This document shows positions 1 through 64,000 of a DNA stretch of 64,000 nucleotides, in pieces. Made by a program: the position numbers and the translations under genes. Numbering within the stretch: position 1 is the stretch's first letter; every line of letters starts with the position of its first letter. Origin of the DNA: Symmetrospora coprosmae (lineage: Eukaryota; Basidiomycota; Cystobasidiomycetes; Symmetrosporaceae). The stretch covers positions 232,669-296,668 of the forward strand of contig VUYT01000026.1 of NCBI GenBank assembly GCA_008802785.1. Direction: 5' to 3'. Below the pieces are notes generated by a model that was not told where the DNA came from, ran no database searches, and was given only the letters and a program-made list of their open reading frames with translations.

Positions 1-12
1 GCCGGGGGCTGG

Positions 13-33
13 CAGCAGCAGCAGCAGCAGCAG
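13..33. repeat. CAG trinucleotide microsatellite, 7 units
   Basis: Seven perfect CAG units lie about 85 bases upstream of the RAB11-like start codon, so they fall in its promoter or 5' leader. The rest of bases 1-116 shows no coding signal. Length polymorphism is likely; no function can be read from it. Confidence 0.9.
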
Positions 34-116
34 CGTGTCCCACCTCACCCACTCACCGACAGCGTCAGATCAGAACACCACTCGAATCTCAACATAGCAC
101 GCAGTCTATTCCCACA

Positions 117-1871
117 ATGGCAGACAAGTGAGGGCGGGACAGTGGATCCTGCCTGCGTCGCCTGCCTGGCCCGCCCTGTCACTGAGATGGCCCCCCTTGT
201 GGCCTTATCCGCCCACGCACGCCAGCCCATCCAACAACTACGACTACCTCTTCAAGGTGCGCGGGACCCGGCACAGGCATTCGTGCTGCGCTGCTCTGAT
301 CCACGCTGACGTCCCTCACGCCCATCCCCATCCCCATGCAGGTCGTCCTCATCGGTGATTCGGGCGTCGGCAAGTCGTGAGTATCGCGCGTCGTTTGTGG
401 CTCGACCCCCGGGTGGGCGGACGCTGCTGTCTGCCTGTCCCTTCAATCCCAAGGACGCTGTAGAGCTGCACTGAGCTGAGCTGACTCTGGCACGCGCTTG
501 CTCCATGCGATGACACGCAGGAACCGTGAGTTTCTCGTGTTGAGACCATCCATCAGGCCGGGCACTGGTGCTGCTCTGCTCGTTGGCCTGGCCTGGCAAC
601 GCCGAGCGCGAGTCGCCCTTCTGCAGCGTGCATGCAAGCTGGGGCGCATGGGGGCCAGAACCCTACAATCCACATACCCCAGCAGCGCGCTTGCAGCTGC
701 TCGCGGGTCGGGGGAACCGCATCAGAGCACAGGCTGAGACAAACGCCCGCCCGCCCGCTCTCTACATCTCTGCTACTACAGTACTCTCGCGATTCACGAG
801 GAACGAGTTCAATCTCGAGTCAAAGTCCACCATTGGCGTAGAGTTTGCGACCCGGAGCATCAGCGTCGATGGCAAGACGGTCAAGGCGCAGATCTGGGAT
901 ACAGGTGAGTGCGCGAAGGGGCCCGGCGAGGCGGCGATACGCAGGGCTAGGCTGCGCTGGGCTGGCTGGCAGATGGTGGAGAGGTCCGGGCAGCTCTTCG
1001 AGGGCACCCACAGCGGAGCATCGTCCACTCCAGGGAAACGTGGCATGCGCCTCTTGGCCCGCACGCCGCTTCCCGGGAGCTCTCCAACCCTGCCAGCCTG
1101 CCTGCCTATGCCGGTGCCCCGGTATCGCACACCGGACATGAAGCACGCCCGCAGGCAGTCCCCCGCTGACGCCACGCGCCGATGCCGTCCTCATCTGCTC
1201 GCTCGTTCCCCTCCTGCAGCCGGCCAGGAGCGGTACCGCGCCATTACGTCGGCCTACTACCGCGGCGCAGTGGGCGCGCTCCTCGTCTACGACATTGCAA
1301 AGCACCAGACGTACGTCAACGTGACGAGGTGGCTCAAGGAGCTGCGCGACCACGCCGATAGCAACATTGTGTGGGTTCACTTGTTGTCCCGTGCGCGCGT
1401 CGAGTCATGCAGAGTGCTGCCTGGCGCGCCCGAGTGCGCCTCGCTCTGACTGTCGCTGACGGGGCGAGCTCGTACAGGATCATGCTCGTCGGCAACAAGT
1501 CAGACCTCAGGCACCTCCGCGCCGTCCCAACGGACGAGGCAAAGGCGTTCTCGACCGAGAATGAGCTCAATTTCATCGAGACGTCTGCGCTCGACGGCAG
1601 CGCGGTCGAGAGCGCCTTCCAGAACATCCTCACGGGTGCGTCCGCCGCCCGTTTCTTCCACGCTCACTCTAACACGCGGGATCCACAGTCGGCTAACGCT
1701 CCGGATCTCGCATCTCGCATCTCGTGCTTTGCGTGCGCACCGCACACAGATATCTACCGCATAGTCTCGGCAAAGACGCTCGAACAGGGCGAGGTCGTCA
1801 AAGCGCCAGGCCAGGGCGACTCGATCAAGTTCGAGCCGACGCCTACGGGCGAGAAGAAGGGCTGCTGCTGA
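117..1871 (+). CDS. YPT31: Rab11/Ypt31-family small GTPase, eight exons
   Basis: Small GTPase of the trans-Golgi/recycling endosome route, 211 residues. Exons: 117-127, 226-256, 342-376, 521-525, 782-904, 1220-1370, 1478-1635, 1750-1871; the sum is 636 bases and stays in frame. The protein starts [14 protein letters not shown]. It carries the P-loop GDSGVGKS, switch I with TIGVEF, switch II WDTAGQERYR, the guanine motif NKSD and ETSA. It ends KKGCC, a double-cysteine geranylgeranylation signal that anchors it to membranes. The effector region ([15 protein letters not shown]) matches Rab11/RabA rather than Rab8 or Rab1. Exon 4 is a 5-base microexon that completes Ser, Asn and Leu after the P-loop. 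Any model that skips it loses the frame. The name follows yeast YPT31/32; the subfamily call is strong, the exact orthologue less so. Confidence 0.95.
521..525 (+). other. 5-base coding microexon in the Rab gene
   Basis: GAACC sits between a CAG acceptor and a GTGAGT donor. Joining TC (end of exon 3), GAACC and TACTC (start of exon 5) restores the conserved Rab sequence K-S-N-L-L-S-R-F. No other combination of nearby splice sites does so. It is too short for ordinary exon-definition models. Confidence 0.9.
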
Positions 1872-2424
1872 GTGGACCCTCCACGCGCGGCCCTCTACGA
1901 ACTCTGCGACGAACTCGACGATGGATATACCTTTACGGACCCCCCTCCTCTCGCTGCCAGTGGCTGCGCTGCGTTCGGCTCGGATCTGGGAGGCGGTGTA
2001 CCCCGGGCTTGTGCCCCATCTTCTCTCCTTTCTTCCTCTCATAGCAACACTCTGTGTACATGCCCGTCCTGCAGTGCTTGTAAATCAATGCTGCCGATGA
2101 GCCTCGGGATTGTGGGCTGGTGCCGGCCGGCCAGCCCTCTCCTGTCCCGGTCCCGCAATTTCCGTCGGCGTCCCAGCAGCACTCTACACGAGCGGCCACA
2201 CCGCGCGCCCATCGTACATTTGCAAGATGTACGAGCGCGCACTGCTTGACCACGGTTGCGGATCGGAGTGTGGCGTTTCACCGTTACACCTGCGGGTCTA
2301 GCTGGTCTCCCAGTGAATCATGCATGCGTACTTCCTCCTGGCCATATTGCTACAAGCGTGCTCCGAGGGCATGCGCGCGTCGCCTTGTCCGTGGTGACGC
2401 TCCGAAGAGCGGACCAAGTTGCAG
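1872..2424. other. Convergent intergenic region, no gene seen
   Basis: This 553-base spacer lies between the stop codons of the Rab gene and the bS6m gene and should hold both 3' untranslated regions. Open frames here are short, overlap on both strands and match no family I recognise. Confidence 0.7.
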
Positions 2425-3132
2425 CTACAATTGCCGTTCTTGTTCGCTCCTCCGCTGGGTCTCCATCAGTGGCCGGCGAGCTGCCTCCCTCTGTGCGCGG
2501 GTCCGCTCCCCCGACGGCTTCTGCAGCACGTCCTTCATTCCTTGCGACTGCCCTTTCTCCTGCGGATTCAGCGCCTCCCTGACGGTATCTGCCAGCGACG
2601 GGATGTGCAGCTCCTCGTTCGTGGGTGACTCCATGGTTTGCGAGAGGTGCGGCCGCTCCGAGGCGCGCAGCGAGCTCGAAGGGTGCGAGGCAAAGAACGA
2701 AGGCGTTGCAGAGATCTGAGCGAGCGTGACGCCCTTCTTGAGCGTCGCCCACCTGTGTGAGTGTGAGTGTGAGTGTGCGTGTGTATGTGTGTGCAAGCGC
2801 GCGAAAGGTCAGTCAGCAAGCGCGCCGGTGCCAAAGGTCCAGAAAGGCGAAACCCACCGGAGGACCCGCGGATCTGCGCGCATCATGTCGTCGAGCATCT
2901 TTACCGTCCGCGGGTTGGCGTCAAAGTCCATTGTCCAGTAGTCGCCCTCGACGTGCCATTCGCCGTCCTTGCGCATCCGCTTGGGCAGCGCCTTGCACCC
3001 CAGGCTGTCCATCCTGCGCACATTGCCGCCCTGCTCGTGCACCAGCGTCGCCGACGAGGCGAGCAGCGTCCGCAGAGGGTTGTACGCCGTCTTGTAGTGC
3101 TGGGCGATGCACACGAGGTTGTAGAGTGGCAT
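2425..3132 (-). CDS. MRP17: Mitochondrial small-subunit ribosomal protein bS6m
   Basis: Mitochondrial homologue of bacterial ribosomal protein S6, part of the small-subunit platform, 200 residues in two exons (3132-2858 and 2752-2425). The start MPLYNLVCIAQ and the later EGDYWTMDFDANP and DPRVLRWATLKKG segments are S6 signatures. The join is exact: CTC CG at the donor GTGGGT continues with G TGG GCG after the acceptor, giving L-R-W-A-T-L-K. The last roughly 90 residues are a Ser/Gln/Glu-rich tail past the normal S6 fold, as in other fungal Mrp17 proteins. The intron contains the GT-rich microsatellite listed next. Family assignment is strong. Confidence 0.9.
2755..2794. repeat. GT-rich microsatellite inside the bS6m intron
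   Basis: Alternating purine-pyrimidine sequence (GTGTGAGTGTGAGTG followed by GTGTGT stretches on the + strand) fills the 3' part of the intron. On the coding strand it is a CA-rich tract running directly into the CACACAG acceptor, so it replaces the normal pyrimidine tract. Such tracts can form Z-DNA; that is inference. Confidence 0.75.
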
Positions 3133-3454
3133 CCTGACTGGCAGAGCGACTGCTGCTGCTGCTGCAGCTATGTTCTATATTGCGAGTGCGAGTGGGTGGA
3201 AGAGAGAGCAACGATGTACGTACGGAACTTCGGGCAGCGCACAGAGCCCGACTAAGGGAACGGGTCTTTCTCCGGACACGCACAGGGAAGAATAACTTGA
3301 GGACAAGCAGGCAGGAAGGAAACTGACTAGCAGTCAGAGTATGGCTATGAACAGATGTCAATGCGGCTCAACCCTGGGCATCCCCATTCTAGCCCGCTCG
3401 AAAGTGCCCGCATGCTGCCCAAGGTTAAGCCTCGCCGCTACGTTTCCCGATTAC
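3133..3454. other. Spacer upstream of bS6m and downstream of the DUF6533 gene
   Basis: 322 bases holding the promoter and leader of the bS6m gene and the 3' region of the next minus-strand gene. Both genes are transcribed leftward. No gene or distinct element is visible. Confidence 0.6.
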
Positions 3455-4968
3455 CTAAAGCCCATCCTCCCTGTCGCGCCGTCCATCAGCAGGTGTGACG
3501 ACCTCGTCGAGCTCAAAATGGTCGACCTTCTTCTCCTCGTCGTCAAAGTCCCGGTCGTCCGACACCTCGGTGCGCGACGAGGTCGAGATGGACTTGCCGC
3601 GCTTGGGAAGCAGGTGGTGCGGCGTCGCGGGCGTACCGGGGCTGAAGGGCGAGACGGGGCTGCGGATAAAGTGCGTCGAGTACGGACTGACGGGCGTGCT
3701 CAGGCTGTTGCTGTTGCTGTTCTGCCCGTGCTGCCCGCCACCGCCGCCTGTCTTGGGACCCGTTCGCCACGAGAAGCCCCGAGACGAGTGCGTCGCAATC
3801 TGCGAGACGGACTGGCCTGCCGCATGCATGTTGAACAGCAGCCGTGTGCACATCAAGCTTCCGATCGATGCCGCCACGGGAACCATGAGCGACGGGTTGT
3901 CCTTGTTGAAGGCGAAATTGCTGTGAAAGGGGTAGGAGGGGATGAGATCCAGTGGGTTCTCCGCAGATTTGACGCTCAGCGACTCACAGCGTGACAGCGA
4001 GCTTGGTGCTGAAGACGAGAGCAAAGTAGATGAGGCCATCCTGCAAAATGCTAATGTCGGCGAACGTAAGCTTTGGGTACGGCTGCATCGTCGAGCTAAA
4101 TCGACCCACAGGTCAAACAGCGGGGAAGAGGCCCCGCCGACCTTCTTGTAGCGCCAGATCTTGAAGACAGTGAGGGCGACTGCAGTGGCATCGTACACCA
4201 CGCAGATCACCCATGGCACGACAGCGTACTTCTCCATGGCATCGCTTGGCACGGAGATGCAGCCCTTCTGACCGGGCGTCAGAACAAGGGGACCATTCTC
4301 GTGAGCAGCCCAGACGGATGACCTATCGCGCAGGCGGAAGAGAAGTCAGACGTTGCCTAGGCTGCGTGCAGTCTGCGTGCAACCGTGACTCACGCCCCGA
4401 GGACGTTGAGCATCACGCCAAAGAGCACGGCAATCCAGAGCTTCTTGCTGTAGAGAGCGTAAAGGCGGACGCCCAAAATCATATCGCCATGTGCCATCTG
4501 AACAGTGCCGTCGATGATGCGTCAGCGTCGTAAGGTTAGGCTACGGAGACCCGAATGAATGCAGTCGCACCGAGATAAGGCAGAAAAGATAAGGAAGCCA
4601 ATGGATCTTGCGGCAGGTCTCGAAGGAAATGTCGGAAAATGAGAAGGCCTGTAGCCGCGACTGTTAGACTAGAATGTGGCATTGGATAGAAAGAAGAGAG
4701 GCCTGGAGCTCACCAGGTAGAGAATCATCCCGATGATGGCGCAGTACTTGTTCAGAAGGTAGGCACCCTGCAAGAACATGACCATCAGCTTGATCTATCG
4801 CGCCTGGGCGAGAAGCGGCCTCACCTTGACCAGGCCCCACTTCCGCTGCCTCCAGATGAGTTCGGTTTCCTTTGGCATGGACGTTGTGGATTCCCAGAAC
4901 AGCAAGCAGGCCATGCAAGCCAGGAATGTCCGGCTGTTGACGAGGTTGTCCTCGAATGAGATGGGCAT
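3455..4968 (-). CDS. DUF6533-type multi-pass membrane protein
   Basis: Seven exons (4968-4825, 4767-4714, 4648-4571, 4497-4394, 4322-4142, 4082-3988, 3920-3455) sum to 373 codons. The start MPISFEDN leads into a hydrophobic segment followed by KETELIWRQRKWG and a second helix beginning GAYLLNKY, the usual opening of basidiomycete DUF6533 proteins. Further helices follow (IHWLPYLFCLIS, LWIAVLFGVML, WVICVVYDATAVALTVF, LIYFALVF), so about six or seven passes. The last roughly 110 residues are a Ser/Pro/Gly-rich tail ending acidic, likely cytosolic. Function is unknown; these proteins occur widely in Basidiomycota. The exon ending at 4142 uses a weak donor (GTCGGC), chosen because it restores the frame into LTFADISILQDG. 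An upstream frame extension starts with TTG, so 4968 is the first usable ATG. Confidence 0.75.
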
Positions 4969-5620
4969 ATCGGTCGGGATGAAGAACGTGAAAAGGTAGA
5001 GTGAGGAGTGGCCCGGGAAAGTGTAGGGCAAGGGAGAGATCTCAAAACGCCAGAAAGAAAGAAACGGTTAAAGAGTGTTGGGATGTGTAGCTTGGCACAG
5101 AAGAAGAGAAGGGATGGATGGGAGATGAAGTATGCGAGCGGAAGAGACGGAGAAGAGCGGCACAGACAGTGAGATGGGAGGTCCAGAAGGTCAGAGCAAT
5201 TGTTGGAAGTATTTGTGCAGGCCCCTTTGCTCTCAATCTCAGCGATAGAGTCGGACCTCTCGAAGACGTTCGGCATGCCGCCGGCACAAGTCGGAGTGGC
5301 ATGCTCTTGCCGCTTCGATGAGTGAAGACTCCGCGACCCATCTTCCTCTCGCCCCTTTGTGATCCTGTCGAGACTGGGGAAGAAGGCCGGGCTGATGTTT
5401 GGGCGCAAGAAGCTCTGCGGAGCGGAGATCTATCAGCTGGCAGCGCACGCGAGCAGGACCGGCGTGGGTGGATCGGAACCGTCTTCTTGCCGCTTCCTGC
5501 AGCGCCGATCAATATCTGTACGCGGGTCGAGCGGGAGCAGCGAAGGCGGGGCAAGGCCGGACCCTTCCAAATTCAACGGCAGGCGGCTGCTAAGTCCGTC
5601 TCTCTCTCGCCGATCCGGCT
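4969..5620. other. Promoter region of the DUF6533 gene
   Basis: 652 bases between the DUF6533 start codon and the stop codon of the QTRT2-like gene, both on the minus strand. Open frames occur on both strands but none continues a neighbour or shows a recognisable domain. It should hold a promoter and a 3' untranslated region. Confidence 0.6.
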
Positions 5621-7478
5621 CTATTGCAGAGCACTACCCACACCGTCGACCGGGTCGACAACGCTCGTCCTCTCCAACTCATCGACTGGTGGATACAGTC
5701 CGCCAGGAGTACCGCTCCCGCTCGCAAGACCATCGTCTCCATCGCGTCTGCCCTGGCCGAGGCCTTTCAGCCTGCCCTTCCCCCTCTCCTGTGCAACCTT
5801 TCCCCACTCGCGCCGTGCTTCCTCCAAGCAGGCGAGGTGCTCCTCGTATACCGCTTCGAATGCGCGCTTGTCGGACTCAAATGTCCCGGCTACAAGCGAG
5901 GCCCGCACACCGTGCAGGAAGTGCGCCATGACACACGTGTTGTGCATCGCGAGCAGGACATGCGATGTCATCTCGTGCGTGTGCAGGAGATGGTGCACAT
6001 AGGCCCGCGTTGGACCATCGCCCAGGGCTTCGATGCCGTATTGCTCCATCAACGCAGCGTGCAATGCGGGGGATGCAAGCGGGGTGAAGTCGCGGGCAAA
6101 TTCCTCCCGGAAGAGGTTTATGCCTTGAGGCATGGTCTGTGCGAGCTGTTCGCCCCGGACCGCCGGCGGAAAGACGAAGTCCAGTGCGATGCCAGTGCTT
6201 GAGAGCATGCTAGACCACTCATCGACGAAGAGATCGATTCCCTCATCGACTAGGCGGAGTACCTCGTGAGGACCCTGTGGGCACAGGGCTATCCGCGGCT
6301 TGTGCGACGGTACAGGCCCGAGGCTGGCTTGCACGAGCATCGAGAGGTCGGCTGCTTCGGCTTCCGATGCTGGCAGAGTATCTGCAGGCGTCCGCAGACT
6401 ATTCAGATTTATGCTAAAGCCTGCAACACGGCTTGCGAGGCTGCTCCCGTCTTCTCGTTCTTCCGAGATGGACATAGCGTATTCTTTGCGTGCAAATCCA
6501 TTTGCCGACCCGACGAGTGGGGCTATGACGTTCGTCACATCCTGTCGCGAGTATGTCCGGATGATGAGGAGGATTCTCGGCAAAGGCTAGGGTAGCACTT
6601 TGGTTCACTTACCTTGCTGCCCTCCACGACGGTTTCTAGCCATTTCGCAGACCGTGCTATGCTCTTGCCTATCCGCCGGTGCGAGTGCTTGGCGCCGACA
6701 GGCTCGTCTGCAAGTGCAACAAGCAAGTCTGGCGGTCTTGGGAGAGAGTAGGCGAGGAAGTCCGCCGGCGTGATCTATGAAAAGGGCATCGTTGGTGATT
6801 ACTTCCGCAGGCCTAGTCGTCCGCTTGTGAAACCGCTTGTGAAGCTCAGACCCACCTTGCGCACTCCACGAAAGGTCTGGCAGGCAACGTAGTCGTCGTG
6901 ATTGCTTATCGACATTTCAAGGTTGGACGGGTCGCGTAGCATTCCGAGGATCACATGGGGATCCCGCTCTGCCTGCTCCACCTGCTGATTTTGCACGCAC
7001 CCGTCGCCATGCCTGGCTATCGTTCTCGGGCAATCGCGCAGTCCGAGATAACGTGCAAAGGAGAAAGGCGCTGCGATGTGGGGTGGCGGCTGGCTGTCGA
7101 GCCTGATGGTCATGCATCGGCAAACGTCAGCCGAATCCTGGGAAGATGGCCAGACCTAGCCAAGTCAGCCACCTACAGATGCTCCGTTGCGACCGCGACC
7201 ATATCTATGGGCAGCCTGTCAACGTTATTGTTCGTGAGGTGGACTGGAGACCCTTTCTTCGTATAGCTGATGATGGCTGGTGTCGATATGGACCAGGAGT
7301 AGCCTTCTACATCTCTCGTGAAGGTAAACGCACCAAGACGCGCTTTGTCCGCCCGAGCCGCGAGAGTACCGCTTTCATCGCGGCCGCAAAGAGCGAAGGA
7401 GAGCGTAGGAGCAGTGAAAGGAAGCGACGAAGACGAGACTGAGATGTCCTCGGACGGTCGCGGTGGCGGCGATGTCAT
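5621..7478 (-). CDS. QTRT2: Queuine tRNA-ribosyltransferase accessory subunit 2-like protein
   Basis: Non-catalytic partner of the eukaryotic enzyme that swaps guanine 34 for queuine in tRNAs for Asp, Asn, His and Tyr. Four exons (7478-7177, 7102-6856, 6774-6613, 6586-5621) give 558 residues. Family marks in order: RLGAFTF, then STPAIISYTKKGSPVHLT; LLVALADEPVGAK; GINLFREEFARDFTPLASP; and GPTRAYVHHLLHTHEMTSHVLLAMHNT near residue 400. The last matches the C-terminal TRAYIHHLL-EM-VLLMLHN block of QTRT2. The zinc motif C-x-C-x2-C that normally sits just before TRAY is absent; that stretch reads ALHAALMEQYGIEALGDG. A roughly 90-residue basic/Gly-rich tail follows the domain. The gene is divergent from the unknown gene at 7901. 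Family call good; retained function uncertain. Confidence 0.82.
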
Positions 7479-7900
7479 CGCGTAGGAGGGGACGGTGCAC
7501 GCGCGAAAGGGCAGCGCAGGAGTACAGACAGACGAGCAGCTCGACCAGTGTGCAGGCGAAGAGAGATGTATCTTTCGAGGGCTCTCCTATGGACGGTCTT
7601 TCTTAATCTTGACAGGTTGAGGGCTTGCCAGCCTTGTTGGTCAGGCACCGACCGGGACGAGGAGTATGCGCCGCCGAGCTTGAAGCGGCGGCGAGGAGAA
7701 GCGCCTGATCCTGATTAACGACGAGAATCGGGCGCAGCACTGCGTCGAATGTGCAGAGCCCGCCCGGCCTAATCTGGTCTGGTCTGGTTTGGTCTGACCT
7801 GCCAGTCGGTGCGATTGCAAGCAGAGAGGGAGGCATCCCCGCTCGTCCAGCTCCAAGAGCATCCCACCGAATCCAGCGCAGAGTCCTGCACTGCCAGCAG
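7479..7900. other. Divergent promoter region
   Basis: 422 bases between two divergent start codons. It contains a short imperfect direct repeat of TCTGGT/TTTGGTC type near 7770-7800. No gene is supported. Confidence 0.6.
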
Positions 7901-8981
7901 ATGACGACCTTCCAGCTCAACTCGCCTCCCAGGCGCTTATGTTCTGGTGGAAAGGGACGCGAACGTTTCAGCGGCAGCGGCGCCGGAACGGGAGATGCAT
8001 CGGGCGGGGCCGCGTTTGCACGAAGCACGAAGCGTGCGCGGTCCACTAGTCCAGACAGCGGCAGTCGCAGTGCTTCCGCATCTCATGCAGGCAGTCGGGT
8101 GCGTAACTCCTGCATTCGGGCGAGCGCGCCTATCCCTGGCTGATGACGCCTACTTTACCGCAACAGAAGCGGCAACACCTCATCCTTGGACGCAAGCTCA
8201 GCTACTCGCACGACAAGACAATTTTCGAAGCGCGGCTGCGCGAGAAGGAGGCCTTCCCGTCGCTATACTCGGTCGCTTCCAGCCTGTCGAGCTCACACCC
8301 TGCAGCTAGCGGTGACCAAGGCCGCGTGGAACAACCTACCAACCTCGATACCTCGCTTACCGACGCGCAGTGGTCAGGACCGGCTTGCATGTCGCGAGCC
8401 TCGAGCACCGACTCGGTCGTCCGGGGTGCTTCGCAGCTTTCGGTTCAGGAGACGGAAGTACAGCCTGGCTGGACCACAGGAGCCTCGTACCCGGCCTCTG
8501 CGGGGCCTCCGATCTCAGAGATGGAGGTGGAGATGCGCGACGTTGACACGGTATGTCACCGCAGCTGACAGCTGTACCTCCCCTGGCAATGACAGCTGAA
8601 GGCCTGCACCTTCAGCCGCCCTTTGCAGCGCCGACGCCTGTCTGCTCGCCAATCCTCGCGCCAGCATCTCATCCCACATTCTCTCCGTATACATTTCCCC
8701 CTCACACGCCGCCAATGCGCGGGACATCCTTGCGAGTCGCCTCGTCCCCAGACGCCACTCCGCAAGGATCGAAAAGGATGGAAATGGAGGTACCGGAGCA
8801 CCTGGTCCTCCCCGACTATACAACGTCCAACATCACCTTCCCTGCCCAGCCTTGCGCTTCCTTCTCGCCCATGCTCAGCAGCAGCAGAGGCAAGAAGGCG
8901 AGATTCACCATGGGCTTCAAGCGGGGTTGCGAGCGCTGCGAAAGAGGGGATGCTGGACACTTCAGTCATATCGACTACTAG
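7901..8981 (+). CDS. Conserved-looking protein of unknown function with a Cys-x2-Cys C-terminus
   Basis: Three exons (7901-8098, 8167-8550, 8616-8981) give 315 residues in frame. The N-terminus is Ser/Gly/Arg-rich with a basic KRARS patch. Residues about 67-95 (GRKLSYSHDKTIFEARLREKEA) look folded and may be helical. A long Pro/Ser/Thr-rich linker follows. The protein ends RFTMGFKRGCERCERGDAGH and FSHIDY, giving a C-x2-C and G-H-x2-H arrangement in the final 20 residues that could bind zinc. I have a loose memory of similar GY/GF-K-x-C-x2-C-x6-GH endings in eukaryotic cell-cycle-like proteins but cannot name the family. The 65-base second intron (GTATGT to CAG) is the only one I found that keeps the frame at a reasonable length. 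Confidence 0.6.
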
Positions 8982-9343
8982 GCATCTCTTGTCCAACACC
9001 GGCCTCGGCACTACCGGAAACCTGGCGACCTCGCTGGCGCCGAGGGACCACCTCCAGGCACAATCATGCAACTCCGTAACGACACGTTGTCCCCTTAACG
9101 AAACATCGCAGCAAGCAGTCGCTCTGAATCCTCCTCCTCTAGTCCAAGCGCAGCAGTCCCGGTGTACCAGTCATCCATAATTGCAACCCTCGTCTTCGTT
9201 ACAGGCGCAGAAGAAGGTCACCGACATGACCGAGATGTCGCCCAAGCGCCGAAACATACGCACATGTATCTCTAGTGTAATGACGATGACCACTTCGTTG
9301 ACGACGAAGAATACCAGGGGACAGACGTTCCGAAGGCGCCAGA
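8982..9343. other. Convergent intergenic region, no gene seen
   Basis: 362 bases between the stop codon of the unknown gene and the stop codon of STT4. It should contain both 3' untranslated regions. No further element recognised. Confidence 0.6.
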
Positions 9344-12300
9344 TTATTTCGCTAAAGGAGCCAGGAAGCGTGTCAGCCTGGCAAGTACGACGCTTGTGAC
9401 AGAAAGTGAGAGCCGACATACCATATGGAATGCGATTCTGTGCGTACTGCGCAACCGAACAAAACCAACAAGTTCAGCATCCTACATTCGAATCTGGCGA
9501 GGGCACTTTCTGGGACGCCTACCTGGAAGCGATCGTAAATGATGCTCATGCTGTTCTCGCAAGCGTCATCGATAACAGTCATCATGTAGTTGGCAGCCTC
9601 GCGCTCTGCCATGTCGGGCTTGAAGCGGTCCCGGATCCGGTCGATGGTTCCCTCGCCCTTGAAGCTAGGGAAGTCCGTCGGCATCATCAGGCGACACGTC
9701 GAGACGACGTCCTCGGCGTAAGGTCGGCAGGCGAGGAAAGCCTTGACAGTAAGCTCGCAGAACTGTCGGTAGCCCTGCGAGTTCTTGCCGCCCATCAGCG
9801 TGATCATTTCGTGCGTGAGTTTAAACGAGTTGGGCTCGAATTTGATGCCCTAGAGGATGGAAGCGAGATCAGCTTCAGTACGCTCCTTGATGATTCGAGA
9901 AGTTGCCTCAACTTACTCCTGGCCGTAAAGACAGAGAACGGTCAAAGGGCATGGAGGACAAGAGTTAGCCTGGCACCTTGCTCCAAAGGGATTTACACAG
10001 AGGCGTCGAAGAAACTCATCAATATCGAACAGGAAGCCGAAGTCAATGTGCGTGATGCGCCCTTCTCCGTCGATCATGATGTTGCCGTTGTGTCGGTCTT
10101 TGAGCTGGAGGATGTAGCAGAGAACGGAGTAGGCGGCCATGGACTGGATGAAATTGCTCCTAGCTCTCTGAAATGCCACCGACTCTTGTGGACCGAATTG
10201 GAACAGGAAGAAGGAAGTGAGGTCGTTGATCTTGGCTCGTCCCATTTCATCGCGCGAGGTAGCGTTGGGGACCACATCGATGATGCCCGTCCCCGGACCA
10301 GTAGCGAGCACGCGGTACGGCTGGACTTGAAGATCGAGGCCGTTGACGTTGAACATGTTCTTGAACTGCGCGATGACCTGTAGAGCGAGCACATCCTGCC
10401 TACAGTCATCGCCGACCTTGAAGATGGCAGAGAGCATCGTCTCTTCGCGACGCTTGCGGGGCTGCCCACTCTCGCCACCCTGTAACGAGGGGAAGCCCTC
10501 GTCTGCGCCCCCATCCTTGCCGTGATCCTTGGTGTGCTCGCCACCAACTGACGTGATGGCATCTTCGTTGTACTCCTGCTCGTACTCTCGCGATACCTTG
10601 AATGTGGCCATGAAGGGCGTCTGTTCGGCACATGTGCAAGGTGATCAGCAGAAGTGGACGGGATGACCGAACCAGAACACTACACACCTTGGCATGCGAC
10701 TGCAGCGGTCGACCAGAGTGCCTGTCGATATCGATGACTTGGCCTTCAGGGTGCGACGGCAAGTAGACACCCTTCTCGACCTTGATCTTTGCCATCTCCT
10801 CATCAATCTTGGCTTTCTTCTCGGGCTTGGTCTTCTTGACGAGCGGCATGAGCTTCCTCGAGATCGATGTGACCTCATTGAAGAAGCCAAATTCCTTCTC
10901 GTAGAACTTCTTTGCTTCGCCAGACAGCGAACTGACGATGAGGTCGACCATTCGCTCGAAGACGGCCTTGTCTGGATCTGGCACTTCGGCGAGGTCGTCT
11001 TTGTACGCGTTAGCCTTCATGTTCCAAATGATCTGATGACAGAAGAGCTGCGAGATCTTGGAGGTCTCGAAGATGAACCGTTCCATGTAGTCTGTGGATG
11101 GCGTAGGAAGGGGGAAAGCGCCGTCAGAAGATTCGGTAGTTGGCTCGGCATCTCGGATAGCAGACTTACGAAGCGGGTCGGTGCGAAGAGCCTGCACGAC
11201 TTGAGGGACGTAGAAAAAGACAAGATCGACAGGGTGCTGCTCGAGGACGCGCATAGCGTATTGCAAGACCAGCGGCTCCTGGTTGAAAGCTGGCAGGAAG
11301 TAGCGCAGAGCCGACACCGGCGACACTGGCGCCCAGAAGACAAGGTTCTTCAGATGCGGGCGAGCAGCAGGAGAGACTTTTGATCCGAGGAAAACGTCCA
11401 GTGCCTCCGGCGATGACGAAGCCGCGAGCGGATCGGCCAGGACCAGCCGGTGCACTTCGGCCGCCACCGCAGCGTTCTTGAAACGGCTTCGCATGAGGAT
11501 GGCAAGGCGAGGGCTGTGTGTCCAAGTGTCTCGGACAATGCTAGTCCAGGCAGGCTGAAGCAGGATCTGCTTTAGTATGAATGCGGGATACGATAGGTCG
11601 AGCGCCCACTCACCTCCGTGAGTCCCTTAGCCACATTCATGGGCGGGTCCTGGCCACGCTTGGCATCACCGAGAGGGTTGATCCACACTGCGAGACGCTG
11701 AATCTCGTTCTCGAGGTGCAGTATGAGGACCTGCTGCAGGCTCCTATACTTTGCAGGCCGTGTCTGCGAGGTCTTCATCTCGTGCTCGAACGGAAGAGTC
11801 CGGCTCGAAATATGAAGGTGCGGACCAGCGGCATTTGCGTCATCCCGGACGATCTCGAGCAATCGCTGGATAGCCCGCACGTCCTCTTGCATCTGCAAGC
11901 GATCGGCTCCGTACGACCAGGTCGGTGCTTCCTCGAACCAGCTCAACGCTGCTGCATACAGCTCGTGGCGGTACGTTCTTTCGAGAGACGCTTCGAGGTG
12001 TGTACTGTTCAGGATTGAAAAACCGAGCGTGAGAAGCTTCATGCGCAACTCGCGGCACAGCGGGTGTTTGCTGTCAGGTGTAAAGGAACAACTTAGCTAC
12101 TTTTCGTCATTGCGGAAGTAGCGGGTTTCCTCTCACCCCCAGATCTTGAAACGCTGACACGAGCGGACGACAAGCCGCATGCAGCCCAGAACGAGGTACC
12201 GGTCTCGATATCGATAGGCCTGGAAGCGACTCGAGAGGAACTCGAGAAGATATCGATGAGGCGTCAGAATCGTACGGACCACCCTGGATGCTTTCGCTAT

Positions 12301-15300
12301 GGCGGCAATATCTGTTGGCGAGTACTCTGTTTTGGAATTGATGGGATCTTCCGCTCTACACGATGGTACAAGAGGTAACGTCAGCTTGCTCCGGACGAGC
12401 GGGACCGCTTTTATAGGACCAAGCAGGCCTCGCTTACTTGAGCAAAGCGGAGAAGAGGCCGCGACGGCGCCTGACAGTCCACGCCCATGCGAGGTGCAGA
12501 TCGACCATGAGCTTCTGCTCGACGTCAGCGCGCTTGTCCACCAGCCAGGCCCAGATCTCGACTCCGAGGTGCATGGCGGGCGGATTGATGGCGTGCAGGG
12601 GAATGAAGACGATCTCCCGGAGCAGCTCGTAGTCTAGCTCCGTCTTCGCGAGGATGACGGCGGCAGCGCGATACAGGATAGTCCGCAGTTCCTCGACGCC
12701 GATGGCCGACTTCCGTAGGCGCATTGCCTCGGAGATTGTGCGCAGGCGGTCTTTGAGCTCTTTGACGTGATGCGTGTCGATCGCATCGTCTTCGTGAGCT
12801 GTGGAACATAGCCGGAGAGCACGTCAGCTGTACTACAGACTCGGACACGCACTACAAGTCGCTCACATAGACCAAACACCGTCTTGGCCTCGGATCCGTA
12901 GGTGTGCCTTGTTCCGAACGCACTCGAAAAGACAGACGACGTGTCTGCTCGCCAGCCTCCATAATCGGGCAGGCCAGCTACCGGGCGAACAATGTCAAAG
13001 CGCAACCGTCAGTCAGAATTAGATCATGGGAAGACACCTGGATCGCACACTCACCTTCTCTCGCGCTAACAGGCATCTGCCTAGCAAGCTCGAGTGCTAC
13101 GCCCTGGCCCATTCCAGATGTAGACCGGAGCTCAGTTGATGTCTCCACGTCCAGATAGTCCTGGAGCAGACCGATCATCTCCGCCGGCGACGCGGCAAGT
13201 GCGCCTGCCAGCCAAACCTTGGCGTGCCTGTACATTGTCGCGAGCATCTCGTTGCGAACATCGTAGTCGTCTGGAAGGACGAGCGTGATGTCCGCTCGCT
13301 CGGAGCGGAACTCAAAGATCGGTGAAAACTGGAGGAGGTCTCAAGCGGTCAGCGAATAACAGCGGAAGACGGTGAGATGGCACTGCGAATCCCATCGCTA
13401 ACTCACCTCATCGTCCATCTCGCTCTCACAGGCATCTCGCAAGAGTGTGAGCGAATCAAGTATCCCACGCAGGAGGGTAGCATCGCACAGAAGAATGGGA
13501 AACACTGCAAAAATGCTATCGAGTGATTTAATAGCAGCGATCCTGGCCTTGAGGTGCGTGTTCGAGCATTGCAGGACCATTTCCTTGAGCCGGCTGGCGC
13601 TGCTGCTCATCATGGCATGTCGCCGCACGCGCTGTCCGAACGAGCGGATGAATGCCTCTGTTACGCGCGTAGCGATTTCTGCCAGGGGTCCTGCAAGCGG
13701 TCCGTTGTTGACGCCCGGATTGTGGAAGTACCGGAGCACGAAGGACGGGTCGCCAAGTTCGGCTCTGAACGTCTCGAGCCGGGCTACTGCCAGGAGGAAG
13801 ACCACCTGCGGGTAGGTGACGGTACGCGACTGGGCCACGCTCTGATTACTGAGGAACGGAGCGAGTTCTGCCCTGAGGCTTTCGGAGGACTGCGTGACAG
13901 GGCGGGAACCTCGTCAGCCATCGCCGTAGATCACCAATTGGATTCTCGGTACGCACTGTTCCGTGTTCCCTCCTCAGGATCGGGTTGTATTCGAGCTCAG
14001 TCTCGGTGTAGTTGAGTGGCGTACCATGCAGCAAGGACGGCGTCTTTGCGGCGATGCTCTTTAGGCAGGCCCTGTGTAGCTGTGTGTCCTTGCCCGCGCT
14101 GCTCGCGAGTCCAGACGCCGTGCTGATAAGCCAGAAGTTGCGGAAGAGCAGGGCGAGCTCCTCGGTGAGGTGCTCGCGGTGCGGGTGGAATGTGGGTAGC
14201 GCGAGGAGTGTCTCGATGAGAGCGAGCGTATCGAGCAGCTGGCGCAAACTGGACATCCGGTCTGCAGATGGGACCGTACCACTGAGAGCGGTGGCGCTGG
14301 GGCTGTGATGGAGCGAGAGGTGGCGATGGTGCGCCCCGGTGCCAGCCGACGCAGCTGGCTTGATGGGCGAGCTCTGGTCCATGAAAAGGACAAGGAGCTC
14401 TCGCAGAAAGAGGCCCGCAAATTGGGGCTTTCCGTCGAGACAGTTGGCCAGTTTGAGCGATGCGGCGTGAAGCTGTGAACGTCGAACTGTAAGCAAACTT
14501 CAGAAGAAATTGCACTCGGACGTTGACTCACTGCCGGATGGTGCGAGCGTCTTTCGGCCTCGGTGCCTTCGACAGAGCCAACGGGCGAGCTTCTCGCAAA
14601 TTCCGTCAGTGCGCGCACAATGTCCACAAAGTCCGCCTCTTTGGCCTCGCCCGCCAGCTCGGCGACACACAGCAGCGTCGTGCTCTCTACAGAGTGCGCG
14701 CCGGCTCCTGCGCCAACATGACTGTTATCGTGATGGTGCTGGAAGCTGAGGTCCGAGTTCCTCAGGCGCTGCAGCATCATCCCTAGCGCGAGCGAGCGCA
14801 TCTCGTCCTTCTTGCTTCCGGCCAGAGCAGGGCCAAGCCGCTTAGCGAGGTGCGTAACGGCGACGAGCGTGTTGCTCGAAACGAGTGCGCGCTCCTCGGG
14901 CGAGCGGACGCTTCCGCCCGCCATCCCTCCGCCGCCAGTGCTGCGGAGCGAGTCGTAATGCCCGTTCCCGTTCCCGTTGCCATTCACGCTTGCGCTCGGC
15001 ACCCACGATGAGCGGATCGACCCGTTGCTCTGGTCGCCCCGCGTCGACGGGAGGTAGTTGAGCAGCGAGTAGACGGTAGAGAGCGTCTGGTCGTCCTGGT
15101 TGGCCACCTCGAAGCAGATGGCGAGCGTCTCGGCGGCTCGCTGGAGCAGCGGCGAGGCGGCGGCTGGAGCGGCAACGTCCTCAATGCCGAGGGTGAAGAT
15201 TCGCAGAGGAGAGGTGATGAACCTGCGCAGGAGAGCAGTGCTGCCTTCGGCGCGGTTGGGGAATCTGCAAGTGCAGTGCATCAGTCAAATCGCCCAGGGA

Positions 15301-16893
15301 ACGAAAGAGGCAAGACGCACCTCTGCGCAAGGACAGCCACGCTGTCGAGAGCTGCCATCTGGACCTTAGAATCGTAGACTGGGCTCTGCTCAGAGAGAAA
15401 AGTGTCCAGCGTGACGGCGTGCGCGGTCGCGGTTTCCCCTCGCAGCAGGCACAGCGCCGTCCCGATCTTGAGGGCATCGGCGATGCAGTCGAGCTCGTAC
15501 TGGTCTGTGCCATCGTTCTCACTGTCTTCATCGTGACCTTCGGCCTGAGCGAACTCGTCCAGCTCGCGGAGCGCTTGAATGGCAGCTTCGAGTCTGTGCC
15601 TTGCAACGCTCGTGACCTCCTGCAGGATCTCTTTATCGATTGCAACTGCTCCGGGGTTCTGCGCACGGTTGCTGCCATTGCGAAGCCGCTCCCAGCCTTC
15701 CTCAGCGGTGTAGCCGCCCGGCCCTGGCCCTTGCCCTGCCTCTGTGTCTGTGTTCGTGTCGGCAGACGCGAGGCTTACGATGACGCTCTGCAGGATGCGC
15801 ATATCCCAGCGCGTCACGACATTAGCCACAAAGGGCGCGCTCCTTTTCTCGTATTTTGCGAGAGTGGAGAGGATGGCGCGCCCGTCGGCCGATGAGTGGG
15901 CGAACGAACCCGTCAAGCAGGCGTGCAGGCTCGAGAGGCCCGCGGCACTAAGCGGCTTCCCGGCCGTGGCGGCGAGGGCGTCGCTGAGGGCACTGGCAGG
16001 CCAGATTGTGCGTGCGGACTGCACGGCGCGCTGGATGCCATGCAAGCAGGGCAGGATGTGCTCGATGACGCGTGTGGCTGCGGTAAGGGGTTTAGCATTT
16101 GGTCATCAGGCTTTGGCTTCCCAGTCGAGCTTCAGCAGCATGATCTCAGGCGACTCACCCTCTGCGTGCTCAACGGCGCTCTTGAGACGACCGTAAGTGC
16201 CAAAGAGAGCACTAAGGGCATGCCCAGCGGACCCTCTGGCCTGCAGCGCAATGGATGCGGTGGCGAGGTGGAACGCGAGCTGGTCTGGCAGGAGCCACTC
16301 CGGGTGGGAGCCTGTGTGCGCGGTGAGTGATTAGCCAGTGCACAGATGCTTCTTGGGGGATGCAGGCGCGTGGCCGAACTGACCTTGCGCCCCAAGGCAC
16401 CTCTCGATGCGGATATCCCCAAGCTGCTCGAGCGCAGCCAGGACGACGCGCTCGGCCTGCGCGTCTGGAACGATGGCAGCGCGGAGGTACTCGCACACTG
16501 CGATGAGGGCATTCGCGTCGCCGAGCCTCCAGAGGCGGGCGTTGCGGGAGCTGGAGCCGGAGCCGTTCGAGCTGAGCAGCTCGGCGTTAAAGCCAAAGCG
16601 GCTCAGGGCGTTTTCCTGGCCGGCGCTGGACTGCGGCGCTGCTGCTGTTGCTGCGGCGTCGACAGCATCGTCGCCATTGCTGTGCTGGATCTCAGTATGC
16701 TTGCCCTTGTCTGTGTCCTTTTTCTTGTTGTCTTCCCTGCTGAACGAGGCGGCGAGGCTCGACAGGATGGCCTGGTGCAGGTTGAAGTCGAGGCTGGTCG
16801 ACGACGACGCATACCACAGACACGACAGCACCAGAGATCGTCAGCCCTCGTCTTCGCTATGCTATGCGATTGGCCCCCATCTCACCTGTCCAT
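9344..16893 (-). CDS. STT4: Phosphatidylinositol 4-kinase type III alpha (Stt4)
   Basis: Plasma-membrane kinase that makes PI4P from phosphatidylinositol. About fifteen exons encode roughly 2,000 residues. Exon 1 is 8 bases (16893-16886) and joins 16793 to give [17 protein letters not shown]. The middle is a long helical solenoid. The C-terminus has the kinase domain: [25 protein letters not shown], the catalytic loop [12 protein letters not shown], and the metal motif HIDFGFLFD. Near the end, [16 protein letters not shown] and [15 protein letters not shown] match the Stt4/PI4KA tail, which ends in the membrane-interacting IPY segment. The last intron starts GTATGT after IPY. Two acceptors are possible: the branch-site-supported one gives IPYAK and stop at 9344, the nearer one gives IPYG. 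The internal exon map is approximate; gene identity is certain from the kinase motifs. Confidence 0.92.
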
Positions 16894-17041
16894 CCTTGCT
16901 TGCAATTGCCTCGATGGATGCACCTCAGACCGTTCGCTAAGAAGGAGCGACGTCACGCGCAGGGGCCACCAAGATCCGTTGCATCATATAATAAAGGCAT
17001 TACTACAACAACAGCACACACGAGCGTCACTCTGACCCACA

Positions 17042-18159
17042 TCACATCATCCCCTCCCCGCCTCCTTTCCCATACGAAATGTCGAGGTTCTTTCTTGCCC
17101 GCGCAATGTCCTCCTGGAGGTAGAGGAGCTCCTCGACACGGGCGAGCTGGCGCGCCTGCTGGGGCTTGCGCAGAGCAAAGCGGAGGTCGTCCATGCGGAT
17201 TTTCTTAGCGTTTGGCGAGTGGACCGCGGCGGCCTTGCACTGGGCGAGGCGAGGCGAGGCGCGAGAGAGGGAGACACCCAGCAGCGTCAGTCGAATGGTA
17301 CGCGGGAAAGCCGGGCGAGGGGGAGAACAAGAGAAAGAAAGAGTAAGCGCACCAGATCCGTGATGTAGTCGACCATGATCTCCTCCAGCACAGCCACGCT
17401 CTCTGGCAGCGGGTCGGGGTCGTCCCCGAAGGCGTACATCATGGAGGGCACTGCGGCGCCACAAGGTCCGGCGGTCTGTCAGTTCGGCTGCTCGCGTACT
17501 TAGAGCTTGGAGTTTAGGGAGGCACGACACGCACAGTCTTTGGCAAAGAGGTTCTTCCGAGTGAGCTTTTGCCGCTCCTTTCGCTCCTTGACTCCCGCTG
17601 CGGTTCCTCCTGCGCCAGTGTGTCCAGGTCCAGCCCCGCCAGATGTGTTTCCAGCGGCAGCGTAGGGAATCGCATTGGGAGCTCCGCCGGGTTGGGGAGG
17701 GAGAGGAGCAGGCATGGGTGGCAGGGCGAATGCGCCAGAGGAGGGTCCCGCTTCGTTCGGAGCAGGCCGCTTGGTACCTCGTGGACCGTCATCGGTTCTC
17801 TGCTGCTGGTGCTGCTGGGCCTTGATGGGAGATGGGCCTGATCCAGGTCCGGTCGATTGCTGAGCAGGTGAAGCAGCATCTGCCTCCTTCCCCTTGCCTT
17901 TATCTGCCTTGGCTTTCCCCTTGCCTTTCCCCTTGGCTGTGGCTGTGGCTGTGGTCCCGGCTGCTGCTGATGCTGCATCTCCTGAAGGCGTCGCAGCGCG
18001 TTCGGCGTCGCCTGGCGCTGCTCCAGCCGCAGTCGCAGTCGCGGTTGCCGCCGCATTTGCCTTCGCCTTCTTTGGCCCCGCACTCGCACCCGCACCTGCC
18101 CCCGCCTTCTTCTGCTTCTGGCTCGGTGCTGCCGCCTCTCCTGCAGGGGATGACTGCAT
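17042..18159 (-). CDS. TAF13: TFIID subunit TAF13 with a long low-complexity N-terminus
   Basis: Histone-fold subunit of TFIID that pairs with TAF11. Three exons (18159-17535, 17450-17353, 17239-17042) give 306 residues. The conserved part is the last roughly 125: RKNLFAKDLPSMMYAFGDDP, PLPESVAVLEEIMVDYITDL, then CKAAAVHSPNAKKIRMDDLR and FALRKPQQARQLARVEELL. Before it are about 180 residues of Ala/Gly/Lys/Pro/Ser-rich sequence, with KGKGKGKAKADKGKGKE and Gln-rich segments. Yeast and human TAF13 are mostly just the histone fold. The first in-frame ATG I can support is at 18159. The frame stays open for another 114 bases into a poly-Gln tract, so an upstream exon with an earlier start is possible. 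Divergent from VPH1. Confidence 0.85.
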
Positions 18160-18517
18160 GCTGCTGTTGACGGTCGATGGTGATGGTCCCCCCGGTGTGC
18201 TCACCGCCGGCGTCCCCTGCTGCTGCTGCTGCTGCTGCCTCGGATAGACATATGGGATCGACAGGATGGGCAATCTGATGTGTGTGTGTATGTGCGTGTG
18301 TATATATGTGTGTGAAGAGAGAGAGAGGCGTCCATCCCTTCCTGCCAGTTTGGCCGCGCTGGCTCATCGAGGCCGCCCCCTTCCTCTGTGCGCAGTGCCC
18401 TGCCCCTGCCCGTTGACGCAACTCCAACCTGCTCAGCCCATAGCAGAGCAGAGCATAACATAGCAGAGCACACCCACACATCTCATACAGTGCAACGCCA
18501 CCCGCAGCCTCAACACA
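18160..18517. other. Divergent TAF13/VPH1 promoter region
   Basis: 358 bases between start codons. It contains a CTG/CAG run at about 18218-18237 (poly-Gln on the TAF13 strand if translated), a GT-rich stretch at 18276-18313 and repeated AGCAGAGCA near 18440-18470. Shared regulation is likely by position only. Confidence 0.55.
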
Positions 18518-21500
18518 ATGGCGGGACAAGAGGAGTCGCTCATGCGTGAGTCGGGATGCGATGGAATGCGATGGGCAGATGCACCCAGCGGAGGAGGGAG
18601 GGAGGAGGGAGCCCATACAGAACACGACCGCTGACACAGCATCCACGATACATGCATTCCATCGCAGGCTCGGCGCAGATGTCGCTCTGCCAGTTTTACA
18701 TCCCCCAGGAGATTGCCCATGCCACCACGGAGGAGCTGGGCCAGCTCGGCCTCGTCCAGATGGTCGACCTCAACCCGGACGTCAACCCGTTCCAGAGGAC
18801 ATTCGTATCCGAGCTGCGGAGGTGCGTCTTGTCCCTTGTGTATGAGTGTAACCGACGACGTGACGACTGATGCCTGATGCCACTGCTGGAACCAGACTCG
18901 ATGAGATGGAGCGACGCTTGGTGTTCCTGACCAACGAGATCAGGGATGCAGATGTCGCAGTGCGTTATCGCCACTGATACTCCTGCACGCTATCGTCCGC
19001 GGCCATAGAGACTGAACCCTCCAATGTGCTGCGCCGTCCTTCGTCCAGATCCGACCGTTCGAAGACACGCGGTTCATCCTCGAGCAGCGACGCGGGCCCG
19101 AGCTCGTCGACGAGCTCGACCCCCGCCTAAAGACGACCGAGGAGCGCCTCCGCCAGCTGCGCGAGAACTGGGACAGCATCCGCCAGCGCGCACTCGAGCT
19201 CGAAGAGGCAAGGGCCGTCCTCACAGAGACGGACGTCTTCTTCAAGCAGGCGCAGGCAAACCCTTCGTCCTCGGCACTCACCGACGACAGCAACAACCGC
19301 TCGAGCTTTGACGAGGCAGACGCGCCCTTGCTCGAGAATGCCCTCGAGTCTGGAGGGCAGGACGGCAGGGATCTCGGTGCCATGCACCTCGAGTACGTTT
19401 GATTCTCCCATCGCTCTTTGCTCCTCCGCGTGTCTGCGTGTCCCCTTTCCGCTGACGTTCGTCTACACACTGGCCTCACCACAGATTCGTCTCTGGCACG
19501 ATCGACCGAGAGCGGATGGGCACCTTTGAAAGGGTCCTCTGGCGCGTTCTGCGAGGCAACCTGTACATGAACTACGCCGAGTGAGTAGGTCCCTCTCGAT
19601 ACCCGTTAAACGATACATCCCTGACTCATGCATGCCCACCGCACAGAATCGAGACGCCCTTCCAGGAGCCCACCAAGTCCTCCTCGAGCGGCGGCGGGTC
19701 GAGCTCCAAGGCCGTGCACAAGAACGTCTTCATCATCTTTGCCCACGGGAGCGAGCTGCTCGACAAGATCCGTCGCATCAGCGAGTCGCTTGGCGGGACG
19801 CTGTACAACATCGACAGTGACGCCGACAAGCGCAGCGACAAGCTGCGCGAGATTACGGCGCGCATCGAGGAGGTATCGCAGATCACGCACGAGACCGAGA
19901 CGGCGCGCCGAGGGGAGCTGCTCAAGATTGCCGACAGCATCTCTGCGTGGTGGGGCTGCGTCCGCAAGGAGAAGCTTATCCACCACACGATGAACAACTA
20001 CCAGGTCGACCAGGGCCGCTCGACCCTCATCGCCGAAGGATGGGTCCCCACTCGCGACCTGCCCCGCGTCCAGCTCGCCCTCCGCTCGGCCACCGAGAGC
20101 CACGGCACATCCATGCCCGCCATCCTCCACGAGCTCACGGGGACCACAAAGGGCCCGCCCACATACCACCGCACCAACAAGTTCACCGTCGGGTTCCAGA
20201 CCATCATTGACGCGTACGGCATGGCTTCGTACCAGGAGATCAACCCGGGCCTGTTCACCTGCATCACCTTCCCGTTCCTGTTTGCCGTCATGTTCGGCGA
20301 CATTGGACACGGTGTCCTCATGACGCTCACCGCGGGCGCCATGCTCGTCTTTGAGAAGCGCATCGGCAAAGGATTTGGCAACGAGATCCTCGACACCTTC
20401 TACTTTGGCCGCTACATGATCTTCCTCATGGGCCTCTTTGCCATCTACACGGGATCCATCTACAACGACATCTTCTCGCTCTCGCTGAGCACCTTCAAGT
20501 CTGGCTGGGACTGGCCCCGTGGAGAGGGCGTCCTCGAGGCCGTGTCCAATGGCGGCGTCTATCCCTTTGGCATTGACCCGGGATGGCACGGTGCAGAAAA
20601 CAACCTCATTTTCACCAACTCGCTCAAGATGAAGATGTCGGTCATCATCGGTGTCATTCATGTAGGTCCTTGCTGCGTGTTCGCGCGTCATGCTTGACCC
20701 TCTGCTGACATTGGCGTCGAATTTCCTTCCCCTATCCAACAGATGTCCTTTGCCATCTGCCTTCAGGTCCCCAACTTCCGCCACTTTGGCAAGAAGTTCT
20801 CCATCTGGGCAGAGTGGCTCCCCCAGATTCTCTTCATGGAGTGCATCTTTGGCTACCTCATCATCTGCATCATCTACAAGTGGTCGGTCGACTGGGTCGC
20901 AGCCGAGGCCCGACCTCCGAGCTTGCTCAACATGCTCATTGTGGGTCATCAGTCTGCTCCAGCCTCGCGCTTCACGGGCTCCAGTGCTGAAGCGTGGTCT
21001 TTCATGCAGTACATGTTCCTCTCGCCGGGTACCATCGAGGACCCCCTGTACCGCGGACAAGCCTTTGTCCAGGCCGTGCTCCTGCTTACGGCCCTCATAT
21101 GCGTCCCCTGGATGCTGTGCCTCAAGCCGTACATCCTCTGGAAGGAGAACAAGAAGGTCGTCGAGCAGGGCTACACGCACCTGGGTGGCGCCGCCGGTGG
21201 GCGCGCATACGATGACGAGTACGCCGACGACGAGGACGGGCCGGAGCGCTCGGGCGCACACGCCAACGCGCGCGTGAGCGCTGCAGACGCGCAGGGCAAC
21301 TCCAATGCTGGCCACGGCAATGGAAACGGAAACGGCGAGCACATGGACGAGGAGCACAAGGACGAGTTTGAGTTTGGCGAGATTGCCGTGCACCAGGTCA
21401 TCCACACGATCGAGTTCTGCCTCGGCTGCATCTCAAACACGGCGTCCTACCTCCGTCTCTGGGCCCTGTCGCTCGCCCACGCTCAGCTCTCCGAGGTCCT

Positions 21501-21903
21501 CTGGGGAATGACCATCAAGGGCGCCTTCTCTGGCGACCAATACTTCTCGTCGAGCATCCTGCAGGTCATTTTCCTCTTCGTCATGTTTGCCATGTGGCTG
21601 GTCCTTACCAGTGAGTTCACCAGCGTACGTGCGCTGCTGTACCATCCATGCCGCTGTTCTGACTGGCGTGCTTGCATTCTTTCCTCAGTCGCCATTCTCT
21701 GCGTCATGGAGGGTCTCTCGGCTTTCCTGCACGCTCTTCGACTTCACTGGGTATGTCTTTGCTGTCCTCTCGCACCTTTGTATTGCGGTGACTGACCTCT
21801 TCTCGCTGCCACTTTTCAGGTCGAATTCAACGGCAAATTTTACGAGGGCGCTGGTACAGCCTTCGCGCCGCTTACCTTTGAGAGCATAGAGGATGATATC
21901 TAG
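18518..21903 (+). CDS. VPH1: V-type proton ATPase 100-kDa subunit a
   Basis: Membrane V0 subunit a, which forms the proton half-channels and tethers V0 to the peripheral stalk. About ten exons. The first is 28 bases (18518-18545), followed by the exon at 18668 that reads MSLCQFYIPQEIAHATTEEL, the typical N-terminal strand. The cytosolic domain runs to about 20200. The membrane domain then shows GLFTCITFPFLFAVMFGDIG, the FYFGRYMIFLMGLFAIYTG region, and SYLRLWALSLAHAQLS near 21445-21490. The arginine in LRLWALS is the essential proton-channel residue (Arg735 in yeast Vph1). The protein ends EFNGKFYEGAGTAF and ESIEDDI. There is a single a-subunit gene here, so vacuolar (Vph1) versus Golgi (Stv1) type cannot be told apart; most basidiomycetes are thought to carry one. 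Confidence 0.95.
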
Positions 21904-22210
21904 ATGCTGTGCGAGCTTGACATCCTTAGCATCGGCATCTCCTATCTCACATAACCAGTATTATCTCGTGCACCCAGCACTGTGTCCAACCAGGCACGTC
22001 AGAAATGCATTCACTTTCGCTACGCACCGTTCGCCATGCAGGCATAGGCAGTTCACACAGCATCGCGAGGGGTCGTAGCCGACATGCGCCTGATCATGGG
22101 CTAACTCGCATTCAGCTGGCTTGCTACATAGGTGTCCCATCGTGCACAGGTGCGCTCAATGAGGTTAACAAACGGCTGGGTATGGCTAAGCTGCTAGCTA
22201 CTGCTCTCTG
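21904..22210. other. Convergent intergenic region, no gene seen
   Basis: 307 bases between the VPH1 and RAD2 stop codons, locally poorer in GC than the flanking coding DNA. It should hold both 3' untranslated regions. Confidence 0.6.
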
Positions 22211-25200
22211 TTACTCTGCGTACTCATCGTCGTCGTCTGGCACCACCTTCCGCTTGGTCGTCTTGCCCTTCGCGCGTGCCGCTTTCTTCTCCTTCAATGG
22301 CGCAGGCAATGCGTCCTTAATCTCTGCTGACTCGGCATCGTCCTCGGAGCTTGCACGCCTGTCCTTGCCCTTCGTCTTGGAGGCTTTGCTCTGGCCGGCT
22401 CTGGCTGCACTTCCTTTCGGTTTTGCCTTCGTCTTGGCCGAGCCGCTCGTCCGCACCTCGCGCTTACTGCGCTTCGCAGGCTTGATGATGCGATCGCTGC
22501 CGATGGGCGCTTCTCGTTTGCGCTTGACGCCCAGCTTCTCGAGGCGAGCCTCGAGCTCTGCATCGAAAGCCGCATCTGGGTCCTGGCCTTCCTCATCGAG
22601 CTCCCCAGCCGACAGCTCCCCTTCGTCCAGATCCGAATCGCCGCGCTGAGAAGGCCGCTTAGACGACTGTCGCGACGAGGAAGAGTTCTTGGTCCCGCTG
22701 CGGACCCGCTTTGCAGCTGGTCGCGTAAGAGACTTCTTCTCGCCCTTACCCTTAGCTTGGGTCTGCCTCGCTCGAGCAGCAGCTGCATCGCTGTCATCCT
22801 CGTCACTGCTTTGCGCTTTCCGATGGTCGCCAGATCCATCGCCGAGTTCGTCGCTCTCGTCTCCTTGCTCCTCCTTTGACAGCCGTCTCTGGCTCGCCCG
22901 CCATGCCTTGAGCACAGCCTGCAAGCGCTTACTCTTGTACCCAGAGTTGGCCATGGGTGCGAACCTGCCCGTACCGCCGGTCACATCAAAGAAGCTGCTC
23001 ATAGTGCTCTGGTTGAGCGCCTGCCCAGACTGACGGCCGGTCATCCTGCGAATGATGGGCAGCATCGTCTCGTCGACCTTGGCGGGGCCCCAGCCGAGAC
23101 TGTCCTTCAGGTAATCGCGCAAGGCGTCCAGGTCCGGAATGCCCCATGCAAAGGCCTCGTCCGACTTGTCGACCTCGGGGTTCATGTACGACTTGGCCAC
23201 TTCCGGGTTCGGCCAGTGCTCATCGAGAAAGAGGGAGCGCTTGCTCTTCTTGAATTTGCGCCGAAAGGCGGTTCCGTGGTCTGCGGGCGTGTCCCGGCCC
23301 CGCTGTACTTTGAGCCACCAGTTCCGGAACTCGACGAGCCCGTCCTCTCCAGGAAACTCTGCCATGAGCTCCATACCGAGCACGGGACCCACACCAGGCA
23401 GACCGTCGCAGTAATCCGAGCCCAAGAAGTGGGCCAGGCGGATGAGCTTCTCCCGGTCCAGCGCCAGCTCCCGGTCGATGTCGGTCGCTAGGTAGCACTC
23501 GACATATTTGTTCTGGTTGAACATGTTCTTGTAGACTTTTGTGGCGCCGAACAGGAAGACATCGTTGTCGTCTGTGATGACTCCGTCCACCAGCTTCCGA
23601 TGCAGGAGCTCGGCACACTGTGCTTCGGCTTCCATAGGTGCCACGACGTACGGCAGTCCCAGCACTTTGAGCATGGTCTGTCGAATGATCACCGAGTCAG
23701 TATAACGTACATTTTGATCGAGGAAGGATGGCAGCCGCACCTGAATGTCCTTTGCCATCTGCTGCGTGATGTCATCCGCGAGTGCTCGGTCTTTCTTGTT
23801 TTGCTCATTGAGCGTCCGCAATTCATTCTGTACTTCGTATTCCATTTCATCAAGGTTCTTGTTCGTAAGCTCCGAAAGGAACTTGGCGTACTCCCTTTGC
23901 TCGCTCGTCATGTTGGCCGCCTGCTCGGCATCCTCGTCGTTGTCCGGCTCTTCGTCCGATAGACCCATCCCAGCGTCCGGAGCGAGCAGCTCGGGAGGGA
24001 TGTAGTTGGGATCGTCTGGCGGCAATAGGGTCGGATCGTCTACTCGCTTGCGAGCTACCGGCTCGGGCGACTGTGACCACTCGTAGAAGACCTCTGGAGA
24101 CTCGTCGCGAGATCCTGCGCCCGTCTCAATTTGATTTGCGGGATTGCCGGCTACATCTGCAGTAGCTTCCTCCGGAAGGTCTCCCTTATCTAGCCCGTCC
24201 ATCCCGCTAGGCTGAGTGCCAGCGTCCAATGATCCGGATGTGGCGGCCTCGACTTGCTGGACAGAGGTGCCCGAGCGGCTGGTCTCTTCTCCTCCCTTTC
24301 CCGACGCATCAACAGCAGAGACAGTTCTGGCTGACTGATTTCTTGCGTTCTTCGCCGGATCTGCAGCCATGGAAGGCTGGAGAGGGCCATCCTCTTCGGG
24401 AGACGCCGACCGCAAGCTATGACTAGACATCGTCCGCTCCATGAGGGATGGCCGGGATGCAGCTGGCTGCCTAGCCTGTGCGGCCTTCTGCGCAACCTCT
24501 GCGCTTTCCGCTTGTGAAGTGAAGGCCCTTTCTGCTTCCCGCTCGGTGTGTGAACGGACTGCAGGCGAGTCTGGTTGTTGAGCATAATCCCGCTCGATGA
24601 CACCATCGTGCTCCTGCACAAGCTGCGGCGAGGTGTCCCGCCGAGCTTGTTTGTCCGTGAGATCGGGTCGAGGGGTGCGACTCTGTTGGTTCTGCTCCTG
24701 CTCCGGTGAGGGCGGCCGGTATGCCTCTGGAGGGATATAGAGATGCAGGCCGGGCGGCTTTTTCTTGGTGCTTACTGAGGCAGACGAAGGTCGAGGAGCT
24801 GAAGTGTCGTCCTCGGAAGACGACGACAGGGCGATGGCTGTGAATAGCGACTTCGCGGGGGAATTTGCGTTCGCTGGAGGTGCGGCTCGAGCTCCGCGCT
24901 GTTCGACTGCGCCTTTATTCTCGCGACCTCTAACTTGAGCTTGAGCTTTAGAGGCGTTCGTTGCGGTGGCAGTGACCTCGCGCGATAACGTTGCCTGCTG
25001 AGGTAAGTCCGAGGCCCCCGGGTCCGCTCTGACGTACTCGACAGAGTGATCGCTATCGTTGCCATTGTCAAGATCGCCATCGGTAACGATGTCAACGCCG
25101 CGCCGGCTTGTAGTAGACCGAGCGCTCGACGGCATCACTGCACATGGTGACGGTTGCGCCGTAGCTTCGGGTGTTGCTCGCGTCTCAACCTCGTCGAACG

Positions 25201-27125
25201 AGACGTCCGACTCATCTCCTACATCCAGCTCTCCATGTGTTCCTTGCTGCGTGCGGTCTTCCGCATAGCTGGAACCGCCCTGTTCCTGCCTGCTCATTTC
25301 CATGGCACGTTGCAGGTCCGCTTCTTCATCCTTTCGACCCTGATCCCCTTCTGCCGCCCGGACCGACTGTTGTAAAGCGTCCCACAGATCAAAGTCGGGC
25401 TGGAAGCTATTTAGGATCTCAAGCGCGCTGCTGTTCTGTTCAGATGTGGATGCGAGTGCTTCGGCTTGCTCTTCGGAGAAGAGGGGCTTTTGAGGGGGAA
25501 GTACCGGCAAGTCGTCAATAGGCGAGTCGCCACGGCCTCTGCCGGTGTGCTTGACTGGCGAGTAGCGCTGCTGAATTGCCTGCATGGCCCGCGCTTTGCG
25601 CCTTCTTTCTGTCTCTGGCGAGTCCTCCCTGCCCTGCAGGTGAGGCTGGAACGTCTGACCGCGGAAGGGAGACGAGCCAGAGCCTGTCCCGCTCGCGTCC
25701 TCGTCCTTGGGGATATCGACTGCTTCAAACTCCTCGTCTGTGGTGCCCTTCTGGTCCGTGTCGCTCTCGTCTGTCGTCGTAGCGTCGATCTTGACGGGCT
25801 CATTCTTGCTCTTTCCCTCGCCGCGGATGCCGAGGATGTAGCCTGCGCCGGTGCTCGAGTCGTTCTTGATGAGGACGTACTCCTTGTTGCGCTCGCCAGC
25901 GATGCGCACGCTCGTGCCGGACATGGCCTGGACGCGGCTCAGACTGTCCGTGACGGTGAGGAGGCGCTGCGTCATGGCATTGCGGTGGGAGAGACCCAGG
26001 ATCTGCGCCTTGCTGAAGTCCAGCGCGGTAGGCGCGCTCTTCATCGCCTCCACCCGGCGATAATTGGCCTGCCGCGACTTTATACGCAGGTCGCCAATGA
26101 TCTCGTACTTTACGTCGATGGGCAGGTTTGAGAAGAAGTCGCTGTCCATGTCAAAGTCCTCTGGGCGCATGTCTTCGATGAACGACCGCAGTTCCGCTTC
26201 GGTCGCTAAGCGCGGGTCTGACCCAGTCGCGTTGCTGCCTATCGGTCCTTCTATCACGGGCAGAGCGTACTGATCTCGGTGAACGTATTTCTTCTTCTTT
26301 GGCGGCTCATCCTCGCCGGTAGCCTCTGCTGGAGCAGGGGCAGGCCGAGTTCGGACGGGTGCTCCGCGCGGGGCGATACCGTAGTCATCGCCATCGAGGT
26401 AGTTGGCGTTATCGGCTTCGACAGCCTCGCCCGTCTCCTTGCGCTGCGCTGCCTTTTGTGCTTGTGCTACGGCGGCTGCGCGCAGCTGTGCAGCTAAGAG
26501 CTTCTCGGCTGTTCTAGCTGCCGACTCCTTTGCTCCTTGCTTGCGGTTCTTTCGGTTTGCGATGGTCCGCTTCTTGATCTGGGGTGCTCCGCCGTCAAAG
26601 ACGAAGACCTGGGCGCAAGGGGAGATGATATGTCAGCATCTGTGATTGGTCTAAGATAGCAGGCGGAGACGCGCTTACAGCCTTGATGCCGTAGTACAGC
26701 AGCTTGTTGATGCGGCGCAGGAAGCCCAGGATGTGGGCATTGTCGAGGGCGCGACCATCTTTGTCTCGCAACGCATGCTGGAACTCGTACAGCCAAATGC
26801 TACTATCGATGGCCATGCGCTGACCGCCTGCATGGAGGAGCGGTCAGGGGGAGGCTGAGCTGTCGGCGGAGGTGCGCACGAGCTCGGGATGACTCACCAA
26901 GGGTTTCGAGCGCTTGAGGCCGCGCGCATGGTGCTATGAGAGGCCACAGGCCTGCAAACGAGCGCGAGCACGGTAAGAAGCGTAGAGGTTCGAGCGTGCG
27001 TATTGAGGAAGCAAGAGGATGCGGGAGGGCACAGAAAGGCAATCAACGCGTCAGTCTGCCTCGCTCAGCTCCTAGGGATGGGCGCCTCGCACAGCGTACG
27101 CGCTTCACTCACCGTGCACACCCAT
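22211..27125 (-). CDS. RAD2: Nucleotide-excision-repair endonuclease Rad2 (XPG/ERCC5)
   Basis: Structure-specific nuclease that makes the 3' incision in nucleotide excision repair and associates with TFIIH. Four exons (27125-27113, 26951-26898, 26827-26679, 26608-22211) give 1,537 residues. N-region: MGVHGLWPLIAPCARP, AIDSSIWLYEF (metal Asp) and VFVFDGGAP (metal Asp). A long acidic/Ser-rich spacer of about 650 residues follows, as in Rad2/XPG but not FEN1. I-region: GLPYVVAPMEAEAQCA, GVITDDNDVFLFGA and LGSDYCDGLPGVGPV (helix-hairpin). After it, QSTMSSFF fits a PCNA-binding PIP box (Q-x2-hydrophobic-x2-FF). The C-terminus is Lys/Arg-rich and likely nuclear-localising. The 13-base first exon encodes only MGVH and one base. 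Identity is firm. Confidence 0.96.
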
Positions 27126-27332
27126 CTCGCATTGCTTGTTTGCGGTATATGAGCAGGATCTTGGAGAAGAGTCAAGAGGATGGAAGGTCTGACGCTCTCG
27201 AGAAAGGTGGCGGCTCGGATGAGATCCGTCGTCCATCCCAGCTGCATTCGGTCGCACTGCTCTGCTTCACCTGTCCGCCTCGTTCGCAGCGACATACTGA
27301 CAGCGTACACAGCTCGCTCTTGTTTCTCAAGG

Positions 27333-27538
27333 ATGATCTCGTACGCCGACCTCGTGCACCTGGCTTTCAACGCGGTCCGTCACTGGACATGCTGACGCGC
27401 GACTGACCCGAACCACACAGGGACATCACCCTCACAAACATTGCCAACGCTCTGGGCCTGCTATCAGTGATACTGATAGTGACCTACCAGTTCTTCGATA
27501 CCGTGGAGAGAAGACAGGCCCTTGCCGCCGCTTCGTAA
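27333..27538 (+). CDS. OST4: Oligosaccharyltransferase subunit Ost4, 41 residues
   Basis: Tiny membrane subunit of the ER oligosaccharyltransferase; in yeast it holds Ost3/6 to Stt3. Two exons, 27333-27340 (ATGATCTC) and 27421-27538, join to MISDITLTNIANALGLL and then a helix (SVILIVTYQFF) and a short polar tail DTVERRQALAAAS. The MIS(D)xxLxxxANxLG start followed by one transmembrane helix and YQF is the Ost4 signature. Usual fungal length is 35-45 residues. The intron (80 bases, GTACGC to CACACAG, branch CTGAC) splits codon 3, so an unspliced reading frame would miss the gene. It is divergent from RAD2 with 207 bases between start codons. Confidence 0.93.
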
Positions 27539-28488
27539 TGCGTAGAGCGCATTCGCATCCTCCTGACACGCTTAGCAGCATCCCAAGCTACCCGAGGTGA
27601 GCACGATGCCTCACACGCCAATCTAGCGAGTCATATACCACTCTACATGAGCTGACGGGGTACAGGCCCGGTGCCATCAGCGTGCCTGCCGCCTTGCTCA
27701 TTCGCTGCATTCGCTGCGCACGATACCAGTAGCGCCTTGACATCCCCGCTCCTAACGGCAACTCAGGTATTCGCGACAATTCAGCGGAAGCAGTAGCTGT
27801 TGTGCATCGCATGCAGACAAGTAGAAGGACAGATGTTCTATGTTCAAGCAGCCATGGATTTGCGAGAAAGCCATTGTCCGCCGAGCCCATTCCGAGTGTA
27901 TGAAGTAAAGCACGACTCAAAAGCTGGCTCCATCAAGCGGGTCGGCCAGAAGGGATGGCACGCATGCCCGTATATCGGTCCTGAGCAGTGTTACTCCCTT
28001 TGCAGCATGCCGAGCGCATGCGGTGCCGCTGTCGCAAGACCGCACCGTGAGAGCGCATGACGTGCGGTGGCTGCGGGCGCAGCTAGAGGGTCGCAGCTCC
28101 CCCTGAGACGAAGACAGCTGTACTGGAGGCAGTACACTGACTGAACCGTATTGTACACAAGTAATTGCCGCTGCACAATGGGCCGCTCTCTTCAGAGATG
28201 CTGTTGGTGTCCGCTTGAGAGCCTCGCCTCTGGCGCAGCCACCAGATTTCGAGCTGGGATCCGCCGGCGTGCTCTCCTTGACCTCTTTCCGTCTCAAAAC
28301 CTCACGGACGTCGACATACAGCAGCAGGATAGCCCGCAGGCAGCTCTACAGCTAGCGAAGACACTCGAAAACAGCGTCATATACGCCGAGTAGATCAAGC
28401 GAAACCAGCCGACTTCCCACGCCTGAAGAGACAATCCCGTCCGGCAGACGGCCTCCGACACATCTTACCACCCAGAACACCATACACA
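27539..28488. other. 950-base intergenic region upstream of TMA46
   Basis: Between the OST4 stop and the TMA46 start on the same strand. Several short open frames on both strands lack domains, splice continuity or biased composition. No tRNA-like B box was seen. It should contain the OST4 3' region and the TMA46 promoter; a short unrecognised gene cannot be excluded. Confidence 0.5.
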
Positions 28489-30075
28489 ATGCCCCCCAAG
28501 AAGAAGGATGCGAACGCACCGAAAAAACCGGCCGTGGATAAGTCCGTGATTCAGAGTATCGGCACCTCGCTGTACAGCTTGACTGATACGAGCTCTCTTG
28601 CCTACCTCCTTTCGACCTTGCCCAACCCTCTCTTTCCCTGTCCTCTGCCCTCCAGGACCTTCGGCATGAAGAACAAGAAGGGAGGCAAAGGACAAGCTGC
28701 CGTGAAGCTGTACGTTCGCGCGCTGGCGCTGATGTTTCGTCTGATCAGGTCTGACGCTGGCCGGCCCGCACAGAGCTCAAGAGCAAGCCGCCCAGGTCGG
28801 ACGCAATGACGAGGCCAAGCGGAAAGAGAAGGAGCGCCAGGCCATGCTTGCAAAAAAGGAGCGCGAGAAGGCGCTCAAGGCGGAACAGGCCGAGCTGCAG
28901 AAGGCACTCATCGTCAATCAGAAGGTGGGTAGCTTTCGCACTCTTTGAAAGGAAAGAAGTCCCAGGCTGAGCAAGGGAGAGGGATATAGGTCCCCTTTGG
29001 CGTAGATCCGAAAGGTGTATACTGCATCAACCACAAGAATGGCGTCTGCGACCGTGGAGACCGCTGCAAGTTCTCGCACGACCCGAACGTCGGGCGGAAA
29101 GTCGAGAAGAAGGATATCTACACGGACGTGCGCGATTCCGAGAAGAAGGAAGGTGTGTTCGCCTCTCACTGCTGCTCGCTTCTCGTGCAAGCACCGAAGA
29201 CACTCCTCACCCGCAGAAACGTCCGAGAACTGGACGGAAGAGAAGCTTCGCGAGGTTATTGCCGCAAAGATGGGTGGCGAAGCACCACGAGAGGAGGAGA
29301 CTGTCAAGGGCAAGAACACGCAGGAGCGCTACGACATTGTGTGCAAGCATTTCATCGATGCGGTTGAGAGCGGGAAGTAGTGAGTGTCCACCCTCCACCT
29401 GGGTCCGGGTGGCGGTCCGCGCTGACGCACTCTGCTCACAGCGGGTGGTTCTGGAAGTGCCCGAACGGCGATACGGAGTGCAAGTACCGGCACGCGCTTC
29501 CTGCAGGATTTGTTCTGCGCTCGCAGCGCAAGAAGGACGAGGAGGCCGAGAAGGCGCGCGAGATCAGCCTGGAGGAGTTCCTCGAGGTGGAGCGGCACAA
29601 GCTTGTCGGGACGACACGGACGCCCGTGACGAAGGAGTCGTTCGCGGCGTGGAAGGCGACGCGGCTGAACCGCAAGGAGGCCGAGGAGCAGGCCAAAGCG
29701 AAGAGCAAGGAGGCGCAAATGCAGGCGGGCAAGAGCGTTGGCATGTCCGGGCGCGACCTGTTCACCTTCAACCCCCTCCTGCTCGAAGGCGACGACTTTG
29801 ACGACGACGACGGCACCGAGCGCGGCGATGACGACGACTTTGACCTCGACAAGTTCAGGCAGCTCTCGCTCCAGGAGAAGGAGGAGGCCGAGCGCAGGCG
29901 CATATCCGTCATGTACGGCATTCCCATGGATCAGGTCGAGCTCGGCGATGGCGATGGCGATGGGGACGGCGATGCCGACAGCGACAAGCAGGCCAAAGAG
30001 GATGATGCGGCGGACGGGACTGAGGAGGACAACCGTGCAGGGGAAGGGACGTCGGCAAAGGGTCCCACCACCTGA
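28489..30075 (+). CDS. TMA46: CCCH zinc-finger protein Tma46/ZC3H15 (DFRP1)
   Basis: Ribosome-associated partner that stabilises the DRG1/Rbg1 GTPase. The start MPPKKKDANAPKKPAVDK joins TFGMKNKKGGKGQ (donor GTCCGT at 28542, exon 2 from 28656), the typical Tma46 opening. A Lys/Glu coiled segment follows (NDEAKRKEKERQAMLAKKER). The first CCCH finger is in GVYCINHKNGVCDRGDRCKF with SHDP. The second is in WFWKCPNGDTECKYRHALP. The DFRP segment EISLEEFLEVERHKL, TPVTKESFAAWK comes next; it binds the GTPase. The tail has acidic runs and ends with a (Gly-Asp)n stretch near 29944-29980. About six exons. Family and domain order match ZC3H15 closely. Confidence 0.93.
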
Positions 30076-30413
30076 ACTTCCTAACTTTTGGCATCGCTTT
30101 CCAGCTCGTCACATCCGCTTTTGCTATCCTGCGCTGCATGTTTCCCCGCCTCGTCACTACTCAAGGCGCTCGCCGTTGTAGCATAGCGCAGATAGCAGAT
30201 TGGACGCTCCCGATCAGTCTCATACAACGAGTTGCGTGAACCTTTGACTGCTTTGCGAGGCGGCGCGCTGGCCGTGAATGAGGTAGAATGATCAAAATCT
30301 GCTGCAAAGTCGTATCTCTGGTCGCGGGTCTGCAGTACTGCTTTATTCCTTACGGTACTCCATCGTCGAGTCGAATTGCGTCCATTGTGCCTTGGTGCTG
30401 TCCCGCCTCGTCC
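30076..30413. other. Convergent intergenic region, no gene seen
   Basis: 338 bases between the TMA46 stop and the stop codon of the unknown minus-strand gene; presumably two 3' untranslated regions. Confidence 0.6.
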
Positions 30414-32566
30414 TTAGTCCGTGTCTGGCTCCTCCTCCCTCTTCTCCGCCGCCGCAGCCATCACCCAGCGCACAGCCACCTCGCGCATCGCTGCCTCCCA
30501 CGCCGGCACGTTACAGACGCCCTCCTCATCGCGCGCATCCCGCTGCACGATACGCTTGACGTCCACGTCGATATTCACTTCATACCGCAGCTTGACAGCC
30601 GCGACGAACAGGCGGAGGTTCTCGAGCCTGCGGAACGTGAATCCGACTTTGCGCGCGGGTGACCCTCCTGCCTCGTTTCCCTTCACTCGATTGGGGCCGG
30701 CGGGATCGTCATCGCTTGCGCTGGTGCTTGCGCCCTCGGACGAGACGCGGCGCAGCATGCTCGAGCCCGCGCCAGACGCGCCTGCCTCGCCTGATCCGTG
30801 TCGTTGAGGCTTCCCCTGCGCCTCCGCTTGTGCACATGAGGACCGCCGATCTTGCAGAGCGATAATGTCGTGTATGCTCGACGAGGGGATGAAGCCCCAT
30901 GGCCGCTGAGACTTGCGGAGGACGGCGTTGTATGCCGTGCAGAGGAGCTGGCCGTGGCTGAGCGTGTCAAGAAGCGCTGCGACGGTCTCTGGCGCGGCAG
31001 GGTCGTAAGATGGGAGGTGTGCAAGGAGACCTGGAGGGAGGTGCGCAGCGATGCAGGCATGCGCGCGAGCTGACACCGGAGAAGACATATCGTCAGACCG
31101 GGTGGGAGCGAGCGGTGATAACGACAAAGCTCACCCAGATCATCCCCTTCGAAGCGGTCCTCCCGCGCCCAGCCCGGCAGGTGCTTGTTCCGATAGTTCA
31201 CGTCCGCCTGGTCCTTGCCAAACGCACTAGCCGATCCGCCAGGCCGCGGGGTGAGCGGGCTGTTTTCCGTGCTCGGCCTCGCGAAGAGCAGGGAGTCAAC
31301 CGTCTCGATCCAGCTACGAATAGCAACCGCCTCCTCTCGCAGATCGTGCAGCGTGGCGCCTGCGTCGTACAGGTGACCAGTGACTGCTCCGCGCGGGCCG
31401 CCACCCGTGCCTGTAGAGCTGCTTGCTTCAGAGGAGGACGCGTCTTCCAGGAACACGCCAGGTACGGCCGCCGAGGAGGAGGAGGACGAGCTCCGCAGGG
31501 ATAGGTCGCCCATGCTCGAGTCAAAGGATGCGTCTTCGCCAGGTGCCAATGCGGCCTCGGCTGAAGACAAGCTCGTCCCTGCGATCCGATAGCGGGCGTC
31601 CATGTCCTTCAGACTGCTCAGTGCACCCAGGCTCGCCTTGCGCAGGCTGACGAGCGGGTCTGCCTCGCTCGGGAAGGCTTCCGGCCCGGTCTTGGAAGAA
31701 GATGCTTGGCGGCGGGAGTGACTGGGGGAAGATGCGCTACGGGCAGCGGGATTGCCCAAGCCCAATGTCGAGAAGCGCGGGATGGGGCGGGCAGATGTGA
31801 TGAGGCCCGTTCGATTAGCGGACGCGCTCGACGCTGCGGGTTCGCCGGAGAGCCTGTCTGGCGGGAGCGAGACAAAGTACTTTTGCACGGCACGAATGGC
31901 GGCCGTCGTCGTCTGCAGGAGGTCGAGGACGAGGCTGTCGGCGTGCTCCGTCTCGACTGCGCCCTCCCCGTCTGCGACCCCGTCTCGGCGCTCGCTGAGG
32001 CTGGGCGAGGGTGTGACGCGCGCTCGCTCGTCCGTGCTTGCGGTGGCAGCAGGCGCAGAGGATGAGTCCCGGCGATGCGAGAGCTGCTTGCCCATCTCGA
32101 CGAGGCCCCATCGCTCGCACACGTCTGAGACTGCAGCGTACACCTGCTCTTGGCGCACGCGGAGCGACGGCTGCGAGTCAATGTCGAAGGTCGGCTTGTC
32201 GGGAACAGGGGCTGGTGGAGATGGTCTGTAATGAACGCCGCACGTCAGGGAAGGCTGCGACTTCCGGGCGGGTGGCTCACGATGGTGGCAAATCTGCTTC
32301 AGGTACAGCGTGCGGGTCGTACCCCGGGATGGCGAGGGGAAGAGGTCGCCCAGACGTGCCGAGCAGTGGACTGCGGAGGATGGAGCTCAGTGTGTGAGGC
32401 CTGACCTGGCCAGGGTTGCCCGGTGGATACAGTATTGCTGCTCACCTTCGCCCGGATGCGAGCCCGCCCGGCTTTGCGAATTGGTGTTGCAGATGCTGCG
32501 GGGAATGCACACAAAGCAGCATTTAGCATTCAGGCGAAGTGTCCACGGCATGGCATGGCATGGCAT
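30414..32566 (-). CDS. Large fungal protein of unknown function
   Basis: Four exons (32566-32446, 32370-32281, 32211-31135, 31069-30414) stay in frame for 647 residues. Exon 2 carries LGDLFPSPSRGTTRTLYLKQ. Exon 3 opens PPVPDKPTFDIDSQPSLRVR, then a helix ending WGLVEMGKQL, a Ser-rich stretch and helices such as LVLDLLQTTTAAIRAVQKYF and DAGATLHDLREEAVAIRSWI. The C-terminal folded part (ACIAAHLPPGLLAHLPSYDP, LLDTLSHGQLLCTAYNAVLR, then RRLENLRLFVAAVKLRY) has the feel of a calponin-homology-like helical domain, but that is only impression. The start is uncertain because an (ATGCC)6 repeat overlaps it; 32566 and 32551 are the in-frame ATGs. The exon 1-2 model is weaker than exons 3-4. Divergent from UPF3. 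Confidence 0.65.
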
Positions 32567-32576
32567 GGCATGGCAT
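32547..32576. repeat. (GGCAT)6 pentanucleotide repeat over a start codon
   Basis: Six perfect GGCAT units on the + strand; the minus strand reads (ATGCC)6. It supplies six ATG triplets spaced 5 bases apart, so all three frames are represented. Two of them (32566, 32551) are in frame with the unknown minus-strand gene. Confidence 0.9.
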
Positions 32577-32864
32577 ATGGCCCTCCACGCCCTCACCCGT
32601 ATGGAACCCAGGGCGTGGACGCTCATCCTCTTACTGCGCTCCTCCCTCCCGCTGCCTCCAATCCTGTATGGCAGTGGCCGTCGCTGTGGCTGATGCAATG
32701 TGCCATCTGTGCTGTTCCCATTCAGGCGGCCGCTGCCCAGACGCGTATTCGTCGTCGTTACCATCCTCCTCTTGCTCAGCTCGTCCGGGACCTCATCCTG
32801 TGCTTCGTCGTCGTCCTCGACATCGTCATCACCCCTTGGCATCTTGCACACCTGCACAGGGAGC

Positions 32865-34941
32865 ATGCCTGCAGCTATCCCGAGTAGAGCAGGAGCAACT
32901 GGAGCAGGACAGCCTCCACCCCAGCAGTCCACCTCCAGTTCCAATGCAGCCCCAGTGTCGCTGTCGACAAAGGTGTCTGTGCGCCGCTGCCCGCCTGCCC
33001 TGCCAGAGGACGTCTTCTGGAGCACACTGCACAGCTTTGACGACGCGATAGACTGGAAGAGCGTGCGTGGATCCACGTCGCTTGCTATGCTATGGGAGCT
33101 GCCCCCACGGCCATTGCTGATATGCGATGCTGCTGCTGCTGCTGGCGTCGACAGTACCGGCAGGGGAGAGTGTCGACGCGGTCAGTCGCAGTATGAACGA
33201 CAAGGGGGATAGAGGGGTGAGGGCCACCGCTGACACTGAGATGGTGATTGCGCACCCACACGCGCACACAGCCAGGACAAGGAGAACATCGACAGCGTCG
33301 CCTACATCCACTTCAAGCTCCCCGGGGATGTGTCCAGGTTCGCACAGGCATTCCAGGGCCATGTCTTTCGGAGCAAGGGAGGTGCGGCATAGCGTCCCGC
33401 TTTACTGCTACATCAGCGCGCAAACCTCACTGAAACTGTGCCCACTCCTTCGCTCTTCCTTCTGCTGTCGCAGGCCAGCAGAGCCAGGTCGCCGTTCAGT
33501 ATGCACCTTTCCAGAAGATACCCAACAAGAAGCAAAAGCCCGACCCGCTCGCAGGGACTATTGACACCGGTCAGTCTCTATGGAGCTATGGTTTCGCTCG
33601 GAGATGCCCGCCCATCTCATTATGCCCTACTGGCCTTCCTCCTACAGACCCGGACTACCTGGCGTTCGTGACAAGCCTGGCAGAACCAGAGAAGCCCGTG
33701 CCAGCACCCGAGGCAGCGACTGGACTATGTAAGTGCTCCGTCCCCTGTATTGGCCGCTCTCTACAAATTACAACGAGCTCATGCGGCTTTGCACCCCACC
33801 GCCCACAGCCAAAACGCGCGTAAAGACGACCCCGCTCCTCGAAGAGCTGCGCCGCAACAAGGCAGCCCTGCTCGAGAAGCAGGCCGTGCGCGCGGAAAAG
33901 AGCAAGCTGTCCAAGAAGGAGCGCGAAAAGCTCAAGAAGGAGAAGGAGCGCGAGAAGGAGGTCCGCAAGAAGGAGAAGGAGAAGGAGAAAGGGTCGAGAT
34001 CCGCCAGGAGGGCGGCCGCGCGCGCGGCAAAGGAGAAGGAGAGCGGGGCCTCTACTGCGCCTGCCGGGCTAGGAGCAGGAGCAGGAGCGGTCGCTAATGG
34101 GAGGCCAGTGGCGGGTGCGGGGAGTCAGGCTCCCCCTACGACCGCGGGTGAGCGAGCGGGACCGCCCCGTCAGCCTTCGAACGCAGCACGCGGGAAGGGC
34201 AGCGAGCCTCGAGCAGCCGAGGGATCTGGGTCAGGCAAGGCTGCCAAAGACAAAAGCAGCAGCAATCGCGACAAGCGAGATGCTCCCGCGGGCAACGTCC
34301 CGCCCAGACCAGGCACGTCGCAAACCAAGGGCACGAGAGGGGCCGCGCCGAAGGGAGATGCTGGCGCCCCGCCGCAGAAGATGACCATCCTCGCTGCACC
34401 ACCGCGCACACAATCTGCAGGCGCACCAGGCGCCACGTCGAATCTGTCGGCAGCTGGCGCACCGGGCCTCGCCGCTGGGAGAGCGGGCCCGCCGGCTTCT
34501 TCGGCCTCGTCAATGGGATCCGCTCCAACAGCCACAGTGCCTACCGGCAACAAAGCCAAGCCTGCGGCACCCTCGACGGGCTTCGACGCGCTCGTCAGTC
34601 AATTCGCCTCGCAGATGGCAACCGGCAAGAAGACACAACCCGAGGTGCAGGCGGGCAACACCGGCAGGTCGGATGCTGCAAGGGAGATCGCATCTGGGAC
34701 GGCCGCGGGCGGACAGGCGCGGGCTGCTGGTGGGAGTGCGATGCGAGGACGCGGTGGCCGAGGCGGGGCCGGCGCCGGCGCCGGCGCTGGCAGAGGGCAA
34801 GGTGCCGATGCGGTCCATTCTGCCGGCAGTGATAGTCGGTCTGGCGCGGTCGAGAATGCTGGACGAGGCAGGGGTCGCGGCGGTCGTGGTGCTCCAGCAC
34901 GGAGCAGGGGTGCGCCAGCTCCAAGCGCTGGTCCGCCTTGA
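32865..34941 (+). CDS. UPF3: Nonsense-mediated decay factor Upf3
   Basis: Links Upf2 to the nonsense-mediated mRNA decay machinery. Five exons (32865-33062, 33276-33381, 33474-33569, 33648-33728, 33809-34941) give 537 residues. The Smg4/UPF3 domain covers about residues 45-165: KVSVRRCPPALPEDVFW, NIDSVAYIHFKLPGDVSRFA, FQGHVFRSKG, QVAVQYAPFQKIPNKK, KPDPLAGTIDTDPDYLAFV. These match the RNP-like beta-alpha pattern and the PYQKxPxKK/DPxxGTIExDPEY block. A Lys/Glu-rich coiled region (LSKKEREKLKKEKEREKE) follows. The C-terminal 300 residues are Ala/Gly/Pro-rich and end in RG/RGG repeats, possibly RNA-binding and arginine-methylated (inference). The first in-frame ATG is 32865. Convergent with ORC3, only 113 bases apart. 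Confidence 0.93.
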
Positions 34942-35054
34942 CACATTGCAGGCAAGCGCCGGATAGCCGCCGAAACCGCTTCGCTCCGCACGTCCGGGCA
35001 CGCAGGGCTGTGTCGCTCGCTCACATGCGCCAGAGCGAAGTACAGTGTTGCGCA

Positions 35055-38000
35055 TCAGAAAACTATGCGCGACACATGCTCCACCTTCCGCTTCGAGGGG
35101 CCGACGAGGCCGCAGAAGGCCAGCCCTGCGACACTGTCCAGGAAGACGGCCTCTTTCAGTCGTTCAGCACCTTCCGCGACTTCATCCTCCTCCCCTCCGC
35201 CGCCGTGCCCATTGCGAGTCGCCGTCTTTCCCTTTGAAGCGACCTTCGACTTCCTTCCCTTCTGCGGCGTGACAGGCTCCGCTTCTTCTCCAATCTCGGC
35301 ATCGACCCTTTCCCGCTTCCCGGTTGGCAAGGCAGTGCTCGATGGACCAGCCAGGTCGAATGCGCCGTACCAGTCGGCGAGATTGACCAGCTTACCGGCA
35401 TCGGCGACCAGCTTGTGCGTGTTGCACAAGTCCACCTCGTCGGCTCGGAGGAAGGGAGTTGCACCTGCGTCGCGAGCACCCTCGTCACCCTCGCTATGTT
35501 CGAGGAGATGCTTGGGTATTCTGCTGGACGGGGAAGTGAGTGATGCGTGGAGATGGCTCAGGATGGGTGGATGGAAGGTCTGTGGGAAAGCAGAAGATGG
35601 ACTCGCTCAGCAGCGGTGGCGGCAGCGATAGCACATGCTCGATGCTGAGCTACTCACGCTGCGGAGTATGCGGTGGTTGTCAGAGTACCACAGCTCATGG
35701 AATGTCAAATGCGAGTGCGGCCTGAGTGCGTCGCTGTTGGCGTGTGGAATCAGTCGCGCTCTCGCTTCCTGAAGATCCCAAGCCTGCTGAAGCGATCCCT
35801 ACCGAAAGTAACGCTCCAGGCGGTCCGCGAGCCGAGCCACGAATGCAGTGTACGCCTTGTCCCCTTCGGACTGCGGGATACCACCCAGCTCGTTGCCATT
35901 CACGAAGGTGTTGCGGCCTGGCTGTCGTTTGCCGTTCTGCATCAGATCTTCCAGCTCCGCGAAGCTTTCGTCCAGACGGCATGGAACAGCTCTCGCTGCT
36001 GCTCGAATCGGGTCTGGCGCAACTGCGTTCTGCAAGAAAGCGAGGCACCGCTCATCTCGTGAACGCCTGCGATACGCCATTGCCATCGATCAGCTCACGA
36101 CCCGACTGTAGCTGTCGGCATCGGCACACACACGCACCTAAGTGTAGAGCACGCCCTGCAGGCGCGGTCGACGAGCTTGCCGCGGTAGTAGTCTGTGAGA
36201 AGCGCGTCCATCCCCGCGCGCCCTTCAGTCCATGTCTCCTGCAAGATCTCGAAGAGACTCCATGCAGACTCCAGCGTAGCGCAGTACCGGTCTTTCGTCC
36301 GACGGCTCGTCTGCAGGAATGCCAGGAGCTTGGTGTCATCTTGCAGCGAGCTGAGTGCGCGTTCGTACGAGGAGTCCACGCGGTCACCCTTGAGTGCGGC
36401 TTGGACATGCCTCTGGTACGACGGGGTGCTTCGTAAGGAGGCTGTAAGCCCGGAGCTGTCCTCCAGCGAGTCTGCTTCTTCTCGTTCTCGATCTGGAGAA
36501 GGCAATTCGACAGCCAAGACCGATGCTGGCTCGCTGAAGAAGTGGCTCATGTACATGTACTAGAGCGCGCAAGCACCGGGCATCAGCCGTGCCCGTGCGA
36601 CTAATACCGAGGGGCTTCCGACACACCTGCAGCTTCGAAACAACAGCGTCGATCGACTGGTCGAAGTCGAGGAAAGTATCTCGGAGGACGCTGAAGACCT
36701 TCGGACCAGGGCTGAGCGGCTGGCTGTTCCTGATGAAGAGCTCCGCCATGAGTGCATGGAACGTCTCGGAGCTCTGCGTGACGGTGAAGGAAACCACGCG
36801 CAGCAGCTCTGAAGTTGCGCGCGGGAGGAGCGAGTGGATCGCATTGGTGGAGGTGGCGATTGCAAAGAGGAGGACGAAGGGTATTGATCTTGTGTGTAGG
36901 CTGTTGAGGCGAGAGCGCTTCAGCGAATTGCGAGAGTCACGAGCTTAGCAGAGCGAGCGCACCTGATGATGTAAAGCAGCTCCGAGAGAACGTTCGGGTC
37001 GAAGGCTTCAAAGTCCTCCAGGTAGAGGACAATCTTCGGGCCATGGTCTGCGAACTTGTGCCGATACCAGGAGAGAAGCACCTGCATATCGTCACTCGCC
37101 AACAGAGCCGGTTTTCGACCTCCCGCTCGTCGCTGAAGACGTGTGCATTACAATGTCAGCGTATGCCACCACATGTTCCCAACCGAGCAGACTCTGCACT
37201 AACATGAGCCTCTGGAGCTGCCGCAGTGTCGGAGGAGATGACGCCTGTTATGAGGCTCTTCAAGGCGGTCTTCTTGTTTGGACAGTCCCTGCTCGACAGG
37301 CGCACGAGGAGAGATCCGTCTTTCTTCCTTTTGCGCTGTCCCGCAGGCAAAGCTTCGAGACCGTCCACCGGATCTCCATCCACATCCATATCTGCGGCTC
37401 TACGCTGAAAGGAAGTCGACAGCGAATTGGTCAAAGTGGAGGTTAGGGTGTGGTTTGCACCTGTACGGACATGTGCGAAGCGGCATCAGTTCTGCTCGAC
37501 CGGTAAGAGCCCGGGAGACTGACCGAGGATGAGTCCAGTCGGGATGGCTTGACCCGTGATGCTGACGTTCGTCGAGTCTATGTCTGCAACGAAGTCTTCT
37601 ATCTGCTGGATGGTTGAAGCGTACAGCTCTCCGAGCACCTCCTAAATACGGCGGTGAGGAGGACGTGCCGGTCAGAACCGAGACGCCCTTTCGCGCCGAC
37701 AGAATGCATGTCCACTGACATTGATACGACTTTCACAAGTGGTCCAAGCGGTTCTGTAGGCGTCGGCGCGTCTTGCAGTTTCTTGGGATGTCGTCTCAAT
37801 GGGACGTATCACGGGGAATGGAGCAGAGTCTGAGGTGACGAACGCGGCGAGAAGGGGGTCAGACCGTGCGCGAGCTTGAAAGCTCGACGAATGCGATGAA
37901 TACGCGCCAGGCTCATCATGACCATCGTCTTCCTCATCGCCCTCGAGCGAGATGACCTGGACGGGCTGCTATGGATTGGGACGCGTTCGGCGGTTTCAGC

Positions 38001-38081
38001 GGGAGCCTTCATTCATGCGCGCAGACTGAAAGCGGGCCCGCTCACTTTGAGTGAAGCGATGTAGTCTGCTTCCCATGTCAT
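35055..38081 (-). CDS. ORC3: Origin recognition complex subunit 3
   Basis: Subunit of the six-protein complex that loads MCM helicase at replication origins. About ten exons. Exon 1 (38081-38046) encodes MTWEADYIASLK and joins QPVQVISLEGDEEDDG. Later exons read EVLGELYASTIQQIEDFVAD and IPTGLILG, the ORC3 region corresponding to a degenerate P-loop, then KIVLYLEDFEAFDPNVLSEL (Walker B-like), ATSTNAIHSLLPRATSELL, and FLDFDQSIDAVVSKLQ followed by YMYMSHFFSEPASVLAVEL. The C-terminal winged-helix segment has DLCNTHKLVADAGKLVNLAD and FCGLVGPSKRKVEHVSRIVF at the stop. ORC3 normally lacks ATPase motifs, so the degenerate loop is expected. Exon borders between 35450 and 37300 are approximate. Confidence 0.9.
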
Positions 38082-38271
38082 TGGTGTACGCTCAATTCGC
38101 GATTGATGCGGAGGAAGGGACATGTATAGGAGCCTCTAGAGGGCGGCTCGGGTCAGGTCCGAGGGCTTTCAGGAGGAGGAGGATATGCCCCTCCGCCTCT
38201 TGCTTCTCTCGCTCCTGGCAACTGGAACCTCAGATGCTCATCCTCCTCTAGCCGCATTCAAGATATCAGAC

Positions 38272-40010
38272 ATGAGCGCGCAGACGCTCCACACCCGCAG
38301 TGCCAGCATCAGCTCCAGCTCTACTGGCTCTTTCAAGCCGCGACAGCCGACCGACGCGTTCCGAGGCCTGGTGGCGTTCTTCCCCAGAGGGACGCACTCG
38401 ACAGCAATTTACACCTGGAGTGCATCCTGCTGCCGTATACATGACGCCTCTGAGCAACATGTGCTGAGAATGACCATGCTCTCAACCTCCTGCGCAGCCT
38501 CGAACAAGGGGATCCTCGCCAGTCTCGGCGGGGTGGAGAGCGGCGATTTCCCCATCGACGTCATCTTTTCGCGAGCTGGCGACCCTTTCCTGAGCAGGTG
38601 CATCTGTCGTCTGTGTTGGAGATGCTTCCGATCCATGCTCAGCTACCGAGACTCTCTGTAACAGGCTGCCAGAGGGCCTCGACATCGAAACTCTCGACCT
38701 CGCCTGGATCAACGCGTCTCTCCAGGCAGGAAAGCTCTGCGAAGTCGCGCCATTTAGGCTCGACGATACATCCTGTGAGTGACATGTATGCTGAGATGGT
38801 CATCGGCGTCGCCTATATTGCCTATCCCCACCTGCCAGCATGCGCGACCACAGACAAGACTGCAACACGGCCGCCTAGCGATACTTCATCACCATCAACA
38901 ACAACAGAGACCGCTGCAGGCTTTCCTTCTCGCTTCGATACAGCTTCCGAATTGACTCAGCAGCAGAAAGGCACAAGCGCAGGCAAGACGACAGCCATCT
39001 CCCTTTCCCCTCTGATCCATGCTTCCGGAAGTGATGTCGCACCACCGCCTATTCAGCCGCAGGACATGCCTGCATCAGACGCACACGAGGCCAGCCACAA
39101 CAGCAGAAAGAATCACATGCAAGCAGATGCACAAACGCAGCCTCACCCCTCATCTCGGACCTGTGTCCGTACAAGCCAGCCTCCCATGCACAAGCAAAGC
39201 CATCAGCAACAACGAGAGCTACCCCTCGTTCACATCTCCAAGCTTCAGCGCCGACCAGCGTATTCGCGTCCAGTTGCAGACCTCACAGAGCTCTCCTCAG
39301 ATGATACCCGCTTCGGAAATGACCTCTCTGCGCCAGCTCACACCAGCCAAACCTCCGCCTCGACAGTTGGAGATGCAATTAACGCTGCAGAGCGCCTTGA
39401 ACAGCTATCACAGAAGATCAAGGTCATCCAGAACCTCCAGAGCAGTCACAGCACATACATGTCCAAGCTCGAGAGCCACGCAGACGGGCTCCGGCGTAGA
39501 CAAGCTGTCGAGAACGTCCATACCAATGCTCCGCGCTTCCCAACTGTCGGACCAGTGCCATGGACAAAGCGAGGCGGTGTCACGCAGGCAAGTCACGCAC
39601 CGGCGAAGGCCCTCAAGCTGGAGGAAGCAGAGACGGACGGCATGTTCAGGAGACTGCTCGACTACGGTAGCGACGATTCTGGACAAGAAGCTACAGCGCT
39701 CTCCTTCTCGACCAGGAAGGGCTTGCCGACTTTCAAGAGGGAGGAAGACGATTCGGTCCTGGCGCAAAGCGGGACGCCAGTCAGCCTGAGGTGCGATGCG
39801 AGCTCGATTCTTAAGCGCTGCAAGCACTGCTGACCTTGCTATCGATGTCCGCGCAGGAGGAAAGCCCACCGATCGATCGACAGGAGTGCTGCAGCAGAGG
39901 GTGGGCCGTTCAAGAGGCAGCGCACGTCACTGTCGGCATCATCGCCCGGGACGAGCAGAGCAGGCAGCGCAACTTACATCCGCAGCTCAAGCGGCAGCTC
40001 TGCATGCTGA
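38272..40010 (+). CDS. BRCT-domain protein of unknown role
   Basis: Five exons (38272-38419, 38498-38597, 38665-38774, 38839-39790, 39857-40010) give 487 residues. The N-terminus is Ser-rich, then a BRCT fold: FRGLVAFFPRG (first strand), ILASLGGVE (the GG turn), FPIDVIFS, LDIETLDLAWINASLQAGKL with the conserved Trp helix, and APFRLDD. The pattern resembles BRCT domains of X-family polymerases and end-joining proteins, but no polymerase, ligase or nuclease follows. The remaining 350 residues are Ser/Thr/Gln-rich with one helical stretch (AAERLEQLSQKIKVIQNLQS) and several SQ/TQ sites. The first intron (38420-38497) is 78 bases without a stop, so it could be retained, adding 26 residues. The gene is 190 bases from the ORC3 start, divergent. 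A DNA-damage or telomere role is only inferred. Confidence 0.75.
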
Positions 40011-40223
40011 AGGGACGGTGCGTAAACGAATCAGATACGGGAGAGGAAAGCAAGATTGCATTTCACAAGATGGGCAAACATACAACGACATGCGGACAAC
40101 AAGAGGGCAGAGCAATAGCATGCAGCAGGACAGGGTGGATATAGCAGGATCGTACAGTGCAGTTCGTCGTTGTCGTCGTATAGCGTCCGTTGGTCTAGCA
40201 CCGCAGTGATCGGATAGCAATCG

Positions 40224-42908
40224 TCACGCGGACTCCAGCGTGGCCTGCCGTGAGTGGCCGCCTCTCTGCCTGGCGAGTGCGCCGAGATTCGTATAGCTGG
40301 AGTTCCTGGAGCGGAGACCCGGTTTGCCGTCGTCCGAGCTGCCTGAGCCCGTGCCATTCGTCCCCGGCCGGGCGTCGCCATTCCCGCTTCCGGAATCAGC
40401 GGACCAGGCGCTCCCATTCGAGAGAGAGGGAGCAGTAGACGACACACCAACAGGGACGGAGAGATAGCCTTCCGAGTCGCTGTTCGACGTGGTGGCTGTG
40501 TGCGTTCGTCGCTTCGACTTGCGCCCGTCCCCGCCTCCAGGGCTGCGGCCTGGAGAGGCTGTCATGCGCAGGTGCCAGGGAGCGGTGCCCTGTCGCACAG
40601 GCGGGGTGAGTGGCGGAGGAGCGCCCTGCTCCATGCCCGTGCCAGCGAGGTCGAGGTGCAGGTTAGCCCGCGATGTGGGCGCAGAAGATGTAAAGACGGG
40701 ATGCTCGGCCTGTGGTGGAGAGCCGCGGAACAGGGCTGGGGAGGAGACGGCATGCTTGAGAGTACCGGGCCGGCTGGGTTGAGACTGCAGATGGCCCGTC
40801 ATTCGCCGAGTGGGACTGCTCGGGCGCGTAGTGGGGAGCGAGAAAGTCGAAGAGCCGTTACCGAGCGGCTTTTGCTGGTTCATGTACGTGACTGCCCTGG
40901 ATGCAAATATTCGAAAGGGCAGTATCGTTTTCGAGAGCGGGTTGAGGATCTTGCGCGGAGATGCGGCAGAATCGCCCGGCCCGCTGCCTGGGTAATCATC
41001 ATCGTGATCGCCCTCCTCCATTGAGACGAGGCCGTAGTCCTCGCGCGCAGGCTTCGATGGCCCGCTGAAGAAGGTTCGCCGGCGGGTCTTCCAGCAGAAA
41101 TAGTAGAGCGCCAAGGCCAGGAGCACGATGGCGATCAGGGCGAGCGGACTCGAGCTGGTCGATCCACGCCGAAGGGCATTGCTGATGCGATGCCGCCAGG
41201 ACTCTCTCGCATGGCCCGCCCGCCATTCAAAGGCCGGCGTCAGGGCATCTTCCAGCTCGTGTGCGTGCGCCTGGCTGCTCTTTGTCGACGAACGTGGTAT
41301 GCTATCGGTGACTTCGAGGACCATCCGACCGAGCGTCCAGCTGACAGCCACATTGTTGATCTCGTTGACGCTTTGGAAGCTGCTCTGTGCCTTTGCAAAG
41401 CCCTTCTGGCCTGCCTTGACGAGCGCGTCCTCCGTACCGTTGCCTCTACCGCCGTCCCCACCTGCGTCCAGTGTCATGCGCGGAATGCCGATGCCGTCAT
41501 GCAAGACGTTGACAATCCAAGCCGCTTTAAAGCACTGCATCTCCAGCCTGTGCAGATCTGGCGCCTTCTGTCCTATTTGCCAGCGAGACCCGCCCTCGGA
41601 GTGGTCTCTAACGATCTTGTCCCAATTCTGCGAGCAGTACGCCAGAGCGCTCTTCTCGAACGTCGGGAAATCGTACATGCCGCCGAGGCTCCAGATGTCC
41701 TGCGTCGAGTACCAATACTCGGAGATGCCGATGAAGTGGTTGACGGAGAAATCGATAGGCGGGACGTGCACGCCCATCAGGCATGGCTCGTCCGGACAGG
41801 GCAGGTCCTTGTTGAGGAGTGGAGCTGCCTTCTGCATGCACGCGGGGAAGTCGCCGGTGCCTTGCAGAGCGTACCCAGGATGCCGGCTCTCGGTGAGAAG
41901 CAGGTTCTTGGGCAGGCATGGGTCGGAGACAGCGACAGTGGGCTTTTCGGAGCCCACGCTCGCAGAGGCTTGCACGTCTGGTGGATGGTGGGCTAGGTAC
42001 TGGCTGACGGTAGCATCCACGTAGCGCTCTCGCGCCTGATTTGTGCCGTAGCCGAGCCACGTTGTGACAAAGACCGGGTGGTGCACATCGACGCCGTCGA
42101 GCAGGCGCAGATTGACGCTGAGCAGGTTATCCGCATGCTCCTTCCTCGCTTCTGTGCTCGGCTCAAAAGCAATCTGGGTGGATGCGCCGCCCATGTCGAG
42201 AAAGCCGTACGTCGATGAGTGCCTCCCTTTGCCCTTATCGGCCAGGCCGTGCGCGTCGAACCCGTCCATGAGGTAGTTTATGGCAACCCAGCCGTATACG
42301 CCCTCCTCCTCGCCGGAGATGATGCGCACCTGGTCCTCGCAGTCGGTCATCCGGAAAGGTGTCGAGTCGCGGATGTAACGGCAGGCGCCCTGCAGGACGG
42401 CCTCGCTCTGCGCAGCGGGGATCAAGCGCATACCAGCCGTGGCCAGCAGGTAGACTGGCGTGTTGGCCAGCTCGGATGCGGGGATGATGGAACGGGCATG
42501 GTCGAAAAGCGGCGCGAGATACGCGTCGACGCCTTCAGGGTTCGGGCCAAGCGAGGAGATGCCTGCGAGCGGGCGACCACGACGAAATTGCAGCAGGTCA
42601 GCTTCGGTCATCGTGCGCGCACGCCGTTGCTGCAGCCCTGTGTGTGCATGCATCCACCCACCCGGCTCTACCTTCAGCGTCCACCCTTCGCCGTGCTCGA
42701 CGCCTTTCTCAATCTTTGGCAGGACCCCGATAGCATCCCCTCTGGCTATCCTCCTCTCGCGTGCAATGGCGTGGTCAATCCAGCTGTACACCTGGATCCT
42801 GCTCCCCGATGATCCTGCATCAATCACGACGCCGTATCGCCGGTGCCGTGCCCACTCCTCGCTGACGGGAGCCCGCTTCGACAGCTGATGGTGGTTTTGG
42901 TCGGCCAT
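40224..42908 (-). CDS. YND1: Golgi apyrase (GDA1/CD39 nucleoside diphosphatase), Ynd1-like
   Basis: Hydrolyses nucleoside di- and triphosphates in the Golgi lumen, recycling GDP/UDP left by glycosyltransferases. Single exon, 894 residues. Apyrase conserved regions are all visible: VVIDAGSSGSRIQVYSW (ACR1), YLLATAGMRLI (ACR2), ISGEEEGVYGWVAINYL (ACR3, with the catalytic Glu) and GFLDMGGASTQIAFEP (ACR4). One transmembrane helix, ALIAIVLLALALYYFCW, lies near residue 605 after the catalytic domain, as in yeast Ynd1 and unlike Gda1, which is anchored N-terminally. About 270 residues of Ser/Pro/Gly-rich cytosolic tail follow, similar in layout to Ynd1, whose tail binds regulators. The frame is open upstream of 42908 but the extension begins with GTG, so the ATG at 42908 is chosen. 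Confidence 0.93.
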   Translation of the reverse strand: MADQNHHQLSKRAPVSEEWARHRRYGVVIDAGSSGSRIQVYSWIDHAIARERRIARGDAIGVLPKIEKGVEHGEGWTLKVEPGGWMHAHTGLQQRRARTMTEADLLQFRRGRPLAGISSLGPNPEGVDAYLAPLFDHARSIIPASELANTPVYLLATAGMRLIPAAQSEAVLQGACRYIRDSTPFRMTDCEDQVRIISGEEEGVYGWVAINYLMDGFDAHGLADKGKGRHSSTYGFLDMGGASTQIAFEPSTEARKEHADNLLSVNLRLLDGVDVHHPVFVTTWLGYGTNQARERYVDATVSQYLAHHPPDVQASASVGSEKPTVAVSDPCLPKNLLLTESRHPGYALQGTGDFPACMQKAAPLLNKDLPCPDEPCLMGVHVPPIDFSVNHFIGISEYWYSTQDIWSLGGMYDFPTFEKSALAYCSQNWDKIVRDHSEGGSRWQIGQKAPDLHRLEMQCFKAAWIVNVLHDGIGIPRMTLDAGGDGGRGNGTEDALVKAGQKGFAKAQSSFQSVNEINNVAVSWTLGRMVLEVTDSIPRSSTKSSQAHAHELEDALTPAFEWRAGHARESWRHRISNALRRGSTSSSPLALIAIVLLALALYYFCWKTRRRTFFSGPSKPAREDYGLVSMEEGDHDDDYPGSGPGDSAASPRKILNPLSKTILPFRIFASRAVTYMNQQKPLGNGSSTFSLPTTRPSSPTRRMTGHLQSQPSRPGTLKHAVSSPALFRGSPPQAEHPVFTSSAPTSRANLHLDLAGTGMEQGAPPPLTPPVRQGTAPWHLRMTASPGRSPGGGDGRKSKRRTHTATTSNSDSEGYLSVPVGVSSTAPSLSNGSAWSADSGSGNGDARPGTNGTGSGSSDDGKPGLRSRNSSYTNLGALARQRGGHSRQATLESA

Positions 42909-43841
42909 GGCCTGCAAGTCGACGCTGGAGTCCCCACTGACGCCGGCCAGTCTCACGCTGTTGCTTCAATGCTGCTGCGACACATCTGGTCCGGCCCTGG
43001 TGAGATGCGTGCTGATGCGCAGCCAGTCAGTCGAATGCCAGCCTGGATACCGAAAGCAGCGAGACGTCCGTCAGACGACCGGGGAGCGCGAGACATGGCG
43101 GCAACGCTGGAAGCAACCCCTCTTACTGACAGTATACATCGGTGTATGCTCAATACCTGCAAACTAGCGGGTTCAGCTGACTGAGCAGGACTATGCACGG
43201 CCGGCTTGCACCTCTCCCAAGCTGCATGCAAAGCGACCTTTCAGTCACCCATACGGCACCGCCCCTGCCTCGATAGCCCTGACAAGACCTCAGGAGCATG
43301 CAGAAGGAGCATGTCGAGAGTGGGCAAATCGCCGGCTTACCCGGACCCTCAGGATGAGCACATGGTAACTTGCAAGCGTATACCACACCCAGAGTACCGG
43401 TACGAGTAATCCTGATGATGCGGACGAATGTTGCGATGTGCAGCCAGATACGCGATATACCCCATGACAGCTCGCGACTGTACAACACGAAAGCTGCTGG
43501 CCAGCGAGCGCAATTCTACGGTACATCTCGCACGGACGGATTGCGCCCTGCGCTGACGCCCCTCTAGATCTACATCCGCGAGTCGAGGCGTAAACTGTGT
43601 GGGAACGAAGAGCAGCCGGAAAGCTGCCGTATCACCTTTGAACGCGGATACAGCAGCGGCCGAGCTTTATGGCAACAAAGGAACTGCTCGCTGCAGAATT
43701 CGCCTTTCGGACTTACGAGCCACTCGCTCTGCTTCTACAAGGGCGCCCCTCTGCGTTAGCTCTCGACATCAAGACCGGCAGTACTCAGGCACTCCGTACG
43801 CGCATTCGCTCGCCTTCACCAGCAAACGCCGGTCTCCGACC
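42909..43841. other. Intergenic region with YND1 promoter and duplicated leader of the finger gene
   Basis: The first half should be the YND1 promoter. From about 43479 to 43841 the sequence is homologous to the 45525-45944 region upstream of the second finger gene: both contain AGCTGCT(G/A)GCCAGCGA, GTGGGAA(C/T)GAAGAGC and CGCATTCGCTC in the same order. No gene is supported. Confidence 0.6.
43479..43545 (+). repeat. Direct repeat copy 1, left edge of the finger-gene tandem
   Basis: Copy 1 of a diverged repeat of roughly 70 bases, recognised by TGTACAAC, then AAGCTGCTGGCCAGCGA. Copies 2 and 3 lie at 45525 and 46960, in the same orientation, one before each gene and one after the second. Confidence 0.75.
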
Positions 43842-45473
43842 ATGGGCTCGTACAGCTCCACAGCACAAAGTAAGCTCTAAACGAAGGTCAAGACTGAGTC
43901 AGCCAGCGTGCTGATGGTCCGGAGATCCAGCCGCGAGCAAGTCTTCCACGGCACGCGGAGTAGCATCGCATGGATTCAGGCTGCGCAGGACGCAGGGACA
44001 TCCAATGACGAAACCTTTACGTCTTGAGCGACGGTCTCGGTTCAGGTGGGCTGTCGTTGATCCTTACAGATGTGTGGGATGCTGATTCTCGGTGCTTCTG
44101 TGCAAGACTCCCGCATCCTTTTGGGCGGCAGAAAGGGAGCTCGCGTGATTCTGCTGCCCTTCAGCCGACAGTTCCGAAACCTGCGGCAGTCTGGCCGAAG
44201 ATCTCGAATGCTCCAGAACCACCTCGTGATCCGTCTCAGCATCGTAAAGGCTCAGGAAGCACGACTATGGCCTCAACAGCCCAGGAACAATTCTGGTGAG
44301 CCTTTATAAGTCCGGTTGATTGGGCGAATGGCTAAAGCTTCATACAGCTGCCAATTGCGCGAGGGCTGCAATAGGACCTTCACGGCCGTCAGCTACGTCG
44401 AACTGGAGATGCAGGCCAAGCAGCACGTCAATGCGCGCCATCCTGAAACACATAATGCTAGTGTCAAGTACGATCGTTCAACAGGCATCTACTACGCTCG
44501 ACTGGACAGGCAGTCTCAGTCGCTGCCAGTCTACTCCGGACCGCCCCTTTTCCACGGAGACGTTACGCTGAGGTGCGTAACGTCCGGGCTCTACCGTGCA
44601 TTGAGCGTAGCAACCTGTTCTCGGGCGCTGATGCTTGTGCTGCTTTCTGGCTCACTGCATTACGCGAACAGTTGTACGCAGCGTGGTGGTTGCCGCGGAC
44701 TGACGTTGAGCGGTCTCCAGAAGTCAGTCGAATCTGCGATGCAAGCCCACTCTGAACACTTTCACTCCGTGCCCGTCCAAGATCAAGTCACAGGAATTCG
44801 TACAGAAAAGTGGGGCAGAACGACTGGACCTGCATTACCCACCGCCAGCGTACGAAGATCGGTCTCGCCGAAACCCGCAACTACCCATGCAAGTAACGCC
44901 ATGCAGCGCACTCAGATCCCGTCTTCCGAAACCTGGTTCGAACTCTCGGCAAGCGGCAAGGAAAGGGGCCGCCAAATGAAGCCTCCTGATCACATCAAAT
45001 TATTGACCTTCGTGTGAGTCCCTCTTTGCCCTTTGAAGGTAGCCAAGGTCCAGCGAGCGTTGACTGACCAGCGCGTGGGTCGCAGTTGTCCCTATGCGTA
45101 CTGTAAGCGGACGATCTCTGCTATCGGTCGAGACGATTGCGTGAAGAACGCTCGCGCCCACATGCGAGAGCATGGCAAGCGCTCCTACAACCTCGATGGC
45201 TGGGATGGCAAATCCGGTCTGCTCACTGCAACCTTAAACTTGAAGTACACATTCGACTGCGAGCAGTGCGCGGCGGATTTCGAGCTCCGATACAAAGACG
45301 TCAAGACGCACTGGGAGGATCAGAATGTCGAGCGCCTCTGTCGGAATGTCAGGCGTCACATGCAAGAACACGTCGAAAAGGGTCGGATTGCCGGCTTCGA
45401 GGACCCGAAACCGGACGAATCCATGCGCGTGGTGACTTCTAAGCGAGAGCTCCACCGATACATCGAATATTGA
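43842..45473 (+). CDS. Multi-finger Cys/His protein, first gene of a tandem pair (unrecognised family)
   Basis: Six exons (43842-43869, 43925-44045, 44107-44295, 44348-44572, 44672-45013, 45086-45473) give 430 residues in frame. The protein starts MGSYSSTAQ, which fits an N-myristoylation signal (Gly2, Ser6). About 110 polar residues follow, then four Cys/His units: CQLREGC with HVNARH; CTQRGGC with HSEH; CPYAYC with HMREH; and YTFDCEQC with LCRNVRRHMQEH. Three introns, all phase 2, end exactly at the first Cys codon region of units 1, 2 and 3. I do not recognise the family; the spacing resembles degenerate C2H2 fingers. The C-terminal unit is shared with the next gene. Nucleic-acid binding is possible but unproven. 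Confidence 0.7.
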
Positions 45474-45944
45474 CGATTTAGCGCCGAGCAGACGTACGGG
45501 TTCACTACTTGCAAGTTGAGATCTTGTACAACGCTAAGCTGCTAGCCAGCGAAGTTATACCAGAGATCCGAGCGAGACCTTGACAGACGACGGAGCCTTG
45601 TGAGATATTGTATATTGGCCAAGCGCAGTTGCTGGGCCCCCTCCGCGGGCCGGTATGTCCCATGGAACGGCAGAGCTGCGCTCTACTCTGACATCACCTA
45701 CTTACGCGATAGCTGGATCGCAGACCGCGTGGGAATGAAGAGCGTCCGGAGAGCTACCGGCACCACCTTTGACGCAGATCCTGCAGCGCCTGGGTTCAAT
45801 GGCTTCGAAAGGACTCCGCTCATCGTGCATTCTGCCTCTAAAGCTAACCGCCCTACCAGAGCCTCTCCTCTGCTCAACTCTCTACTGTCTGTCACAAGCC
45901 CTCAAGTAGCCCGCATACGCATTCGCTCTCCCAAAGCACCCGAT
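45474..45944. other. Spacer between the tandem finger genes, duplicated promoter
   Basis: 471 bases homologous over most of their length to the region upstream of the first finger gene, including the short boundary repeat and the block just before the start codon. This is the presumed promoter and leader of the second gene plus the 3' region of the first. Confidence 0.6.
45525..45597 (+). repeat. Direct repeat copy 2, between the finger genes
   Basis: Reads TGTACAACGCTAAGCTGCTA and then GCCAGCGA, closely matching copies at 43479 and 46960. Confidence 0.75.
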
Positions 45945-46886
45945 ATGGGATCGAACAATTCCTCAACGCAGAGTGAGCGCAGGCCGCCATGGGCGATGCT
46001 AGCAATCGATTGATTTAATGCTGACGTCCAACATAGAGCACGATCCTAATTCGGGGCGTACATCAGGTCAACACCGACCGACATTGCGCAGCACTTCTGG
46101 ACAGAAGTAAGCATTGCCACCACGCTTGACCCGGAGAGGACGCTGACATCTCCCACTGCTTTGTCAAGCACAAGGCCCCCTCGCCAAGTTGCTGGCGGCA
46201 GGCGCATTGTCCCCACCTCAAACCATCCCGAGGCTACCGCAGGCCTAGGGCGCATCCAGCATGCCAGCTCGTCGAATGCTCAGCAGTCGAGTACTACTAC
46301 CTCTGGACCGGCCAAGAGTGAGTTATCAGGAGCAACGCAAGCGGCGCGCGCCAGGTTGGGATTGACACGCCATGATCTCGATCCTGCAGTACCTACAGCA
46401 AGGCAGCAACCCGCCCCCATTCAAGCTTCGCCGCCGGAAGGTTTGCGCAAAGAGCCCATATTACTGCCATGGAGAGATTCAGTGCATAGCCAGCCCGTCC
46501 AAGCTGCAACCACGCCCATACTGCTGCCGTGGAGGTCGGATTATGCACCGTCCGCAGCCCAGCCTGCTGGCCGCAAAACTGGCCCGAGACGGCTACCTGC
46601 GGTGCGAACTCGGCGTGTGACTCTGCCACGAGGATCGTCAACGACGCCGAGAGAGCCGCTCTATACTTTCGATTGCGAGCAATGCGAAAGAGACGCGAAG
46701 TCCGGAAAACCGAGGAAAGACGTCAACCTGCGGGCTCGAGATACTGACCTTCTATGCGGCATTGTCAAAGCTCATATGAAGGAGCACTTCGACCAACACC
46801 AAATCACCGGGTACGAGGAACCTGTGCCCGACCATGGGAGCCGCAAGATCATATGCAAGCCTAGGCGTAAACCTTCGTCAGTCTAA
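45945..46886 (+). CDS. Short paralogue of the multi-finger protein, second gene of the tandem
   Basis: Three exons (45945-45972, 46037-46106, 46169-46886) give 271 residues. Exon 1 is 28 bases, the same length and phase as in the first gene, and encodes MGSNNSSTQ, again fitting N-myristoylation. Exon 2 also ends in phase 2 in both genes. The middle is Ala/Pro/Gln/Ser-rich and contains a duplicated segment, EPILLPWR and TPILLPWR, 21 residues apart. Only one Cys/His unit remains, at the C-terminus: LYTFDCEQC, then LCGIVKAHMKEH and ITGYEEPVPD, aligning with the last unit of the first gene (YTFDCEQC, LCRNVRRHMQEH, IAGFEDPKPD). Units 1-3 are missing, so this copy lost them or never gained them. 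Function unknown. Confidence 0.7.
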
Positions 46887-47795
46887 GCAGCACGTCACGG
46901 GCCAGAGGGGCACACGTGTACGGGACGGAGGCTGGCGGAATGTTACCAGGACGAGACTATGTACACCGATAGCTGCTTGCCAGCGAATATACCCGAGTGT
47001 GACGAACGAAGTCCTGACCGGGACAACCCGCTTGTGCACTTCTTGCGGGAGCTGCCCTACACTTCAATCTTCGCCGTCATGCGAGCGTACGCACCTGCGG
47101 ACTGGTAGACCGGAGGAGTCAGCACGCTGCCTCCCTCTGTCTACGCTACGTGCACCATGTCGAGGAGGATAAGGGGAAGAGTGCGCCCGGGGCGCATGTG
47201 CGCGTATCTCAGGATTTTCAGTGTTTGTGTGTGAGTCGGCATTGGCTCGCTATGATAGCGAGGCCTAAGCAAGACTAATCGATTTGTAGTGTATCATCGC
47301 TGAATGTGCTGGACGGTGGGTGACGTTGAAGGAGCGGAGAGGTGTCGGGGAGACTTGGAACCGGGCAGGAAGGGCTTCGAGGCAGGTGCGGGAACTCACT
47401 GTTTGGCTGACAGCGGATCAAGCTGCACGCTCGACGCTGTAGAATCGCCTTCTGCTTGCTTCTGTGCAGCATTCAGTCTTGACGTCTTTCGAAAATTTCC
47501 AGGCTGTTGAGCAGTGGTCGGAGAGGCCGCCGCGGCTGCGTGCATGTATCCATCTAGCCAGAGTGGATCGTCATATCAGGTCAGAGTGCTCTTGCTGTCG
47601 ATTTCCGTTGTGCCATCTTTGCGCTGTTCCTCGTTGCTGGCTCCGAGCAGAACCAACCCGCGTGAGAGCGAGGCAGGGCAGGGGCAAGCCGGGAGGGGGA
47701 GGGGCACAGCAGCAGGCGGCTCCTCCCTCTCGACCATACCGAGATCACGGCGACGACGACGGCAGCAGCAGCATCTCACTACCTTCCTCTTCAGT
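46887..47795. other. 909-base intergenic region with a third repeat copy
   Basis: Begins with the 3' region of the second finger gene and a third boundary repeat at 46960. After it no finger-gene reading frame can be followed, so a third unit is absent or decayed. The right part (about 47500-47795) should be the ATP20 promoter and leader. Confidence 0.55.
46960..47033 (+). repeat. Direct repeat copy 3, right edge of the finger-gene tandem
   Basis: Reads TGTACACCGATAGCTGCTTG and then CCAGCGAATATACC, matching copy 2 (TGTACAACGCTAAGCTGCTA, GCCAGCGAAGTTATACC). It bounds the array on the right. Confidence 0.75.
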
Positions 47796-48552
47796 ATGCT
47801 CTCGCTCTCCTCCACCTCAGTCCGGATGCTCCAGGCATCGAGCCGGCGCTCCCTCCTCGTCGCCTCTGCGCGCCTCGCCTCGACCTCGACGGGGCAGGCA
47901 GCGAGCGACAAGGCCAGCCAAGCAGCAGACAAGGCCAAGGAGACGGCAGAGGCAGCAAAGGATAAGGCGAGCGAGGGGGTCGACGCAGCAAAGGGATACG
48001 CCAACAAGGCCGTCCAGAGCGGGTCCAACGCCCTCGGGTCGATTGGGCAGAGAGCCAATGGACTGCTCGGAGGTGGGCGCAATGCGGGCGGGAAGGGACA
48101 CGGCTATGCTCGAAGTCTGTACTGACAATGGGCCTCACTCCTAACGGCCAACCCCGCAGCCTACTCGGAGCCCGTCGTCTACAACCTCCAGGTCCTGCGC
48201 GAGTTCGGCAAGCAGGTCTACATCTCGGAGAAGCTCGCACCCCCGACCAACCCGCAGGTCATCCGGGAAGCGTACGAGGAGTTCTACCACAAGGCGAGCG
48301 ATGCGAGCTGGTGGAGGAACCTCGTAGAGAGCGGAGAGTGGAAGCGACTGGGAATCTACGCTCTCGAGGCTTATGGGCTCTTCAAGATTGGAGAGATGAT
48401 TGGAAGGAGGTGAGGGCGAGCGGCGAGCGAGGCTCTGGCGTGCTGCATGGCACAACGCCCGTGCAGGCACTGACAACCCTTGTGTGTCCTTTCCTCGCCG
48501 CAGGCACGTTGTCGGCTACAAGGTCGAGGGCGCCGACAGTCACCACCACTAG
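47796..48552 (+). CDS. ATP20: Mitochondrial ATP synthase subunit g
   Basis: Membrane subunit of the F0 dimer interface needed for ATP synthase dimers and cristae shape. Three exons (47796-48072, 48160-48409, 48504-48552) give 191 residues. The N-terminus is basic and hydroxylated (MLSLSSTSVRMLQASSRRS), a likely mitochondrial presequence. An Ala/Lys-rich amphipathic stretch follows. The conserved part is SEPVVYNLQVLREFGKQVYI, EKLAPPTNPQVIREAYEEFY, then the transmembrane helix around WKRLGIYALEAYGLFKIGEM, which has a G-x3-E-like pattern as in Atp20. The protein ends RRHVVGYKVEGADSHHH. Convergent with ORC5. Confidence 0.92.
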
Positions 48553-48809
48553 AGAAGCCATGGCAGACATGGTCACCTGTACTGCTCGTGCTCGGGAGCG
48601 TGGGAAGAGAGATATAGGCCCGGCAAAACGGCACCTACCTGGCTGGCAGCCAGGTCCAGCCTGATTGAGTAGAGTCTTGCTTGTACATGCCAATGCAAAA
48701 GACGAGTTTGGGCGTACAACCCGTACTTCCCGCTCCCGCTCGAAAGGCTTCTGTAATCGACAACAACATACCGTCTACTGACACCTTCGCAATAGTCATC
48801 CAGCCCCGC

Positions 48810-51034
48810 TCACAGAGCCTCCCACAGCCGCTCGCTGACCTTGAAGTCCACGCTCTTGCCAATGCTCTCGATGAGCTCGAGCTCCAGCGACGTCGAGCAT
48901 TTCAGCTTGATGCCTTCTAGCTTGTCGAAGGCTGACACGGCTACTGCCACCGAGCCGGACGCTGCCGCTGCAGAAGCGGATGATGAGGTCTTGACAAGCA
49001 GCCGGAGGTTCGTAAGCGTCGCAATCTGCGATTGACCCGCATGTGCGCACATTAGCACGCAAGATTCGACCGGCACGCGTGTCGGGGCTGTAGCCTACCT
49101 CCTGGAACATGTCTGGCCCTCGTGCAAGACTCCGCAGCTCGACCGGCAGGATTGCCTCGGTGACTGCGCACAGCCTCTCGACCGCGAACGGTTTCGGCCC
49201 AAGCAAGCGCTGCGGCACTGCGTCCTTCTTGGCTCCTCCTCCAGGGCGCTGGGGTGTCTTGCGCGTCCCACCGCCTTTCTTCTTCTTGCGCGCGGAAAAG
49301 ACGTCCTCGTCGCCCGTGGCGACCATCAGCAGGTCCTTCTTGCTCGGGTTGGACGAGCACAGGAAAGCCGCGATGAGAATGTAGCGCGAGAGGAGCGGGA
49401 GCGAGAGCGTCAATGTCAGGCTGGGGTTTGTGCTGGTCGTACCTGTGCTCGTGCCTGGGTGGGCGCGCTTGGACGGCGTCACGGAGGGGAAGCAGAAGGA
49501 CGGCGACGCGAAACCGGGGAGGGGAGGCACCTTCGTGGGCGTCGTCGCCGTGCTCGTGCCAGCTGTCATCGTCATACGCATCTTGCTAGGCGACCGCGTG
49601 CCGTCGCTTATCGCGCCACGCTGCTCGGGCGCGGGAGGGGTGCCAGCTAGCGGCCGCAGCTCGGCGAGATTGTCGATCTCCCGCGCCAGATCGCCCTTGA
49701 GCAGCGCTACCATCCTCCCGCTGTCCTCTGAGGCGACATCGCCACGCGCAACCCGACCCACCCAGGTAGGCCACAGCCGCTCGGCGAGATAGACGTGCTC
49801 CGAGACTTCGTACGAGACGTAAGTCGAGAATGTCTGGACTATCAAGTCCAACAGGGACGCGAGAAGTTGTGATAGCGTTTGCTGGCCGAGCTCAGTTGGG
49901 CATCGATTTGGCGAGAGGAGCGCGGGAGAGAGATAGGCCGGGAGAAACGACAGCAGGTCTAGCGGAGAAGGCGAGGGCGACGCGCTCGTCAGCGTCTTGG
50001 CAATTCTATACACGCCGCCGATAAATCCCGGACGTCTGTGCGAGCTCACCTCGACGCGAAAGGGCGGGCATGGAGAGGGAAGCTGCTGGCTCTGTTGCTC
50101 CTCGTGTCGGTCTGAGGAGGAGCCACTCGCTTGACGACACGAGGATGGGCACAATCGGCTTGCCTGTCTGAGTATAGCCAGGAGCACGTATCAGTACGGA
50201 CAACCTCACGTTGCGTCGCATCGGGAGGAGCCTTACCAGCTCGCGCAGGCGCATGAAGCTCGCAAGTAGCGTGCCATCCCCCTGGCCGGCGGGCAAGCTC
50301 TCGAGCCCGGGCAGCCGCTCCGCATTGTGCAGCACAACGAATCGAGGCCGTTCGCGTGGCCGGCCTGTCCGCTGAGCAGATGACAAGGTGGTAGCCGTGT
50401 CTCCCAGGCTGAAGACGCTTCGCAGGCCGTCGAGAAAGCCAGAGAGGGACTCGTCCTTGCGCTCGCCCATGATGCCCTTGCCAGTCACTTGGGGCGCGTC
50501 GCGGGCTGCGTCATAGTCCCACTGGACAGTCGCGCTGCTGCGGCGTGTCGCGCGTGATCTGGCGGTTGAAGCGGACGATGGCGCGACTGAGCAGCCGCCC
50601 TGTCGCCCGTCCCAGTTGTGCGCGCCACCGAGCTCTTCGTCCCACGCCTGCGCAGTGTCCCACCCGGCGAGGCCGTTCAGAATGCGGCCGAAGAGGGCTT
50701 TCGAGGACGCGAGCTCTGCGCAGTCCACCGAGACTGAGCGGGGCAGGGCGCGCTGCAAGGTGTCGCGCGGGTCGGCATGCCCCTCCTCCTCGCCGTCTTC
50801 GCTATCGTCGTCGTCGTCGCTGCTGCCTTCAGTCCCGTTCAAGCAGGCCTGCAGAATGGACGGAAGCAGGTTCGCGTTGCTCGTCGCGTGAATGTAGATG
50901 GACCGCGGCGGGAAGGGAGACGAGAGGAGCGCCTGGAGCGAGAGGAGGAAAGGCGTGAGGGATGGAAGATGTGGATGCGATGGTGGTGCAGACGCGTCAG
51001 TGGAGAGCTGCAGCAGCGATGGAGGGATGTCCAT
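48810..51034 (-). CDS. ORC5: Origin recognition complex subunit 5, Walker motifs degenerate
   Basis: Subunit of the replication origin recognition complex. Several exons, start MDIPPSLLQL at 51034, stop at 48810. The N-terminal AAA+-like part shows PRSIYIHATSNANLLPSILQ, where ORC5 proteins normally have a P-loop (G-x4-GK-T/S). Here residues 49-56 are HATSNANL, so no Walker A Lys or Thr. The Walker B position reads RFVVLHNAERLPGLE, with His where Asp is expected. Downstream, GELAQTSGIY is frame noise, but GFIGGVYRIAKTLT, LTLTLSLPLLSRYILIAAFL and NPSKKDLLMV are ORC5 lid and winged-helix marks. The end reads IATLTNLRLLVKTSS to DFKVSERLWEAL. Identity good, ATP binding doubtful. Exon borders approximate. 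Confidence 0.85.
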
Positions 51035-51180
51035 CTGTCAGTCTTTCGTGTGCTGTTGGGAGAGACGAGAAGGCAGCGAGCAGCTCTACAGTATCGCTCT
51101 TCCTCTCTCTCTCACCAACCCCCATCCAGAGCAACAGCAACGGCATCAGCATCGCACAAGCTATTGCATACGCATATCAC

Positions 51181-51917
51181 ATGCTATCCCGCCTCATCCG
51201 CTACCTCACCGGAAACCCCGCTGCGAGCTCAAGTGCCATGTCATCATCGTCGTCCACCTCCACCTCGGCCTCGGCCTCAGCCTCAGCCGGCGTAAAGAAG
51301 GTCTACAAAATCCTAGAGACGGCAAAGTCGGATCCCCGCTATCTCTTTCCCGTGCCAATTCCTGCGTGAGTATCTGTGCATCGAATGCGGTGTCGGCTGG
51401 GGGTCTTGACTGACTGACTGACTGACTGACTGACGCGCTGCGCTGCCTGGTCACCTCCCTCTTGACTGCCGGCGTGCGTGCATGCAGCTCACACGAGTTC
51501 TTCCGTGAGCTGCGGAGATGTGTCTCCTTACCACACAGTCACGTCCAGTTCGCACAATCTGATGTCTCCCACTCCGCAGTCCCTCCCCTCGACCTCAAGG
51601 ACGGCTTTGTCCACCTCTCCACCGCCCAGCAGCTGCCGGGGACATTGAATCGCTTCTTTGCCGAGCACAGCGAGGTCGTCTTGCTCAAGATCGATTACGC
51701 GCGTCTGGCAGCCTTCAAGCGCGTAAAGTGGGAGCAGGCCTCGAATGGTGACACCTTCCCGCACCTGTACGGCGCTGGTATCGAGGGCGAGTACGTGGAC
51801 AGCTTCAAGGAGCTCAAGCGGGTTGCCGGTGCAAGTGCGCAGGGTGAGAAAGGCGCAGAAGCATCGTGGGACGATGTACTAGAAGATTTGAAGAAGGAAG
51901 GGTGGTTGCAGGCATAA
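51181..51917 (+). CDS. DUF952-domain protein with a 17-base microexon
   Basis: Three exons (51181-51365, 51488-51504, 51580-51917) give 179 residues. After a Ser/Ala-rich N-terminus the DUF952 fold begins KKVYKILETA, continues LPPLDLKDGFVHLSTAQQLP, then a helix TLNRFFAEHSEVVLLKID and the closing FPHLYGAGIEGEYVDS. The DGF(I/V)HLST motif and the late FPHLYG are the family marks. DUF952 members are small cytosolic proteins of unknown activity, sometimes mislabelled as glutathione transferases. The 17-base middle exon supplies SHEFF between IPA and LPPLD and is the only frame-keeping path found. ATG at 51181 is chosen; a second in-frame ATG at 51238 would drop 19 residues. Divergent from ORC5 with 146 bases between. 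Confidence 0.82.
51407..51434. repeat. (TGAC)7 tetranucleotide repeat in a DUF952-gene intron
   Basis: Seven perfect TGAC units lie in intron 1, 53-80 bases before the acceptor. Each overlap contains CTGAC, the sequence that looks like the branch site in many introns of this window. Confidence 0.9.
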
Positions 51918-52301
51918 AGCTTTCAGCTCTTCTTGGTGGTTTGTACCCACGGAGCATACCACCAGACACCGCTCGATCAGCAGCAGACTTGCAATATACA
52001 CGTCCAAGTCGAGCAAGCATTATTGAAGGAACTTCGCTAGCGATATTGGATTCTCGTTTCATTCGCCCCGGGCGAACACGCTGTAGAGGCCGGCTCTATG
52101 GATAAGGCTAGCTAACTACAACAACATTGTCCCTAGTGGCAGCTCCCCTACTGATAAGTATATGTGCGTCGTTAAAGGGTCGTCAAAGGTTGGTCGTGAA
52201 ATGCGAAGGGGCCTAGCTAGAGCGAAATGAGCGTGGGCCGTGGATCGGGTGACGGCTCTGAGCATCGCTCATTCCCCCTTTTTGAACGTGTCCTGCTTCC
52301 T
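51918..52301. other. Convergent intergenic region, no gene seen
   Basis: 384 bases, lower in GC than the neighbours, between the DUF952 stop and the chitinase stop; presumed 3' untranslated regions. Confidence 0.6.
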
Positions 52302-54067
52302 CTAGATCCCAAGGCCAGCCCGGGTAGCCCTCACGAGCGCGTAGTCGGCGGTGTCTCCAGAGATGTCCCACATGCCAGTACCGGCGAGGCCCTGCTCGCG
52401 GGCAAATTCGCCCTTGATGCGGAGCGAGACGGGGTCATCGTACGTGACGACGGTGGACGAGGCCGTGTTGTAGAGGAAAGGCGTCGAGGAGCAGTCGTCC
52501 CACTTGCGCGTAAAGCCGTTGCGGCCGTAGTAGATGCCCGTCGAGCCTAGCGAGATGACCTTGTACGAGATGAGCTGGTTGAACTGCATCTGCGAGTTCT
52601 TGAAGGACGAGATGTCGCCGTCGGCTGCGCGGCTCTCGATGTCGCGCTTCTCGACCGAGTCGCTAACTTCACCGCCAAGGTGCGGGCGCGTGTTGCCGAG
52701 GAGCATGTTGGCTCGCGAGCGGGCAGCGAGCTTGCGCGCCTCCATGGCCTCCATCTGGCGCGAACGACGGTGGATGAGCGATGTGGCAGTCGAGTCGCTG
52801 ATGTAACCGTACGCGGGAACGCCGAGCATGATCTGCCTGGCTGGCATGCCCGCCGCCTTCCAGTTCTTGACAGCGTTGACGGCGTTGGATCCGGGCTGCC
52901 ACGAATCGCCGCAGTAGTTCATGGGCGCGTTCGGGCCGGGGTTGGTCGATGCTCCCCACACGTCGTAGTTCATGAGGAGGACGTGATCGAGGACCTTGGC
53001 ATACTCGCGCACGTCCGTCATCGGCGCATTCGTGTCGCCGTACCAAACATTGAGCGGGGTTGCGAGCGAGATGATCTTGTCCTTGCCGAACTTGGCGCGC
53101 AGCAGGCGGAGGAAAATGAGGAAGTTGGCAGAGTCCTGCGAATCGATGATGTTGCCGTCGGCGCCCTTCTGTCCTGGGTACTCCCAGTCGAGGTCGACCC
53201 CGTCCGCCTTGTAAAGATTGACCATGTCGGCAATGTTCTGCGCAAACTGCTCACGGTTTGCGGCAGTGCTGACGGCTGTCGAGAAGTACTTGCTGCCCGT
53301 CCAGCCGCCAATGGTAATGGCAACCTTGGTGCCCTTGGCGTGACCATTGGCAATTAGGCGCTTCAGGATGTCGATCGAGTTCCACTGGGTGAAGTAGAGC
53401 GAGTTGTCCTCGGCAGGGATGGCAAAGGCTGTAGTAGAGATGATTGTCAGCGTCGCTCGCGTCCGATCCGAACATAGCGCTCAATAAGCGGGCACTCACA
53501 GAAGTAGAGGATGTCAAAGAGCGAGTAGTTGATGTTCTCGGGCGGGATCTGGCCAGCAGTCCAGTCGGCATAGTAGGCCGCGTTGATGGGCTTGTACGAG
53601 GCGGAGGCGGAAGGAGCGGCGCTGCTGCTGCTCGTTGAGGACGTGGGTGCGGGCTTTGTGGTGGTGGTGGTGACTGCTTTGGTCGTGGTGGTTGACCTTG
53701 TCGTGGTTGTCCCGAAATTCGATGTGGACGTGGTGGTCCGGGTGGTCAGCGAGGTGGACGACACGGTCGTTGTCGTGGTGGTGAGGACGACCGGGTTGCG
53801 CGCATTACCGCGCTGCAGGGCGAGCGTCGCAGTGATCTTTGGGTTGGACCTCGAAGACGAGGCTGGCGATGGGGAGAAAGCCAGAGGGAGCCGCTCGGCC
53901 ATGGCTACCGGTGCCACGCTGATGCGGACCTCGTCCGGCGCGACGATGACCTGGTCGCGCGCTGCCAGAGCGTGCGAGTGCGAGTGCGCTGGTGCGGCCA
54001 GCGCAGAGGAAGACGCGAGGAGGAGCGCAGAAAGCGCTGCCGAGAGCGCTGATGGCGTGAAGAGCAT
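52302..54067 (-). CDS. Secreted GH18 chitinase with a Ser/Thr-rich N-terminal stalk
   Basis: Hydrolyses chitin, probably in cell-wall remodelling. Start MLFTPSALSAALSALLLASS is a signal peptide, cut near ALAAPAHS. Residues about 85-165 are Thr/Ser-rich (TTTTTTVSSTSLTTRTTT type), likely O-mannosylated. The GH18 barrel begins NAAYYADWTAGQIPPENINY and carries the catalytic DGVDLDWEYPG with the D-x-x-D-x-D-x-E acid Glu. Later strands: VLLMNYDVWG, MLGVPAYGY, GTGMWDISGD. An insertion of about 60 basic residues follows MLGVPAYGY (IHRRSRQMEAMEARKLAARS to EKRDIES). One intron near 53430-53500. The stalk lies before the catalytic domain rather than after it. Exact subgroup not assigned. Confidence 0.9.
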
Positions 54068-54661
54068 GTTGTGTGGAAGGTGGTGCTTCGGGTAGATGTG
54101 CGTCGAGCGGTGATTCAGTTAAGAACACCTGAATATCGAGTACCTCAGTGAGTATAAGAGAGCGAGTGAGCGTGGTGTGAGAGCTGTGAGAGGAGAGAGA
54201 AGAAAGGAGCGTGATGCAGCGAGAGATTCTTGTACTAGAAATGGTGGGAAAAGGTCGTCGTCGTAGTCGTTGCGAGGAAGCCAGCCTCTTTCCCGACGTC
54301 GTTCATGCACTGCGAATGGGGATGGAGGAGAGACGGCGAGGGCGTGTTTATTGCCCTGATTGAGGAAGTAGCTCGAGGGGGGAAGGGGCGGAATGAGCGG
54401 AGATGGCTTTGAGTTGGCGCAGATGCATGCCTCACTGCGCCGGCCACCGCGCCGCGTGTCCCGCCACCTGCGGCGTCAGGCACGTGATCGGACAATCCGC
54501 CTCGGAACAAATCCGAAGAAAGGTGATGTCAGCACTTGTCCCTTGCCTGACTCGGTGCCTGATGACTCCAGTTCAGCAGGACGACGGGTTGGCACAAAGC
54601 CAAGGACAGCACGCCTCGTCTTGCTGTCGACGATTCGCAAAGTCTCAGACACCTTCCAAGC
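54068..54661. other. Divergent promoter region, chitinase and acetyltransferase genes
   Basis: 594 bases between divergent start codons. Purine-rich stretches (GAGAGGAGAGAGAAGAAAGG near 54186) resemble a promoter GAGA tract. No gene is supported. Confidence 0.55.
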
Positions 54662-55692
54662 ATGAGCTCGGCGTACCTTAATTCGGCAGCAGAGGGACGC
54701 TCGTCCGCCTTGCCTGTCAAGCCATATCATCGAGACACACCGCAGGATGCGTATGACTTGGTGCGGGTTCATAACGTTCAGCTTGTCGCTGCCGGAGGCT
54801 GATGCTGTGCCTGACGACACTCTGTCTTTGCCTAGAATTTCTGCTTCCCCGTAAAGGCCCTCGAGAGTAATGGCGTTCGCCTGGAACCGCTCATTGTGCG
54901 GTGCCTCCGATGTCCCCGGCGGATCGGATTGCAGCTTCGCAGTCCTGACTTCATGCAGTCTTCTCGACCTTTTAACCGCAGCCCTCCCTCCACGCAAAGC
55001 CCTTGTACGACCGCATCTCAGTCACTCCCGGCAACTCCGTCTTCCGCTTCTTTGGCGTGGCCATCCCCACCAGCTTGGACGAATATCTCACCCTTATCGA
55101 ACAGGCGTGGCGCTCTCAGGAATCAGCCTGCAACTATGTCATTTGGGATCTGAGCGCGCGGTCGGGCGAGCCACGCCTCGCGGGATCCATCAGCTACATT
55201 CTAGGGAGCAGACAGCACTTCAGCGTCGAGATAGGCTGCGTGATGATCCTGCCCGAGTTTCACGTTAGTCGACGAGCTCTATGATGCAGCGACGAGCTCT
55301 GACTAGATCTTACTGATGCTGGCCGCCTGCTCGCTCTGCAGCGAACACACGTAACGACGCACGCGTGCGGTCTGCTGATGCAGTACGCGTTGGACTCGCC
55401 AGAAGCTGGCGGGCTTGGGCTGCGCCGGGTGCAGTGGAAAGCGCACTCGCTCAACACACCCTCCGTCGCCGCTGCGAAGCGTCTGGGATACCACGAGGAG
55501 GGCATTATGCGGTACGAGTGGGCCATCCCCGAAGGCAAAGAGGGGCACCAGCCTGAAGGGTTGCCGCAGCCGGGGAGACCGGGGAGGCACAATTGGACTG
55601 GGAGCATGTGCTGGGATGACTGGATGCAAGGCGGCAAGCGGGAGCATGTCGTTGGGACGCTCATGGGAAGGGAGGTCGCGGTGCGCGATTGA
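54662..55692 (+). CDS. GNAT-family N-acetyltransferase
   Basis: Transfers acetyl from acetyl-CoA to an amine; the substrate is unknown. Four exons (54662-54760, 54836-54895, 54982-55263, 55342-55692) give 263 residues. Segments: YHRDTPQDAYDL, NFCFPVKALESNGVRLEPLI, PSLHAKPLYDRISVTPGNSV, then the core LAGSISYILGSRQHFSVEIG and ILPEFHRTHVTTHACGLLMQ. The conserved LGLRRVQWKAHSLNTPSVAA and AKRLGYHEEGIMRYEW are the RimJ/RimL-type C-terminal strand, where N-x-x-S-x2-A-A-x-x-LGF/Y holds CoA. Closest in layout to fungal proteins with the NFCFP start. The usual pantetheine loop Q/R-x2-G-x-G/A is not obvious (RTHVTTHACG), which may be an exon-border effect. The model rests on several short exons, all phase consistent. 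Confidence 0.82.
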
Positions 55693-55995
55693 TGCGGGGC
55701 TCGTCCATCGCCTTCAGGCAAGACCTCCAGGCCGCAGGATTCCACGGGTCGATGCGTTCCGTAGACACCCGATTGCGATCTGCGTGCACTCGTCGTGTCC
55801 TTGTCGAGCCCTCTGCGACCTCGAGCCTCTCCGCTTGTAATTGCCTCTTGCTTGTGCTCCTGCTCGTGCTCCTGCCCCTGCCCGCCTTCGTCCTTGCTCT
55901 CAGCCCTTGCCATCCGCCCCACCCATACTCTGGCAGCAGCAGGCAGGCAGCAGCGACACAGCGTCCAGCGAAACCCCTACGCGCATTCGAACAAC
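55693..55995. other. Tandem spacer with the coronin promoter
   Basis: 303 bases between the acetyltransferase stop and the coronin start on the same strand. It contains a CT-rich stretch with CTGCTCGTGCTC-type repeats (about 55850-55890) as expected for a fungal core promoter. No gene. Confidence 0.6.
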
Positions 55996-58031
55996 ATGTC
56001 GTGAGTCCAGCTGAGCAGAGAAGGAAGCGCCTGCCGCAGTCGGTTCGGGAACGGCGGGGCTGTCTGCCTATGATGCCGGGCCATATGGATGCAGCACAGC
56101 AGCTAGACGATATACCCACATGCTGACGTGCACGAACCACGTCGCAGCCGCTTCGTCCGTCCCAGCAAGTACCGCCATGTGTACGGCCAGCCGGCAAAGG
56201 AGACGTTTCAGAACCTCCGGATCAGCGCCAATGCCTGGGACTCGGATATGGCCAGCGTGTCGGCAAAGTACCTAGCCTACAGTGCGCAGGTGCGTCTGCT
56301 CTCACTTGAGGGCTGACCGTCCGGTCGTCCATGATCCGTAGACGCATGGGCTGAGCTGCTGCTCTCATCCTTGCGTGTGCCTTCCCGCCGCGATAAGGTC
56401 TCGGGCGGAGGCGCAACCGGCGTCATTCCCCTGCACGCTACGGGCAAGCTGCCAGACCTCTTCCCTCTGTTCAGAGGGCACACGGCGCCCGTCCTCGACA
56501 ACGCCTGGTCCACCTTTGACGACTCCCTCCTTGCGACCTCGGGCGAGGACGGCAAGGTCTCGCTCACACGGGTCGACGACCGCGTCCTCGAGGCCGCCCT
56601 CTCTGGCGAGCCGGACGTCTCGGACCTGCAGCCGCTCGAGGGGAACGCCAGGATGGGACACGGCCGCAAAGCGGGGCACGTCATGTTCCACCCCACCGCG
56701 GAGAATGTGCTTGCATCGTCGTCGTACGAGGTGAAGCTGTGGGACCTCAACATCCTCGAGGCCAGGGTGGAGATGGAGGCCCAGCCAGACATGGTCGCGG
56801 CAATGTCGTTCGACTACACGGGCGCCAACCTCGCGACGACGTGCAAGGACAAGAAGATCCGCATCTATGACACGCGCAACGGCGGTGCCGCCCACACGAC
56901 CGTCGAAGGGCACACGGGCGTCAAGGCGAGCAGGATCATCCACCTCGGCGACCTCGACAAGATCTGCACGACGGGATTCAGCAAGATGTCCGACAGGCAG
57001 TTCTTCATCTTTGACACGAAAATGATGAACAAGCCCGTCAAGCAGGTCACGGTCGACACGTCCTCTGGCACAATGATGCCTTACTTCCTCCCCGGCAACA
57101 ACATGCTTTTCTTTGCCGGAAAGGGCGACGGAAACATCCGCTACTACGAGCTTGAAGGGGAAGAGATCTACCCTCTGTCAGAGTACCAGAGCAAGGAGCC
57201 TCAGAAGGGCGTCGCATGGATGCCAATCCGCCATCTCAACACAACCGATTGCGAGATTGCTCGTGCCTACAAGGTGAGTTGCGACCACAAAGCGCTGGCT
57301 CGTTCTCGGCTGAGAGCCTCACAAACATGTGACACAGGTCACCACGAGTGCCATCGAACCCATCAGCTTCATCGTCCCGAGGAAGAGCGACTCCTTCCAA
57401 GGCGACCTCTTTCCAGCTGCCGCTAGCGGTCAGGCAGCTCTCTCTGCCGACCAGTTCTTCGCTGGCGAGACAAAAGCTCCTTTGCTCATTGTGGGTTTCA
57501 AGCGGCAAACTGTCATCCCCGCCTTCACAGCTAACACATACGATCTCGCACGCACAGAACATGGAGGACCAGTCGCAGGCTGCCTACACCGCGCCAGTCC
57601 GCAAGCAGGCTGCACCAGCGTCGAGCACGCCCGCCTCGCCAGCGCACACCCGCACGCCCAGCAGGACCGTCTCTGCCGACCCGCCGAAACCCGCCCTCAC
57701 TCCCGTGCACCCGGCAGCCTCTGTGGCCGATGCCGGCGGCATCGTTCCGTCCCCTACAACACTTGCCTCCTCGCCCGCCGCAGGAGGCAACAACGCGTCC
57801 ACGCCAGCTTCTCGTGCTGCATCGCCGCCACCCTCCGCGTCGCCGTATGCGTCTAACTCCGCGCAGACCAACGGCTCAGGCGACGCCGGCCAGGTCGAGC
57901 AGCTAAAGAAGGAGAATGCAAAGCTAGCGGCGGAGCTGCGCGAGCGCGATGCGTTGGTGCGCAAGCTCGAGCTGCAGGTCGAGCAGTACCGCACCAACGC
58001 CCGAAAAGCGAGGGATGCGCTGGCCGAGTGA
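55996..58031 (+). CDS. CRN1: Coronin, actin-binding WD-repeat protein
   Basis: Binds F-actin and regulates Arp2/3 and cofilin at actin patches. Five exons (55996-56000, 56148-56289, 56398-57273, 57338-57490, 57558-58031) give 549 residues. Exon 1 is only ATGTC. The start MSRFVRPSKYRHVYGQPAKE is the coronin N-terminal signature. A seven-bladed WD propeller follows (PLFRGHTAPVLDNAWSTFDD, VLASSSYEVKLWDLNILEAR, TTCKDKKIRIYDTRNG, GFSKMSDRQFFIFDTKMM). The C-terminal extension after the propeller (PRKSDSFQGDLFPAA) is typical of short coronins. About 100 Ala/Pro/Ser-rich residues follow, then a short coiled coil (QVEQLKKENAKLAAELRERD) for oligomerisation, as in yeast Crn1. Identity firm. Confidence 0.95.
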
Positions 58032-58309
58032 TACAGGAGACGGCATGGCACGGACGCGAGATATGGCCTCGCGTGAAAAGTAGTTACAGTTGAGCGTTGT
58101 ATGCAAGACCGATGCGAGACTAGATGGTTGTGTTAAACGATTCTGTGCCTCTGGAGATCGTGGTTGCCCCTGAATCTGCCGCACTATGGATGAGCGTGCT
58201 TACGTGATGAGATCGTGAAGGCATGGGCCTCAAATGAAGAGTGTACAGACAAGACGTCAAACGATGGCACTACAGAGAAAACACGGAGCCGCAACTGTCT
58301 CTAACCGTT
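58032..58309. other. Convergent intergenic region, no gene seen
   Basis: 278 bases between the coronin and MUG70 stop codons; presumed 3' untranslated regions. Confidence 0.6.
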
Positions 58310-60747
58310 CTAGTGCTTGGACGACTTGCTCAGAGCAAAGACGCCAATGACTGCGACTCCGAGGAAGGCGATGGCAGCCGGAAGGACCATGTCCTTGCTG
58401 AGGAAGCCGAGGACGAGCTCTCCGTCATTGACGTCCGCCTTGACCTTCTTCCTGCTCGTTGTAGTCTTTTCGACCTCCTGCTCGTCCTCGCGGTCCGCCT
58501 CCTCCTGGACGGACTGCAGCGCCTTCTTCTGCTGCTGCGCAGACTGGTTCTGCTGGTTCTGGGCGTTCTCTGCCGTCTGCGCCATGACGTGTTCCCACCC
58601 CTTGCCGCCCCTGATGATGAGGAGGACGCGGTCCCTGCCCTGCTTGCGCGCCGTCTTTACGCTGTCCTGCAGGTCGTGGTCCGACGAGAGGAGGACGAGG
58701 TCGCCGTCGTCGTCCGTGTAGTGCACGGTGAAATCGGCCGGGTCGAGGGCGGGCGCAGGGGGCCGCGCAGACTGCGACGCCGTGAGCGGGACGAGGTGGT
58801 GCTGGGTGAAGAACGGGTCCGTCGCGAGCTTGCCCGAGATAATCTCCTTGAGGATGCTGAAATCGTTGTGGCGCGCAACAAAGCGGTGCGTCGTCGACGA
58901 CGGCGAGAGGAACTTGAAGAGGTACGTCCCGTCGTCGTGCTCTACCGCCGCCGCCACGGCCGCCGAGTCAACCGCAGAGTGCCCGCCCCGACTGCGGCTG
59001 CGCCCGTCGGCGGCCATGCCTTTCTTCACGACGACGTCCGAGAGCTCTTCCGGATCGTCGTTGACGACAGAGGCGCTGTCGTTCGGGTGGATCTCGCTGC
59101 CTGGGGTCATGAGGGCGGAGTCATGGCGAAGGTGCTTTGGCATCGAGGGCGTACCGGGCGCGACGGATGATGTGGGCGCCTGCGAGTTGGATAGAACAGA
59201 CTCGTTGTCGCCGTCGGCTGACGGGTTGCCGGCAAACGACGAGAAGAATCGCGACCACAGTGGGCCGCCAGGACCGTCATTGCCACCGGACGATCCGTCT
59301 GCTCCGATCGAAGAGACCTGCGTGCGTGAAGGTCGCTGCACGCGTCAATCGTCTGATCCTATGCAGCCAGATGCAGACTGCCACACAGCTGACGCACCTG
59401 CTCCAGCGTGGCGTAGGTAAGCTTGAGGACGTCGACGCAGCCCACGAGAGTTCCATCTTCCTCCAGCACGGGCAGGTTGAGGAAGCGACCGTCTGCGAAC
59501 GATAGCGGAGATGATGAGTTCCGTGTCGCACATCAATGCAAAGATCCAATCGAGAATGCGCCTACCGTTCATCTTCCTGAGCGCCTGCTGGATGGTGAGG
59601 CTGGGCGTGCCGGTGTCTGGGTGAGGGGTCATGACTCGGACGACCGAGCACGTCCTTGCGTCGAGCCCGGCCGCAATGACTCGAAGGACGACGTCCTTGC
59701 TCGTAAAGATGCCGGCGAGCTTGCCAGACTCCTCTACGACGCAGACGGCCGTTGTGCGGTGCTCGCGCATGAGGCGTGCGGCCTCCTTGACGCTCGTCTT
59801 GAGGCTGACGGTGACTGCGCGGGTGCGGGCGTCGAGGATGGAGCCGAGGTCCGGGAAGGACATTTTCTCGCGCAGCGCCTCGACGTACGAGATGAGCCCC
59901 CCTGCGCCTGCGAACTGCGACGAGGCGTTTGAGCCCCACTCGGACTGCACACCCTCGAGCGCCGTGTACAGCTTCTGAGACGACCCGTACGCGCGCTCGA
60001 GCTTCTCCAGGGACTCGTGAAAGACTTTGGTGATGTCGAGGAGGCCGACGACGTCGCCTTCTTCGTTGCACACGGGCTGTGGGCGGGACCACAGGGCGGA
60101 AACGAACAAAGTTGTCAGCGAATGAGCGAGCTTGTCTCCGAACTGCGACTCCCTCCTCCCCCTCCAGCGTTCACGTCGTGCGCTCTGTGATCTTGCCGTC
60201 CTGTCCTCGCATTGCGTCATCACCACCAACCCACCAGATGCCTAAAGTGCCGGGTGACCATGGTCTGCAGGGCGTCGGTCGCGCTCGTCGTGTCTCGCGT
60301 GACCATTGGGTTGGGCGTCATGATGTCCCTCACGCTCGTGTCTCTGGGGTCGAGGCCATCGCCTACGACGCGGAAGGCGAGGTCCTTTGCGGTGAAGATG
60401 CCGCAGAGGTGCTCGTCCTCGTCGACGACGAGGACGCAGTCTGTGCGCTTTGCGGCGCACAGCTGGGACGCGTCCGACACGCTGATGTGCGATGGGACCG
60501 TCAGTGCGGGTGTGGGCCTGAGTGCAGACACGGTCCCTGCGAGGTTTGCGCTGCGTGTGCGTCCGCCGCTCCCTCCTGGTCGACGCGATGGTGTGCCCGT
60601 GCTGCCGCCTGATCCGACGGCGGGCCCGGATCCATTGCCTGGCTTGGGTGTACCCCCGCCGCCGCGCTTCTTTGCGAGGTCATTCTCAACCTTTTTGCGT
60701 ATCGCTTCGTCCTTCTTTGCTGCTCGACGGCGGGTCTCCTGTTGCAT
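58310..60747 (-). CDS. mug70: CBS/PB1-domain membrane protein, Mug70-like
   Basis: Protein with four CBS motifs, a PB1 domain and a C-terminal tail anchor, matching the layout of Schizosaccharomyces pombe Mug70. Start MQQETRRRAAKKDEAI at 60747, a basic helix, then CBS 1 (VSDASQLCAAKRTDCVLVVD, LCGIFTAKDLAFRVV), CBS 2 (ATDALQTMVTRHFRHLPVCN), CBS 3 (SVKEAARLMREHRTTAVCVV, LAGIFTSKDVVLRVIAAGLD) and CBS 4 (TIQQALRKMNDGRFLNLPVL). The PB1 part reads YLFKFLSPSSTTHRFV and VHYTDDDGDLVLLSSDHDLQ with the acidic OPCA loop. The tail has VLPAAIAFLGVAVIGVFALS, one transmembrane helix and SKSSKH. CBS pairs usually bind adenosine nucleotides. About five exons; function poorly known. Confidence 0.9.
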
Positions 60748-63700
60748 CGACGGGCGTGTGCATGCATGGATGGGCGCGTGGATGTGCCTGGCCCTGGGTC
60801 AGCCAGGACTCGATCTGGGTTCAGTTCCTCATTGACGCACGCTGAGGTTGGACGACATTGTGCAGATGCCTGTGTGTCTGTCTCTTCCAGAGTGTCTGAG
60901 CAGATGTGCCTGCTATGCCTGCCAATGTCAGACTGGAGGAGACGAAGCGGCCTTCTGCTGCTGCCCTGCCCTGCCCCGGTCCGCCGTCCCGTTGTTGTTT
61001 GGCAGACGACAGAGACGGGCGCGAGCATCCTCTACCGCAAAGTATGCACAGCAGACAGTGTGCAGTATGCTGCAGGCGAGGCTACTACATGTACATGGTC
61101 CCACGCTTGGCTAGTACTGTTCATCCTTTGCAGACCTCTCCATCTCGCCCCGCCTAGCGGCTCCATGGGCCATGCCAGGGCAGTCGCGTCCCCTCTGCAG
61201 CCTGAGGCCTGGGATGGCGCCCTGGCCTGGCCTGGCTATTACAGCTGACCCTATGTACAGCCAGGGATGGGAGATGGAGCACGACTCTTATCCTATCCTG
61301 TCCCTGTCGTCTGCACAACTCTCTCTCCCTTGCTCGCGCCTCCATTGGATGACCTCATCCTGCTCCATCCCATCCATCCGCGCTGCCGTGGCCTTCAAAA
61401 TCGCAAATTTCGGTGTGCGCTCGCCCTTCTCCTTCTCACCATCACCCGCCATTCCCATTGAATGCGCAGTGGTCAAGGGAGTCGGGCAGAGGATCATAGC
61501 ACACACAAAGGCAGCATGCACACACAGAGGAGATGAAGATGGGTAGCCGTCCTCTCCTCACACCCATCAGCTGTCGGGAAAGTCCCCGGACTCCTATAGC
61601 CTTCAGGCCACCCTCCATCGACTTTTGGACTTTCGGGTTCAGAAGGCCCGTCCACCGCCCTCGCCCATTGGACCACAGTTGACCCTCGCTCTCTCACACC
61701 CTTCCTGCGCACCGCTCGGTTCTCCGTCTGCCTTCCTCCGCATCGTCGACCGCCCTCTCGCTTCCCGACTCGCTCATTATCAACCTCGCAGCGTTCCGCT
61801 CTCCTCCTGATGCACTCGGCAATGCAAGCGTCGGCCTCGTCTCACATTCTACCCATTTCTCTACACCAGAAAGCCCTGCTCGCAAGAGTGGGCACCTATC
61901 CCATCTCCCAGTCACGGCCGCCTGCACCCTGCCCAAAAGGAAAGCGCCCGTCCGTCAAATGGCGAGGTCCCCGCATGCGGTTCACAGGGGGCGCGCCATC
62001 CGACAGGAGTGATAGGTTCGGAGAAATGGGGGGATGGAGGACTTTGGGGCGCGACCGCGTCTGCCGAGTCGCGGTTGGGAGGAGGACGGCTGCTGTCGCA
62101 GGGAGCGAGACCCGGGAATGGGAGGGCGACCGGCTTTGGGAGGAGGGTAGAGGGGGTCAGATGCATGTGCAGGCTCGAGGAGCGACTGGATGAGGCGGTA
62201 CCTTTTGGCATTGGAGGACGCGGTTCCGATGAGGCGGTGAGTCCCTGGGCTTGATGCCCGTCTGCCGATTAGCTCCGACTGCACCACCTCCCCGCCGCTC
62301 GTCTGCCCACAGTCTCGCCGGAGCACGGACCGCGCCTCTGGACTCCCCGTCGGTTCCTCTTTCTCACTGCCGTCCGCTTCTGAAATCTTCGGAGATTAGG
62401 TGGTGGTCACGGGCACCCCGAACTCGTTGACAGAGGGAGACGCAAAGCCCACTCCGACTGTCGCTAGCAGCCGAGCGAAGACATGAGCTCGGTTGGCGCA
62501 CGCACAGAGGTTGCCTCCCATGCTGCTTCGATGGGCGTCGGGCGAGAGAGGTCTGCCGAGGGTATCCAAGGATGCAGAGGTGCTCATCCAGCTCCGAATC
62601 GAGCCGGGCAGACCACGCAAGAGCGGCCACTGCTTCGAAAGAACGGGGGAGGCTACGTCGATGAAGCCGGACGGTCCCGCCTCCCACTGTCCGCAGCGGG
62701 CGAGCGGGATGGGAAAGCGAACACGTTCGTCATAGCGCGATGGTTGCCCCCCCGCTCTCACATGACGGGGCCGCGCACCTCGGCACGATAGTTATTATGA
62801 TCGCTCTGCGGCCCGTTTCGCGGTCGCAGGGTCAACTCAACGGGGCTTATTCCTGCTCGACTCCCCTCTTCACTTCTCCACCCTTCCTGTCTCCTGTCTT
62901 TCCACACAGCAGCAGCAGCAGCAGCAGTGGCGTGGCTTCTGCCTGGAGCCCTCGGCGTTTCACTAAACTCTCGCGCAGAGGTGCATACCCAGGCATCGCT
63001 TCTGCCGCTGCCGCTGCTGCTGCTTCTGTCGGACGGCGCGGGAGCCCACGCAAAAGATGATACAAACTTAACAACAACAAATGAATTTCTTCATCCTAGC
63101 CCCTCAGAAAGGCGGTGAGGAGTAAATAAACACAGAGCTTTTTAATCCTGATCCCGACCCTTCCTCCTTCCCCCTTCCTTCCTCTCTTGTCGCTTTGTCA
63201 AGCCTTGCGCTCCCGCCTGGGTCCGCTCGCTCGCCGTTGTGTTAGATGGCATGGTGCTTGAGGATCCTCGTTGTCAATGCAATGCGGCCCCTTGCTTGTT
63301 GCCTGTCTCCTGGTCCGTGCTTGCTCTCATTCGTCTCGCTCAGCTCCACTGTCTGTCTTCTCGCCTTCCTCTTTGCGCTTCCTGCCTCCTCGTCCGTCAC
63401 CTTGCTTGCCTGCATGCCCGCCTACCATCGCACCGAGGCGGGCCTGGCGCCTGGCTGTGCTGTGCTGTCACCGGACCTCCCCATGACCAGCGGGTCTGAG
63501 CTCAGCTCGGCCGGGTGAGCGGGCGGGATGGGATCCGCCGTGCAAACCCGCCCATCGCCGATCCCTGATCTGCGTCACCCACGCGACTACTCTGAGGAAG
63601 GGATGACGACGATCTCTCCGAGATGCGGTTCTGAGACTCCAGAGACGCAACAACACAGACTGTGGAGCTACAAAGCTGTCTTGGGATATTTTGTGCCTGT

Positions 63701-63940
63701 TGTGCATCTCCTCGAGGTTCTTCTGGGCTTCTCTGACCTCTGTGAGACCCTGCAGAGACGCGACTGGTTTCTCCGGGTATCTCGGGCGATCCTCCCGAGG
63801 AGATGAGAGGATCCCTTATTCCCCCTTTTTTCGCCCCTAGCTTCGATGCAGCTGCGTCGATCCCTGGTGTCGCACAGGCTCGACGCGGACGCGTCTGCAT
63901 AAACACCCCGATTGCAATTACGTCGTGTCGCATCCCCACA
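60748..63940. other. 3.2 kb without a supportable gene
   Basis: Upstream of MUG70 (its promoter is the left few hundred bases). The rest is rich in CT/GA tracts and Cys/Ser/Arg-rich noise frames on all strands, with no domain, no splice chain that extends a frame and no repeat family I recognise. Short CAG/CTG runs occur at 62908-62927 and 63010-63030. A CT-rich stretch at about 61690-61810 precedes an ATG (61810) that opens a 127-codon frame of low plausibility. It may be the long regulatory region of a gene beyond the window. Confidence 0.5.
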
Positions 63941-63949
63941 CCGGACCAC

Positions 63950-64000
63950 CCCCCCCCCCCCCCCCCACCCCCCCTCCCCACCCCCCCCCCCCCCCCCCCC
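63950..64000. repeat. Poly-C tract at the right edge
   Basis: The last 51 bases are almost pure C on the + strand, interrupted only by single A or T residues. The opposite strand is therefore G-rich and could fold into a quadruplex. It may also be low-quality sequence next to a contig end. Confidence 0.8.

Follow-up and report, generated by a model that had tools for sequence, protein, structure and literature searches.

A tandem array of two predicted genes and a relic unit with Cys/His fingers of no recognized class in Symmetrospora coprosmae

Three tandem units between housekeeping genes

The window, a stretch of 64,000 nucleotides from contig VUYT01000026.1 of Symmetrospora coprosmae, contains an array of three tandem units at 43060-46997, composed of two readable genes and one relic, all on the plus strand. 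In profile searches, neighboring genes matched GDA1_CD39 (the YND1-type gene, E 2.8e-94), ORC5_C (E 3e-19), and ATP-synt_G (E 3.1e-11), which bears out a sequence-only reading that had placed housekeeping genes on both sides. The YND1 and XPG frames are long and uninterrupted. The array itself would be an accessory locus, perhaps a lineage-specific one, and its G+C content is 0.569, versus 0.604 for the window. Rfam gave no match at gathering scores over 40000-50000, and a promoter and terminator scan, of a bacterial type not meant for such a genome, showed no excess over shuffled sequences.

The 5' flank and leader of gene 1 (43492-43841) is homologous to its counterpart in gene 2 (45627-45944). 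When 43492-43875 was aligned with 45627-45978, 238 of 398 columns were identical (z 25.5 against 300 dinucleotide shuffles), confirming the upstream homology of about 370 bases claimed earlier. Among phase-matched columns of the two leaders, identity was equal at the three codon positions (35/50, 36/49, and 36/52), indicating a non-coding type of conservation. On this ground, a conserved upstream protein in the leader was rejected. The highest protein similarity between the leaders (z 12.6) was seen in one frame pair with two stops on each side.

Homology is also found behind the coding regions. One 3' element lies at 45518-45565, 45 bases behind the stop codon of gene 1, and another lies at 46947-46997, about 60 bases behind that of gene 2. 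The former matches 46953-46997 at 38 of 48 positions, with a z of 6.3 that is above all 300 shuffles. A further copy, at 43468-43507, precedes gene 1 and forms the 3' end of a third unit that has decayed. Against this copy, the element after gene 2 scored 40 (z 3.3), which is not beyond the best shuffle (null maximum, 41). The sequence-only reading had described a 70-base repeat before, between, and after the genes. Its conserved core spans about 40 to 48 bases. The copy behind gene 2 reaches significance only in comparison with the copy behind gene 1, and the copy before gene 1 belongs to the 3' end of the third unit.

That third unit (43060-43507) occupies part of the YND1-type gene's 5' flank and corresponds to the final exon plus 3' flank of a gene resembling gene 1. 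It aligned with 45129-45552 at 278 of 481 identical columns (z 14.5), whereas two control stretches gave z values of -0.4 and -0.8. The unit is frameshifted, with 3, 5, and 4 stops in the three frames. By tblastn with the 4.6-kb region as the target, 43283-43348 was 45% identical over 22 amino acids (E 0.002); the E value rose to 0.012 when the query was the entire gene 1 protein and to 0.028 over the whole window. Against gene 2, the best alignment of this unit was the 3' element alone and was not above the best shuffle. As judged from its alignments and frames, the third unit has decayed to a relic.

In genes 1 and 2, the 5' flank, a coding exon, and the 3' flank are homologous and occur in equal order, as in tandem duplicates. 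The earlier proposal that a whole transcription unit had been duplicated in tandem is supported by this homology and strengthened by the relic. Homology of the last exon and 3' flank in all three units, and of the 5' flank in two of the three, establishes at the level of sequence a tandem array in which one transcription unit has been copied at least twice. Because direct repeats precede, separate, and follow the genes, a mobile element or a viral insert with terminal repeats might also be considered. We reject this explanation as highly improbable, since the repeats 45 and about 60 bases past the stop codons belong to the 3' flanks of their units and the remaining one lies behind the relic. 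No viral relative was confirmed. In the 20-Mb genome, protein searches reported only genes 1 and 2 and no further copies, and DNA searches reported no second copy of the genes or flanks. Since the relic escaped the protein searches and the sister unit escaped the DNA searches, diverged or decayed copies in other parts of the genome would escape them too.

Gene models and coding evidence

Gene 1 (43842-45473) was modeled by splice enumeration. The chosen model contains exons at 43842-43869, 43931-44045, 44107-44295, 44348-44572, 44672-45013, and 45086-45473, with a predicted product of 428 amino acids, a pI of 9.8, and a charge of about +26. The model of gene 2 (45945-46886) contains exons at 45945-45972, 46037-46106, and 46169-46886, with a predicted product of 271 amino acids and a pI of 10.8. 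The splice chains were chosen with the fingers in view, and the exon chains of both genes upstream of the last exon are predicted models only. Intron 4 of gene 1, which has 99 bases and no in-frame stop, could be exon.

Codon usage supported exon 6 of gene 1 (+0.171) and, moderately, exon 4 (+0.089), and it gave no support to exons 2, 3, and 5 of that gene. In exon 2, the chosen frame scored -0.208 and another frame scored higher (+0.173). In the body of gene 2 (46170-46640), the codon score was below zero in all six frames. Codon usage is hardly supportive of the N-termini of both genes. The longest open frame is 278 codons, compared with a mean of 222 and a 95th percentile of 304 in 300 simulations; this is within chance, and open reading frame length is therefore no coding evidence at this locus.

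Both models start with a 28-base exon, encoding MGSYSSTAQ in gene 1 and MGSNNSSTQ in gene 2 (20 of 28 bases identical), and continue through plausible introns of phase 1 and then phase 2. The MGS exon and the matching phases of the first two introns, both pointed out earlier, thus hold in the chosen models. From intron 1 through exon 3, the two genes do not align (z -0.2). In both genes, another ATG precedes the MGS start in a different frame, which makes the start codon uncertain.

The consensus for N-myristoylation is MG-x-x-x-S/T, and the first exon fits it in both models. MGSYSS and MGSNNSS are kept in position next to exons that cannot be aligned, and both proteins are strongly basic, as would be seen in a membrane-tethered finger protein in which a myristoylation site precedes a basic stretch and the fingers mediate protein contacts at the membrane. 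We consider such a protein unlikely. At 71% identity, exon 1 does not clearly exceed the leader in conservation (60% over the flank and 76% in a patch), so DNA-level homology alone can explain the MGS likeness. The uncertain start and a motif that is short and common also count against it.

Cys/His units of the two genes

Genes 1 and 2 each contain a C-terminal unit of the form C-x2-C-x29-H-x3-H, at 45246-45443 (finger 4 of gene 1) and at 46662-46859. By blastp, 24 of 66 residues (36%) were identical (E 7e-13), and in direct comparison of the units (z 18.4), none of 1,000 shuffles was as good, in agreement with the common Cys/His unit first recognized in the sequence. The four presumptive Cys2His2 ligands are identical in both genes. 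Identity at codon positions 1, 2, and 3 was 38, 40, and 25 of 66, respectively, and dN was 0.57, with dS not computable at such a distance (NG86). The excess of third-position change indicates that the C-terminal unit is under protein-level constraint.

In its model, gene 2 carries the C-terminal unit only; the three N-terminal fingers of gene 1 were apparently lost from it or never present. It is conceivable, although we think it the less probable course, that the whole array is dying, with gene 2 a truncated pseudogene beside the relic and only gene 1, or none of the copies, still working, and that conservation of the C-terminal exon is residual. The relic, the negative codon scores of the gene 2 body, open reading frame lengths within chance, the unalignable stretch from intron 1 through exon 3, and the lower G+C content are all consistent with this. 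However, gene 2 retains the four presumptive ligands and an open frame, and the third-position excess, with dS beyond computing, argues that both genes were long under protein constraint after duplication.

Three further units in the chosen model of gene 1 were assigned by pattern and intron phase: finger 1 (C-x5-C-x18-H-x4-H, 44349-44441), finger 2 (C-x5-C-x18-H-x2-H, 44673-44765, with a third His two residues further), and finger 3 (C-x4-C-x18-H-x3-H, 45087-45173). In all three, the first Cys is the first full codon behind a phase-2 intron. Gene 1 contains three matches to C-x4/5-C-x18-H-x2/3/4-H, a pattern defined after its protein had been inspected, and at least three matches occurred in 0 of 20,000 shuffles. 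In six frames, the window contained 6 matches, 3 of which are the gene 1 fingers, with 1.5 expected in all.

Unit 1 was similar to unit 2 and to unit 3 (p 0.003 in both cases). Similarity to unit 4 and to the gene 2 unit gave p values of 0.004 and 0.006 for unit 3, 0.25 and 0.005 for unit 2, and 0.80 and 0.92 for unit 1, respectively. Profile comparison of unit 4 with units 1 to 3 gave a probability of 25% and an E value of 0.00076 over 19 columns. By these comparisons, unit 4 and units 1 to 3 appear to be weakly linked. AlphaFold2 predicted a helix and a hairpin for unit 1 (44349-44525), with a best pLDDT of 73.7 (means of five models, 67.8 to 73.7); units 3 and 4 were predicted poorly (pLDDT 58).

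Classical C2H2 fingers are spaced C-x2-4-C-x12-H-x3-5-H, with about 12 residues between the second Cys and the first His. The units at this locus resemble them (PF00096) in having two Cys and then two His, in occurring several to a basic protein, and in the His-bearing helix of the AlphaFold2 model. They differ in spacing: all five units in the two genes have 18 or 29 residues at this position. In hmmscan runs at E values up to 10, with filters that drop most matches above about 0.1, PF00096 gave no row. Both proteins and their units matched no Pfam family above its cut-off: zf-C2H2_4 (E 0.13; 13.4 versus 27 bits), zf_Hakai (E 1.7; 8.8 versus 26 bits), TRASH (15.2 versus 27 bits), and YHS (14.7 versus 30.3 bits) all fell below. 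A PDB sequence search returned no significant match, and fold searches returned none at E 0.001 or better in PDB and BFVD. At the sensitivity used, the earlier statement that the family could not be placed in any known finger class stands.

Genome-wide, the FDCEQC codon pattern gave 46 matches at two or fewer mismatches, versus 29 for a reversed control; among the 8 of these 46 inspected, only genes 1 and 2 run on into an HM-x-EH unit. No relatives were confirmed in IMG/VR (45 pattern stretches) or in prokaryotic genomes (24 pattern stretches), and no paper in the library searched contained the strings FDCEQC, CEQCAADF, or YTFDCE.

Alternatively, although the prospect is slim, units 1 to 3 may be diverged fungal forms of a small Cys2His2 domain that occurs in prokaryotes and has no assigned function, DUF1059 (PF06348). 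All five relatives compared, which are bacterial and archaeal, read C-x6-C-x18-H-x4-H, one residue off the layout of unit 1; units 1 to 3 share the x18 spacing and are off by 0 to 2 residues at the others. Unit 1 matched with an hmmscan E value of 0.011, and hhalign set the second Cys and the first His in register without gaps. However, unit 1 scored 16.4 bits against a curated cut-off of 21.1, units 2 and 3 had no hmmscan match, and no DUF1059 match over the cut-off was found in the genome. The profile test against the five prokaryotic members was negative (hhalign probability 1%, E 0.056), both alignments being shallow.

A candidate orphan finger family

The explanation that we prefer, and to which we give about an even chance, is that the array encodes an orphan family of basic finger proteins whose genes undergo birth-and-death and whose inferred function is nucleic acid binding. 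The gene 1 product would be a basic protein with a poorly conserved, probably disordered N-terminus and, in the chosen model, four Cys/His units, three with x18 and one long unit with x29. The units were probably multiplied by repetition of an exon with a phase-2 intron on either side. One zinc ion per unit would most likely be bound via two Cys and two His, and AlphaFold2 models of middling confidence suggest that a unit folds into a loop with the Cys, a helix with the His, and a hairpin. From its basic charge and finger array, the gene 1 protein would most likely make contact with nucleic acid in the nucleus. It would be a fast-evolving orphan regulator, kept through the birth and death of tandem copies.

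A bolder formulation is one that we put forward tentatively and think unlikely to hold: the units may represent a lineage-restricted zinc finger class, characterized by 18 residues between Cys and His and a beta-hairpin behind them, that was multiplied within the gene via a phase-2-bounded exon and turns over through the birth and death of tandem copies at this one locus. Such a class would be a DNA- or RNA-binding fold that is young or evolves very fast. Tandem C2H2 gene clusters evolve by duplication and loss. The array resembles such clusters, for which one paper (PMC3701560) mentions tandem expansion, in its tandem copies, its relic, and its varying finger number, and differs from them in occupying one site only and in its unrecognized finger class.

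The array is an orphan gene family and not a new kind of system. Since it has no PF00096 match, a survey such as that of basidiomycete zinc-finger genes in PMC12295980, which starts from the PF00096 profile, would probably miss it, and orphan regulators of this kind may be under-counted. The locus presents duplication, probable truncation, and the decay of one unit side by side.

Tandem units and their flanks

Gene 1 (43842-45473, + strand) and gene 2 (45945-46886, + strand) had been read from the sequence alone as two copies of a duplicated transcription unit bounded by 70-base direct repeats. To assess DNA homology, each local alignment was compared with 300 dinucleotide-shuffled controls. 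The upstream regions of the two genes were homologous, as had been claimed (z 25.5), and so were their 3' parts (z 12.2), which upholds the duplication. The number of copies did not stand, since 43060-43507 (+ strand) aligned at z 14.5 (control stretches, -0.4 and -0.8) with 45129-45552, where gene 1 has its last exon and 3' flank. This relic contains stops in every frame (3, 5, and 4), and a 22-residue piece of it is still similar to the HM-x-EH region, with E 0.002 when only the region was searched and 0.028 for the whole window. By this homology, the locus holds three units, not two. The direct repeats, which are present with a core of 40 to 48 bases rather than 70, are thus the 3' flanks of the three units. 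Between the relic and gene 2, the best alignment comprised only this 3' element and scored 40, below the best of 300 shuffles (50). From intron 1 through exon 3, genes 1 and 2 gave no local alignment (z -0.2), indicating that the gene bodies diverged faster than the flanks or were exchanged relative to them.

In phase-matched columns, the leaders preceding the two starts were equally identical at the three codon positions (35/50, 36/49, and 36/52), with 88 out-of-phase columns set aside. Such a pattern is expected of noncoding sequence and differs from that of the shared C-terminal unit. That unit had been described as common to both genes, and protein alignment agreed (24 identities in 66 residues; E 7e-13). 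Of its 66 codons, 38 were identical at the first position, 40 at the second, and 25 at the third; dN between the genes was 0.57, and dS had no value (NG86 = -1, read as saturation). This is the signature of a protein under constraint.

MGSxxS fits the N-myristoylation consensus, and this N terminus invites the reading that it is such a signal. However, the first exon is not clearly more conserved than the leader ahead of it, and upstream of each gene, at matching places in the leaders, lies an ATG in a different frame from MGS (43669 and 45799). For both reasons, we consider N-myristoylation improbable. The frames from these ATGs differ in length (81 codons from 43669, 36 from 45799), and conservation around them is not codon-like.

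Gene models and finger units

Introns were enumerated from the two proposed starts; 54 of the resulting exon chains for gene 1 ran through to the stop, as did 22 for gene 2. The model chosen for gene 1 (exons 43842-43869, 43931-44045, 44107-44295, 44348-44572, 44672-45013, and 45086-45473) encodes 428 amino acids with intron phases 1, 2, 2, 2, and 2; that for gene 2 (exons 45945-45972, 46037-46106, and 46169-46886) encodes 271 with phases 1 and 2. The first two introns are therefore in the same phases in both genes, as proposed. The 99 bases of gene 1 intron 4 contain no in-frame stop and might be exonic instead; absent from 15 listed chains (of 54), this intron was adopted since it restores a Cys unit. 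Gene 2 may have an extra intron at 46318. No open frame in the stretch exceeds 278 codons, a length within the range of chance (300 simulations: mean 222, 95th percentile 304), so the gene models are not proof.

Reference genes, each left out in turn, had codon scores of +0.118 to +0.317. In gene 1, exon 6 scored +0.171 and exon 4 +0.089; exons 2, 3, and 5 fell below zero, and a different frame of exon 2 reached +0.173. The last exon of gene 2 scored -0.058, and its C-terminal part alone +0.024. That the finger-gene array is largely decayed is the weightiest alternative, although we consider it unlikely.

As modeled, gene 1 has three exons that follow phase-2 introns and start with the final base of the interrupted codon, then a Cys codon; these exons open units 1 (C-x5-C-x18-H-x4-H), 2 (C-x5-C-x18-H-x2-H), and 3 (C-x4-C-x18-H-x3-H). 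The final unit in each gene (unit 4 in gene 1) reads C-x2-C-x29-H-x3-H. The pattern C-x(2,5)-C-x18-H-x(2,4)-H matched 6 times in the six window frames (1.5 expected), with 3 of the 6 in gene 1, and when the gene 1 protein was shuffled 20,000 times, one match arose 97 times, two 6 times, and three never; the pattern was picked after the protein was seen, and these statistics are descriptive. By 1,000 shuffles per pair, similarity was found between units 1 and 2 (p 0.003), 1 and 3 (p 0.003), and 2 and 3 (p 0.039). Unit 3 resembled unit 4 (p 0.004) and the gene 2 unit (p 0.006); for unit 2 the values were p 0.25 and p 0.005, and unit 1 was dissimilar to both (p 0.80 and 0.92). A profile of units 1-3, compared with the shared unit, aligned over 19 columns (probability 25%, E 0.00076). 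These comparisons indicate that units 1-3 are a repeat and that unit 4 probably, but not surely, has the same origin.

Family placement and distribution

The sequence-only reading could place the family in no known finger class, and the searches left it there. All Pfam rows were subthreshold; DUF1059 on unit 1 (E 0.011; 16.4 bits against a cutoff of 21.1) and TRASH on the unit 4 region (E 0.024 for the unit alone, 0.011 for the entire protein) ranked highest. Sequence searches of PDB yielded no convincing match (best E 1.4, 0.047, and 0.3). Given units 2 and 3 as its alignment, unit 1 was predicted by AlphaFold2 to form a hairpin (39-42, 47-50) after a single helix (16-30), at a mean pLDDT of 73.7 (five models, 67.8 to 73.7). 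The prediction for gene 1's last exon reached 58.3, too low for use. At an E cutoff of 0.001, Foldseek found no match in PDB or BFVD.

All five DUF1059 members compared read C-x6-C-x18-H-x4-H, with the same 18-residue spacing as units 1-3, and in the profile alignment the second Cys falls in register, as does the first His. A DUF1059-like origin is for this reason kept as a live alternative, but the profile test against the five prokaryotic members was negative (probability 1%, E 0.056), and we hold such an origin to be quite doubtful. The exact pattern in these five relatives is likely a metal site; Pfam lists the family, which is prokaryotic, as of unknown function.

In the organism's own genome (20.05 Mb, 77 contigs), protein searches reported genes 1 and 2 only and missed the relic at that sensitivity. 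A codon-pattern search likewise gave only these genes among the 8 of 46 matches read. DNA searches with gene 1 and with the flanks found only the queries themselves; they missed the sister unit, whose 5' flank can be aligned at about 60%. Copies elsewhere that have diverged or decayed would thus escape such searches. In viral and prokaryotic contigs, no relative was confirmed.

Genomic setting

The finger genes had been placed between housekeeping genes, and this was borne out by a YND1-type GDA1/CD39 nucleoside phosphatase gene on one side (CDS about 40224-42908, - strand; Pfam E 2.8e-94) and by the ATP synthase subunit g gene (E 3.1e-11) and then ORC5 (E 3e-19) on the other. G+C is 60% in the whole window and 0.569 across 43060-46997; 1-kb windows give 0.556 to 0.581 on the locus versus 0.60 to 0.65 in neighboring windows, and farther out the values drop almost as low, near 36-40 kb and 51-52.5 kb. 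A 459-codon open frame adjoining the YND1-type gene (38454-39833, + strand) could be another orphan gene or chance; its best Pfam row, Vac_Fusion (E 0.0017), is below the cutoff. The relic lies within 42909-43507, the 5' flank of the YND1-type gene, whose promoter may be partly built from dead gene sequence. Our reading is that the locus is a tandem array, evolving by birth and death, of genes for a basic orphan finger protein of Cys2His2 type, for which ligand spacing and charge suggest zinc binding and nucleic acid contact.
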